Assembly (NCBI GenBank): GCA_934045905.1
Contig: OW203771.1
Coordinates: 19,352,069-19,416,068, forward strand
DNA: 64,000 bases
Reading direction: 5' to 3'
Source: Leuctra nigra
Lineage: Eukaryota > Arthropoda > Insecta > Plecoptera > Leuctridae
In this document: piece after piece, positions 1 through 64,000 of the stretch
Numbering within the stretch: the first letter of the stretch is position 1
Layout of the letters: each line of letters begins with the position of its first letter
Translations under genes and position numbers: made by a program
The notes under the pieces: model-generated
Databases searched by the model: none
Told to the model about the DNA's origin: nothing
Seen by the model: the letters and a program-made list of their open reading frames with translations, nothing else

Positions 1-1700
1 TCCTGTTGTTGTTGGTTGTGTATCAGTTAGTGGAGTGACAGATGTAATAGGATCAGTTGTTTGAGGGGCAGATTCTGACCATTCTGTTGTTGTTGGTTGT
101 GTATCAGTTAGTGGAGTGACAGATGTAATAGGATCAGTTGTTTGAGGGGCAGATTCTGACCATTCTGTTGTTGTTGGTTGTGTATCAGTTAGTGGAGTGA
201 CAGATGTAATAGGATCGGTTGTTTGAGCAGTAGATTCTGACCATTCTGTTGTTGTTGGTTGTGTATCAGTTAGTGGAGTGACAGATTTTTGAGTGGTGGA
301 TGGGTGAATGGTAGAAGAGAGAGGGACAGATGAGTGAGGGGTAGATGATTGGATACTTGAGGAATTAGGAATTGATGATCGGGGGGTTGATGATCGGGTT
401 CTTGATGATTTAAGGGTTGATGATGGGACGGTTGATGATTTAGGGGTTGATGATCGGGTGGTAGAAGTTTTAGGGGTAGATGATTTGTTTGTTGATGATT
501 TAGGGGTAGATGATTGGGTGGTAGATGATTTAGGGGTAGATAATTGAGTGGTTGATGCTTTAGGGGTTGACGATTGAGTGGTTGATGTTTTATGGGTTGA
601 TGATCGGGTGGTAGATGTTTTAGGAGTAGATGATTCGGTTGTTGATGATTTAGGGGTAAATGATTGGGTGGTTGATGTTTTATGGGTAGAAGATTGGGTT
701 GTATATGATTTAGTTGTAGATAATTGGGTGGTAGATGATTTAGGGATAGATGATTGGTTTGTAAATGTTTTAGGTGTAGATGAGTGAGTAGTTGATATTT
801 TAGGGGTAGATGATTTAGTGATAGATGATTGTGTAGTTAAAGTTTTAGAGGTAGATGATTTAGTGATAGATGATTGTGTAGTTAAAGTTTTAGGGGTAGA
901 TGATTGGGTGGTATATGATTTAGTTGTGGATGATTTAGGGATAGATGATTGGGTGGTTAATGTTTTAGGTGTAGATGAGTGATCAGTAGATATTTTAGAG
1001 GTAGATGATTGGGTGGTATATGCTTTATTTGTGGATGATTGGGTAGTATGTGTTTTAGGGCTTGATAATTGGGTGGCAGATGGTTTATAGATAGATGATT
1101 GGGTAGTAAATGATTTAGGGGTTTTTGTTTGGGTGTAAGATGATTTAGGGGTAGATGTGTGAGCTGTAGATGGCGGAGGGGTAGAAGACTGACGGACCGA
1201 TGAGTGAGGAGAATATGCTCTAGTGGCATATTCTGACCATTCAGTTGTTGGTAAATCAGATGTTTCAGTGGCATATTCTGACCATTCAGTTGTTGGTAAA
1301 TCAGATGTTTCAGTGGCTGATTCTGACCATTCAGTTGTTGGTAAATCAGATGTTTCAGTGGCTGATTCTGACCATTCAGTTGTTGGTGAATCAGTAAGTT
1401 GAGGGTCAGACGTAATTGGATCAGATGTTTCAGTGACATATTCTGACCATTCAGTTGTTGGTAAATCAGATGTTTCAGTGGCATATTCTGACCATTCAGT
1501 AGTTGGTGAATCAGTAAATTGAGGGTCAGATAAATTAGGATCAGATGTTTGAGGGGCTGATTCTGACCATTCAGTTGTTGGTGAATCAGTAAATTGGGAG
1601 TTAGGTGTAATTGGATAAGATGTTTGAGGGACAAATTCTGACCATTCAGTTGATTGTGAATCAGTAAATTGAGTGACAAATGTTGGAGTGTCAGATAACT
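1..1700. repeat. Coding minisatellite blocks (81, ~30 and 45 bp periods)
   Basis: Three adjacent tandem-repeat blocks lie inside the mucin-like exon. At 1-290 an 81-bp unit recurs almost perfectly, starting near 3, 84, 165 and 246. At about 290-1150 a degenerate ~30-bp unit (core TAGGGGTAGATGATTGGGTG) recurs many times. At about 1210-1700 a 45-bp unit alternates with 81-bp-like units. All periods are multiples of three, so unit gain or loss keeps the frame. Confidence 0.85.
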
Positions 1701-2201
1701 GAGGGTGGGATGTCCCACGGAAAGATGACTGTGTCGCAGATGATTGGGATATTGGTTCTCTGTCAGGCGATATTGTACCTGGAGATAATATAACTTTAAA
1801 TTGGGTTGTAGGAGGTGGGGTAACAGAAGGTAAAGCAATTGGTACTTGAATAATAGGTTTACTATTAAATCCTCCACGTCCTTTCTCATCCGTATCGTCT
1901 CCGCCACCGCTCCAACCACCGCCCCATCCTCTGACCCAGTCCCCGACCCAGCCAAGGCCCCAGCCACCACGTCTCCCTTCACCTCCTCCCCAGCCACCTC
2001 CCCAACCACCTCTTCCCCAGCCACCTCCTCCCCAACCACCTCCCCAACCACCTCGTTCTCCTCCCCCATCCCGGTCACCCCGATCATCTCTTCCGTACCA
2101 TTGACTTCCCTCTCTCCTCGGTCCATCGTGATCGCGATGCTCCGGCGAGTCGCAATCTTGCGTCCTGTGACACAACTGCTGCTCCAACAGCAAAACAAAC
2201 A
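1..2201 (-). CDS. Mucin-like secreted protein, partial (one long exon, runs off left edge)
   Basis: Read on the minus strand from a splice acceptor (CTTGTTTCAG, exon starts at 2201), one frame stays open for about 733 codons to the window edge. It begins with a short hydrophobic stretch (FVLLL), perhaps the end of a signal peptide begun in an upstream exon that I could not find. An acidic/basic segment follows, then a Gly/Trp-rich part (about 2090-1900) of GGW and GGGW units, then a long Thr/Ser/Pro body. The body has three repeat types: PTTEWSE units with 15- and 27-residue periods (about 1700-1210), about 10-residue SSTPKSSTTQ units (about 1150-290), and 27-residue units containing PTTTEWSE and PQTTDP (290-1). 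Such a composition is typical of heavily O-glycosylated extracellular or matrix proteins. Other frames are also open because of the repeats, but they give leucine/histidine-rich nonsense. Function and family are unknown to me. Confidence 0.72.
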
Positions 2202-2688
2202 CTGAAACAAGATACAAATGTAATATAGTGATATCTCATTACTACCGCAATGCTCAAGTAAAAAAAGTGCATTACACTATTGCAAGTGCGTAGGAAGGGT
2301 GATGGGGAGATCCCCCCCCCCCCCCCCCCTACCCACACTAGCAGTTTGACCCCCATTCACTACAATACATTATTTTTATAGTGTAAGAATCACTATTAAA
2401 TTGTTGAAATTCTATATTGAAAAAGATGAAACACGAAACATTTGAAAAAAAGTGTGGCACAGAAGTTGAACAAGATGTTGCTCCGTGTAAATTGGGCTTT
2501 AGATTCTAGAAAAAAAAACATATATAGCATAAAATATCACAAAACACTTAATGTAGGTAAATTTAAGTACGGTACGTATAATACGTATGGTATAAGCAGA
2601 TAAGATATTTTTTGTGATGTTTACAATATTGAAGGCCTCCTATTCTGGGCAGAATTTTAAATTAAAAAAATAAATTAAAATATAAATA
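2202..2688. other. Intergenic / upstream intron of the mucin-like gene
   Basis: AT-rich sequence with a run of about 17 C near 2311-2328 and no gene that I can support. If the mucin-like exon is internal, this is its upstream intron. Confidence 0.5.
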
Positions 2689-2907
2689 CCGGGTGGCGCA
2701 AAAAAAATACCCCTGAATGAGAGGTACCTATATCGAAACTATTATAGATATGATTCTGAAATTTGTACATACATTAGAAAACATACCAAAATTTAATATG
2801 AAAGTTTCAGACATATTTATTCATTAGGAAAAAAGTTACAAACATTGAATTGAAAATTAAAATTGAATTAATGATTGAAGTTACAGTTGAAGAAACATAT
2901 TTAACCA

Positions 2908-3222
2908 GGAGGCCAAGTCTTGAAACTTACGCCTTCAGGACGCAAACGCTCTAGGACGTCAACAAGTCCCATTTACTGTAAGAATGATCGCCATTGAAAC
3001 ATTAATTTAAGCCACTTATTTGATTGGCATCCAGCCATATTGCAAACAATTTATTAACATTATAATTATAATTACAGATGTTATTCAGTCATTAAAACTT
3101 TATTCAAAATGAAGCTAACCAGTAAACAGTAGATTTCAAGGTCGTCATTCTTATACAGTAATGGGACTTGTTGACGTCCTAGAGCGTTTGCGTCCTGAAG
3201 GCGTAAGTTTCAAGACTTGGCC
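2908..3222. mobile_element. Palindromic MITE nested in the mariner-like element
   Basis: About 85 bp starting GGAGGCCAAGTCTTGAAACT recurs in inverted form at about 3131-3222, ending AGTTTCAAGACTTGGCC. A miniature of the same family lies at 52204-52302. Confidence 0.8.
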
Positions 3223-3252
3223 CGTTGATTTGGAGTTGTTTTGTAGGAAACG

Positions 3253-3466
3253 TACACTTGGCCAAACAAAACTTGAACGTTCAATAAATCTGATAGGCTG
3301 ATAAATGTAAGATCGCACCATCAGAAGTCAGTCTAAGCGATCTCATTGTCTCACTCTAGTAGGTGACCTCACATTTCAATGATAATAACAAGCTTTGATT
3401 GGTTATGGGACATGACCAGCAGTCATTCAAATTTGGTCAACGTTCAAGTTTTGTTTGGCCAAGTAC
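3253..3466. mobile_element. Palindromic MITE (ends GTACACTTGGCCAAACAAAA)
   Basis: The start ACTTGGCCAAACAAAACTTG is mirrored at 3439-3466 (CAAGTTTTGTTTGGCCAAGT). It is about 214 bp and non-coding. Confidence 0.75.
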
Positions 3467-4339
3467 CTATGTTTAAAAAATCTATGTGAATTTGTCTTGG
3501 ATTTAATAAAAGGGTAGGTACCTATATGTGAATTTATGTAACTTGCGTATAATAACATTAAGAGGAGTTAAACATTTCCAATTCATCGACGAAAATTCAG
3601 TCACAATAACTTTTCCCTCCATTATCTCTTCTTAAAACCACGTCTGTAAAAGATACATATATGCTTTACTAAATGGAGTCATTTTGATGTAAAATTATGA
3701 TCAACGCTAACTTAGGTACTACTTATGTACAAAACAGGTGATACTTTTTAACAAGCTAACTGTTCTTGTGGCAACTCAAACGAGCGATATAATTCAAATG
3801 CATGTACATTTTTTTGCATTACCTACTCGAATATTTCCGAAAATTGCAAATACCTATTCAATTTTCATATTTGTTCTATAATATCATGTGAAATTTTCAG
3901 CCTTATATCTTTTATAGTTTTTATGCAGTGACCTATCAAACAGTTTTTTTTGTGCCACCCAGTATATTATTTAGAAATGTCCCACAACTGGCTTCCTTAT
4001 TAATATTTAATGAAAAAAATGTAAATACCACTTTGCTTACAGGGTGAATTTTTATCTAATAGTACATCAGATTGAGCATAGCCACATTGTCATGGTCACG
4101 TACTTTGCGATAGAATTATTAAGTTATTTACATACTGAAATACGCTCTGGACGTATTCAGATATCTTGGGATGCTGTACTTACCTAGGACAGTAACTGAC
4201 TTCATAGCTGCTGGGCCGACGAACAGTCCGGTGTTGTCAGGGTCGAAATTGTTGTAATTTGTATTTAAAAAATAATTCGACACTTGCGGTGTTTCTGTAT
4301 TAGCAATTTCTTATCGTTTCCTTATCAGTTAGAAAGCTA

Positions 4340-4555
4340 ATGGGGTTGTTCACTGCCATTTGCTCTCACCCGCAGCGCTAGCGGCATTGGAGGTGTCTCA
4401 CTCTGATTGGTTGGTCTCTGAATCCAAGATCTCTGAATCAAACTCCCGCCAAGGTTTAAAAACCTTCCATTCCGCTAGATGCATTTTGATTGGCTCTCTC
4501 CCGGACGATTAGAACAGCAGCGCCATCTACAATAGTTTTGCGTGAACAACCCCAT
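4340..4555. mobile_element. MITE with 14-bp TIRs and TA target duplication
   Basis: ATGGGGTTGTTCAC at the left is mirrored by GTGAACAACCCCAT at the right, each flanked by TA. Length 216 bp, non-coding. Confidence 0.8.
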
Positions 4556-4689
4556 TATTTGACAGAGGTTTCGTGACTGTCAAGGCAGAAAAGTAATTTA
4601 CAAAATCGAGCTATTCACGGAAGAAGGTTAAGGTTTGAACTTGAAAATTGTCAACAATTATGTAGGCCTCTGTATGTACAGAAATATTG

Positions 4690-5262
4690 ATATTTTTGCC
4701 TGCACTGCCCAGGTCAAACCTCTCAACCAATCGATCTGAAATTTTGCACAAACGTAATCTATGCGGTCTCTGGGATCGTTTTTGAACGGGATCCTGTGAT
4801 TGGTTCAAATTAAAAAAACAAAAAACTTTTGATTGGTTGTTCCGATCATTTTGAAATTTTGCATAGTCATTGCAACCAATATTGTCCCAAGTCTTACCAA
4901 GTTTCAGCTAATCATCCCGTTGGTTAAAATTTAAAACCTTCTTTCCTGTAATTTTTTAAATTTTAACTTGAACCTTTCAACTTAAAATTTCGAATGGCTA
5001 ATGGGACAAACAATTTAGGTATTTTTGCCAATTTGAAGATTAATCTGTCATTATTTTCAAAAGTTATTGCCATTTTAATGACATTGTATCCTATAATCGT
5101 GAAATATTTGAAAAAATGTGTACTAAATTTTCATCTATTCCTACTTGATACTTCAGTTCCAATGCCTATAGAGCAGCTGATATACTTGCAAACGCATATC
5201 AAATCGGATGCAGTACGAAGGCCTGCTCATCAACGCGTTACACTGAGCGTTTCCTAGTATTG
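4690..5262 (+). repeat. Dispersed repeat family R1, copy 1
   Basis: It shares with 23340-23985, 44400-44850 and 62040-63210 the block order GATCTGAAATTTTGCACA, ATCCTGTGATTGGTT, GGTCAT(T/C)GGGACCAACAT and finally GCTCATCAACGCGTTACACT followed by GAGCGTTTTCCTAG. It has no TIRs and no long ORF. The class is unknown. Confidence 0.55.
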
Positions 5263-6319
5263 AACACAAAGTATTGTAATTTTAATCCAGTTTCCAAATA
5301 CAAATAATATCTATAGTTTATTGTTAATTGCTTTATGGTAATTTAACACGAATTAAAGAGATTATTTCTGTACAATACGTAACCCTTCCCTCGTGATACA
5401 GTCACTACTCATCAGTCACTACACGTCGCCTCAGAGTGTAAGTGCTCTATGTCCAACTTTTCCCATCCGGAGAAACAGAGGGTCAAACTTTATGATTTTA
5501 TTAACCCTATAAAAGTATAAACAATAACTGTAGTTGTAAGTTTATATCATCACTTATTCGAATGAGAACACTTATTTATGTGTTTCATTGATGTTTCAGT
5601 AACAAACGAAGCGAAAATAGGTAATTTCCTGTTGGACATAGGACTTTGTGCACATTTCTTAGCGAGTGTTTGTTAGAAATGTGGACATAGGACTTCTGCA
5701 TTTGGAAATCAATGCAATGGCCAATGCTAATGTGGTACATTAATATTTTTTATTTCTCATGAATATTACTGAAGATATTGTATCAGTTAGTGTTTCAGAG
5801 TGATTAAGAAATAATTATTCATATAAATTAAAAATTAATTGATTTAAATATTTGAGAAAAAAATAAAATTACACAAAAAACTTAATTCCATACAGAATAA
5901 ATGTAAATAAATCATACAAATAATATCTAACTACTTAATTTTAATCTGACTCGTACGTGACCTTCGAATTAAGGAATTAACAGCAGGTTTACTAATATCC
6001 CAGATGCGCGCCAACTTGACAGTTTGAACGTGAGGGAGTGCTCTGATTGGACGATGCGGACATAGAGCAAATGCATCCGAACAAGCCATTGATTACTGGA
6101 CATAGAGCAAACGATTTTCGTTCATAATTACCGCAAAAGTGATAAATTGGAGGGTTTTTCAATTAATATAGATCAAGTACATTCTAATACACGACCTAAA
6201 CCAAAAATCTCAAAATTTCAAAAATTGGAGATAGATCACTTACACTCTGACACGACGTACAGTCATTACACATTGAGCACGAAAAGTGCGTCGTCTTGGC
6301 GATATGTTCATTTAGTACA
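5263..6319. other. Gene-free repeat-rich stretch
   Basis: It contains several copies of a GGACATAGAGCA / GGACATAGGACTT motif on both strands (about 5446-6117) and AT-rich sequence. I see no gene. Confidence 0.5.
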
Positions 6320-6437
6320 GGGATGGGATTACATAAAATGACAACTTACTTGTCGCAGCGACAATTTTCTCATTTCAATGTTATTCACGGCCTTCTCGCT
6401 GCGACAAGTAAGTTATCATTTTGTGTGATCCCATCCC
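6320..6437. mobile_element. Near-perfect 118-bp palindromic MITE
   Basis: GGGATGGGATTACATAAAAT at the left is mirrored by ATTTTGTGTGATCCCATCCC at the right. The arms (about 45 bp) also share AACTTACTTGTCGCAGCGA. Confidence 0.8.
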
Positions 6438-6451
6438 AGGTCTGGACAAAC

Positions 6452-6770
6452 CATTGACTTTCGCTCTATATGGGATTCGTGACTGCTATAGCTGCAGCAC
6501 TGAATGCTTTCGCAGATGTCGGAAGCCCCACTGGTTTACCAATATCTAGCGATATAATGATATATTAATTTTGTTTAATGCTACGCTGTGTCTACATATT
6601 TATAACACATGAGCATCAAAAGCATATTGTTGTGCTGCGTCAGCTTTCCTTGCAATCTTATCCTATGTAAGACGATCTCAGCGGGGCGAGTGAAGAATTT
6701 GACCTTGGTCTATCCGTAAGAACGGGTCGGTTTCGTTTGTCACTAGACATCGACGACAATCTTGCAAATC
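6452..6770 (+). pseudogene. Relic of an odorant-receptor 3' flank (duplicate of the OR2 downstream region)
   Basis: This stretch aligns by eye along its length with 26828-27138, which starts about 130 bp after the OR2 stop codon. Shared strings include GTGACTGCTATAGCTGCAGC, TTGTTGTGCTGCGTCAGCTT and TCACTAGACATCGAC. No receptor exon is recognisable upstream, where a MITE abuts it, so this looks like the remains of a fourth, lost receptor copy or of an unequal duplication. Confidence 0.6.
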
Positions 6771-7993
6771 CCCTAGAGCGGAAGTCAATGGACGAACACT
6801 TTGACTGAAGGGCCGATAGCAGGCCACAACAAATACGATTATCAGGAGACATTCCTAGGAAAGAGACGGGTCAATGACCTCAATTGTCCTCGTTGAGACT
6901 TCGACGACGACAGTGGGGGGTCGGGGAGGTCGTGGAGAAGACGCGGGTCTGGGGCATAGCCCCGGAAATTTTGATGTTACTAATAGTTGAATTTGGTTAA
7001 GGGGGTTCCAGGGTTACGTCATAGGAATGAGAATTTGTTGTAATTCATACCAAAGATTAATGAAACCATATTACATAAAACTAGCAAAAAAAATATGCCC
7101 CTTACCGTATGATATAATTAGATATTCTTGATTGAAGATCATCTTTTCCCCCATAAGATAACACAGGGAGACATGCAATTGTCCCAGAATATTGGTCTTA
7201 AATTGCTCCTTAAACCGCAAGAGGAATGACAATTTATTGAAAAAAGTCTCAATTTAAAGACAACAATTTTTAAAATAAGACTGCCGTCTGAAAATATAGG
7301 GTCACCGCTAAATAAGACAGAAAAAGTGCATAATGTGAGAAATGTACCATAAATCTGACAACGTTGCACTACAAAAATGAATTATTTTGGCATAGTTTAA
7401 TTGGAACTTCAATTAGGAACATATAATTGTATACGGTAAGTTATAATGGTTTTATGCTGTTGTTTGAGTCATTGTTTCATCAGAAATGTGTATGAATTAC
7501 AGCGAATTCTAAGCACCATGGCTGGAGACCTGGGTCCACTTTAACTTGTATTCGCTTTCGCACCGGTTTTAATCTTTCTTTTGATTCTGAAACGATTGCA
7601 TGTTATTTGCAAGGTTGTTGCACGTATTGATCTCGGAATAAATTTGGTGAGCAATAAATTTCAGATATTTATTAAAAAGTATTCATGAAGAAAGGGGGTC
7701 TCGGGGGGCAAAGCCCCTGAGAAAATGTTCTAACATAGACATAAGTTTTGGTGCAATTTTGAGACACATTATGTCCAGTGAAATCTTTTCGATCCCAATT
7801 TAAAACAAATTGAAAATAAATTAACTACAATGAAATCCCACATATGCCACCATTTGTAAAAGAAATGAAATTTAGCAACTCTTTTCTAAAGCTTTGCTAC
7901 TTATTACCTTGTGAAGAAAATGTATTTTCAGCTAGCTGTCTTGCTTTGTCTTGCCAAAGAGCGTAGATTGCCTCATGCGGGCCGTAGTTAGCC
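6771..7993. other. Gene-free stretch with a G-rich dispersed repeat
   Basis: At about 6901-6985 there is a G-rich repeat (GCGGGTCTGGGGCATAGCCC followed by CGGAAATTTTGA). Related sequences occur at about 7691-7725, 22263-22345, 43030-43110 and 51607-51700. The rest is unremarkable AT-rich sequence. Confidence 0.5.
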
Positions 7994-8137
7994 CAGGGGG
8001 GCTATTCTAAATTTCCTTGTCGTCTCGTATCAATTGACACGGCGTCACTACCATGTTAAATAGATAGCACTCCAGTGTGCAGTGAGCCCATATCACGTGA
8101 AACGAGACGACAAGGGAATTTAGAATCACCCTCCTGG
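7994..8137. mobile_element. Short palindromic MITE
   Basis: CTATTCTAAATTTCCTTGTC at the left is mirrored around 8101-8137 (GACAAGGGAATTTAGAATCA), with G-rich and C-rich ends (CAGGGGGG / CCCTCCTGG). Confidence 0.75.
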
Positions 8138-8693
8138 CATTGAATTAATTCAAAGGTTCTGTCGGAGTGCCATCTCAAACAGTTCTTTTTGCGCCATCGG
8201 GTTTAGCTCTTTATTGCGACCAGATGACAGCAACAATTTCTATACCCAAGCTGGTACAAAACATAATAATTAATAACACAAATGTAATAAATTGTAACAT
8301 AAATTTGTATTTTTATCTTCTACGTGCAAATATTGGATTATAAAATGGAAATCGACGCTTTTCAGAGAAAACCCCACAAAACATCACGAGGCAGGTACAA
8401 AATAACGACATTAACAAGAAAGAGTATTAAATTATTTAATTAACTTCAAATTTCCGTCACAAACGTTAGACATCACGAAGCATTGTCACAAAACTATTTG
8501 AAGGGCACAGGGAAAGAACCTACACAGTCACATTCGGATGAAACACTGAGATAAGCGAACTTTATGCTGAAATTTGTATCTATCTTCTATACAGATCGAA
8601 ATTTCAGTAGCTTTTTTAAGACGTTGTGACAATATTTTCTAAAAACTCAGGGAATATTCTGAGAGCTCATAAAAAATCACTGCAAATTACACC
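8138..8693. other. Gene-free stretch with a solo mariner-like end
   Basis: About 8168-8206 resembles the right end of the element at 2689-3962 (ATCTCAAACAGTTCTTTTTG then CGCCATCGGG). I see no gene. Confidence 0.45.
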
Positions 8694-9081
8694 TTAAGAG
8701 GGCTGAGTAGTGAGCGTGGCCTTGAAGAGTTTTTTAATCGATTTTTATCAATATCTTTTACCTACCAATGTAATTGTTAACAAAAAGGGCTTTGTACGAG
8801 TATTCAGAACAGTTCAATGAAAATAATTGCATAGTTTGGAATAAGTTATTAGTATTATTTTGTCCAACAAATGTTTAGTGCCATAATTTTACTAATTTTC
8901 GGGCACTAAACGTCTGTAGGACAAAGTAAATCTAATAAACCATTACAATTGCTATGGAGTTATTTTCTTTGAACTGTTCTGACTACTCGTACAAAGCATT
9001 ATTTTCTTAACAATTACATTGGTACAAGATATTGATAAAAATCGATTAAAAAAGGTCAAACTCACTACCCAGCCGTCTTAA
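8694..9081. mobile_element. MITE family G, copy 1
   Basis: Long inverted arms start TTAAGAGGGCTGAGTAGTGA and end TCACTACCCAGCCGTCTTAA. They share ATCGATTTTTATCAATATCT near the ends and an inner hairpin around the middle (TTTAGTGCC / GGCACTAAA). Other copies lie at 17354-18121 and, partly, at about 18620-18850. Confidence 0.8.
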
Positions 9082-9382
9082 AATGGACTAATAGCGTTCT
9101 TCCCCTGTACGTACCCTTCAATTGTACTAATGTTAATCGATGTTACAAGACATATAAAAACGACATATCTGTAAGTTGATATTAAGGCTGACATGGACGG
9201 CAATGATCGCAAATACTGTCTTGATTCCTTGCTCTTGTTCTCTTTAACGACATGTTTCTAGACAGATGTCTCTGTTTGGAAGTGTTATTTTAGCAAGGTC
9301 CTTCCGAGGATGAACAAAAACCTCACTCTACAATGTTTTTACAGACATACCACCCTCATAGGGTGAATTCTAGTACCTCATA
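9082..9382. other. Gene-free stretch
   Basis: AT-rich sequence with no feature that I can support. Confidence 0.4.
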
Positions 9383-9622
9383 ATCAAGGGCATATTCAGG
9401 GCTTCGTCTAAAAAAATACGCACATAAATAATAAGTGAAAAAAAACTCATAAAAATGACAGAACATGTAGAAAAAGCACCAACATTTCAAAAATTTTAGA
9501 GGGAAAGACCAATGTTTGGCTATTTGTTATTTATTTGCCAAAAAAAATGCTTTCTACTGTAAATTTTCATATTAATACCCCCCCCCCCCCCCCCTGAAAT
9601 TTCATCCTGAATACGCCCTTGC
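9383..9622. mobile_element. MITE with AAGGGCRTATTCAGG ends and an internal C-run
   Basis: The left end AATCAAGGGCATATTCAGGG is mirrored at the right by CCTGAATACGCCCTTG. A run of about 16 C lies inside, near 9579-9594. The same family recurs at 22846-23269 with a G-run just inside its end. Confidence 0.7.
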
Positions 9623-10520
9623 AAATTATCCTTCGCCTTTATGACAATTAAGGGTGAAGTACTGCGGTAATGTAAACCATCAAAATGGTACATGAGCTCA
9701 AACTGCAAATATCGTTCATAGAAACATAGTTCAACATCTTCATCCAAAACTATCATTTTCATTTATAAATTAAGACAAATCAATTGGTACATAATACGTA
9801 TTTGAAATCCATGCTGCTGTTAAATCTCGTAGACTGCTTCCAGCGTGTGGCTGACTTCGATGTTGTGTTTGCGGAGAGACGTCAGAATGTTCTTCACGGC
9901 TGTACAGACAAAACAAATGCAATTATTAGATCGACTATTCATAGTTTGCACGAACTTCTTATCATCAACATCATCAACATCATAATTCATACTTTTACTG
10001 CTCTCATTTTTGCATTCAAATAATTTCTTAACATTATTGCCAATCATTGTATTTATTTATTTAATTGTCACGTTTAACAGGTCAATTTAAGCTATAAATT
10101 AGAGTTATTCGATGTATTTTTGTAAAAAGAGTGATTAATGACTATTGGGAGACTTATTATACACATTAAAAGAGGAGGAGGAGGGAGAGGGGATACTTCA
10201 TCACATTTCGAAATGTTATATTCACTGAAAACAGGAAAAGCTAACTTTGCATAAATTAGCACATATTTTACATTCAATTCAACCTTCATTTGTCCACAAA
10301 TGTCGAACTTTATCGATATTCAGAATAACACGACATTTTATAAGGAATCAATAGAATACCACAAAACAATCGATAAAGACGATGTAATTTTCACCACCTG
10401 AATTGATACAGGTTGTCCATCATTAAGTTTTTGTTTCCAATTTTATTTGACGAACTCGAGAAATTAATTCAACTTTGTAATAACGTATACTTCACTATTT
10501 GTGGGAGCAGTGAAACCTGT
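9623..10520. other. Intergenic sequence upstream of OR1
   Basis: No exon or clear repeat is recognised. Short ORFs on both strands here overlap each other and lack recognisable domains. Confidence 0.4.
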
Positions 10521-10580
10521 CAATTAAATATTTCTAAGCAAACTTCAATTTCCATGAATTCATACTTCTCACCATATTTG
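10521..10580 (+). promoter_or_regulatory. Conserved OR upstream block (OR1 copy)
   Basis: The block AATTAAATATTTCTAAGCAA, then ACTTCAATTTCCATGA, sits 252 bp before the OR1 ATG. Similar blocks sit 250 bp before the OR2 ATG and about 232 bp before the OR3 ATG. Conserved sequence and spacing suggest a shared promoter or transcription-factor site. This is inference. Confidence 0.5.
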
Positions 10581-10772
10581 ATACTCCCAGTTAGAACATA
10601 ATTCATTGAACTCTTTTACGTCGTCAATGTGTGGTGTAATAATTGTATTAGTATCTCTAATAGATAATATCTCCATTAGAGGACAACTAGAGAATTAGTG
10701 AAAGAAAGTGATCATAACACTGTCCTAATAACATAAAGTATCAAGAAAAGAACAGATCCCAAATCTAAAAAC

Positions 10773-13700
10773 ATGCCATTCGTTATCACCAATCGGCTCC
10801 TCTACATCGCTGGTTTGTCATACCACGGCATTGACAAGCCGAGTGTCACGCTAGCGTACAACTGGAAGACTCGTCTGTACTTCTGCTACACCATCTGCAT
10901 AACTGTCATCTCCTTGGTCCTCCCAGCATCCCGCTTACTAGCTGCAAGCATGACGTGGACGGACTTTCCCAAAGTTACAAGTAATGTGATTTTATTCCTC
11001 GGATTCATTGACAAACCATTTATGATTTGGCTCATTTTAGTCAAACGTGCAAAACTACATCGACTAATTGAACAGCTAACTGCCATTTCATCACTTAACT
11101 GTGACAAACAAGAAGGAACACGCGAAGTGCACGCAATCGTCAATAATAGAACATTCATCAAGTTTGCTTTCTTAATGTTCTCCATATTACTAATTGCAAT
11201 AACTGTGATCAGTTATTTTTTCTTACCGGAAGTTTTTCCAAAAGAGATAAACCAAGGCAACGAATTATACCAAACTTTAACCAAATCGGATACCTTCAAA
11301 TATGTATATAGGAATATCACGATCGTTTTCGAGACTTTTGGGTTCTGTGTGCAAGTTGTTCTTGCTTTCAGTGTTTACACCTTGTTGTTTACAATAGTCT
11401 CACAATTGTGTAGAAATATTGAGATGCTGAGCGAAACTCTTTCCGAAATTGGCAGAGAAGAAGAACCCCGAGAGACGAAGAATATGAACCAAGAGAAAGT
11501 AGTCTTGCAACAGGACCAAAGAGAAACTGAAGATGAAATATCAACTATTCGTATAACTGTCAGTGATTATAGCACTATTGAGGATGAATCTGAGGTCCTC
11601 GAAGAGATTCTATTCACATATCCAGACGGAACTCAAGTGATATCACTGGAAGGAGATGACGTTCCACTTGATAAGAAGAAGAAAGAAGGATTGGATTTAC
11701 CACGAGGGGATGACGACTCTGCACCGAAACCCAACTCAGATGAACTGCGACAAAGAGATGTGTATCCAACAATTGACGGGAATTGCATAGAAGAGCAGCA
11801 AAATGTGGAAATACATTTGAGGGATTGTAGCAAAAAGCACCATCAAATTTTAAGGCAAATATTATATTATTAAATTAAAAGCTAGAGTTACCTATTGTAC
11901 AGGTATTAAGGTGGGGCAAGCGCGAGCGATTTTGCCGCTTGTTGCGGGCACTTTTTTTTGGATACGATTGGAGACAAAATGGGTTGACGAAATGACTTGA
12001 AATTTTAACCATGATTAGATAAAAGACAAACTTACAGTTATCCCTTGGTAAATTTTTAATTTTATGCTTCGTTAATTAGTTATAATAAGTTGATTTTTGG
12101 TGAAAAATGGTCTAGTTTCTCGTCTCAATGGGTGCTGTATGAAATTTAATTTTAAAAAGGAATAATGATTAAAATTTAAAATCATTTGGTTAACGGGTTT
12201 GGTCTCCAATCGTATCGGAAATTTCATAGTTTTGAGCGTTTTTTTTATGAAAAGGTGCAAAATGAAAATATACAATCAGACTCATAAGAACATTCTATCA
12301 AAGTTACACTCACTTATGAAACAATTTTTATCTCTCAATTTTCTAAAACGGCCGAGCGCTAGTATCACCTTTGACATTATAAACATCTTTCAATGATGAT
12401 ATGTTTGGGTAATGTGTAAAACTTTACAGCCCTCGTTCAACTAAGGACATTTTCACATCACAAATCCCTTCTCACGACAATTGTTTTATTTCAGTTTCGT
12501 CCAAGGTCTCAATGACGTTTGGGCACCATTTTTGTCCATTATATGTAGCCTATCAACTCTGGTTCTTGGCATGGCGGCTATGAGATTGGCACTGGTAAGT
12601 ATTAGCTTGCGCAAAAAAATTATGTACAACTTTCACATCTGTTGGTCTAAATACTTTTCAAAACAAATTAGAGACAACAATATTGTTCTACACGTTTAAT
12701 TTATTTTTCGTCACATTTACAGTGGAGTTAGCCGACTCGAAGGTAAACAATGGAGGGAAACAACCATAACTTTTGAACCATTTAAATTAAGAAAAAAGTA
12801 AAATATATTTAACATACTTGATTTTAGTGGACGGACCAGCAATAAACACAAACATATAAATTCAATATTTGTTCTGATAAATAAGCTGACAAAAACAAAA
12901 TATAAAAATAAGAGCTAGACACGAGTTTGGGCATAAATATTGTATTTACTAGTAAAACGCTCCGTGTAACGCGTTGATGAGCGAGCACCGTCACGCGCGA
13001 CATCGCCAATCGAGCACGATCCATTCAATCAAAATATAACTAAATACATTTTTACCAATTTACCTTGCAACTTTCCATAAACACTCTGGATCAATTAAAT
13101 AACAGATTAATGTACTAATTCTTTTCCATCAATCTCTTTGGACATATATTCAAAACACTTAAAATAGCAATAAGTAATTTGATGCTATCTAGCCGAAACG
13201 TTGTTTTTATAACTGTGAACCACGATACATATCCCAAAATAAATTATTTTAGATAGTTACCTATACATATTATGTATAATAATTAGTGATGGCACCATTA
13301 CAAATTTTCAATGACCATTGAAAAAATTTAAAATTTTTGAAAAAGTTTAAATCAATTTTATTTTATTTAATAAATGTATGGGCATACTTGGGATGCATAC
13401 TGAACTCTATTATGATGCGTGTTGTTGTCTGAGTGGTAAATGTGCAAAATGATCATTAATACAGCATCCAAATTTCCCGCCTATGTAGAAATTACAGTCT
13501 GGCCAAAATTACAATGAAGAAAAACTGAGATTTGGGCTTATATTTGACTTTTATTTTTATTTTGATTTTACGCTTTTTTTCTGATATATTATCAACAATT
13601 GTGTGCAATAAAGCAATAAAAATAGTAATTTAAAAAATTTTCAACGCATTGAAAATTTTCAAAAAAAATTTTTTTCAGAAAATTGCCATCACTAATAATC

Positions 13701-16700
13701 TAGTGGAGCGTTCGCTCCACGCCAGCCAAGTCGTACGGCGCGCGCACACTCTCATATAAAGGCTGGAGCAAACCCACTTTTACTGTAAGCATCAAAGTGG
13801 CATTTTCGGCCTACTGGATCTTAAAATTGAGAAATCTCACATTGTTGCGAAATATCTTAATTTCGAGCTATGGCCCACCCTACAACATAAACCAAATTTG
13901 GGAACAATAGGTTACGCCCTTTGCGCGCTAGAGGGCCGTGAAAACAGTGTTTTAGGGCGGTTTTCATAATCAGTAATCATAGTAGTAGGCTGGAGCTAAA
14001 ATCCGGTAAACAGGCCACAGCCTAAACGGCTGAACCGATTGATCTCACATTTTTACCACGTGTGCACTTTTGGCGTCTGATTTAACCTTGTCCCCATGAA
14101 TTTTTTGTGCCGCCATTTTGAAACCGGAAGTGACGTCATATCTCGTCAACGGTTGGACCGATCGGAACGAAATTTGCGCCAATCGTTTCAGACGGTCATC
14201 TATATGGATTATCAATATCAAAAGACTGAACATTATTTTAAATAAACCGGAAATGACGTCATGAAATTTAATATACATCGATTTGCATTTCAGCAACAAC
14301 TGTTGATCCGATTGTCTTGATATTTATGTAACGTTTGTACTTTTGATATTTCATTTGACTTGTTATAAAACCAACCGGAAGCAGCCATTTTGAAACCGGA
14401 AGTGACATCATGTCTCAAAATCGGCTAAACAGATTAGAACAAAACCAGCGCTAAACGATTTAGACGGTCAACTTTATGTAATCAGTAATATTTGATGATT
14501 CAAATATCGAAACCGGAAATGACGTCACACATTTTATGACCTATACCGGAAATGACGTCATAAATATGCTAAATGACGCTAAATTCACCACTTTATACTT
14601 TAAAATAGATATAAGTAAACGTACTTTGTAAATAATTATAAATTCAAGGTTGCAGTGTTCTCGGCGGCCATTTTTAAAACCGGAAGTGACGTCATATATC
14701 GTAAACGGTTGTACCGATTGCAACCTAAGTTTGGAAATGTGTTGGACTAATAATTATGAATTCAAGACGACATTATTTTCGGCCGCCATTGTTAAAACCG
14801 GAAGTGACGTCATATATCGAAAATGGCTGTACCGATTGCAACCAAATTTTGGAAATGTGTTGTACTAATAATTATGAATTCAAGACGACATTATTTTCGG
14901 CCGCCATTGTTAAAACCGGAAGTGACGTCATATATCAAAAACGGCTGTACCGATTGCAACCAAATTTTGGAAATGTGTAGGAGTAATAATTATGAATTCA
15001 AGACGACATTATTTTCGGCCGCCATTGCTAAAACCGGAAGTGACGTCATATATCGAAAACGGCTGGACCGATTGTAACGAAACTTAAAGCTATTCTTCTT
15101 GGATAATTATTTTAATCTTATATACCAAACGCAACTTTTCTAAGTATCCAAATCGGCATAGGCGTATTTTTTTAAAGAAATAAGTTCTTGCACGGACACA
15201 AGCTGTGCTACAAGCTGTATGAATAAACTAACAAAAGAAGTGATATCCCAGAAAAAAACACTCCGTGTAAAAAAGGCAGCCAAGTCTCTTTACTTTAAAA
15301 AAATTCAACACCGAAAAGGAGTGATATCAAAAAAGGAGCCAAGTCAATGACATTTCCAAATATTTAATCGTATCTTTGAAATAAAAGTATAAACACCGAG
15401 AAATACTTTACAAAAGGACTTGGCGCATCGTTTTTTTAAAGACATTTTTCTATTCATAAGCATGTGCCATTTATATACAACCGTCATTTTGAATGTTTAG
15501 AATAATAGGGAAACATCTTTCAATTAGGTACATATTTTACATACCTTCTGTAAAATATTTTCTATATGAATATATACGCTATGAAACTTGTTGTCTATGC
15601 TTTCTATAAATATACACAATAGTTATCTTCGTAATATTGTTTCGTGGTGAATATAATTAAGTCTCATGCGTTATACCTTCTCATCATGTAACAATTTCTA
15701 TTAATACACATTTTATAAAAATACATTTCACAAAGAAGACAGTCATATTGAATTTCTATTAAAAAATTTAACTTTATACACTTGACACTTCAAAAATATA
15801 TAATTGTGTTCCATTAGTTAGTAATTATTTGACAACGTTTCATGATTTCCTTCAGTCAAGATCAAATTATGAAAAGATACCAGTCTAATATCGCCATATT
15901 AACAGTACTGCAAGAATATGTATGAGCCCACTTCCAATTGATATGAAGGGATGTGTGTTGTGAAAAATATCCGACCGAACCGGGGCACGAACTTGGGACC
16001 TCTCACTTGCCGGGCGAGAGCTCTACCAACTAAGCTACCCGATCGGACGGGCGGACATTAGACACAACACACTGATGAGGATCCTGACTCCTGACTCCAT
16101 GGAAGTTTTCCAAAGAAACCTACATTCTCACCACTTCCAATTGTTATGTAATTCTTTCACCCTTATATTACTTATATATTACAGCATAAAATCATGCTTC
16201 TATCGCCATTGACAAAACTATAAAATAGTCATTACTAAAAGTAGCTTGATTCATAGATTCTGGCTCTAATAGAAAGAGGAAAATGTACCTACTTGTAAAT
16301 TTCTTTCCACTTTTAGGATAGAATGATGTCTTTAAAAAAACGATGCGCCAAGTCCTTTTGTAAAGTATTTCTCGGTGTTTATACTTTTATTTCAAAGATA
16401 CGATTAAATATTTGGAAATGTCATTGACTAGGCTCCTTTTTTGATATCACTCCTTTTCGGTGTTGAATTTTTTTAAAGTAAAGAGACTTGGCTGCCTTTT
16501 TTACACGGAGTGTTTTTTTCTGGGTAATACCTACATTACATATTGACTGCATTATGTATTGCAATATGATCCACTTATCAACAAAAATGAATTTGTATTT
16601 CATTGAAATTGAGAATAGCCATCTTTATACTTTGCTTTGCTACAGAGTGCAGCCCAGAATACCGTGGAATTTGTTTCGAAATGTCATTTCTGACAGTTTG

Positions 16701-19181
16701 AAAACTTTAGAAGTGTCAATAAGTGCATAAGTTCTCTACTGGTTGGGCAAAAAAATTATAAAATAATTAAAAATGATAATCTTAATGGCCATGCAAAATT
16801 TGAGCTTGATCTGAACATTTTGATTTTCGACCTATCAGATGATAAGTTGTTAAATGTTAATTTTTTAACCAATCATTCAGCAGTGCTCAAAAACAATCCC
16901 AGGCTAAATTAGAATGATGTTAGCATGTGTGCAAAATTTCAGCTCGATCAAAGCAAAAATGTGGCCTACAGCGGCGGGAAAAAAAAACAAAAAAAAACAG
17001 AGAAGGTGTCCAAAAGAGCCGAATGGAGACGCTCGCTACTCTCACTCAATAAGTTGGTGTCTAACGACGACTAAAAAATTAGCTATGCTAATTATTTTTA
17101 AACTTGATCATAATTTGATTAGTGCAAAAGTTATAACGTATAACGATTGGAGATTAATTATCTCCAATGTTTACCATAAGGCCGGTTTCACATATTATTA
17201 AAGCGTGTTTCGCGTTTCGCGTAATTTTCTTATTACCAATCACAAGTCTGCCGTGATCGGTTTCTGGACTTGTTATTGGTCAATAAAAAAGACGCGTGAT
17301 TGGTCGGTTAGAAAAAACGCGAAACGAGCTTTATGTGAAACCGGCTAAACCAGCTTAAGACGGCTTGGTAGTGAGTTTGACCTTGAAGAGTTTTTTAATC
17401 GATTTTTATCAATATCTTTTTCCAGTGTAATTGTTAACAAAATAGAAAAATTCACTCAATTACAAGAAATACAAACACAAAAGACCGAAACATTTACTTA
17501 TGTAACCTTTTATGATATCTTGTTCCATAGATGACACTTATATTTTATTTTCTGATGTTTATTAGACTTATACCTTTTCTGATCTATCATTTTGAACAAT
17601 TAATATGTTGCAGGTTTTTTAAATTGCCACATCTTTTTACCTGTATCTCTTATCCTATGTAAAATAAAATAAAAATTATCAAAAACATTACTATTTAGCA
17701 TTAAGTTTCAATTTAACAAGTGGAGGCGAAAGCCAGGAATTGTTAAAAATAATATTAGAAATGGTAAATAATCTATGTACATATATTATTCAATAAAGAT
17801 GTTGAAAAAAAAAAAATAGGGCTATGGACGTGAATTCAGAACAGTTCAATGAAAATAATTCCACAGCTTGTAATGGTTTATTTGATTTACTTTGTCCTAC
17901 AGGTGTTTAGAACCCGAAAATTTTGTAATTTTCGGGTTCTAAACACCTGTTAGACACACTAAAACTAATAGCTTATTCCAAACTATGAAATTGTTTTCAT
18001 TGAACTGTACTGAATTCACGTCCATAGCCCTATTTTGTTAACAATTACATTGGTAAAAGATATTGATAAAAATCGATTAAAAAACTTGTCAAGGCCACGC
18101 TCACTACCAAGCCCTCTTAAGATCGAATTCATTAAAATGTAGAGTAGATTATTTCATGAAAACCGGCTAAACCGGCTTAATGTCAATTCACACGGTTGAT
18201 TGCACGCAATTGATTGGTATACTCTACCATTAGTTTCATTGGATGTTCGCGATTTTCCAGTTCAGACGAACTGGATGAAACTTATGGTAGAAGTGAGTTT
18301 TAATAATATCTTTGGTAGAAGTACGAGTATACCAATCAATTGCGTGCAATCAACAGTGTGAATTGACCTTTAGAGTGCAGCCGTCTCCCGATGTTTTTGA
18401 AACTATTTCTAGATACAAGATTGGGAAGATCCAGACATTGTCAAGTACATATGGACGATGCTATTTGTCACACAAAGACTCTACCTTCTTGGCTGGATTG
18501 GCCAGAGCATAATTAACAAAGTAAGCAGAAGGAATCGCGTTTCGCGCTTCATACATCATAGCCTCTCAAACGGCAACACAGAATGTTTGAAAAATAGACT
18601 AGAAATATTCATCGATAGAGACTCATTGACGTCCTACGGACGTTTAGTGCCATATTTTTACAAATTTTTATGCACTAAACGTCTGTAGGAAATAATAGAA
18701 ATAAAAAACCACTCCAAGCTATGAAATTATTTTCATTGAACTGTTCTCAATACTCGTACAAAGCCATATTTTATTACCAATTACATTGGTAAAAGATATT
18801 GATAAAAATCGATTAAAAACCTCTTCAAGGTCAAACTCACTAACGCACATCTTCCTAAACAGCTGGATTATTACAGAGCGATCAGCTTGGCCAGGCTGCG
18901 TACAGCTGCAGATGGTATCGAGTTAACAAGAAGTCAAGCTACTACGTGCAGATGATCATGATGCGCGCGCAGACCCCGATGCAACTCCAAGCAGGACAAT
19001 CTTCGGTACTGTCAATGAACTTCCTGAAAACTGTAAGTCTACTATACAGATTCTTTTGTCGAGTTATTTGAGATATGTGAGTGTGGAAAATAACTATATT
19101 GTTTCATTATTCCAGTTCATCCTTGAAAAATATCCTCGCTTCATTCTGCTACGATATTACACTGCAATATCCAATGAATAA
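10773..19181 (+). CDS. Odorant receptor OR1 (7tm_6 family), five exons
   Basis: Exons: 10773-11854, 12495-12594, 18413-18520, 18877-19032, 19116-19181, giving about 503 aa. Phases chain cleanly, all acceptors are AG, and donors 2-4 are GT. Exon 1 ends AAG|GCAAAT, a GC donor where OR2 and OR3 have GT; reading on instead would add seven residues and stop. Hydrophobic segments fit seven TMs: about residues 33-53, 66-88, 128-150 and 184-212 in exon 1, then one each in exons 2, 3 and 4. The C-terminal exons carry the receptor-type run of AAYSCRWY, MMRAQTPMQL and a Gly-Ser-rich last TM. A charged loop of about 110 residues separates TM4 from TM5, which makes the protein long for the family (usually about 400). 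It is expected to form ligand-gated cation channels with Orco in sensory neurons. Intron 2 is 5.8 kb and full of transposons. Confidence 0.8.
11903..12460. repeat. Probable degraded repeat in OR1 intron 1
   Basis: It starts GGTGGGGCAAGCGCGAGCGA. The words GGATACGATTGGAGAC and GTCTCCAATCGTATC form an inverted pair around 11957 and 12201. It ends near GGCCGAGCGCTAGTATCACC. The class is unclear. Confidence 0.35.
12595..13699. other. OR1 intron 2, proximal part
   Basis: AT-rich intron. Around 12955-13020 it holds a reverse-strand solo end of repeat family R1 (ACGCTCCGTGTAACGCGTTG then ATGAGCGAGCAC). Around 13280-13690 AT-rich flanks (TAATTAGTGATGGCA near the start, TTGCCATCACTAATAA near the end) form an inverted pair, which suggests a further MITE. 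Confidence 0.45.
14640..15070 (+). repeat. ~118-bp minisatellite with ETS+CRE site in each unit (copy A)
   Basis: Four units start near 14668, 14786, 14905 and 15025. Each contains a GGCCGCCATT word, then ACCGGAAGTGACGTCATATA, then CGATTGCAACC and AATTATGAATTCAAGACGAC. The mirror array in copy B has five units. Confidence 0.85.
15247..16524. mobile_element. Foldback module of copy A
   Basis: The left arm (15247-15440) starts CCCAGAAAAAAACACTCCGT and the right arm (about 16318-16524) is its inverse. About 880 bp between the arms holds a tRNA-like sequence. The same module is at 45494-46774, and a version without the central insert is at 35940-36339. Confidence 0.8.
15972..16044 (-). tRNA. tRNA-Ala(GGC)-like pseudogene inside the foldback module
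   Basis: On the minus strand the 73 nt fold as a cloverleaf: acceptor GATCGGG/TTCGGTC, D-arm with the A-box-like TAGCTTAGTTGG, anticodon stem CTCGC/GTGAG with loop CCGGCAA (anticodon GGC), and T-loop TTCGTGC. The T-stem (CCAAG against CCCGG) has two A-C mismatches, so I regard it as decayed. The copy in element B (45974-46046) is nearly identical. Confidence 0.5.
16525..17180. other. OR1 intron 2, between repeats
   Basis: Intronic sequence. It includes words of the R1 kind (CAAAATTTGAGCTTGATC, TGTGCAAAATTTCAGCTCGA). No exon is seen. Confidence 0.4.
17181..17345. mobile_element. MITE with GCCGGTTTCACAT ends
   Basis: GCCGGTTTCACATATTATTA and GCGTTTCGCGT at the left are mirrored by ACGCGAAACGAG and ATGTGAAACCGGC at the right. 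A larger relative is at 33921-34361. Confidence 0.75.
17354..18121. mobile_element. MITE family G, copy 2, carrying a nested retroposed insert
   Basis: The arms CTTAAGACGGCTTGGTAGTG and CACTACCAAGCCCTCTTAAG frame the same ATCGATTTTTATCAATATCT arms as at 8694-9081. An inner hairpin is centred near 17925 (GGTGTTTAGAACCCGAAAAT and its inverse). The left arm is split by the insert at 17446-17816. Confidence 0.8.
17446..17816 (+). mobile_element. Retroposed sequence with poly(A) tail nested in a MITE
   Basis: The insert ends CAATAAAGATGTTG followed by about 12 A, that is, a polyadenylation signal close to an A-tail. The word AAAATAG appears on both sides (17439-17445 and at the A-tail end), consistent with a target-site duplication. 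The source transcript is not recognised and no long ORF remains. Confidence 0.6.
18182..18366. mobile_element. MITE with GTCAATTCACAC ends
   Basis: GTCAATTCACACGGTTGATT and GCACGCAATTGATTGGTATA at the left are mirrored by TATACCAATCAATTGCGTGC and AATCAACAGTGTGAATTGAC at the right. A half copy lies at about 45226-45320. It ends about 47 bp before OR1 exon 3. Confidence 0.8.
18620..18850. mobile_element. MITE family G, partial copy 3, in OR1 intron 3
   Basis: It holds the inner hairpin (GACGTTTAGTGC-like arms) and one full right arm ending AAGGTCAAACTCACTA. The left arm is missing. The insertion lies 26 bp or less from OR1 exon 4. Confidence 0.65.
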
Positions 19182-19809
19182 TCAATAGATTTTAAATATA
19201 AAAAAAAAACATTTCTGGTGAGATCCGAACACACGACGTTTGGATTGCCGATGCCAATCTGTGACATCAGAAAAACTAATTTATCGATAAGTAGCTGTTA
19301 GGTTTCTTAACAAGTTGTTATAGCACGAACTATTAATACTCACGTACTGGTGCTCGCTTGTCAACGCGTTACACAGGGCGTAACGATCGTATTTACACAG
19401 ATTAATGTACGTTAACTATCTAGAGTATCAATAGAGATATATTTATATCCATTGGGTGAGGGGGGGGGGGGGATCTAATTAATTAAAATGTAGAGTAGAT
19501 TATTTCATGAAAATTAAAAGGTACTTAAACATTTCAAATGTTGTAGGATGCATTGACATCATTTCCCCAACTTTTCAAGAATCACTAAACCTTACCTAAG
19601 GCAGAATTAAAGAATGTTTTAGTATGGACATGATTAGAAAAGAATGTGAAAAACAAGCAACAGTCAATACAGTTGTAAATTATGTAAATACTTGTCAATT
19701 GTTCATCAAAAGTATGTATTACCAGTTGCCACTGACAAACTAAAGTTCCAACTAATTTCATCCTATAACAAACTTGGAAGACACACATTTGGGAGTTCCC
19801 AAACTCAAT
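19182..19809. other. Intergenic OR1-OR2
   Basis: It contains a solo R1 end at about 19350-19385 (CTCGCTTGTCAACGCGTTAC), a G-run near 19459-19471, and otherwise AT-rich sequence. Confidence 0.45.
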
Positions 19810-19870
19810 AATTAAATATTTCTCAGAAAAACTTTAAATTTCCATGACTTCATTCCTCCCATTTCATTTC
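19810..19870 (+). promoter_or_regulatory. Conserved OR upstream block (OR2 copy)
   Basis: AATTAAATATTTCTCAGAAA, then ACTTTAAATTTCCATGACTT, 250 bp before the OR2 ATG at 20060. It matches the OR1 block in sequence and distance. Confidence 0.5.
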
Positions 19871-21111
19871 ACTTGACGAATTATATTTTATAATCATTGG
19901 ACAGAATATCACTGTCTCTTCTTAACACCGTGAAAGTACTTTGAAATCGGCTTTGCATCTCTTATAACAATATTGCCGTTACAGCAGATATCTGGAGACA
20001 GTAATAACAAAATCTTCATAGAATATAGGCTATCAAGGGTGAAGGTAGCAATACTCGATATGACATTCGCCATCACCAATCGGCTCCTCTACATCGCTGG
20101 TTTGTCATACCACGGCATTGACAAGCCGAGTGTCAACACGCTAGGGTACAACTGGAAGACTCGTCTGTACTTCTGCTTTACCATCTGCATAACTGTCATC
20201 TCCTTGGTCCTCCCAGCATCTCGCCTACTAGCTGCAAGCATGACGTGGACGGACTTTCCCAAAGTTACCAGTAACGTGATATTGTTCATCGGTTTTATTG
20301 ACAAACCATTCATGATTTTGCTAATTTTGTTTAAACGAGTAAAACTGTATCAGCTGATTGAACAATTAAATGCTATTTCATATCGTATTAGTAACACATA
20401 TGACTCAACAGGCAACATGCATGTAGGTAATAATCGAGCATACTTAAAATTGGGTTTAAAAATGTTTGCAACATTTCTAGTAGGTATAGCTCTGATTACT
20501 TATTTTTTTCTACCAAACTTTTTCCCAAATGAAATAAAGCAAGGAAACGAAATATACCAAACTTTAATGCAATCGAAAACATTCAAATATCATTACGGGA
20601 ATATAACTTTCGCTTTCGAGACTTTTGGTCTCTGTGTACACGTCGTTATTGCCATCAGCGTTTACACCTTACTGCTTACAATAGTCTCACAATTGTGTAG
20701 AAATATCGAGATGCTGAGCGAAACTCTAGCCGAAATTGGTCGAGAAGAAAAACCCCGAGAGAAGAAAAGAATTAACCAAGAGAACGTAGTTTTGAGACAG
20801 GAACAAAGAAATTACGATGAAATATCAGCTATTCGTATAACTGGCACTTTTGAGGTTGACGCTAAGGTCCACGAAGAGATTATAATCACGTATGCAGACG
20901 GAACTAAAGTGATATCATTGGAAGGGGATGAAATTCCCATTGGTAAGAAGAAGAAAGAAGATGATGGTCTTCAGACAGCTGAAGGATTGGATTTACTGCA
21001 AGAAGATGACTATTCTGTACCGAAACCCAACACAGAAGAACAGCAAAATGTGTACATGCTATTGAGAGAATGCAGCATTCTGCATCATCTGATTTTAAGG
21101 TAGATCTTTGA

Positions 21112-21661
21112 TTAAGGCCCGGTTGTACCAAGTCCCGATAAAGTTAGCGGTAGGATTTATCGCCTGAAACCATGGCAACAGCCAATGAAACACAGCCATC
21201 TAGACCGCCAAAGGCGCATTCGCAATGCACCGCTAACTTTAACTTGAAACGTAAACGTTAATTTAAGAATATTTGGTTTACGGGATCACTGGGTAGCATT
21301 CACAACGGCAGAACGCTAACTTAACGACGTTAACGTTAACTTGAAAGTTACCAAACTCCAAAAATTCACGTTTAAGTTAGCGGTCGACCTTGAGTCAACC
21401 AATAGAAATCGGGCAACAATACGAAGATACCCGAGGTGAAGGCGAAGAATCCCGAGGTATTATATTTGAAGCGTTGTGGATTGGCTAATAGTTTACGTTG
21501 CCGTTTTCATTCTGAATAGGATCAAGTTAAAGTTTAAGTTAACATTTTCGTTATCGTTTCAAGTTAAAGTTAGTGGTGCATTGTGAATGAGCCTTAAAGT
21601 CCACTTTAGGCTTAAGTGAACTTTATCTTACTTATCGGGACATCGTACAACCTGGCCTAAG
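21112..21661. mobile_element. MITE, ~550 bp, in OR2 intron 1
   Basis: TTAAGGCCCGGTTGTACCAA and GTCCCGATAAAGTT at the left are mirrored by the right-hand words ACTTATCGGGACATCGTACA and ACCTGGCCTAAG. It starts 12 bp after the OR2 exon 1 donor. Fragments of the same family occur near 40030-40060. Confidence 0.75.
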
Positions 21662-21920
21662 TTATATATCCGAGTTGGCTATCTTCATGTAAATTAGATA
21701 TAAATTACTTACTTCATTAATTTTTCAGTTTTGTTCAAGATCTCAATGACTTCTGGGGCCCTATTTTGGCTTTTACTCGACAAGCAACGACCGTCGTCCT
21801 TGGCATGTCGGCAATAAAACTGGCACTGGTAATTATTAGCTTATAAAAGACTATTAAACCACAGTCTTTCCTTGAAGATAAGCACTATATTTTCTTGCCC
21901 TGAAAATTTTAATTACCATA

Positions 21921-22060
21921 TGAATAAAAAACCAACTGAATAAGATGAAAAGATTTTCCTCCTCCGGGAATCGAACCCGGCTCCTCTGAATCCTTAGCTC
22001 AAAACCCCGAGGAACCCGGAGGAGGAAAATCTTTTCATCTTGCAGTTGGTATTTATTCAC
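21921..22060. repeat. Foldback of a tRNA-derived SINE-like sequence
   Basis: On the minus strand the T-arm-like CCGGGTTCGATTCCCGG is followed by AGGAGGAAAATCTTTTCATC and a partner tail. The plus strand shows the mirrored end. The tail TTGCAGTTGGTATTTATT is shared with 43682-43862. The T-arm with its tail suggests a tRNA-derived SINE folded on itself. Confidence 0.5.
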
Positions 22061-22200
22061 AATCCAGGTAAAGCCATATTTTCATATACATATTGGATTA
22101 TAGTTCTATCATTGAAACACACTTCAAAGCGTATAATTTGAAATTTATCTAGATAAATAATTGGGAAGATCCAGATATAGTCAACTACATGTGGACAATG

Positions 22201-22750
22201 TAGGGCTCCCATAATCTAAATGTGAAAAAGCGGGACAAAAAATTCCAGATATAAAATCCCGTGCGACAACAATGGGGGGCAGGGGGGGGTGGCCCCCCAG
22301 CTAAATGCGGGTCCGGGGCGCATAGCCCCGGGAAAAATTTGAAATTCATAACATGATTTAGAGCAATTCTACGCACTTTTGACAGGAATAAATTGTGTTT
22401 CTTTTTATTGAACGTGCGTAGTTTTGTTTCCTTGAATAGGTACCTATACTAATTATTATCATGTACCTATTAGTTACCTACCTATTTTAAATGTCTCCAA
22501 AGAGGTTACGTTTGTTTTGTATAAAAGATGAGGGATAAACCAAAGGAAGTCAATGACAATCATGATTTAGATGATATTTATTGTTATATTTATTATCGAT
22601 GCAGAGTGCATTTGAATGAAAATGAGCGGGATGTTTGACTTGTTAGAAAAACGGGACAAATACAGGGTTTTTAAAATGTTGTGGGGACAATGGGACACTA
22701 CCTCAAAAGAAGGGACTGTCCCGTCAATAACGGTACGGATGGGAGCCCTA
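22201..22750. mobile_element. hAT-like element in OR2 exon 3
   Basis: TIRs are TAGGGCTCCCAT (22201-22212) and ATGGGAGCCCTA (22739-22750). The 8-bp target duplication GGACAATG is at 22193-22200 and 22751-22758. The 550-bp body has no transposase and contains a G-rich family sequence (GGTCCGGGGCGCATAGCCCC, about 22310). Confidence 0.9.
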
Positions 22751-22845
22751 GGACAATGATATTCGGTGTACAAAGGTTCTACCTGCTGTGTTGGATTGGA
22801 CAGAGCCTTATCAACAAGGTAAGCATGAAACAACGACACTTCACT

Positions 22846-23269
22846 ACAAGGGCGTATTCAGGGGTGGGGGGGGGGCAAAATAGGGGTTTCTTCTAAGAAA
22901 ATAAGCACATTTAAAAAAATATGTGTAAAAAACACTTAAAAATAGACAGATTATGTCAAAAACGTTCCAAAATGGTTAGAATTCAGTTACAATTCCAAAA
23001 CTTTTCCGGGGCTATGCGCCACGGACTTGCATATCGTAATTGAGTTCAATAAATTTACCTATTCTTAAACCTCTTAAACCAATTTTTGGATATTTTATAA
23101 TTTATAATTCCCCAATCTATACACTGCGATTCAAAATTGCACCTAAATGAATGACCTTTATTCAACATTTTCTCGGGGTCTGCGCCCCCGAACCCCCCTT
23201 GCCACTGTGATTTTTCAAAATGTTCGTAATGTCCGGCCCCCCGAAATTTCAACCTGGATACGCCCTTGT
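22846..23269. mobile_element. MITE with ACAAGGGCGTATTCAGG ends in OR2 intron 3
   Basis: ACAAGGGCGTATTCAGGGGT is mirrored by CCTGGATACGCCCTTGT, with a run of G just inside the left end. Same family as 9383-9622. It begins 28 bp after the exon 3 donor. Confidence 0.75.
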
Positions 23270-23339
23270 TTCACTAATAACATTATTGAGGGAGCGTAGC
23301 GAGCGTCACCGCGGTACTCTTATGACACTTCCTCTGTGT

Positions 23340-23985
23340 GTGTGTGTGTGTGTGTGGCTTGTTATTTAGCCAGCAAAACATTCAAACAATCGAGCTGAAA
23401 TTTTGCACACATACTACCGTGATCAGTAGTCAAGCGATCCAATTTTGAACATGATCCTGTGATTTTTTTAAAGTTTAAACTGGAACCGTTTGACCGATCA
23501 ACTTCAAATTTCGCATGGTCATCGGGACCAACATTTTAGGTTTTTCTGCCAATTTTCAGACCATAATCACTCGTTTACTTCAAAAGTTATTTACATAGTA
23601 CGGATATTTTATGCAAAATAAATTAATTTAGTGAGCACCTGATAAAGGAGACCGAAACATCTACGAAATATTGATTTTTAAAATTTAAAATTTTTATATT
23701 TGTGACGATACGAGTCTGTCCAAGAGAATGCCGTATTTTTAATTGAATCAGATCACCCGGTGTATTATCTTCTTCCCTTTTTTTAGTGCTTGGAAATATC
23801 GGTACATTTTCTTGAAGGAAATGTCAGATATTTCATCATTGTTCCTTTGACGATCGCTTCGGCTCTTTCTAAGATCTTTAGAGAAGAAACTTCCAAACAC
23901 ATTAATTCCCATGCAATACGAAGGCGCGCTGAACAACGTGTTACACAGAGCGTTTTCCTAGTTACTAAAATTAGACTCAAATGAA
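23340..23985 (+). repeat. Dispersed repeat family R1, copy 2
   Basis: It contains GAGCTGAAATTTTGCACACA, GATCCTGTGATTTTTTTAAA, CGCATGGTCATCGGGACCAA and the terminal AACAACGTGTTACACAGAGC then GTTTTCCTAGT. A short (GT)n tract lies at 23334-23354, just before it. Confidence 0.55.
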
Positions 23986-24488
23986 ATGTGCACGATCTGA
24001 AACCGCGCACATGTCTGTATTTTAGAGCGATCAGCTTGCCCAGGCTGCGTACAGCTGCAGATGGTATCGAGTTAACAAGAAGTCAAGCTACTATGTGCAC
24101 ATGATCATGATGCGCGCGCAGACCCCGATGCAACTCAAAGCAGGAAGATCTTCAGTTTTATCAATGAATTTACTGAAAAGTGTAAGTTCATTACTGGTTT
24201 CCTTTATTGAGTTTTGAAATGTTTGCGCACAACCTTCTTGAAGTCAGTTAGTTTCCTGCAAGGCAGTTTTTTCAGAGTTGAAAATAATTCTTGCGTAAGA
24301 GGGCTCATTTCACTTTATAGGAAATAGCATTACAAACGATTTGGCAGCTGTGAAACATTTTTATTTTAGTCCTCACTGCCTCCTTGAAGCGTTTATTTTC
24401 ATTAAAGATGTGGAATGATGTCATTTGAAGCGCCTTACAATCACAATCTGCATTCAATCAAGCGCGCGACCCATACACATGAAGATAG

Positions 24489-26560
24489 GAGTCATTCACG
24501 AAACTTTTTGACGGTGTTACCGGGGACAGCCAATGTAATTTCTTATGGCATTACGAGCTAACCCAACCTAAATGTGCTCTGTGAATGAGGGGCCAGGGAC
24601 CTCATTCACGAAACTTTTTGACGGTGTTACCTGGGGCGGCCAATGTCATTTCTTTTGACATTACGAGCTAACCCAACCTAAATGTGCTCTGTGAATGAGG
24701 GGCCAGGGACCTCATTCACGAAACTTTTTGACGGCATTACCGGGGACAGCCAATGTAATTTCTTATGGCACGACGAGCTAACCCAACCAAAATGTGCTCT
24801 GTGAATGAGGGGCCGGGGACCTCATTCACGAAACTTTTTGACGGTGTTACAGGGGACAGCCAATGTTAATTCTTATGGCACGACGAGCTAACCCAACCTA
24901 AATGTGCTCTGTGAATGAGGGGCCAGGGACCTCATTCACGAAACTTTTTGACGGTGTTACCGGGGACAGCCAATGTTAATTCTTATGGCACTACGAGCTA
25001 ACCCAACCTAAATGTGCTCTGTGAATGAGGGGCCAGGGACCTCATTCACGAAACTTTTTGACGGTGTTACCGGGGGCAGCCAATGTCATTTATTATGGCA
25101 CAACGAGCTAACCCAACCAAAATGTGCTCTGTGAATGAGGGACCAGGGACCTCATTCACGAAACTTTTTGACGGTGTTACCTGGGGCGGCCAATGTCATT
25201 TATTATGGCACAACGAGCTAACCCAACCTAAATGTGCTCTGTGAATGAGGGGCCAGGGACCTCATTCACGAAACTTTTTGACGGTGTTACCGGGGGCAGC
25301 CAATGTTTTTTATTATGGCACTACGAGCTAACCCAACCTAAATCAGTGTTGGGCAAATTACTTTTGTAAAGTAGTGTCACTACTTTACTTACTACTCATC
25401 TTCAAAAGTAGTAAAACTACTTTACTTACTACTGTTCCCCAAAAGTAGTGACACTACTTTACTTTTTGGTGAAAAAAGAAGTGAGATTACTTTCGCGTTA
25501 CTTTGAACAATTAATATTTATTTGTTATTTCATTGAATGGACGGAAGGGAAGGAATGAAAGATATTTTTGAAGGAATGTTACAAGGATTAGATTATGTAC
25601 TCGAACACAGAATTCAATTCGTTTTATATATAGAAATAATAAGTCACTGCAGTGCCTTTTTATTTTATGTTGCCAAATGTTTGTTCTGAAATAGGTTCGG
25701 GGGAAATAGGCTTCAGGTTCGTTGCACTTATTTTTGCTGTTGAAAGAATTTTTCTGCTTGGTATACATGTAATAAACACTGTACACTTAGGTTCTTGCCA
25801 TTGCTTGATTCTCCTACGCATTTAAAATACTTAGCTAAACCTGGCCACGGATGATGAAGATCACATTCAACCATTATGGAAAGAAATTTTTTAAACACGA
25901 CTGCACTCCAAGAAAGACAAACCAAAACAAGAATAAAATGGCGGTCGGCTCGTCTGGCCGTGAATCGAGCTGGAAGAAAATGTAGAGAGCGTAAAGCAGA
26001 AGCGGCCGTATTGTGCTGCCACCGGATGAAAAAAAGTAACGTCAAAAGTAGCGCGTTACTTAAACGAAATTACTTCCAAAAAGTAGTATAATTACTTTAC
26101 AAATTACTTTATTTCAAAAGTAGCGTCGTTACCGGCGACGTTACTGAAAAAGTAATTTCGTTACAGTAACGAGTTACTTTCTTTACTTTACTGCCCAACA
26201 CTGACCTAAATGTGCTCTGTGAAGGAGGGGCCAGGGACCTCATTCACGAAACTTTTTGACGGTGTTACCGGGGGCAGCCAATGTCATTTATTATGGCACA
26301 ACGAGCTAACCCAACCTAAATGTGCTCTGTGAATGAGGGGCCAGGGACCTCATTCACGAAACTTTTTGACGGTGTTACCGGGGGCAGCCAATGTTTTTTA
26401 TTATGGCACTACGAGCTAACCCAACCTAAATGTGCTCTGTGAATGAGGGGTCAGGGACCTCATTCACGAAACTTTTTGACGGTGTTACCTGGGGCGGCCA
26501 TTGTCATTTCTTATGGCACTACGAGCTAACCCAACCTAAATGTGCTTCGTGAATGAGGCC
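24489..26560 (+). repeat. ~111-bp satellite array (11 units) in OR2 intron 4, split by a hAT element
   Basis: The unit starts TCATTCACGAAACTTTTTGA, runs through GAGCTAACCCAACC and ends CTCTGTGAATGAGGGGCC. Eight units lie before and three after the element at 25344-26203. Each unit has mirrored borders (CTCATTCAC / GTGAATGAG), so every monomer could form a hairpin. Confidence 0.9.
25344..26203. mobile_element. hAT-like element, 860 bp, inside the satellite
   Basis: TIRs CAGTGTTGGGCAAATTACTT and the mirrored right end GCCCAACACTG. The 8-bp target duplication ACCTAAAT is at 25336-25343 and 26204-26211. Subterminal regions are full of AAAGTAGT / AGTAACG words. It has no transposase; small ORFs within it carry no recognisable domain. 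Confidence 0.88.
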
Positions 26561-26700
26561 CAGGCAGCTACCAGAACGGAGAGAATGAGAAAAAATAGAA
26601 GAAATTATGGTCTCATTCTCGTTTTCTTTTCTAGGTTCTCCTGACAAGATACAGACGCTTCAACGTGCTACGCTATTACCATTCGTTGTCAACAGAATAG

Positions 26701-27190
26701 ATTTCTCCATCAGTTGGTACGGATAGAGGCATTTGTTCAGACAATGTAAATTGTCATTGCTCATGGAACTCATGGAGAAAGTCCAGAACAATGTTACAAA
26801 ACATATTTGAAAGAGATAGGTGTACAATCATTGACTACCGCTCAGTATGGGACTCGTGACTGCTATAGCTGCAGCACTGAATGCTACCGCCGATGTCTGA
26901 GGCCGCACTACAAACCACGATTCTGGCAATGTAAAGACATTATTATTAATTTTGTTCAATGCTACAACATGCCTTCATATTTATAACATAGGCCTAAATT
27001 AAGCTTATTGTTGTGCTGCGTCAGCTTTCCGTGCAATCTTTCCAAATGTAAGACGATCTCAGCCGGACGAGTGAAGAATTTGACCTTGGTCTCTACGTAA
27101 GAACGGGGCGGTTCCGTTTGTCACTAGACATCGACAACAGATGACTGGTCAGTCGCATGTCCCCACCCCCAGTATACGTCAATGGTACAA
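26701..27190 (+). other. OR2 3' flank, duplicated at 6452-6770
   Basis: Presumed 3' UTR and downstream DNA of OR2. From about 26828 to 27138 it matches the upstream relic. No ORF. Confidence 0.5.
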
Positions 27191-27649
27191 TCTATACTAT
27201 AAAGTAGAATGTCTGTCTGTCTGTCTGTTCTTCATACATTTCTACTGCACCCTTTGACGGATCTCAACCAAATTTGGTATGGAGATTCTAACTTATCCTG
27301 CGCACATCGTAGAAAACTTACCCCCTTCCCCAATACAACCCTAATTGAAAAAACCACCCCAATTTAAAAACATAAATTGACACTTTCGGCCATATGCTTT
27401 TACACCATTGACAACCTCAATAAAATTTGGCACACGTGTACTTCGTCAACCTGCCCACATTTCAGGCTACTCACCCCCTCCCCCAAACCGAGAGATAATT
27501 TCACTTTTTGACGTTATCAGGTGAAATAAAACTTACCAAACAATCTCCCGAATTTTCTACTCTCCCCCCCCCCCTTCCCCTCCCTCCGGCACGAGCAACG
27601 CCGGGCAGGCGTTGCTCGTGCCGGAGGCGTCAAAATGTTCCGATACTAG
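27191..27649 (+). mobile_element. Non-autonomous Helitron-like element
   Basis: The 5' end TCTATACTATAAAG follows an A (27190). Near the 3' end a perfect hairpin (GGCACGAGCAACGCC / GGCGTTGCTCGTGCC, about 27588-27623) precedes a CTAG end followed by T (27650). This A|TC...CTAG|T layout is the Helitron signature. There is a (GTCT)n tract near the 5' end and no Rep/helicase ORF. Confidence 0.75.
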
Positions 27650-27903
27650 TTGGTGGTTTTTAAAACAATAATGTTAAAAATATATTTTAACAATAATATT
27701 AAATTTTGTTTCCAATAGTCAAACTTTTTAAAATCGTATGCTGAGGGAAACACTACATTTTTACCAGCTGCTATATAAAATTTTCTACCTTTGGAAAAGT
27801 TTTGGTTCCCAAATTAATATGACAACTAACACCAGAATTAGTTCTAAACTTAATTCCATAACTTTGATGCTCGACATTTATGTGACGCAAAACATGACAG
27901 TTA

Positions 27904-27950
27904 AAATCTATATTTCTCAATAAAACTTCGAATTCAAACCTCCCACTCAG
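27904..27950 (+). promoter_or_regulatory. Conserved OR upstream block (OR3 copy)
   Basis: AAATCTATATTTCTCAATAA, then AACTTCGAATTCAAACCTCC, about 232 bp before the OR3 ATG. It is a weaker but recognisable match to the OR1 and OR2 blocks. Confidence 0.4.
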
Positions 27951-28135
27951 TTTTACTGAATAATATATTTGATTCCATGTTCCGATAGAATTAATTACTC
28001 TCCGTTACACTGTCTAGGTAACAAGTTGTAATTGTTCTGGCAACTAATATAAATATCTCCACTACAACGGACCAAGCCAGTTTAAAAGTAAATACATAAT
28101 TTCTTTAATAGTCTACATAAAATATCGATAAAGAA

Positions 28136-31100
28136 ATGGATCACAATTCAAAAAACAATTTCAAAGTCGTTGGCATCAATCGGCTCCTCTTCATTGCTGG
28201 TTTGTCGTACCACGGCATTGACAAGCCGGGTGTCCAGCTGGCGTACAACTGGAAGACACGGCTGTACTTCTGCTACACCATCTGCATAACTGTCATCTCC
28301 TTGGTCCTCCCAGTATCCCGCTTACTAGCTGCAAGCATGACGTGGACGGACTTTCCCAAAGTTACCAGTAATGTGGTCATGTTTCTTTGTTTTATCGATA
28401 AACCATTCTTGATCTGGCTCGTTGTGGTCAAGAGAGAAAAACTGTACCAACTGATTCAAAAGTTAAACACTATTTCATCTCATGCCAGCAACAGAATGCA
28501 AACAAAAAAGCTAGTAAGTAACCGAGCATATGCCAAATTTCTGGCCTTACTTTTTGCTATGTTTGTGCAAAATGTAACTCTAGTCGGGTTTTTCGTGACA
28601 CAATTTTTTTCAATCGAAAAAAATCACGAAAATAAATTATTCCCCTCACTGATTATATCAGAAGCATTTGAAATTATTAACGAAAAAAATACTTTGATAT
28701 TTGAGAGCATTGGCTTCTTTGTAGAAGTTATTATTTCAGTCAGTGTGTATCCTATACTGTTTAAGATAGTCGTACACCTATGTACCATTATCAAGCAGCT
28801 GAACGAATCTCTCGTTGAAATCGGTAGCGAATGCGGGGAAACCCCCGAGAAGAACATTACGCAGAAGAATTGCGAATTGAAACAGCAGCAAGAAGAACTT
28901 GTGGGTAACATATCAACTATTCGTATAACTGTCACTGACTACAGTGACCTGGATGTAGAGGCCGGTGCTGAAGAGATTGTAATCTCTAATCCAGTCAACG
29001 AAGCAAGTCTCAATAATCCAGTAGTTCGTGAAGCTAAGGTAGTCACTTATCCGGACGGAACCCAGATAATAACTCTGGATGATGACGATGAATCTCAGGT
29101 TGATATTGTTAAGAAGAAGTCATCATCCGATGAAGCCATGGAGTTGTTGGACAATATGGCAAGTAACGACAAGGAAACAAGTGATCGAGTGCACATTCTT
29201 TTGAGGGACTGGGCCATAAAGCATTGTCTGATTTACAGGTAAATAAATTATTAATATATTACATAAAATATTCGTTAAGAGGCAAATGGAAGCGAACGGG
29301 AATCGCACCGTTCGTCAGAGCGATTTTTTGAAATATTGTCTTCCCACTAAATAATTTAAAAAAATCAATAGTAATGACCCATTACAGCCTAATAGACTAA
29401 ATAATGCCACACACTGGAGTTCATTATGACCTCTGGTACGACCTCAAAGTGTTAAATACGATATTTTTTGTAATTTTTAGTAAAATAATCGTATTTAACA
29501 CTTTGAGATCGCACCAGAGGTAATAAAGTACTCCAGTGTGTGGCATTATTTAGTCTATTAGGCTGTAATGAGTCGTTAGTCGTTACTATCTGATTTCTTA
29601 AAATTATTTAGTGGGAAGACAAAATTTAAAAAAAAACACTCTGACGAACCGTGCAATTCCCGTTCGCTTCCTTCTGCCTCTTAAGCGGAACTAATTAGTA
29701 ATTATTCTATTTTCCTTCCAGTTATGTCAATGATCTCAATGACTTTTGGGAGACATGTTTGAAATATTTGTTACAAGTGACATCTCTATTTCTGAGCATT
29801 TCAGCTCTAAAACTTGCGGTGGTAAGTAGAACACAATATATGTTGGCAATCTTGTCACCTATATAATTAAACAATACTAGTAAAACTAAAAAAAAGTATG
29901 TGTGTGGGTATAGTAAGAGTGGTATTTAATGAAAAACTAATGATAAAGCTGTATAATATATGCTGGGAAACCAAAGACTAAAGAGTGGTATATATTTGAA
30001 GCTCACTATACTAAATAACGTCAACCACTGGAGTAGTTAAGTTACGACCTCAAAGTGTCGTCAAAGTTCATTAAATAATAAATAATTATCTTAAAATAAT
30101 CGTATTTATGTACTACTTAATAATTCGCACAACCAAGATCAGTTCTGCACTCTAGTGGTAGAGATGTGGTACTAGAGGAAAGGGTTCAACATTCAATTAT
30201 CCATAAGGAACCTGTAGAGTTTGGATACCTCTACATCATACACTATTAAACATAGAACCATAAAAATTGTAAGTAGTATAGAAAAGATTATGCTTATTCG
30301 ATCTGTCACCTCAGAAATGCATTTATTGTGTCTAAATAATTATAAAATAACTTTCCGTATGAAGCTAATACGGCTTATACTGTAGCCTGATTGGTCTGTT
30401 GAACCATTTCCTGTACTCTGATTGGCTGCTGCATTTCATGTTTGCATGATTATTACGCTGCAATTTAACCTCGGAGAAAAATTCTGAGGTGACAGATCGA
30501 TAAAGCATAATCTTTTCTATACTCGTTACTTTTTTCAGGGTTCTATGTTTAATAGTGTATGAAGTAGAGGTATCCAAACTCTACAGGTTCCTTATGGAGA
30601 ATTGAATGTTGAACCCTTTCCTCTAGTACCACATCTCCACCACTAGAGTGCAGAGCTGATCTTGATTGTGCGAATTACGAGAAGTCAAATGTACTCCAGG
30701 CTGTAGTTATTTAGTGTATTGAGATATAATTGTTGTTTGCCCTACTCATTGATTTTTTATTCATCTGTTTATGTGAAGACAAATTCAAGAAAACACTTTG
30801 GTGTATCTACCTACCTCAAGCCTCCCGTAATAATACCCATGCCTCGTATTAACCAATCTAGTGTAAATATAGAATAATAATCACAAAAGTCAAGTGAGGT
30901 TTGGGCATTATTATTTGATTTGTAGGTACCTACAACAAAATCGGAAGTCGGTAAAGAATAGAGATTATTTCAAAAATGTCTTTATTTACGAGTTCTTAAT
31001 TTTATATTTTATAAGTGATGAACATTTCATAGGTAATTTTGGAAATTACTTTACAGATACAGAATTTGGAAGACCCGGAATTAGTCAAGTACCTGTGGAC

Positions 31101-32574
31101 GATTTTATTTGGAATGCAAAGATTCTTAATTATCTGTTGGATTGGACAGAACCTGATCAACACGGTAAGCAGAAGCAATTCTGTTGCTCGAATAAAAGAT
31201 TGTTACAAACTCCCTGACAATGTTTCTATAACCTTAATATTACCGTGCAAATATTTTGTTCCAACTAGGGGGTAACAACTTATAGTTTTGGTGTACACCT
31301 GATTTTGGATTTCCCAAGATTTCCAAGATATCTGAAGATTTCAAAGATTTCAAAGATTTCGTAAGATTTACGAGATTTCAAAGATTTCAAAAGATTTCCA
31401 AAGATTTCAAAGAGTTCAATGATTTCCAAAGATTTCTAAAGTCTTCCTGGGATTTCCAAAGATTTTTTAAGATTTCCTGACATTCCCAAGAATTTACAAG
31501 ATTCCCAAGATTACCAAAAATTTCTAAATAGTTGTCCAAAAATTATAAAAAAAAAATCCTAAGATTTCCTAAGATTTTCAAGATTTCCAGGGTTTCCAAA
31601 AATTTCTAAAGATGTCCAAAGATTTTAAAAAATTTCCTAAGATTTCCAAGATTTCCTAAGATTTTCAAAGATTTTCAGGTTATTGTACACCAGATTTCCG
31701 GAGCTGTTAACCCCTCGAGTTCCACACTAGGTTGTATAGTAAAAATACCTATTTATTATAGATAGACCCAATAGTAAAACAATTCCAGCTGGCATTCTGG
31801 ATGAATATAAATCAAGCATCAAGCATATAGCTTGAATATAATCAAGCATCAGTGAACAATTAGTAAACAATGATCATCCCCACAGTATAGAACTGTACAT
31901 GTATTTCAGAGCGAGCAGCTGGCCGAGGCTGCGTACAGCTGCAGATGGTATCGAGCTGACAAGATGTCAAGCTACTACGCGTACATGATCATGATGCGCG
32001 CGCAGACCCCGATGCAACTCAAAGCAGGAAGTGCTGTCCTATCATTGCCTTTATTGACAACTGTTAGTTTCACAGCAGATATTTTAGTGCAGCGGTTCTC
32101 AACCGGTTTCAGGATTCCAGGGGGGAATTGTGCCAAAACGTATTTTTAAACACATTCTGATAATTGTGAAGAAATGCTCTGAAATATCAAATCGACAAAA
32201 ATTATCGGCTAAAATGCATAGAAATTTTCTAAATTCACTTCTAAATTGTAACAATGTACCAGGCCATCGTGGCTTCTACCCACATGTGGCTAAAGGGACA
32301 TGCCCAGAGACGCCTTCCATGCTTACAGGGCAAATTAAAGGGTTCTCAATAATTTGTGCATATTATTTGGAATGCACTTACGAAGGGTAAAGTTACTTAC
32401 TGAACAATGGTGAAAGGGGGAAAGGGGAATTGGTTAAGAACTGCTGCATTAGAGAATTCTGAGATGGTGATAACTAGAAGATCCACTATAAAGTTGTATC
32501 TTTTTCAGGTTATCTCGGACATATATTATCGCTACTGCCTTCTACGATATTACACTATGGCGTCTTCGCATTAA
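28136..32574 (+). CDS. Odorant receptor OR3 (7tm_6 family), five exons
   Basis: Exons: 28136-29238, 29722-29821, 31057-31164, 31910-32062, 32509-32574, about 509 aa. All donors are GT and all acceptors AG, with phases identical to OR1 and OR2. The N-terminal 75 residues after the start nearly match those of OR1, while the rest of exon 1 is strongly diverged. Seven hydrophobic segments are spread as in OR1. The TM4-TM5 loop is acidic and about 125 residues long. It keeps NISTIRITVTDYS and the TYPDGTQ motif found in its neighbours and has extra acidic repeats before the latter. Exon 4 encodes AAYSCRWYRADK and MMRAQTPMQLKAG. It appears fully functional and is the cleanest gene of the three. Confidence 0.83.
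29271..29690. mobile_element. Long palindromic MITE in OR3 intron 1
   Basis: TTCGTTAAGAGGCAAATGGA and AGCGAACGGGAATCGCAC are mirrored at 29650-29690. The arms are about 200 bp each and also carry CTAATAGACTAAATAATGCC and its inverse. A second, broken copy lies at about 29990-30780. Confidence 0.85.
29990..30780. mobile_element. Second, interrupted copy of the 29271-29690 MITE
   Basis: The words ACTAAATAACGTCAACCACT, GGAGTAG and CGACCTCAAAGTG match the first copy's arm. The remainder (TTTAGTGTATTGAG, GTGAAGACAAATTCAAG) follows the inner insertion at 30121-30677. Confidence 0.55.
30121..30677. mobile_element. Palindromic MITE nested in the previous element
   Basis: TAATTCGCACAACCAAGATC is mirrored by GATCTTGATTGTGCGAATTA. 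Arms of about 210 bp also share GTGGTACTAGAGGAAAGGGT and its inverse. Confidence 0.85.
31262..31730. mobile_element. MITE with an internal AAGATTTCC minisatellite, OR3 intron 3
   Basis: The ends AACTAGGGGGTAACAACT and AGCTGTTAACCCCTCGAGTT are inverted copies, as are the inner words GGTGTACACC / TTGTACACC. Between them (about 31300-31680) a ~9-10-bp unit like CAAAGATTTC repeats some 35 times with heavy decay. Confidence 0.65.
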
Positions 32575-33499
32575 CTATTTCCCATCATTGATAACTCTTT
32601 ATTTATGGTGGTCGGTGACATCGTATCACGATTTCCGTGAACATTGAAAGAGTCTGCTCTACGTCAATTCTTGTGATCGAGAATATTTAGCAAGTTCATT
32701 ACGAAACACTCCAGCATATGTGCACTCACTTGTCTTTACTTCAGCAGACATAGGTAGCTTATTGTACTGATTTAAATATGTTCAATGAAAAGGGATTAGT
32801 TAAAGAATAGGTAACTTAGATCAGGACCTCTTAGCAGTATAAAGTCACTAGCGGTAACGCTCAGAATAGGTGTTCGCACCAACTCTATTTCAATCAATTC
32901 TACTCTCGTTTTAGACTAAATGGAAGTCATGTTAAGAGATCAGTTTTCGGTTTTCTCATCAAATTGAATGTATGCTAGAATGCACTTTAGTATCACTATT
33001 TGCGTTCACACAGAATCTCTAGCTCAACTGCAGTTGAACCCTGTAATCTATGCAACCCGCCTGACTACCAGCTGTTTTTGAACAATCAACAACATGGCGC
33101 TCACCGAAAGTGAAATTATTTATTTATTTGCTTTGACGCAAATTATCAACGCCAATATAATCAACAAATTTCAAGTAAACACAGGAGTAAACTTATAATA
33201 CCTACGGGAATGTCGGCAATGACGAAAATGTCAGGTACGAATAGGTTAGGTGTCAAATGTCCAAAGATTGTATAGTGGTGCGCGCATATTTCCTAGTGAA
33301 CTGCTTTGGTCAACTGCAGTTCAGATCTCAACTGAGTTCTAGAAACACGATCGAGTTTTCGATCGCAGTTGAACTCGATTGCATTGCGTTCACACTGATG
33401 TTCAACTGCGATTGAGATTTTCAACTGTAGTTGAAACTTGTAGTGGGAACGGGGTATAAGGCTCCCTCCGGCTCTCTTCTCTCTCTTCATTAGGCACTT
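32575..33499. other. Intergenic OR3-SPAG1 (convergent genes)
   Basis: Presumed OR3 3' UTR followed by a region (about 33000-33450) rich in CAACTGCAGTTGA-like words and a GCGTTCACAC word at both ends, probably a decayed repeat. No gene is seen. Confidence 0.45.
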
Positions 33500-33537
33500 T
33501 CAAAGTTTGTTTTTAGACATTTTAAGATCGAGAACGC
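33500..33537 (-). CDS. Possible last exon of SPAG1 (tentative)
   Basis: The main exon 9 ends at a good GTGAGT donor and leaves one base. A minus-strand acceptor CAACCTTCAG opens a frame of 11 codons with a TGA at 33500-33502 and the right phase. It is very short and the encoded tail is not conserved enough to recognise. The alternative is read-through of exon 9 to a TAA at 33580. Neither gives the full end of the RPAP3_C domain that I would expect. Confidence 0.25.
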
Positions 33538-33653
33538 CTGAAGGTTGAGGCCTACTTTCAGTTGGATTAGCCTCACGACTTATCGTTGATGTATGTACAA
33601 ATAAAACCGCCGGCCACAAAGATCGAACCCGTTTAAATTCAATGGGTACTCAC

Positions 33654-36600
33654 CTAGTTTATCCTTCTTCTCGAGGAAGCAGTGCACAAAGGAGAAACGT
33701 TGCAGTTTTGATATTTGCACGAGGTATTCATGGGCGAGCGGCGGAGAGAATACTGTCCAGTGTTGGTCCAAGCAGGCGAGGAAAGTGCTCAACATCTGCT
33801 CGTCCAATGAGTTGCCGATCGCTGAAACGAAGAGTAGATTAGTGACGATGAACACACTGAGAGCTATGAATGGGAATAGACTAGGAATGGGACTGGTACC
33901 GTATTGACTTTAAGACTTAAGCCGCTTTTACATAACACGCGTTTTCGCGTTTTTTCTTTTTTTCTTGTGATGATTGTAAGAAACTAATGTAAAATATTCG
34001 CATGCTGTGTGGCGTTTTTTATTACGCCTAGAAGAGGCCGTCGAAAACAGAATGTTGATATAAATTTTTATTCTTGTTAGTAACAATTTGGGTGTTATTA
34101 GATATGATTAGATGGAATAATATGCACAGGTAAGCAATTATTAACATTATACTCTTATTTAATAGTTATTTTTTAGTTTATTTTATAGTTTATGTATAGT
34201 GACGTCATTTTCGCCACGCGTGGTACTGAAAAAACCTCTCTACAATCAAGATGGGGCGGCTTAAAAGTAAAACGCGTGCGGCGAAATTTTCGGTGGTTTT
34301 GATGGATGAATAAAAGAAGCGTGAAACGCAAAATGCGAAACGCGCTTTATGAAAAACGGCCTTTAGCAATCAGCATGGTCTCAACCTGCTATCTCCTGAA
34401 GAGGTAAGCAACTACTAGTAAGAGGTTAGCATAATTTTACTATACCTACCTACCTAGGTACTGCTGAAGAAATTAAAAAACTGCTCCTCTGTCAGTAAAA
34501 TATTATTTGATTTCATCCTCAGTCACAAATAGAGTGAGACACGTAATTTATTAGGTAGGTATGTTTAGTGCTAATGGATATATTTAAAAAGTGGATTTGT
34601 GAAATGGATCAGAATTTGAAGAATCGTCTCAAAGAATTGCAGTACTAAATGAGCAGTAATTGTTCATCCCTATCATTGGTGACAGAAGTAAGATGAGAAG
34701 TGAAATGTGTAACGTTGTATCCTATAGACATGTATGTCGCTCATAATTTAAGACAAATCGGTACCTCGGTAGAGAGCTTGAAGGGATCGACATTTTAAGC
34801 ATACTTAAAATATTTTTAAAATCTCTGTCAAATTACTTTAAAAATGAAATAAGTACGTATTTACTCACATATAAGCCGCACCTGAATATAAGGCGCACCC
34901 CAGTTTTTGGAAGTCTGTTTTTGAAAAACACTTTGTATGCAAAAATAAGCCGCAGGATGTAATAAAAATAGACATTTGCCAGCACCAGGCTTTACTTGTA
35001 TCTATTATACACTTGAGTTGAGTGACAGGTCATTAGAGGACATTGACAAGGGTTGACAAGTGGTGGCTGAGATTACCTGGAGATGAGGCAATCCCCAGAA
35101 CCTATCCCGAATCCCCCGCGCATTCAAAATGGGAAAAATCGTATTTGCGCGCGATTATAAGCCGCACGCGAATAAAAGCCGCAGTTGGATTGATTGATTA
35201 TTAGGGTTTAACGGCGCGTCAACGACGAGGTTATATTGCGCACATTAATTTTTACTTTAAACTTTGTTGAATTAAGTGGAGGATATGGGGAGGGGGTCGA
35301 CCGAACGGGCCCGATCCGGGGGAGTCCAGCACTGGTGGGAAGGCCAGGCCGGAATGGGGACGGACTGGGGGGTGTGAGGATTCGGGCCGGCGGAACCCGA
35401 TTTCAGGGGGATCACCATCTCGAGGGGGAAGGCCGGCCCGACGGGGACCGCAATTCAAGGGAGGACATGGTTAGGCCAACCCTGGGGGCCAATTCTTGAG
35501 ATTCACGTTTTGAAACCGTGTCACGGTTTCATTGTTTAAAACGTAAAAAAGTTGAAGGCTAAGCAATAGTTGTCAACTGTTTCCAGTTTTATACAATGTA
35601 AACGTACAACGGTTTCAAAACGTGAATCTCAAGAATTGGCCCCCTGGCTGCTCTTGGTCTGGGCCTCACCACTGATCTGTCCGGCATGGGTAGCCCTTAC
35701 ACATGAGCATATGCTCGCCGGCTTAGCTGCAGTGGATCATTGGCCAACGCAAACCCCACCACCGCGCTAAGGTGGCAGCCGCCGGGGGGCCGCAGTTGGA
35801 TTTCAAGGTAGTAAATAATTGAATATACCCGCGGCTTATATGCGAGTAAATACCGTAATTACTAAGATTAAATGTCTCTTCTAAATGATGACAGAGCTTA
35901 CATACCGTCAATTGTACAATGCATACAGTAATTACTAATCCCCATAAAAAACACTTCGTGTAAAAATACCAGCCAAGTCTCTTCTACTAAAAAAAAATAT
36001 ATGAAATCTAAAAATTCTGCACTGAAAAGTAATGATATCAAAAAATTTGCCAAGTCAAAACTTTATTTGAAAATCAAAAAATACTTGGCGCATCGTGTAT
36101 ATTAATAGCTTAGAAGTATAGGCCAGATATAAAATATACATAAAATATACAAACATATAGTATACCTAAAATGCCCTAAAAAATCGATGCGCTAAGTATT
36201 TTTTGATTTTCAAATAAAGTTTTGACTTGGCAAATTTTTTGATATCATTACTTTTCAGTGCAGAATTTTTAGATTTCATATATTTTTTTTAGTAGAAGAG
36301 ACTTGGCTGGTATTTTTACACGAAGTGTTTTTTATGGGGATATCACTCCTTTTTTTAGTTTATTCTAACAACTTGTGACACATATGAAATGAACAATTAC
36401 GAAATTCTTTTAAAAAATCATCACCCTTTACAATTTGGTTACCACTAATGAATAGCAGCGTATGGTCCTAAATAATTGCTTTAAATGATCTTTCACGAAG
36501 AAAAGCAAAGGTTTCATTCCAATCAGTCAACCCAGTTCCGAGATATGGCAACACTTCGGTTTTCAAAATGGCTGCTGAACTTTCTGCAATGCCACATAGA

Positions 36601-39600
36601 ATTTATTTCTATAAATGATGTGTATCATTTTAAGCTTTCTGAATATGTATTTATTGTATAGGAGGGAATTATAATAATTTATACATTTGAATGACGTCAT
36701 TTCCGGTCTCATAAATAGGAAAATTCTATTTGTACTGTTCATATTCCATAGAGATGGCCTTCCGAATCGTTTGGCGCTAGTTTCATACCGATTTGTCTAC
36801 CAGTTTTTGAGATATGACGTTACTTCCGGTTTAAAAATGGCGGCTGAAATCTCTGACCCCTTGAAGTATATTTTAAACATGATTACAACTTTATAAGCTG
36901 TCTCAAATAGTATATTTATTGCATCAAAATAAAAATTTGTGAGATTATTAAAATGTGTGACGTCATTTCCGGTTTAGGTATGGGAAACTGCAAATATTAT
37001 TGATGATAATACATCAAGTTGACCGTCTCAATTGTTTTGCGCTGGTTTCGTTGAAATCTATTTAGCCGTTATTGAGATATGATGTCACTTCCGGTTTCAA
37101 AATGGCGGCTTCCGGTTGGTTTTATAACAAGTCACAAGAGACGTCAAAAGTACATACGTTACATAAATATCAAAATAATCGGATCAACCTTTGTTGCTAA
37201 AAAGCCAATCGATGTATTTCAAATTTTATTACGTCATTTCCGGTTTCTTTAACATAATGTTTAGTCTTTTGCTACTTATCATGCATATAGATGACCGTCT
37301 GAATCGTTTGGCGCAATTTTCGTTCCAATCGGTCCAGCCGTTGACGAGATATGACGTCACTTCCGGTTTCAAAATAGCGGCACAAAAAATTCATGGGGTG
37401 TAGGTTAAATTAGCCGCCAAAAGTGCACACGTGGTAAAAATGTGGGATCAATCGGTTCAGCCGTTTAGGCTGTGGCCTGTTTACCGGATTTGAATTCCAG
37501 GAGACTACTACTACTACTACTACTACTACTACTGAGATTATTATTATAATTATTATTATGAAAACCGCCCTAAAACACTGTTTTCACGGCCCTCTAGCGC
37601 GCAAAGGGCGTAACCTACTGTTCCCAAATTTGGTATATGTTGTAGGGTGGGCCATAGCTCAAAATTAAGATATATCGCAACAATGTGAGATTTTCCAATT
37701 TTAAGATCCAGTAGGCCGAAAATGCCACTTTGATGCTTACAGTAAAAGTGGGTTTGCTCCAGCCTTTTTAAATGAGTGTGTGCGCGCTCCGTACGACTTG
37801 GCTGGCGTGGAGCGACCGCTCCACTAGATTTGTAATTGTCTTTTATTTAGCCAATTGCTAGTTTTACAGTCTGCATGTGGTAACAAACCGTAGCAATTTG
37901 CTTTCCTAGAGGAACTATGTAGGGAGTAAGTAATATTGTTATTTTTACTTTTGTCCAGATCCTCTGGTTTGATTCTGCTCAATAGTTTGGCATGCTGGAG
38001 GTAACTCGGATCCCTGAGAGTCGCCCATTTCAACAGGAAGAACGATCCGTCCAGTGACTCCGTCTGAAAGGATCAGAGATACAATGTGAAAGTTTCAACA
38101 TCAAATTACCTACTATAACAATCAATCTTTCATTTCAATGTGTACAAAGTTATAGGTAACTGTTTTGACCTTATGTGTCAAGTCAAGTAAGAAAATTCAA
38201 AGTAGTGATGCTTGTCACCTGGAGGGCAATTTCACAATTGATCGATTCGTTTTGTCATACAGAATCACGGCCTCCCGACTTCAGACCGAGCAAAATAAAA
38301 TACCGATTCAGCAGCTTGAATGATATTTCATAGGGTGTGTTCAATTATACGAGCACTCAAACAATCTCGAAAATTGTCCACGGGAAATGTGCAAGAGAAG
38401 TGTAATGGAATCTCCATAAGAAGCTAATTTTCTTGAAGAACATGCTTTTATTTATACAACATTTAACTTTAAAGTCACAGAAATGTCAATGGAACAGCTG
38501 TTTTGCTTCTCTGTTTTCATTTAATACCCTAAGAAATGGAGTATACTATATATATTGATGTAGATTTCATTCCCATATTTTATGAACCTAGATACATTAA
38601 TTTGTAACCAGTTCTACTAATACTCACTGAACTATCTTTGACGTTTCCATCGCCACTTTCCAAAACATGATTGCTATTTGTCTTCGCCTTCCTCCGCTTC
38701 CTACGTCCGGCTTTGGAGATCGTTGCCGCAATCTTTTCATCTCCTTTCTTCTCCGTCGTAACCATCGTCGGTACAATCTCCTCGACGGGCTTCACTTCCG
38801 CTTTAGTCTCAACCTTAGTGTCTTCCTTCACATCCATTTCCTCCACCTTCTTCACTTCCATTTCCTCCACCTTCTTCACTTCCACGATCCTCATCCTCTT
38901 GCCTCCTTTCGCCTCCGCCGGTTCCATGACCACATCTTCTTCAGCCAATTCAGTAATTCTACAACGCTGCAGTTTAGATACCATCCCGGCATCAACTCCA
39001 TTCTGCACGTTCACAGTCTTATCGATCTCATTAACATTTGGTTCAAACACCTCCGTGATCGTACAGCGCTCCTTAGCGGCCTCGAAGCGTCTCGTATCGT
39101 CAGTCTTCTCGGGTTCGGTAATTTCGGTGATCCTGCAGGGCTGCTCGGGTACGTCGCGTTCGGGGTCGGTTAGTTTGGTGAACGTGCAGTCTTTGTGCGC
39201 GTGGACCCAGGAGTCGGGGCCGACGCACTTGCACATGACGGACGGGAGGCCCCACTTGGTCATGTGGTACTTGGGCGCGACGTGGATGGTCCTCGGCAGG
39301 TGTTGGTAATCGCCGCCGGCCAGGCTAGGGGGGTAGTCGCCCGGATAGTCGGGCGTGTCCTCGCGCCTGCCAATCGCTGACGGTTCCGACGGCGACAACC
39401 TGATAGACGGAATTGTTTAATACCTCAAGATATCGTCTCTTTCAGAAAGTAATTTATCAATTTCTCTAACTAATGTCTTAGTTTAGTACCAAACACCTAA
39501 GTAATTTTGATATTGTTTGGAAGTAAATAAAAATAAAGTTGCTATGTTGACAATTCATGTAAAACAAAAACACAAATAAAGTCAGTATTTATCTAATCTA

Positions 39601-42600
39601 AAGAATTTCTAAAATTATTTATCTTATTCCAATAATGGAGGCAGAGTAAATTAGTACCTAAACTAAATGTAGCAGATAATATGAATACCTAAATCAAAAT
39701 TGACTATCAATCAAATTAAGTACCCACTGTAGGTAAATTTGAAAATAATGCTTCCAATCAATTATATGAGTATATGTTTTCTTATCATGCTATCGGGTCC
39801 ACCACAGAGATGGAGAATAGAATCATTACAAAAATATGGAATTTTATGGGAAAACTTGCTGTTTTTACAGCTTTTAATTTTTGAAACTTGACTTAGGCCT
39901 GCTGTACAAGCATGGAAATGAGTTGGTTAAAACTCTATAGACTATCTCTCTCTGCTCCATATAAAAACATGTTTATGATATGGGTCAGAGAGAGGCAGAG
40001 TACAACGATTTTATTTCCACAACTGTACATGTCCCGACCAAGTTAGCGGTAGGATTTATTGCTTTATTCTATTCTCTTCTTTGATCAGATGCCTTACTTT
40101 AAGCAATTCGAAAACTTAAAAATAGGAAAGCGAGTAAAAAATAATATGAAGAATATGTTTTCTAAAATAATACTACTCTCTTTCTCGTTTTAAATATCTT
40201 TATGCCCACAAAACGTGACGCAACATAGCTAACCTCCTGGACTCGGGATTGGCGCGACTGGCGTCCGCGATGGCCACCAGCTCGTGAGCCAGCTTCACCG
40301 CGTCCCGGTTGTTGGGGTGTCGGTCGAGCGCGGCCATGAGGTCGGCGTACGCGGCCACCTCCTCGCCCACCTCTCTCCTCGCGCACGCCCGCCGATACAG
40401 CGCCTTCACGTTCACGGGGTCCAGCTTCAGCGCCGCGCCGCAGTCCGCGATGCACGCCTTGTACTCCTTCGTGCGGAAATCTGAGGGGGATTTTAGGATT
40501 AATGTAACTTGGTGCAAATGAGTCCACGGGTTGGCAGCCTGCGGCCCCTTAGTGGATCTTAAATGACTCTTTATTTAAGATCTGGAATCCAAACATTTGA
40601 AAATTCGATAAAAAAATTACCAGCAGGGCAACAATTGGAAGGTTATTTGATTCAGTTTATTCATTTTGGAGCCATTGTATTACTTTTAAATTGTTGAAAT
40701 TCTAAAGAAAACTCCCTGTGGGGCAGCATCCCGCAAAACAAAAATTTTACATGTAAATACAGGAGATTAATTAATAATACATCTACCAAGCAAGAGAGAC
40801 GGAGAAAGAATCCGTAAAAGTCACTATTACAGACCTACATGGTGTATTTGTAATTTCACAGCATTTAAAAGTTGGCAGGTTATATTACCTAGACTTATAC
40901 AAAAAAAAGGCTGTACGTTCCTTTAAAAATGTCGATACATAAATTACTGTTGGTCATTTCATGGCACTTACAGCAGAGGGCTCTGTTGTTGTAGACAGCA
41001 ACGGTGGGATGGATCTTGATGCTGATGCTGTAAAAGTACAAGGCGTGGCGGTACTCGCCGGTCTTGAAGTACTCGTTGCCCTTCGTCTTCTCGCGCTCCG
41101 CGTTCGCCTGCTTCTCTTGCGGCGAAACCGGAGCTGGAACCAGACATTCGCATTGACTCGACACTCGGTTCATGTGACAGTGGAAAAGCAGCTTGAATTT
41201 GTCGAAATGTATTTTCCTGAATGGTCGGCGGGTCACAGTGTAAAAATGTAGGAAAAACTATATCTTGTGTATAAGTTTGTTTTGTAACGAAGCTACCATT
41301 GCGTAATTGATCATCAATGCCTTCAACTTGTTATCCCAGACTATTGTCAATTCTTATGTCAACTCATATCTAGGTATACTCCGTTCAGGCAAAGCTTAAG
41401 AAGTACATAATTAATCTTTACTATGGGTTATCTTAAAACAGAACTTCACTAATCCATTTGGAACTTCACATTGTAAGTAATTGTAACTTCAAATAACATA
41501 GAGTTCTGCCAATCCAAGTAATTAATCTAACATTTAATTCAGTCACGTGCCATAGATTTCCATGACACTTTTAATAACATCAGTATAAATATCTTAATCA
41601 CTGACTAGATTGACACTTAGCACGTTTACACAGGTCATGGTTCAGAGTAACACATCATGTAATAATGTTTGAACATCTCACATGTTACACCCAAAAACAG
41701 GTCTAGTAAATACCTACGGATCACTAGATACGTGGTCATTCACTCAAAGTCATTCCGTATATCTAAATCGATCATTCAATTCAATAATATTCAGCTGTCA
41801 ATCATTTTCAAAGTGTTTCAAAAATATAAATTCAATCTTCAAATCATTGGTTCAATTATATCAGTTCTTTTAGTATTGTATGTATTTGTTAAATTCAATC
41901 TCTGTTCAGTGAATCAATCGCAAAAAGGATTATTAAAAGTATTAGTAGGTAATTGGTGAGTTTCAAAATTAGACTTGTTAGTTACCTAATCCCACGTCAC
42001 ACATCAATCCTAGATAATCTTAGTTTATCAATATTTGACAGGCTACGACCTCTTGGACAGTAATATCAAACCTCTGTGTAGGTACTTGAGACAGAGGAAG
42101 GAGGCACGCTACTAAAATCTAAAACATTCTCTTGGAATCAAGTTGTATTGCAACAACCTCGGCTTCGCTACAATTTGTTGTACGTAAACTCTCGTTAATT
42201 CGAATTCAAAGGGACCCAAAAAATCCCAGTTCGAATTAAAAAAGTTCGAAATATATAATTAATGCAAAAAAATGTGTGTGCATTTTCATGAAGTTTGAAT
42301 ATTCCCGCCTGTGGAATATTCCCGCCATTGCAAAAAAGTGGGGTTGGCAAACCTGTAACAGCAGTTTGGCCAACCTCGCAAGCCAGATTATCTCATTTGA
42401 TGCCATTGAAGGTTGTGTTTTGTTTTGAGTGTTGTTTTTTCGTAGTTTGTTCGCGATTATTTTATCAATCCTTCTGCAAAGTTCGAATTAAAACAACTGT
42501 ATGCAAGGAATAACATGGGCTGGGACCAAAATTCAGTTCGAATTTCGAATTAACCTAAAATTCGATTTATAAAAATGATTTAACATGTAAAAACCTATCC

Positions 42601-45600
42601 TGTCCACTGGGACCATGCACCTAGTTCGAATTTACCCCTAAATTCGAATTATTGAAGTTCGTAATAACGAGGGTTTACTGTATAATTACAGGGATTTTAA
42701 AACTTTAAACCGCTCATAACTTTCAGATGTAACTGAAAAAAAGCAATTACATTAGAAAACTCTGTCACATCAACATACCCAGACCGTTTTCAACGATTCA
42801 TTCACAATTTTGTTAAATTATAATATAATTTATAATTATATTGTATAATTTTCTGAATTGTTTATTTAATAATAAATTTAGAGTGTGATTTTCCCCTTAT
42901 GTCCACCTTCAGCCAGTGGTTAATTTGTATTAGAAAAGGTAGGTAAGCCCTGCAAGATCTCTGGATTAACCCATATCTACCTATCTTGGGGTAAGCCCAC
43001 CCCATCAATTATCATGGGAAACGCATTACCGTACGGAATCAATGGGGGGTCTGGGGGGAGGGCCTCCCAGAAGAACGCGGGTCCGGGGAAATTTTGAATT
43101 TCTGGACTGAATTTGGTGCGTTTCTACGCTTTTTGTAAAATATTTGAACCAATTTTTATCTTCACGAAAAATAAGTTTGTAGAGGGTGACCAAATGTGTT
43201 GTTTTTAACAGTGTTATTAATATTAAAGAGAATATTTATATAAAAAGGTGTGTAAGCCCGGCTTACCCTCCAAAAAAGGTGGGTAAGCCAGACTTACCCG
43301 GCTTACGCCCAAATTAAGCACTGCCTTCAGCTAGCTACATTTGTTTTACATTTTCATTTTGTAAAGTATGATCAATGTGGCCAAATAGCACTTTGTTACA
43401 ATTAACACGAAGTTGATACATAGTTGGTACCTACAATAAATACAGTTCGTATTTCCTATGTATGAACTCTCACCAGATGGAGCCACAGTCAGTTGTTCTG
43501 CTAGGCCGAGAAAGACTTCATTGCGCGCTCACCTTGCAATGTTGTCTTTCTCAGCCTTACAGAACAACTGACGGTGTCTCGGTCTGTAGAGAGTTCAAAC
43601 ATAGGAAAAACGAACTGTAATAAAAGTGCAGATAAGTTAGGCTAGACAAAGAATTTTAAAAAGTGAATCAATAAACTATATTAATAAATACCAACTGCAA
43701 TAGAAAAGATTTTCCTCGAGTGGGACTCGAACCCACGACCTTCCGATATCCAGTTATCCAGATATCCGACACAGCCGCTGCAATATGAACTGCCTCGGTA
43801 GCTCAGTTGGTAGAGCATCGACTGGAAGCTCCTACTCAAGAAAAATCTTCTATGTGTTCGCCTTTCCACTACACCCTGGAAATTTTAATCTATAACCAAA
43901 ACAACGCTATTCAGGCGAAACAATACAAAATGAACCATCATATTGTTAAGTATTGTCTTACGTTTGAAAGTGGTGTGCGGTCTGGTGAAGTTTACCATCG
44001 GCTTGTACATCTTTGCTTTCTTCCTCTCCTTCTCCGTCGCCTGCACCTGTCTCTCTTCGTCCGTCTCCAGTCGGAGGAGCTCCTCGTCGGCGTCGAACTT
44101 GTCCCAGTCCGCGAAGCTTCGGGGTTTCACGCTGCGCTTCATCTCTTGGCTCTTCGTAGAAGAGATCTCCACAATCTTGTTCTGGTAGATTGTAGCAAAA
44201 GTTTGAGACATGGATAGGGGGACCAAGGAAAACATTCTGCCCCGGGTTATGGAAGGTGCGGGGCCCTTTTCATTCAATTTTTTTAGGTAGGTAGGTACAT
44301 ACTTTGAAAACAATTTTGACACATTTCGTGATTTTTAAGCAACGGTACTTTTATGGCCCTGTTATCTTGTTGATTCTTTGTGTTTTTTGTAGGCTATGCC
44401 TAGATAATACCGTTCGACCATTCAATCTGAAATGTTGTTGCACACTACTCTAAAATCATATGAGTGGTCACAGGTAAAGTTTTTGAATGATCCTACTGTG
44501 ATTGGTGGAAAATTAAAAATGGAACCGCTTTATTAATCAACTCAAAATTTTGCGTGGTCATTGGGACCACATTTTAAATGTTTTTGACCATTTTTAGACA
44601 AATCTTCCATGAACTCCAAGAGTTATTGACATTTTACTTCGCTTGATTTGAAATAATGTCAATATTCAAAAAAATGCAAAGATACACCTTATCAGTTATC
44701 ACTGCTCTTTTGACACTGCCTTCCTCTATTTCCACGAGAAGCGCCTTCACAAGAACATTACCTAATTATGCAATGCAATATTAAGTACGTTATGTAATAG
44801 GAAGGTTTGATCATCAACACGTTACACAGAGAGTTTCACAAGTGTTAGAGTTTTTCAAAGTCAAATTGCAACTCACCGTTTTAATATTATTGTTGGTGAG
44901 ATTGAGAGGGTTGTGAGCTAAGTCATTACTTCCTCTAATCGGTACATCATCGTTGCCTCTAATTGGTACGTCCTCGTTTCCTTGAGCTAACAATTCATAC
45001 TCCTTTGTCAGATCAGCGTCCACTTGCTTCGTAGTCTTGGACCATTCCTATGAAACCAAAATACAGTGATGAGAAGACTTCTTTTCTCATGTATTTCAAC
45101 ATAGATACATTACAATAAAACAACACAGGTGTTGTCATACAATGAAATAATCTCATTCAGAAAAGACACCCAAGGGAATCCATCATGGAGTCCAAAGTAG
45201 GCAACAAAGTGCTAAGAGCCTTTAAAAGTTCACACGGTTGATTGCATGAAATTGATTGGTATAATTTTACCAAAGGTTTATTGGATGTGCGAGATTTTCC
45301 AGTTCAGACGACAAAGTGAACGACCTTGCCTGCTTCAGAAGGTGGAGGAACGAGATTTTGTCTTTTGTTTTTGTTGAAATGTTTGAGAAGGAAGTTTTTT
45401 CATCTTCATTTCGTCTTGTCTCTAATTATTTGTTAATAAAACAATAGTGATTCCAGTTCAAATGTCATTGTCAGCCTTCGGAGTAATTTTGATCCCAGAA
45501 AAAAACACTCCGTGTAAAAAAGGCAGCCAAGTCTCTTTACTTTAAAAAAATTCAACACCGAAAAGGAGTGATATCAAAAAAGGAGCCAAGTCAATGACAT

Positions 45601-48600
45601 TTCCAAATATTTAATCGTATCTTTGAAATAAAAGTATAAACACCGAGAAATACTTTACAAAAGGACTTGGCGCATCGTTTTTTTAAAGACATCATTCTAT
45701 CCTAAAAGTGGAAAGAAATTTACAAGTAGGTACATTTTCCTCTTTCTATTAGAGCCAGAATCTATGAATCAAGCTACTTTTAGTAATGACTATTTTATAG
45801 TTTTGTCAATGGCGATAGAAGCATGATTTTATGCTGTAATATATAAGTAATATAAGGGTGAAAGAATTACATAACAATTGGAAGTGGTGAGAATGTAGGT
45901 TTCTTTGGAAAACTTCCATGGAGTCAGGAGTCAGGATCCTCATCAGTGTGTTGTGTCTAATGTCCGCCCGTCCGATCGGGTAGCTCAGTTGGTAGAGCTC
46001 TCGCCCGGCAAGTGAGAGGTCCCAAGTTCGTGCCCCGGTTCGGTCGGATATTTTTCACAACACACATCCCTTCATATCAATTGGAAGTGGGCTCATACAT
46101 ATTCTTGCAGTACTGTTAATATGGCGATATTAGACTGGTATCTTTTCATAATTTGATCTTGACTGAAGGAAATCATGAAACGTTGTCAAATAATTACTAA
46201 CTAATGGAACACAATTATATATTTTTGAAGTGTCAAGTGTATAAAGTTAAATTTTTTAATAGAAATTCAATATGACTGTCTTCTTTGTGAAATGTATTTT
46301 TATAAAATGTGTATTAATAGAAATTGTTACATGATGTGAAGGTATAACGCATGATGAGACTTAATTATATTCACCACGAAACAATATTACGAAGATAACT
46401 ATTGTGTATATTTATAGAAAGCATAGACAACAAGTTTCATAGCGTATATATTCATATAGAAAATATTTTACAGAAGGTATGTATAATATGTACCTAATTG
46501 AAAGATGTTTCCCTATTATTCTAAACATTCAAAATGACGGTTGTATATAAATGGCACATGCTTATGAATAGAAAAATGTCTTTAAAAAAACGATGCGCCA
46601 AGTCCTTTTGTAAAGTATTTCTCGGTGTTTATACTTTTATTTCAAAGATACGATTAAATATTTGGAAATGTCATTGACTTGGCTCCTTTTTTGATATCAC
46701 TCCTTTTCGGTGTTGAATTTTTTTAAAGTAAAGAGACTTGGCTGCCTTTTTTACACGGAGTGTTTTTTTCTGGGATATCACTTCTTTTGTTAGTTTATTC
46801 ATACAGCTTGTAGCACAGCTTGTGTCCGTGCAAGAACTTATTTCTTTAAAAAAATACGCCTATGCCGATTTGGATACTTAGAAAAGTTGCGTTTGGTATA
46901 TAAGATTAAAATAATTATCCAAGAAGAATAGCTTTAAGTTTCGTTACAATCGGTCCAGCCGTTTTCGATATATGACGTCACTTCCGGTTTTAGCAATGGC
47001 GGCCGAAAATAATGTCGTCTTGAATTCATAATTATTACTCCTACACATTTCCAAAATTTGGTTGCAATCGGTACAGCCGTTTTTGATATATGACGTCACT
47101 TCCGGTTTTAACAATGGCGGCCGAAAATAATGTCGTCTTGAATTCATAATTATTAGTACAACACATTTCCAAAATTTGGTTGCAATCGGTACAGCCATTT
47201 TCGATATATGACGTCACTTCCGGTTTTAACAATGGCGGCCGAAAATAATGTCGTCTTGAATTCATAATTATTAGTACAACACATTTCCAAAATTTGATTG
47301 CAATCGGTACAGCCATTTTCGATATTTGACGTCACTTCCGGTTTTAACAATGGCGGCCGAAAATAATGTCGTCTTGAATTCATAATTATTAGTCCAACAC
47401 ATTTCCAAACTTAGGTTGCAATCGGTACAACCGTTTACGATATATGACGTCACTTCCGGTTTTAAAAATGGCCGCCGAGAACACTGCAACCTTGAATTTA
47501 TAATTATTTACAAAGTACGTTTACTTATATCTGTTTTAAAGTATAAAGTGGTGAATTTAGCGTCATTTAGCATATTTATGACGTCATTTCCGGTATAGGT
47601 CATAAAATGTGTGACGTCATTTCCGGTTTCGATATTTGAATCATCAAATATTACTGATTACATAAAGTTGACCGTCTAAATCGTTTAGCGCTGGTTTTGT
47701 TCTAATCTGTTTAGCCGTTTTTGAGACATGATGTCACTTCCGGTTTCAAAATGGCGGCTTCCGGTTGGTTTTATAACAAGTCAAATGAAATATCAAAAGT
47801 ACAAACGTTACATAAATATCAAGACAATCGGATCAACAGTTGTTGCTGAAATGCAAATCGATGTATTTCAAATTTCATGACGTCATTTCCGGTTTATTTA
47901 AAATAATGTTCAGTCTTTTGATATTGATAATCCATATAGATGACCGTCTGAAACGATTGGCGCAAATTTCGTTCCGATCGGTCCAACCGTTGACGAGATA
48001 TGACGTCACTTCCGGTTTCAAAATGGCGGCACAAAAAATTCATGGGGACAAGGTTAAATCAGACGCCAAAAGTGCACACGTGGTAAAAATGTGAGATCAA
48101 TCGGTTCAGCCGTTTAGGCTGTGGCCTGTTTACCGGATTTTAGCTCCAGCCTACTACTACTACTACTACTAAGATTATTATTATGAAAACCGCCCTAAAA
48201 CACTGTTTTCACGGCCCTCTAGCGCGCAAAGGGCGTAAACTATTGTTCCCAAATTTGGTTTATGTTGTAGGGTGGGCCATAGCTCGAAATTAAGATATTT
48301 CGCAACAATGTGAGATTTCTCAATTTTAAGATCCAGTAGGCCGAAAATGCCACTTTGATGCTTACAGTAAAAGTGGGTTTGCTCCAGCCTTTATATGAGA
48401 GTGTGCGCGCGCCGTACGACTTGGCTGGCGTGGAGCGACCGCTCCACTAGATTTCCTTGTAAGAACCTCATAGTGATGTAACATTCCTGGGAATTTATTG
48501 GGAATTTAGGTACTACAGGGATGAGTAAATATGAAAAGAGAAAACATTATTACAGCACTTATGTTACAAGATGTCTAAAAGATATCAAGAAATTAGTGAC

Positions 48601-50998
48601 AAAAAATTAATACTAAGAGGTAATGACATATCACAAAATAAAAACATTAATAAATAATACATTATTTAATAAGTAAATATTCCCGAGTCAGGAATATTCC
48701 CCAAATTTGCTCGGGATTATTCCCAAGGAAATATTCCCGCTGGGCATCACTAGAACCACGCAACTGAAATTCTCACATCTGATTGGTCAATCAGAAAATC
48801 TTGAATCACCAAATTTAGAGCTCATTTCTATTCGACACTAAAAGTTGCAATACCCCACCTAGCGTAAAAAATTAACATCTCTCCCACGAGTTTTCTGCAC
48901 ATGCCCACAGAGCGCGTGCAGGCAAGTCACTTATAAATATGTCAATCGTATAAGTAACGAGTTCACTGTTCAGTAAAAGTTATAATTACATCGCGAAATA
49001 ACAGAAATGGATGATTATCTTAGTGTCAACAATCAAATTACAATCGGCATATTTCATTACAGCACACATTCGTTCAAATTCTTGAGAAAACAAGATGTCT
49101 ATTCACCAAAAATTACCATATGACCGTTGCGTAGATGCAATTGTTTTTCTCACGGCCTTCTGAACACAAATTTTTCTTGACGCTTGTTCAAACAATTGCA
49201 ATCAATGGCAAGCAAAAGAAAGCTAGAAGCTCGAGATTACTGTGACTGAGTGATTTAACCTGCCGTCAGTGATCTCAGTGAAGGTCAGGCCCCTCAATGT
49301 TAATAAATAATGGGAAATATTTCTCCAGAGGAACATTCTGAACTGATTTATGCATATTCCCATATGCATATGAATCCCATATTCCCATTGTATTCAGAGG
49401 GCATGAAACTAGCCTATTGTAAATTAGGTTCAACTTTTCTAAGTGAAAACGATTGAACTATTACTCTTCGATTTACGACCATGACCGAATAGCAGAGAGG
49501 CAAAACGGACACGTAAAAATGCTCGTCAAATGCACGTCAAATGCTGCTTTTGGTGAATAGACATCTCGTTTTTACAAGAATTTGAATGAATGTGTGCTGT
49601 AATGAAATAGGTATGCCAATTGCATTTGATTGTTGACACTGAGGTAAAAGTAAGTGTTGAGTGTAAGTGTTGACCTGTTGACACTGAGGTCAATTGTTTT
49701 CCCCTGATATTTCAAGGAGGGCTTGGTTTGGTTGAATTTTTTCACTATTCAACCAATGAGTGACATTATTCTGACATCTAGCCAATGAAACAGACTCGAC
49801 GTAACATTATTCCTTTTATTATTCATACGTCTAGAGGTAACAATACACACACACCTAGGGATTTTTAAAATTGTCTATTGTGAAAGAATATTACCTAGTT
49901 TGGAAAGTCTTCAGTAATCTTCAGATTATACACTTACTTTCAGCTGAGAATCCACCTCCTGCCACTGCTGATTGTCCAACAACGTCGGATCCAACGCAGG
50001 TACATCTTTACGTAGAACCCTGCTCTTGGGATCCAGTTGATGCAACTTCGTCTCCGCTCGTTCCACCAGTTGAGGATACAGACCCTCTTCTCCAGATCTT
50101 AAAAACACAGCCAATAACAATTTAGACAAACTACAATATCCTAGTGTTTAATGAGAGCTACAATAAGTACCTACTAGGTAGGTACATCAAATAAAAGGCC
50201 ATAATCACACATGACGATTTAAACATGGGACACACTGTCAAGCAAAAGCAGAGAGCAGCTCTCTCATTGGCTGACAGCTGTCACGTGTCCGTTTTACCTC
50301 TCTGCTATTCGGTCATGATTGTAAATTGAAGAGTAATAGTTTTCACGAAAGAAAAGTTGATGTTACGTCCCGTGTTTTACTGAACCTAATTTACAATAGC
50401 TAGTTTCACGCCCTCTGAATACAATGGGAATTTATGGGATTCATAATGCATATGGGAATATATGAATAAATCAGTTCAGATTGCTCCTCTGGAGAAATAT
50501 TTCCCATTATTTATTAACATTGAGGGGCCTGACCTTCACTGAGGTCACTGACGGCAGGTTAAATCACTCGGTTATAATATCGAGCTTCTAGCTTTCTTTT
50601 GCTTGCCATTCCACTTGAGCAAATAAGCATGGCCACTGAGCTCTTTTAAGTGGTAATAAATTGATTATTTTTTATAGTCTTTAGGACGGAATCTATATTT
50701 GGTGTTGGTAGTTATATTGAAAATGCATCTCGGTGAGAAAACACATATTTGATGACTGGCACATTTAGGTTATGTGAAAAAATAAACTTGGTGGCTAGCC
50801 AAGGGGTAAACTAGACTCCTAGGATCTCTATATTAAGAATATTTACTCTCATCGTGAAATACAATTCCCTACTTACCTTAATATCTTAATAATTTTTTCT
50901 AGTTCCCGAACATCTTTACATTCTTCAACATATTCATAGGAAAGATGGTTGATGGGAATTTCGTATTTTTTCAGAAGGCTAGACCCTGACTTCGACAT
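33654..50998 (-). CDS. SPAG1: SPAG1 / dynein axonemal assembly factor 13 homologue
   Basis: Nine exons on the minus strand chain in phase with GT-AG borders: 50998-50877 (ATG), 50097-49938, 45047-44877, 44181-43962, 41133-40972, 40480-40234, 39399-38628, 38063-37949, 33821-33654, about 712 codons. The N-terminus has the family block IPINHLSYEYVEEC, then SGEEGLYPQL and LRKDVPALD (exons 1-2). Exon 4 holds the SPAG1/RPAP3 motif ADWDKFDADEE. Exons 5-6 form a TPR domain (about residues 230-350; KGNEYFKTGEY, YNNRALCYFR, LDPVNVKALYRRA). Exon 7 is a long, lysine-rich, taxon-specific linker. Exons 8-9 make a split RPAP3_C domain (WATLRDPSYLQ, ISKLQRFSFVHCF). SPAG1 works with HSP70/HSP90 and R2TP-like complexes to preassemble axonemal dynein in the cytoplasm. 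Human SPAG1 has three TPR domains (about 926 aa); only one is seen here. Introns hold repeats E-B and E-C. Confidence 0.88.
33921..34361. mobile_element. MITE with GCCGNTTTTACATAA ends (SPAG1 intron 8)
   Basis: GCCGCTTTTACATAACACGC is mirrored by GCGCTTTATGAAAAACGGC. It is related to 17181-17345 and is filled with AT-rich sequence. Confidence 0.65.
34855..35856. mobile_element. ~1-kb element with ATTTACTCNCATATAAGCCGC ends
   Basis: ACGTATTTACTCACATATAA and GCCGCAC at the left are mirrored by GCGGCTTATATGCGAGTAAA and TACCGT at the right. The GC-rich centre (35275-35800) contains a nested palindrome. A short relative lies at 60764-60909. Small GC-rich ORFs within it carry no domain. Confidence 0.7.
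35484..35645. mobile_element. Nested 160-bp palindromic MITE
   Basis: GGGGCCAATTCTTGAGATTC and ACGTTTTGAAACCGT are mirrored by ACGGTTTCAAAACGTGAATC and TCAAGAATTGGCCCC. Confidence 0.85.
35940..37827 (+). mobile_element. Composite repeat family E, copy C (short, diverged)
   Basis: It begins with a 400-bp foldback (35940-36339, ends CCCCATAAAAAACACTTCGT) without the tRNA-like centre. It has six diverged ETS/CRE-type sites (for example 36690, 36957, 37351), a (CTA)n tract near 37504-37533, and ends with the GGAGCGACCGCTCC hairpin and CTAG. It lies in SPAG1 intron 8, antisense to the gene. The tandem array of copies A and B is absent. Confidence 0.7.
38628..39399 (-). other. SPAG1: SPAG1 exon 7: 257-codon linker with repeated C-x-I-T-E motif
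   Basis: This exon sits between the TPR domain and RPAP3_C. Four spaced motifs are visible: CTFTKLTDPE, CRITEITEPE, CTITEVFEPN and CRITELAEED, 25-45 residues apart. A tandem KKVEEMEV / KKVEEMDV follows, then a Lys/Glu-rich tail ending in a basic cluster (GRRKRRKAK). The upstream part (YPGDYP, HVAPKYHMTKWG, CKCVGPDSW) is folded-looking but not recognised. The GC content at the N-terminal end is clearly higher than in the flanking introns. Confidence 0.7.
39400..40233. other. SPAG1 intron 6
   Basis: AT-rich intron. Near 39795-40020 there are mirrored words (CAGAGATGGAGAATAG and CTATCTCTCTCTGC), and at about 40030-40060 a fragment of the 21112-21661 MITE (AAGTTAGCGGTAGGATTTAT). Confidence 0.45.
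41134..42182. other. SPAG1 intron 4, distal part
   Basis: AT-rich intron without a recognised gene. ORFs on the plus strand here show no domain. Confidence 0.4.
42183..42680. mobile_element. pogo/Tigger-like non-autonomous element, TA-flanked
   Basis: CGTAAACTCTCGTTAATTCG at the left is mirrored by CGTAATAACGAGGGTTTACTG at the right (about 42662-42680), with TA on both sides. Several GTTCGAATT words lie inside. There is no transposase-sized ORF. Confidence 0.75.
42681..43441. other. SPAG1 intron 4, repeats
   Basis: It contains a G-rich family sequence at about 43030-43110 (GCGGGTCCGGGGAAATTTTG) and mirrored TAAGCC-rich words (GGTAGGTAAGCCCTGC near 42938, GGTGGGTAAGCCAG near 43280), probably another decayed transposon. 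Confidence 0.4.
43442..43620. mobile_element. MITE with ACAGTTCGT ends
   Basis: ACAGTTCGTATTTCCTATGT is mirrored by ACATAGGAAAAACGAACTGT. Inner words TCAGTTGTTCTG / CAGAACAACTGA also pair. Confidence 0.8.
43682..43862. repeat. Rearranged tRNA-derived SINE
   Basis: On the plus strand CCTCGGTAGCTCAGTTGGTA starts a tRNA-like 5' half (A-box region). On the minus strand GTGGGTTCGAGTCCCAC is a perfect T-arm, followed by TCGAGGAAAATC and the tail TTGCAGTTGGTATTTATT that is also found at 21921-22060. The two halves therefore face each other. This looks like a SINE foldback, not a working tRNA gene. Confidence 0.55.
44400..44850 (+). repeat. Dispersed repeat family R1, copy 3
   Basis: It contains GATCCTACTGTGATTGGTGG, GCGTGGTCATTGGGACCACA and the end CATCAACACGTTACACAGAG then AGTTTCACAAG. 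It ends at the 3' border of SPAG1 exon 3. Confidence 0.5.
45226..45325. mobile_element. Half copy of the 18182-18366 MITE
   Basis: AAGTTCACACGGTTGATTGC, ATTGATTGGTATAA and GAGATTTTCCAGTTCAGACG match one arm. The other arm is missing. Confidence 0.6.
45974..46046 (+). tRNA. tRNA-Ala(GGC)-like pseudogene inside copy B
   Basis: 73 nt with acceptor GATCGGG/TTCGGTC, a matching A-box (TAGCTCAGTTGG), D-stem GCTC/GAGC, anticodon stem CTCGC/GTGAG, loop CCGGCAA and T-loop TTCGTGC. The T-stem is broken at two pairs. It differs from the copy at 15972-16044 by one base in the D-arm. It may be the promoter head of a SINE. Confidence 0.5.
46930..47490 (-). repeat. ~118-bp minisatellite with ETS+CRE site per unit (copy B)
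   Basis: Five units, each with TATGACGTCACTTCCGGTTT (one unit has TTTGACGTCA), AATGGCGGCCGAAAATAATG and TTGAATTCATAATTATTA. It mirrors 14640-15070. Confidence 0.85.
48451..49189. other. SPAG1 intron 2, distal part
   Basis: AT-rich intron with several GGGAATATTCCC-like words around 48490-48740. No exon is recognised. Confidence 0.4.
49190..49525. repeat. Inverted-repeat arm downstream of SPAG1 exon 2 (transcript sense)
   Basis: It pairs with 50280-50615. Shared words include TTAACCTGCCGTCAGTGA, GGTCAGGCCCCTCAATGTTA and CAGAGGGCATGAAACTAG. About 330 bp at high identity by eye. A fragment of the same repeat is near 61956-62045. Confidence 0.8.
50280..50615. repeat. Inverted-repeat arm upstream of SPAG1 exon 2 (transcript sense)
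   Basis: Mirror of 49190-49525, with TCACTGACGGCAGGTTAA, TAACATTGAGGGGCCTGACC and CTAGTTTCACGCCCTCTG. Exon 2 (49938-50097) lies in the ~755-bp spacer. Confidence 0.8.
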
Positions 50999-52203
50999 TT
51001 CCTTATAAAATACCAATATGAACTTGTCAAATAAGCACTATTGACTGACAACACTACGCTCTACACGATATCTCGCCTTTCAAATCTTAATTAGCTTTAA
51101 ATATAACGAGATTAGTCACTGGAAAAGAAACTTTTATTGATCAAACTGACAGCACGTTTTCAGGGAAGGCTAGGTTCAAAACAAATCAACCCGCCCACGG
51201 CCTTCTAGTTACTTCGATCTAATTCTCACATTGCGAGGGAACAGTTCAAAAAGTAAATGGAACGTCTCCACAACTTAAACACTACTAACATTATTAAAAT
51301 TGGTAGATTATGATATTATTTTCATGGACAGGACGTTGCAGCTGAAATTAATACAAGCAAAACAACATGATATCTACAGAATAATATTATTGTAATTATG
51401 ACTCATCAGCGATGTGATGACCCAGTGATTTATTGCTTTTTCGAATGGTTATTTCGGTAGCAATAAAATAGTATCTGTTATAGCTGATTAGATTACAATA
51501 AACGTTACACATTTTTATGAGATCACGTTCAGTGGTCGAATTGGTGGTCCATGGGGAGATGGTGCATTGTTTAAAAATATATTTGCTCCAAGCTAATTAT
51601 TTTTGTGGGGGGGGGGGGGGGAGGGGGGGGGGGTTGATCCTTGGAAGGGCCCTAAATATCAATGCGGGTCCGGCGCGCACATTCCCGGAAAATTGTGTAA
51701 TTTCAGAAATGAATTTGGTGCATTTTTATGCGTTTTCGACTCGTTTTTTACGAGACTTAAATTGAAAAATTCTCTGGGAATGGTATTATTTTTAAGTAAA
51801 TAGGACTATTTTTAAATCTTTCATGGGGGGATGGAACAAAGTGTCACAATTTAAAAAAGATTGTTTTTTTCACCTCAAAACGTTTCAAAATTGATTTCAA
51901 ATCGGCCAAAATCGCCAAGGACACAGTACCGTTTTGCTTAAATTGAACACGTGAACATGTTATTCAGAAAGTAGACTTTCTAAAAAATTACTAAACCATA
52001 ACAAAGCAGGAGAAAGTACTTTGAATGTTGTATTTGAATGTTGTATTTGAATGTTGATACTGAGGTAAGCATCAATTTCTGTTATTTCGCGATGTAATTA
52101 TAACTTTTACTGAACTCATTAAGATTGACATTTCAGTGACTTGGAACATGCGCACTAATGATTATCTAATTTATCTAAGATGTATTGTGGCATAAGGACG
52201 ACT
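50999..52203. other. SPAG1 5' flank and repeat-rich spacer
   Basis: Presumed SPAG1 5' UTR and promoter (no clear TATA placed). At about 51607-51700 a long G-run is followed by the G-rich family sequence (ATGCGGGTCCGGCGCGCACA). No other gene is seen. Confidence 0.45.
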
Positions 52204-52302
52204 GGAGGCCAAGTCTTGAAACTTACGCCTTCAGGACGCAAACGCTCTAGGACGTCTAGGACGTCTAGGACGTCTAGGCGTAAGTTTCAAGACTTGGCCT
52301 CC
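52204..52302. mobile_element. 99-bp miniature palindrome of the 2908-3222 MITE family
   Basis: GGAGGCCAAGTCTTGAAACT (then TACGCC) is mirrored perfectly by AGTTTCAAGACTTGGCCTCC. The centre is a 9-bp tandem repeat, CTAGGACGT, about four times (52246-52277). Confidence 0.85.
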
Positions 52303-52412
52303 TGGGCTTGACACTGGACTCCTGTCACTCCAGCAAGTTTTACTAGGTTCTTTCATAATTAAGTTGTAAATTCTGAGGTGTACTACATTGTAAGTACCTA
52401 CTTCTTACTAAA

Positions 52413-55109
52413 ATGTATTCTAATGTAGAATTAGATAACACACAGCAGAGTACGAATGACTGTTTAGAATCTCGTGTGACGGAAAGTGAAAGTGGGGTTA
52501 AACACGCCGATCACAATGAAGCTAAGACCAATGAAGAACCAGTAGTAGAAATAGTTGGTAACAAGCCACAACTAAACACCATAGACCCTAGGAATGGGAA
52601 TGGTAGAGGTGCTGTTAGGAGGACACTGAAGAGTACTGCAGAACAGATCAATACTGATGCAATAGGCGCACCTACAGTAGTTTCCAAGGATGTAGATACA
52701 AATTCCGCTCAGTCTACATATTGCCTTGTTTGTAAAACAGAAGTCAATGAATCCGATAAAGCAGTAGGCTGTGATGGTTATTGTAACAAGTGGGCTCACT
52801 CAATCTGCATTAACATCACAGACAAACAGTATGCCGTGCTGAGCTCTATAAGAGAATCGCAGTGGTGGTGTAAACCATGTAGTGTTCTCCATCGTGATAA
52901 GAAAACAGAAACTGGCGCCTCAGGTATGTGGATGAGTTCTTTATCAAAGTTTGAAGGAATCCTCCAAAATAACAGTCAGGAACAAGAGCGTACAAAGAGC
53001 ACCCTCCAAGCCCTAGCCATGGAAGTAAGGGACCTACGTAACGCTCTGGTTCACTTCACCGCTACCACCAGTGATATCAAAGTAACATCACATACTCCTA
53101 AAGATACTGCAACACCACATACATCACAAGTAACATCACATACTCCTTAAGATACTGCAACACCCCCTTCCCATAAGAACATAGCATCACCAACCCCGAA
53201 AATCATCAATGCAATAAAGCAGTCAGACCCTAAGCGTAAACTGAATTTGGAGGAAATAGCTGGAAATCTTTTCGATTCAGATGAGGATTACGCTCTGGCC
53301 CACTGTGTATCGGCGGATTTTAAGATGTCGGAGGGTATTGCTGCGGTAATTAAAACCAAATATGGAGGCACTGATGCCCTGCGGACACAACGGAAGACTG
53401 TGGGGGAGGTAGCAGTGCAAGTGGTTGAGAATAGGACGATCCTCCATATGATCACCAAACCACGATACTATCAGAAACCATATCTCTTCGACTTTGTTAA
53501 CGCAATAAAAAACCTGAGAAAGACGTGCGTGAAGAAATCCATCAGAAAACTGGCCATACCATTAATAGGATGTGGGCTTGACAGAATGGGCTGGCCGCTG
53601 GTGAAAAGCACAATCGAAGAGGTTTTTGCAGACGAGGACATAAACATACAAGTCTACAGCATGGAAGCCGGACTGGGTCTGCAGACAAGCAGGAGCACCA
53701 ACTGGACAGCAGGGAAGAACAGGAAGACAAATACATCGACCAGACCCCTCGCTACACAGTCTTCACAGCCGCAGCCAATGCCCTTGCTGCAGCCAGTCCC
53801 AGTCCCTACCCATCAGTCACTCCTGCGTAGGATACTTGAGCAGTCGATGCCGTTACCACAACCCTCGATTCATGCTGCGCAGCTACAATCAGAGATGCAG
53901 GTTCCACCAACACGTCCCCCTGGTGAGGACAGGGAGCAGGGACAGGAGCAGCTGCAGAACGTCCCAGTGGGGGAAGTCACCAACATCCCGACAGCCAGAT
54001 CCTCTCAAGTAGGCAACTCCTTAGCAAGCAACACCGAAGTTGAGCAGCGGCAGCCGACAACATCACCCCTGCCCGAGCCCCTTCAGCATACAACACTGCC
54101 TTTACCACTGGAGCAACCACCAGGTTCACCGAAGCCCAAGTCAACGCAGCAGCAGACGACACTGAGAACGTCACCACTCTTCCAACCTCAGCATAGTGGA
54201 ACAGCGCAGTTGATCAAGCCCGGGAGAAAGAAGCGGTCAACTCAAAAGGGACCCCGCCCTGGTGAAGCCCCTATACAAACAAGGACCTTCATACCATCTA
54301 GGAACATCATCCCTCAGCCACAAGCAATTCCTCAGCTGACAAGTGCGGCAAGACAAATGTGGCCCACGCTGGTAAAAAATCACCACCACCAACAAGAGGA
54401 CCTTCTCACCTCACTAACGCCCCCCTGGGGCCCCAGGATGCCGATTATTCAGCAGGCGCAAACCAGTCCTTCACAAGTACCACAGCTACACTCACAACAG
54501 CCAGTAGCATCCTCCAATACCAATCCATTCCTTCCGTATGGTCCCCCGGCCCCACCAGTACCAACTCCAAAGCCTATCCTCAACAGGAAACGTAGTATAA
54601 TTATCTCGGATGATACGATTTCCAACACACATAACTTTTACCAATGGAAAGAAGACGAAGCCTGGATCCTTCCCGGGATCCGTACCAGTGAAATCACGGC
54701 CCACTTGAATGGACTGGATCCCAGGCAGACGTATGACAATGTATTCCTACAGGTAGGAACACATGACCTACTGGCAGGAATAGATGAAGCCAACCTGGCC
54801 AATGATTACCGCAATCTTTTAAGGATGGTAGAAGACAAATTCAGAGGTGCCGTAATATGCACCAGTGGGCTTCCCCCTCGGGCTGACCTAGGTAGAGAAG
54901 CGTGTAATATTTCCAACTTCATAATCAGGGATGAGTCAGGAAGTAGGGGACATTCATTCCTCGACCCTGGCCTCTCTATGGAGGAAAAAATGTGGTGCCA
55001 GGACCGTTCTAAGTTAAACAAAGCAGGCGTTCACCACTGGCTGACTTGCTTCAAACAGCTTACCCACAGACCAAGTTCCCCGGGAAACTGGTGGAGGACG
55101 AGGGAATGA
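52413..55109 (+). CDS. LINE ORF1: PHD finger + OARD1/TARG1-like macrodomain + SGNH-like domain (one internal stop)
   Basis: The frame runs from ATG 52413 to TGA 55107-55109, 898 codons, broken once by TAA at 53148-53150. There a lysine codon (AAA) of a repeated SHTPKDTATP unit has become TAA. Domains: PHD finger at residues 103-156 with ligands C104, C107, C120, C124, H129, C132, C153 and C156; a short coiled segment; a macrodomain at about 279-415 (LAHCVSADFKMSEGIA, HMITKPRYYQKP, IPLIGCGLDRMGW), closest to OARD1/TARG1; a Pro/Gln-rich linker of about 300 residues; and an SGNH-like domain at about 720-880 (VFLQVGTHDLL, a late HHW). The residues matching the TARG1 lysine and aspartate are K349 and D390. 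The SGNH serine block reads IISDDTIS, so its usual GDS is absent. PHD plus esterase is known in CR1 ORF1; the macrodomain is the addition. ORF1 proteins normally bind RNA and assist integration. Confidence 0.82.
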
Positions 55110-58027
55110 AGGACATGGGGAACGTGCTATATGTTTGCCCTCCAGCATCGAAATCTGCATCTCACATACTGCGCATCCTGCTTGTCAACGCAAGAAGTCT
55201 TGTCCACAAAATCGACAAGCTTAGAACAATTGTCGAGGCATGCAGCCCCAATGTGTTTGTTGTAGTCGAAACATGGCTGTGTGCTGACATAAAAGACAGT
55301 GAGGTCAGTGTGCCGGGCTTTGCCGTCCACAGGAGGGACAGAGATCGACATGGGGGAGGTGTACTCATAGGCACATCATCCGACGAGGCTGGAAAGATAA
55401 TGTGGGCCGACGAGGAAATGGAGATTCTCTGTGTACGAGCCACCCGCCCCACAGGTGAAGTCACCGACATCATCGGGGTGTACAGAAGTGGGGAAGGTGC
55501 CACTGAATTCCTTCGACAGCTCGAGACGAAACTAAGTTGTTTTGGAGCGCGACACCGGAGCATCATTGCCGGAGACCTGAATCTCCCAAATGTGAAATGG
55601 ATCCCGGGAGTTACAACTGGCGCAGGCTCGGGCAAGCAAGAAATGGTGTCCAGGATCATGAACTTGGGATACGAACAAGCTGTCTCGGAGGGTACGAGAG
55701 CCATCACAGCCGACAGAAGCAACCTTCTAGACGTGGTCCTGGTGAAGCCCCACAACCTTATCTGTAGGAGTGAGGTCCTGGACCTGGAGCTCAGTGACCA
55801 TAGAGCAGTGGTAGTGGACATCCTAACGGCGAACAAACTCCAGAAGAGTACAGAGGAAGAAGCTACACTGTGGTGCTACAAGAAGGCTGACATAAGGGGT
55901 CTGAGGGAAGAGCTCTGGACGAGCTTTCAGACATGGGCCCTAGCTGACCACTCAAGCATTGATTCGATGTGGGAGTCTATGCTATGCATAGTGTCCGCAG
56001 CGATGAAGAAGCACATCCCGCAGAAGAGAGTGAAGGCGAACCAAGACCCTCCCTACTATAACACCAGTATTAAGAAGCTGAAGAGGAAAGCCAGGGTCCT
56101 TTTCAACGTAAGCAGACGAAACAGATCGCAGAGGGCAAAACTGTATTCGACCACAGCTGAGCTCAACAGGGCCAAGTCCAAGGCAAAGGATCTTTACATG
56201 AGGAGTATGTTCAGCAAGGAAGATGATGGAGGGGGCTGGGCCAGACTGTACAAGCACATCCGACAGCAGAAGGGAGGAGACCGAGTTATTCCCACGTTAA
56301 TTGGCACCGATGGAAATGAGATAGCTTCCAGCAAGGACAAGGCAAACGCTCTAAATTCATTTTACGCCAAGGTCTTTAACACGTCATCTTCAGCTCCATC
56401 TGCGACCCCAGCGCTGTGCTGTTCCAGAAGAGGATCGTTTCCGATGGCAGTGCATTCCACGGGAATCCTACACGTTATCAGGAAGCTAAAGAACGGTAAA
56501 GCGCCTGGAGGCGACGGACTAACGAACACACTGCTGAAAATCTGCGACCTGGACATTGCCATCTACCTGGAATACTTATTCAAGCGCATACTGAGAGACG
56601 GAAGGGTACCCCTTCTCTGGAAAGAGGCCATCGTAATTCCGGTCTTCAAGGGTGGCGAGAAATGTCGGCTCACCAACTATCGACCGATAAGCCTCACCTC
56701 AGCAGTCTGCAAAGTTTTTGAGAAACTCCTGGTGAGGTATATCTGGCAAGTGTTGAACGCTGAAGAGGTAATTACCAACATACAGCACGGTTTCAGGGCT
56801 GGGCACTCTTGCGAGACCCAACTGACAGGATTAGTCCAAGATCTATCCAACTCCCTTGAAGCTGATGAAGAGGTTGATGCCATTTTTCTTGATATGCGAA
56901 AGGCATTCGATAAGGTCGACCATGGAATACTCGTTGCCAAGCTTGCTGCGCTCATTGAGGACGAAGCGGTGGTGAGAACGGTGCAGGATTTCCTCACGGG
57001 ACGAACCCAAAGGGTCAAGATAGCTGACCAACTCTCAGAAAGTGCGAGCGTCACCTCGGGGGTTCCACAAGGCAGCGTAGTCGGGCCGCAACTCTTCCTG
57101 ATATATATCAACGACCTGACAAAGAACATAAAATCGAAAGGTCGGCTCTTTGCAGATGACTGCGTGGTCTACGCAAACATCAAAGGGGATGACAGTGTAA
57201 AGCAGCTGCAGGACGACTTGCATGTCATTCAACACTGGATGACAGCGAATAAAATGTGCCTAAACCTAGAAAAATGTGAAGTTGTTACCTTCTCCAGAAA
57301 GCGAGAAGTTAGAATAGTTCATTACGAGATAAGCAACCATACCCTTACATGCAGCGAGGGTTATAAATATCTGGGAGTATGGCTAGATAGAAAATTGGAG
57401 TGGAAAGAGCAAGTCGGTAGAGTCTCTGCGAAAGGAATCAAATGCACAAATTTCGTCATGAGGAACCTGCACGGAACATCATCTGAAACAAAGAACCAAG
57501 CCTACAAAACACTCATCAGGCCCTTGCTGGAATATGGAGGAGCGGTCTGGGATCCCCATAAGGAGGGTGAGAAGAGGGCGCTAGAAAAAACACAGAGAAT
57601 AGCAGCCAGGAGAGTGACCGGTAGGACAAGGAAATGGAGGACAGAAAGGAACTTGAAAGGTGAGATCTGCAAGGTGTGGGAGAGCCCCAGCGATATGATG
57701 GAGGAGCTTGGATGGGACTCGCTGGAGCTCAGAAGAACTGAATCTCGCCTGTGTAACCTGTACCGAGCAAGAGAGGGAGTACAGGGATGGCAGGAAATCA
57801 ACAGCCAGGTCATCCCGCGACGGTACGAGGGCAGAGCTGGTACAGGTGGCCTCCTACACGAGCCGGGAACGAAGAAAGACTGCGGTAAATATTCCTTCAT
57901 TCCCCGCACCGCTCGGGACTGGAACAAACTGGACTGCGGCCTGATTCCGAAAGGGCTGACCACCAAGGAATTCCGAGCCACCATACACAGAATGCTGGTC
58001 GGCCCTCCTGAAGAGACTGATGAATGA
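55106..58027 (+). CDS. LINE ORF2: endonuclease-reverse transcriptase
   Basis: The start ATG at 55106 overlaps the ORF1 stop as ATGA, which suggests coupled translation; an in-frame ATG at 55046 is also possible. 973 aa with no stop. N-terminal APE-type endonuclease: ILLVNARSLVHK, VVVETWL, GDLNLPNVKW, and SDHRAVVVD near residue 233. Reverse transcriptase: NGKAPGGDGL, PVFKGGEKCRLTNYRPISL, FLDMRKAFDKVDH, SGVPQGSVVGP, the catalytic LFADDCVVYA and YKYLGVWLD. The C-terminus is a basic region without RNase H. All catalytic motifs look intact, so this ORF may be active. It nicks target DNA and primes cDNA synthesis there. Confidence 0.93.
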   Translation: MKDMGNVLYVCPPASKSASHILRILLVNARSLVHKIDKLRTIVEACSPNVFVVVETWLCADIKDSEVSVPGFAVHRRDRDRHGGGVLIGTSSDEAGKIMWADEEMEILCVRATRPTGEVTDIIGVYRSGEGATEFLRQLETKLSCFGARHRSIIAGDLNLPNVKWIPGVTTGAGSGKQEMVSRIMNLGYEQAVSEGTRAITADRSNLLDVVLVKPHNLICRSEVLDLELSDHRAVVVDILTANKLQKSTEEEATLWCYKKADIRGLREELWTSFQTWALADHSSIDSMWESMLCIVSAAMKKHIPQKRVKANQDPPYYNTSIKKLKRKARVLFNVSRRNRSQRAKLYSTTAELNRAKSKAKDLYMRSMFSKEDDGGGWARLYKHIRQQKGGDRVIPTLIGTDGNEIASSKDKANALNSFYAKVFNTSSSAPSATPALCCSRRGSFPMAVHSTGILHVIRKLKNGKAPGGDGLTNTLLKICDLDIAIYLEYLFKRILRDGRVPLLWKEAIVIPVFKGGEKCRLTNYRPISLTSAVCKVFEKLLVRYIWQVLNAEEVITNIQHGFRAGHSCETQLTGLVQDLSNSLEADEEVDAIFLDMRKAFDKVDHGILVAKLAALIEDEAVVRTVQDFLTGRTQRVKIADQLSESASVTSGVPQGSVVGPQLFLIYINDLTKNIKSKGRLFADDCVVYANIKGDDSVKQLQDDLHVIQHWMTANKMCLNLEKCEVVTFSRKREVRIVHYEISNHTLTCSEGYKYLGVWLDRKLEWKEQVGRVSAKGIKCTNFVMRNLHGTSSETKNQAYKTLIRPLLEYGGAVWDPHKEGEKRALEKTQRIAARRVTGRTRKWRTERNLKGEICKVWESPSDMMEELGWDSLELRRTESRLCNLYRAREGVQGWQEINSQVIPRRYEGRAGTGGLLHEPGTKKDCGKYSFIPRTARDWNKLDCGLIPKGLTTKEFRATIHRMLVGPPEETDE

Positions 58028-58630
58028 ATGTAGAAAATCTGTGTATTAATCTGTGTATGAATGATGGTAAAATTATTGTAAATAGTTAAATTTAAATTTA
58101 TTGCGTACATAAGAAATGTTACTTGATGATATTGCTGATGATTGCTGAATTGATTTATTAATGCGATATTAATTTATATTATTATAATTTTTATTGACCT
58201 GACTATTGACTTGCTGAAATGACTTGTAGGTATTAAGGTATTATTATTATAACTATTATATTATTATTATAACTTATTAAGATGTATGTTCCTGTTCTTT
58301 GACTCTTGATTATGGAAAGTATTCATGAACTGAATTCTAGACTGTTGTATAGAGTGGCATATCCACATAGGTTTATTGTTGCTCTGTCAAATGTTTTACT
58401 GAATTATTTATACTTTTATTATTACTGTCATATTCTATTCTTGGATATGGAATTGTTAGTCATTAAGAAATTATCATTACCAAGAATTATTATTATGTCG
58501 ACTGTAATATAATTAACAAAGTGCCATTATGTAGTGCACATTAGCATGTAGTAGGATTCCTTACCACCGTGCATAAACAACTGTAAGATGCCTAATAAAA
58601 AATATCAAAAAAAAAATATCAAAATATCAA

Positions 58631-59135
58631 GTACGAAAACAACATTATGGTATAAATAAAGTATAAACAATGTAAACCCAAAACAAACTATATTTCAACG
58701 TCAAAGCAGGAATATGTAATCAAAATATAGAGTGTTCAAAATATATCCCTAAAATATAAAATATTGTTTGCCGCCACAATTTTTTAAAAGTTGACTTGAA
58801 TCGTTTGGCCTTGAAGTTGAGCCGCCGAAATAAAAAAATAGGCAACCAGCAAAACACCACCTGCTCTGCTGCTGCTCTGCTGAGTGGTCAATGCTGATTC
58901 TTGAGTTTTATTGCCACAAACGCCGAAACTTGGACGAAACTCTTGCGAGATGCGTCGCGAATTTGTTCTGTCGCAGATAAACAAATCAGTCTTCTTCTAC
59001 ATCACTCAATCGACAAATATTACATCAGTAGCGAGTGCGGAAAAAAGGTAACCTGTTGCACAACTAATTTTAGGTTAGAAAATCCAAACAGCTTCAGAAA
59101 TTAGGTAGGTATACCTAGGTAGGTAGTACCTAGTA
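58631..59135. other. Gene-free stretch
   Basis: AT-rich with no recognised gene. A short ORF near 58901-59104 shows no domain. Confidence 0.4.
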
Positions 59136-59366
59136 GGTACACTCGACAATTCATAAAACGGTATTTGAACGAAACAGATTGGCTGCTAGTCAGGCTCATT
59201 GACAATCAATCCTTGTTATTATCAATGAAATCAGAGCTCACCTACCTAGGTAGGTACTAGAGGTAGATGCCGAGTAAGTATAGACTTCATCAGATGATGC
59301 CATTACATTTTTTTCAGACAATCCATTTCTTTCAAATACCGTTTTATGAATTGCCGAGTGTACCTA
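59136..59366. mobile_element. MITE with GGTACACTCGRCAATTCATA ends
   Basis: GGTACACTCGACAATTCATA and AAACGGTATTTGAA are mirrored by TTCAAATACCGTTT and TATGAATTGCCGAGTGTACC. A shorter, diverged relative follows at about 59388-59468 (GACACTCAACATATCATAAA / GGTGTACC). Confidence 0.75.
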
Positions 59367-59468
59367 GGTATCAAATAGGGACACTCAACATATCATAAAA
59401 CTGTAGGTATTTGAGCATTAATCCGTTTTTTTCATTAGGTACCGTTTTATATTTTGTTGGGTGTACCT

Positions 59469-59844
59469 ACATGGGCGCCCACAGGATTTCTGCCAGGCGG
59501 GGGCAAGTCAAGGAAAACAATATTTTACAAGTTTAAGGGGGGTGTGGGTGGCGCGTTTTTTGGTTTTTGGACACTTTGAAATCAATTTTGAGACGTTTTG
59601 AGGTGTATTTTGTTGAAATATTCAATATTTTTAAATTATTGCACTTTGGGGTGGTGGGAGACATGTTCAAAACTGCCCCGCAGGGCATTTTATTGGATTT
59701 TTTACACTGTGAAATCAATTTTTTTTTAGTTCTTTTGATTACAAAATGATACTTAACGTTAAACCCCATACAATTTTTATGTTTTCCTGACATCCAGGGG
59801 GGGGGGCAAGCGCCCCCCCTTGCCCCCCCTGCGGGCGCCCATGT
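59469..59844. mobile_element. MITE with ACATGGGCGCCC ends
   Basis: ACATGGGCGCCCACAGG is mirrored by CCTGCGGGCGCCCATGT. G- and C-runs lie near the ends (about 59790-59830). Confidence 0.8.
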
Positions 59845-60763
59845 GTACCTACTAATGAAAACACCAAGATATTAATGATGACTAGGAAAGGAAAACACTC
59901 GGTGTAACTCGTTGATGAGCGAGTGACCAATCGGTGCAAAATCTGAAACTGGAATTGTGAATCAGAAAGCATGCATCCTCAATGAATTGAAATACGATAT
60001 ACCTACTCAATCAATATAAAAGTACTATCTACCTAAGTGTTTTTCATTGAAATGGAGAGAGTTCATCTCTACGCTCGGGTAGGATAAAGAAAATCAGATC
60101 CATAGTGGATTTTCCACTCCGGGAGGGGGGGGGGGGGGGGGGCGTCCATAAATTACTTACATGATTAGGGGGGTGGGAGAGGGGTTATGGTGATTTGTGA
60201 CATAGTTTGACAAGGGTAATTGGGGGGGGGGGGGGGGGGGGGGGGGAGTAAGGGGTGTGTGGCGTAGACACTTCCTTGAAACTAAAATTTCCTTAATATT
60301 TTATCATTAAAGATACTAAATAGTTACCTAGGTACTTTCAAGTTTATAAGTTGGTTAGCGCACGCCGCGCACACATCAAATTTTAATTTCTTATGTTGAA
60401 GTGAAGTGAGACCTACTTTAGGGGCTGTTCATAAAGTATCATGCCTCAGGGAGGGGGTGTTTGTTATACTGTGACAATCTTTGACAAGGGGGGGGGGGGG
60501 GGAGAGGCCGGCCAGCGTGATGTCACAGTTTGTTTCTTCTATTTTGTGATAATTTTGTAGTAGTACCTAGCTATGTTTCAGCAAAAAGAAATATCACAAT
60601 TATTGTTCTCAGCTGAGTTTTTAATTTTCCCTCTCTTTGGGATTACAATAATACAAGTGGTACTTAAAAGTAGCCTTTCTACCATTTTTTTTGCTTTCTC
60701 CTTCTTGAATCAATATAAAAGTAGGTTACAAAATAACTGATAGTAAGAAATGATAGTACTACC
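59845..60763. repeat. Poly-G-rich repeat region
   Basis: G-runs lie at about 60125-60142, 60222-60246 (25 G) and 60488-60502. The words GTCCATAAATTACTTAC and TGTTCATAAAGTATCATG beside them recall common insect MITE ends of the CCATAAATTACGT kind. A solo R1 end lies at about 59895-59930. No gene. Confidence 0.5.
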
Positions 60764-60909
60764 ATATTTACTCGCATATAGTCGACACCCGCGTATAGTC
60801 CGCACCCCTGTTTTTGAAACTGGTTTTTCGAAAAATGCTTGATACGCATTTAGTCCGCATCCCTCTTTTGAGATTTCAATATTTGAAATCCTACCGAGTA
60901 AATACAGTA
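60764..60909. mobile_element. Short relative of the 34855-35856 element
   Basis: ATATTTACTCGCATATAGTC and CGCACCCCTGTTTTTGAAAC at the left are matched by a short mirrored end GAGTAAATACAGTA at the right. Confidence 0.6.
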
Positions 60910-61415
60910 CCTAGTAGTAAGTTAAATTTTATTTTGTATCAATAAAAGTTTTGAGCCAACTCATTCTCTATGCAATAAATCAATCTAATTGAAAATGCAC
61001 GTTTTGTTTGTTTTTTTGTGGGGGGAGCAACGCCGTCACACGCCGTGTTCCCTGTGTTACGGGATGCATAGAACCGGCTCTGGAACTAACATCTATATGG
61101 TCCGACTCGGCGTTTGATGTCAAATTGTGTTTCATGAACAGCTACAATCTACCAAACTTTGTAAATTCGTTCCTTGAAAACTATTCATCACACAACAAAA
61201 ATAAAATAATTACCTACCGGACATCTGTTTTCAACAACATCAACTTTCATAAAATATTTATTATTCGAAAATCTAAACTCACTTCACTTCCCTATTATTA
61301 AGGGGATGTCACGATTTTGTAACAAGCTTGACAATGTGGGAAGAGGGATTGACGAAGGCCTCAAAAACTCTGACGTAATGAATGGACGTCCCCTCAATTT
61401 TGATAGGGTGGTTTC
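60910..61415. other. Gene-free stretch
   Basis: ORFs at 61008-61301 and 61306-61533 are open by chance. I see no domain, and the second crosses a transposon border. Confidence 0.4.
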
Positions 61416-61925
61416 TAGAGATGGGACGATTCCAATATTTCACGATTCAGATCCCGATTCTTTGAAACGAATCTTGCGATTCCGATTCTTGACCGATTCC
61501 GATTCTTTATTAAATGATAATTTACAAATTTAAATTTTCGCTATCTAGTACTTGTTAATAGAGTATATATGCATGATGGCACAGCTGACCAAAATCTCAC
61601 TGGTGCACAGATGCATTCAGGATATAAATAACAACTAACAAGTAATCAATATTTTTCTTGATATTACATATTTTCTTATTTTATTTGATAACATTTAGAG
61701 ATTTCTTTTCAATATCTACCTTACACAACTACAAGTAGGTATAGGTATTAAAATATGATTAAACTATTGAAAAATTGTCTGGGTACTAATAAAAATATAG
61801 CAAGAAACTGTCGCGAAAATTTAAGAATCGGAATCGCGAAAATGGCTTAAAAAGTAAATAATTGCGATTCTTCCGATTCTCTAAGAATGGGAGGAATCGG
61901 AAGAATCGGAATTGTCCCATCCCTA
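61416..61925. mobile_element. hAT-like MITE with 8-bp target duplication
   Basis: TAGAGATGGGACGATTCC at the left and GGAATTGTCCCATCCCTA at the right are inverted copies. The flanks GTGGTTTC (61408-61415) and GTGGTTTT (61926-61933) differ by one base. Internal CGATTCC words repeat on both sides. Confidence 0.8.
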
Positions 61926-62039
61926 GTGGTTTTACCTACCATCAATATGTCAGCCTAGGTCAGACCCCCTCCATGTTAAACAATTGGAAATATTTCTCTT
62001 GAAATGAGCATTCTGAACTGGTTCCTGTGTAGGTATTGC

Positions 62040-62570
62040 CCATTCATTGAGCGAGCGACTCCTATTGACTCTTGTGACACACACATGGACATGTTTTTCT
62101 TCTTTTTTTTTGTCTGCTACCTGGAGCAATAAAAGTTTTACCGTTTCACCGATCAATCAGAAATTTAGCACACATGTTTGGACCATCTTTTCTGATGCAG
62201 GCCCTTATTTTGTTGATATCCGTTCATTGGTTAAAATTTAAATGAAAAGGTATATCTCCTGATCGGTTGAAAAAGGATAATGGATAAGTCTTCGATAAGT
62301 CTGATCAAATTCATATTTTGAATGTATTAAGACCAACATTGTCTCTTATTTTACAAATTTTCAGCACAATCAGTCAAGAACTTGTACTTACTTGTAGGTG
62401 TACCGTGTATGTACTTTTATGTTGAGTGAGTGTACCTACCTATTTCAATTCAATGGATGTACTGCCTATTTATTTTCTGTGTGTTGTGTACGCAATTCCG
62501 GTTCGAGAATTTGCACGTAGTACTGGTGCACGCTCATCAACGTGTTACACTGACCGTTTTCCTAGTAGGT
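62040..62570 (+). repeat. Dispersed repeat family R1, copy 4
   Basis: It contains CACCGATCAATCAGAAATTT, GACCAACATTGTCTCTTATT, and ends GCTCATCAACGTGTTACACT then GACCGTTTTCCTAG. Confidence 0.55.
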
Positions 62571-62599
62571 ATAATTTGTTTAAATATCTTTCTTACACA

Positions 62600-63210
62600 A
62601 CTTTATTGAGTGAGCAACTCCTTTTGACTCTTTTGACATACCTCTGTTTTATTTATTTTTTGTCTCCTACCTGGTGCAACACAAGTTGCACTTTTTCACC
62701 GATCGATCCGAAATTTTTCATGCATGTGAAGACAACCTTTTCTGTTTGCAGACCATAATTTTTTTGAAAACCATTCATGATTGGTTAAAATTTAAATAAA
62801 ATATCTCCTTGAAAAATAAAAATGTAAATCAGATGAATGAAACGCATATTTTTCATGGCCATTATGACCAACATTGTCTCTTATTTTACAAAATGTTCAT
62901 CCCAATCAGTTTAAAATGTAGGTACCTATGCACCTATTGACATTTTTAATACTACAGTCAGAAATGAGTACCTACCATCGTATTAAATGTTTTTCCACAG
63001 CAATTGAATCTGATTTGCTTTAGGTTACCAACCATGAGTGTCAAGTTTCAATGAAAAGCAGATACTTTAATGTTGATTGAGTGGATCATATTTCATTTCA
63101 ATATGGATGCTTGTTTTCTGTGCGTTGTGTACGCAATTCCGGTTCGAGAATTTGCACGGATACTGGTGCTCGCTCATCAATGCGGTACACTGAGCGTTTT
63201 CCTAGGCTAA
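62600..63210 (+). repeat. Dispersed repeat family R1, copy 5 (tandem to copy 4)
   Basis: It repeats copy 4 about 641 bp downstream: CACCGATCGATCCGAAATTT, ATTGTCTCTTATTTTACAAA, ACGCAATTCCGGTTCGAGAA, and ends GCTCATCAATGCGGTACACT then GAGCGTTTTCCTAG. Confidence 0.6.
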
Positions 63211-64000
63211 ACTAAGAAATCACCCTAAACACTTGCTATTGCTGTATCTGACTACTCTGCTTGGCCTATATGCCGCCTACGCTGAGATTTCAAGGTCGAG
63301 GGAGGAGTTTGTTCCCATTGCATACATAGGTAGGTGGTGAAACTAACCTAAGCATCAATAAAGCCAGCCAAATCCCTATGTTGATATGGGAAACTGGTAT
63401 AACTATTGGAAAGTGGGTACTACTATAACATTTCTCACCTATTCAAAAAGTTAAGATTGTCAATAAGACCATCTGTTTTCTTGGACTGAAAAATTGTAAA
63501 ATAAGAGAATTTTATTTTTTTAATGGAGTGCGACTGTGCGAGTGACTATTTTAATTTTTCAACCCTCAAAATAAATTTACTTTTAGGTGGCTGGAGCGAT
63601 CAACCATTTTTCAGGGCCCGAATTCACAAAGCTTTTCCCCCGGGTGAATTCATGGTGTATCTAATAAGCAGTGAAAGAAGGGGTTGGAGAAAAGCTTAAT
63701 GAATTCGGGTCATAGTTTTTATTTTTGCTATACTCTATCATTGGTAACCCCTAAACAACACTTAAAAGAAATAAAATACTTCCCGTCTGTAGTTTTTGAG
63801 ATAGGGGATTAAACTAATAAGTAATAAGTAATGTGTTTTTTACTTTTTTCCCCATGTTATCTTATGGCAGGTTTGAAAAATTTGCTACAATAGAATATTT
63901 TTTATAGGTAGGTAGGTACCTAATTGTATCGTTAGATTATCACAAAATGCATGGTTAGAATATTTGATCATTTTATTTTTAGGTAGTAGGTACCTAGGTA
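63211..64000. other. Gene-free end of window
   Basis: Around 63617-63712 mirrored GCCCGAATTCA and TGAATTCGGGT words suggest one more MITE. The last 100 bases carry TAGGTAGGTACCTA words, also frequent at 59100-59275. No gene is seen. Confidence 0.45.

Follow-up and report, generated by a model that had tools for sequence, protein, structure and literature searches.

Structure of the LINE and identity of its macrodomain

The window, a 64,000-nucleotide stretch of the genome of the stonefly Leuctra nigra (C10:19352069-19416068 in the 536 Mb assembly that was searched), contains a LINE whose ORF1 encodes a macrodomain of the TARG1/OARD1 type. The features of the element are as follows.

52302..58610 (3′ end approximate), + strand: whole LINE copy, 6.3 kb, delimited by copy comparison
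52413..55109, + strand: ORF1 (PHD, macrodomain, P/Q-rich linker, SGNH-like stretch), with one in-frame stop in the window copy
52722..52880, + strand: PHD finger (Pfam PF00628, E 3.5e-07; C4HC3 ligands present by eye)
53148..53150, + strand: in-frame TAA, within the second unit of a short tandem repeat
53247..53666, + strand: TARG1/OARD1-type macrodomain (translation, Pfam, PDB phmmer, AlphaFold, Foldseek)
53457-53459 and 53580-53582, + strand: catalytic-position codons of the macrodomain, Lys and Asp respectively (alignment to the TARG1 chain)
53667..54569, + strand: P/Q-rich linker (translation)
54681..54965, + strand: weak SGNH/GDSL-like stretch (Pfam PF13472, Lipase_GDSL_2, E 0.0012, below cut-off)
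55013..58027, + strand: ORF2 open frame, overlapping the end of ORF1
~55466-55810, + strand: ORF2 endonuclease (Pfam PF14529, E 1.6e-09)
~56669-57382, + strand: ORF2 reverse transcriptase (Pfam PF00078, E 6e-33)
58028..58596, + strand: AT-rich 3′ UTR

The element is a LINE of the CR1/L2/Jockey group, with an APE-type endonuclease and a reverse transcriptase (RT) in ORF2 (E 2.1e-24 against L1 ORF2p), a PHD finger in ORF1 that matches Pygopus PHD chains in the PDB (E 3.7e-09), and no LTRs, as self-comparison shows no end-to-end direct repeat; "CR1" proper is the label of an earlier, sequence-only reading of this DNA. The 5′ limit at 52302 is common to four other copies (L161, L162, L163 and L165), which match from there on. 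At the 3′ end, copies L191, L192 and L194-L197 match up to 58602-58630, and the element closes with a short, variable, (AAAATATC)n-like tail (~58597-58630). Codon-position GC, considered as a sign of long residence, was not discriminating. Elsewhere in the window, three open frames have matches to 7tm odorant receptors (PF02949), a family known from insects.

Translation of 53247-53666 (+) yields 140 residues with zero stops. The ORF1 frame from 53151 to 55109 contains its end stop alone, whereas the two remaining forward frames have 33 and 32 stops, which excludes a chance open frame. The profile search against macrodomain families that the sequence-only reading had proposed as a check placed the 140-residue piece, analyzed alone, above the Pfam Macro cut-off (E 7.2e-05; 23.2 bits versus 22), and the score within the 652-codon open frame was 20.1, slightly below it. 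In a phmmer search of the PDB the domain matched human TARG1/OARD1 with an E value of 9.8e-30, gap-free over residues 4-138. Its AlphaFold model had a pLDDT of 93.5, and the top eight Foldseek matches to this model were all TARG1 chains (best TM 0.93, 1.5 Å), with DarG ninth. The segment encodes a full TARG1/OARD1-type macrodomain, a predicted ADP-ribosyl hydrolase, inside a LINE ORF1, as had been claimed from the letters. It shares with human TARG1/OARD1 (ALC1-like class) the fold, the length, the GCGLD and ITK blocks, the catalytic lysine and aspartate, and 41% identity in structural alignment; the human protein, in contrast, is a small separate enzyme, whereas the stonefly domain is a fused part of a LINE ORF1 or a gypsy pol and exists in many copies across the genome. 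The two catalytic residues, K71 and D112 of the piece, align gap-free with the TARG1 chain and correspond to K349 and D390 when counted from the ATG at 52413, the numbering originally given, which is right although the count crosses the in-frame TAA. A review gives the catalytic residues of TARG1 as Lys84 and "Glu125" (PMC7050489); the solved chain shows Asp in that block.

The TAA is codon 246 from the ATG at 52413, and the first ATG past it falls inside the macrodomain. Because of this stop, the window copy cannot make the PHD finger and the macrodomain in one chain by ordinary translation. The macrodomain search of the genome yielded eight close copies of the LINE, including the window copy, and among these eight the TAA is private to the window copy; in the seven others, which are near-identical, the macrodomain-holding open frame begins well upstream of the TAA site. 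This frame spans 910 codons in four copies, 855, 754 and 693 codons in three, and 652 codons after the stop in the window copy. Six of the seven other copies are 99.8-99.97% identical to the window LINE where they match, which indicates that the element moved recently, and the seventh (L168) is 98.9-99.2% identical, with gaps. ORF2 differs from that of the window copy at 0-2 positions per 2925 bases in six copies. A frameshift at the end of ORF1 was considered and rejected, since open copies terminate ORF1 identically.

The macrodomain had been placed between a PHD finger and an SGNH-like domain. The PHD finger stands, whereas the SGNH-like part is weak in the window family: its Ser (GDS) block, just upstream of 54681, reads SDD, its third block reads GTHD, and by motif the Ser-His-Asp triad and oxyanion Asn/Gly of the ZfL2-1-type LINE ORF1 esterase (triad described in PMC3905857) were not found in this family. 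The region gave no PDB match better than E 0.65 for the window family, and none of the 244 candidates from a protein search reached E ≤ 0.01; a single-sequence fold of this part was unusable (pLDDT 44.7). Two relatives, L248 and L243, do pass the Pfam GDSL cut-off.

Distribution among LINE and Ty3/gypsy families of the genome

When we searched the genome with the window macrodomain, 376 candidates were obtained and 150 of them scored; all 150 matched, and 144 were without a stop in the domain (six had one), so the genome holds at least 150 matches. A second search with a thrips domain scored 150 of 382 candidates and added 43 places absent from the first list; most of its matches span almost the complete domain in a single open frame. 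Among these 150 scored thrips-query matches other than the short frames (184-261 codons), no intron-split or unfused host OARD1 was recognized. The comparison set comprised 71 rows, namely the window, 30 loci (one of which, L166, is the window copy again) and 40 further places, together 70 places, found by protein similarity and not by the GCGLD pattern. These 71 rows reduced to 49 distinct proteins and, at 80% identity, to 30 families. Many of the family macrodomains lie below the Pfam Macro cut-off, their identification resting on the protein match to the window domain (E 5.6e-24 or better). Chance capture in a single copy, the outcome that would have undone the original claim, is rejected by the at least 150 genome matches and the 30 families, and the domain belongs to the element family.

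Typed by their flanks, 22 families are LINEs, seven are Ty3/gypsy elements and one (L206/L256) is untyped. LINE typing was mostly by the downstream ORF2 or its start; L214/L258 were typed solely by ORF1 likeness to L244 and L245, and L222/L250 by reading the translation. The company of the macrodomain in ORF1 varies: the PHD finger passes the Pfam cut-off in the window family, is at the cut-off in family B and falls below it in family C and L253; a SAP domain passes in L247, L248 and L252, with a similar one in L257; and the GDSL domain is below cut-off in five families other than L248 and L243. The ORF2 proteins form three groups, defined by pairwise identity alone: A/L247/L249/L252 (31-37%), L248/L243/L244/L245 (28-44%) and L246/L251 (43%). 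Reported matches between groups had 20-29% identity, apart from a single stretch of 40 residues at 35%. All seven gypsy families have the macrodomain after the protease, and downstream of the macrodomain comes RT in L241, L242, L254, L262, L263 and L266, the stretch read in L259 stopping short of RT.

Related LINE copies with and without the domain, which the sequence-only reading had suggested comparing, were sought through ORF2, with 47 of 10,833 candidates scored. A macrodomain match lies within 6 kb upstream on the same strand in 30 of 48 ORF2 matches; the other 18 have no scored macrodomain match within that distance, some of which may be explained by truncation or unscored candidates. 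Two ORF2 relatives lack the domain in the stretch read. In L199 (ORF2 78% identical) there are a linker and a GDSL-like stretch, with no PHD or macrodomain match in the ~2 kb before that part of ORF1. In L200 (ORF2 52%; GDSL-like part 70% identical to family B), PHD-like and GDSL-like parts are present, a Q-rich repeat occupies the place of the macrodomain, and ~2 kb downstream of its ORF2 is a macrodomain match (C4:2168495-2168899). Related elements seem to gain and lose the module.

Active site, selection and origin of the domain

Both catalytic residues are kept in 26 of the 30 families (gypsy 7/7, LINE 18/22, untyped 1/1), and conservation across the families is 90% at K71 and D112, versus a mean of 53% for all columns. 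The four exceptions are family C, which has lost the aspartate; family D, which has likewise lost it and has Arg for Lys; L232, with Arg and Glu for Lys and Asp; and L236, with Arg for Lys. All four keep the domain in frame with P105 and W116. Since these four of 22 LINE families are without one or both catalytic residues, catalysis appears not always to be needed. In the wider set all 160 rows (the window, 17 search sequences and 142 collection rows) keep both residues, the aspartate of the 142 collection rows being kept by construction because they were picked by a pattern containing GCGLD. Outside the genome, lysine and aspartate are kept in six of six retroelement rows and in all five of the human, two thrips and two DNA ligase III rows.

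Selection was estimated in 12 row pairs with dS from 0.03 to 1.6. In nine copy pairs with dS of 0.03-0.23, which are not independent because seven of them lie within one family, dN/dS was 0.09-0.37. Three pairs near saturation gave 0.44-0.46. The L233/L235 pair, with a dS of 0.226, had a dN/dS of 0.09 although L233 holds a stop.

A search of 5.8 billion proteins identified 11 macrodomain proteins of fitting length, with gypsy-type proteins among them; none of the 11 was recognized as a LINE ORF1, and the LINE-borne macrodomain has therefore been seen in this genome only. The proteins from outside the genome that carry the domain as a fusion are further gypsy proteins, a single possible DIRS-type gag and two DNA ligase III sequences. 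The Ty3/gypsy proteins P0002, P0007, P0009, P0010 and P0011 (from Littorina saxatilis and unnamed sources) resemble the stonefly gypsy elements in having a fused TARG1-type macrodomain, but theirs is located on either side of the integrase or behind RNase H, whereas in the stonefly it stands after the protease and before RT where this is reached, and they branch apart from the 30 stonefly families with a support of 83/87.

Close-relative scans of viral contigs with ORF2, the metagenome protein P0013 and the window domain found no relatives. From broad scans we took the best 80 of 131 viral and the best 80 of 88 bacterial relatives, giving 142 distinct rows as outgroups. Except in L157 (362 codons), no open frame holding the domain of one of these relatives exceeds 244 codons. 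In a tree of 160 rows, the LINE domain belongs to an 18-row clade (95/95) together with human, thrips, ligase III and retroelement rows. This clade consists of 16 named rows plus L003 and L110 and includes one viral-collection and one bacterial row; 141 of the 142 collection rows are outside it, the exception being L110. In a 28-row tree, a single clade was not rejected for the LINE and thrips rows (p 0.069), for all retroelement rows (p 0.123) or for the gypsy rows from outside the genome (p 0.099). In a 49-row tree, a branch (83/87; 82% of bootstrap trees) separates all 30 stonefly families from 19 further rows, which comprise human, thrips and ligase III sequences, gypsy elements from elsewhere, and bacterial and viral relatives; here one clade was not rejected for the stonefly LINE rows (p 0.092) or the stonefly gypsy rows (p 0.374). 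The simplest reading of these trees would be one uptake in the host lineage followed by exchange. The placement of P0013 as sister of the LINE domain (86/88, then 96/87) was lost once the stonefly families were in the tree. We also withdrew the statements that LINE-borne domains are not one clade (p 0.0005; with typed rows, p 0.092 and 0.375) and that PHD LINEs are not one clade (p 0.006), because both tests had counted untyped rows as outsiders.

Possible roles of a retroelement-borne macrodomain

We propose, at a probability of about one half, that this retroelement-borne TARG1-type macrodomain is a cellular hydrolase domain that was taken up and may act as a general eraser of ADP-ribose, by which an element would protect its nucleic acid and its proteins. 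Retroelements in the host lineage would have captured the domain from a cellular ADP-ribosyl hydrolase, and it would then have become an accessory part of ORF1 in many LINEs and of the polyprotein in some Ty3/gypsy elements. Carried within the RNA-protein particle of the element, the macrodomain would strip mono-ADP-ribose added by host PARP-type enzymes off the ends of the element's RNA or cDNA and also off the element's proteins or chromatin close by, to the putative benefit of the element, with the lysine attacking the ribose and the aspartate releasing it as in human TARG1. The human enzyme forms a lysine adduct and can cleave ADP-ribose off acidic residues as well as off the phosphorylated ends of DNA and RNA (PMC7050489, PMC8053099, PMC6582358). 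In the LINE families with changed catalytic residues the domain may serve as an ADP-ribose reader or tether, and these four families suggest that binding alone may sometimes be enough. Because the module occurs in LINEs and gypsy elements alike, their shared requirement more likely concerns erasure from their own RNA, cDNA or proteins, or of silencing marks, than a step specific to target-primed reverse transcription. The presence of a TARG1-like domain in many retroelement families suggests that they depend on erasing or reading a mark which cells put on nucleic acids that are damaged or foreign.

The sequence-only reading had favored a role at the nicked target, countering PARP during target-primed reverse transcription, in which the ORF1 domain would clear ADP-ribose from DNA ends and repair proteins and let cDNA synthesis and joining go on. 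The PHD finger of the window ORF1 and the SAP domain of three other families could bring ORF1 to chromatin or DNA, and fusion of the same domain type to DNA ligase III in two sequences connects it with nick sealing. Ty3/gypsy elements, however, integrate by integrase, and the domain is also present in the seven families typed as such. TARG1 does act on DNA-end ADP-ribose (PMC7050489), but PARP1 and PARP2 promote human L1, retrotransposition of which is down by ~50% on loss of either and by ~80% on loss of both (PMC8535693). The occurrence in gypsy elements and the help that PARP1 and PARP2 give L1 weaken a nick-specific role, which we consider unlikely. About equally unlikely as the main function, in our estimate, is binding of poly- or mono-ADP-ribose that brings the particle to damaged or open chromatin, with hydrolysis secondary. 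Such a reader remains a candidate because four of 22 LINE families have changed catalytic residues yet kept the domain, and the neighboring PHD and SAP domains are themselves binding modules; conservation of both residues in 26 of 30 families, including every gypsy family, argues against it, and loss of the pair is no proof of lost activity, as SCO6735, of the same class, is without both (PMC7050489).

Removal of mono-ADP-ribose from chromatin proteins that silence retroelements has a precedent for its substrate in mammals, where SIRT6 mono-ADP-ribosylates KAP1 and L1 is packed into heterochromatin (PMC4695847); this evidence concerns L1 and SIRT6 in mammals and not insects, and we regard such an anti-silencing role as improbable. 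Least probable of all, and only slightly behind it, is a functionless passenger kept by the recent spread of a few founders. Relatives without the domain, the broken window copy and the stops in six of 150 matches fit a passenger. Against it stand the divergence of the 30 families, whose frames are largely kept and whose active site is mostly conserved, dN/dS values below 1 in the measurable pairs, and occurrence in LINEs and gypsy elements alike.

Searches confined to open-access papers turned up no description of a LINE or Ty3/gypsy element with a macrodomain. The only precedent found is a sentence in a review, citing work from 2009, according to which fish endogenous retroviruses have macro domain proteins (PMC4977317); there too a retroelement has taken up a macrodomain, but those elements are retroviral and vertebrate, and the sentence does not give the macrodomain class. 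The stonefly LINE resembles other CR1/L2/Jockey-group elements, with their ORF1 types I-V including PHD and esterase types, in its PHD finger, its GDSL-like stretch and an ORF1 that precedes an ORF2 with APE-type endonuclease and RT. It differs from them in joining a PHD finger, a macrodomain and a GDSL-like stretch in one ORF1; the main text of a survey of those types names no macrodomain and contains no word starting with "macro" (PMC4120745). Bdelloid rotifer LTR elements with a DEDDy and GDSL ORF3 likewise illustrate accessory enzyme ORFs common to different retroelement types, but the enzymes are others, and that main text has no word starting with "macro" either (PMC5408684).

More tentatively than the eraser reading itself, the TARG1-derived macrodomain might be a common currency among retroelements in this host lineage, present in LINEs of at least three ORF2 groups and in Ty3/gypsy elements because the host uses ADP-ribosylation against them and each needs an eraser or decoy reader. 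Macrodomains are counter-defense tools of some RNA viruses and repair erasers in cells. If the common-currency reading is true, the stonefly domain would play for transposons the part that viral macrodomains play for viruses, pointing to a PARP-based defense against transposons. The recently copied families, with natural variants keeping or lacking the catalytic residues, offer a testable system, and a repeated, largely conserved macrodomain module in many retroelement families of one genome would tie ADP-ribosylation to the retrotransposon life cycle.

Macrodomain partners in other proteins

Beyond this genome, the protein search placed the TARG1-type macrodomain beside a LIG3-type BRCT domain, which it precedes, in two sequences (P0006 and P0008). 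In P0008 the order runs from the ligase core and the C-terminal domains through the macrodomain to the LIG3-type BRCT; P0006, of 395 aa, is without the ligase core. The macrodomain occupies the N-terminus of P0003 and P0004 from thrips, where it is followed by a long Ser/Arg/Lys-rich tail, and forms the C-terminal end of the gag-like protein P0005, which contains a Cys/His stretch of the CCCH type and appears to resemble a DIRS-type gag.

ORF1 partners and repeats at related loci

Three LINE loci of the same genome (L247, L248, and L252) encode ORF1 proteins that begin with a SAP domain, identified by Pfam above its cut-off; SAP is not named as an ORF1 partner in the portion of the LINE ORF1 survey (PMC4120745) consulted. 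Long tandem repeats were observed within the ORF1 or pol open frames of five LINE loci (L253, L200, L244, L245, and L243) and the Ty3/gypsy locus L242, where they adjoin the macrodomain or replace it. At L200, a macrodomain match (G000:C4:2168495-2168899, in an open frame of 394 codons) lies on the same strand as, and about 2 kb downstream rather than upstream of, the LINE ORF2 (C4:2170913-2173747).

Other features of the window

2905-3222, inverted repeat
10737-11870, open frame matching 7tm odorant receptors (PF02949)
19934-21100, open frame matching 7tm odorant receptors (PF02949)
28121-29239, open frame matching 7tm odorant receptors (PF02949)
52204-52302, inverted-repeat stretch immediately upstream of the LINE

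The two inverted-repeat stretches have ends in common and resemble a small MITE. The three PF02949 open frames are mutually related and constitute a predicted receptor cluster.
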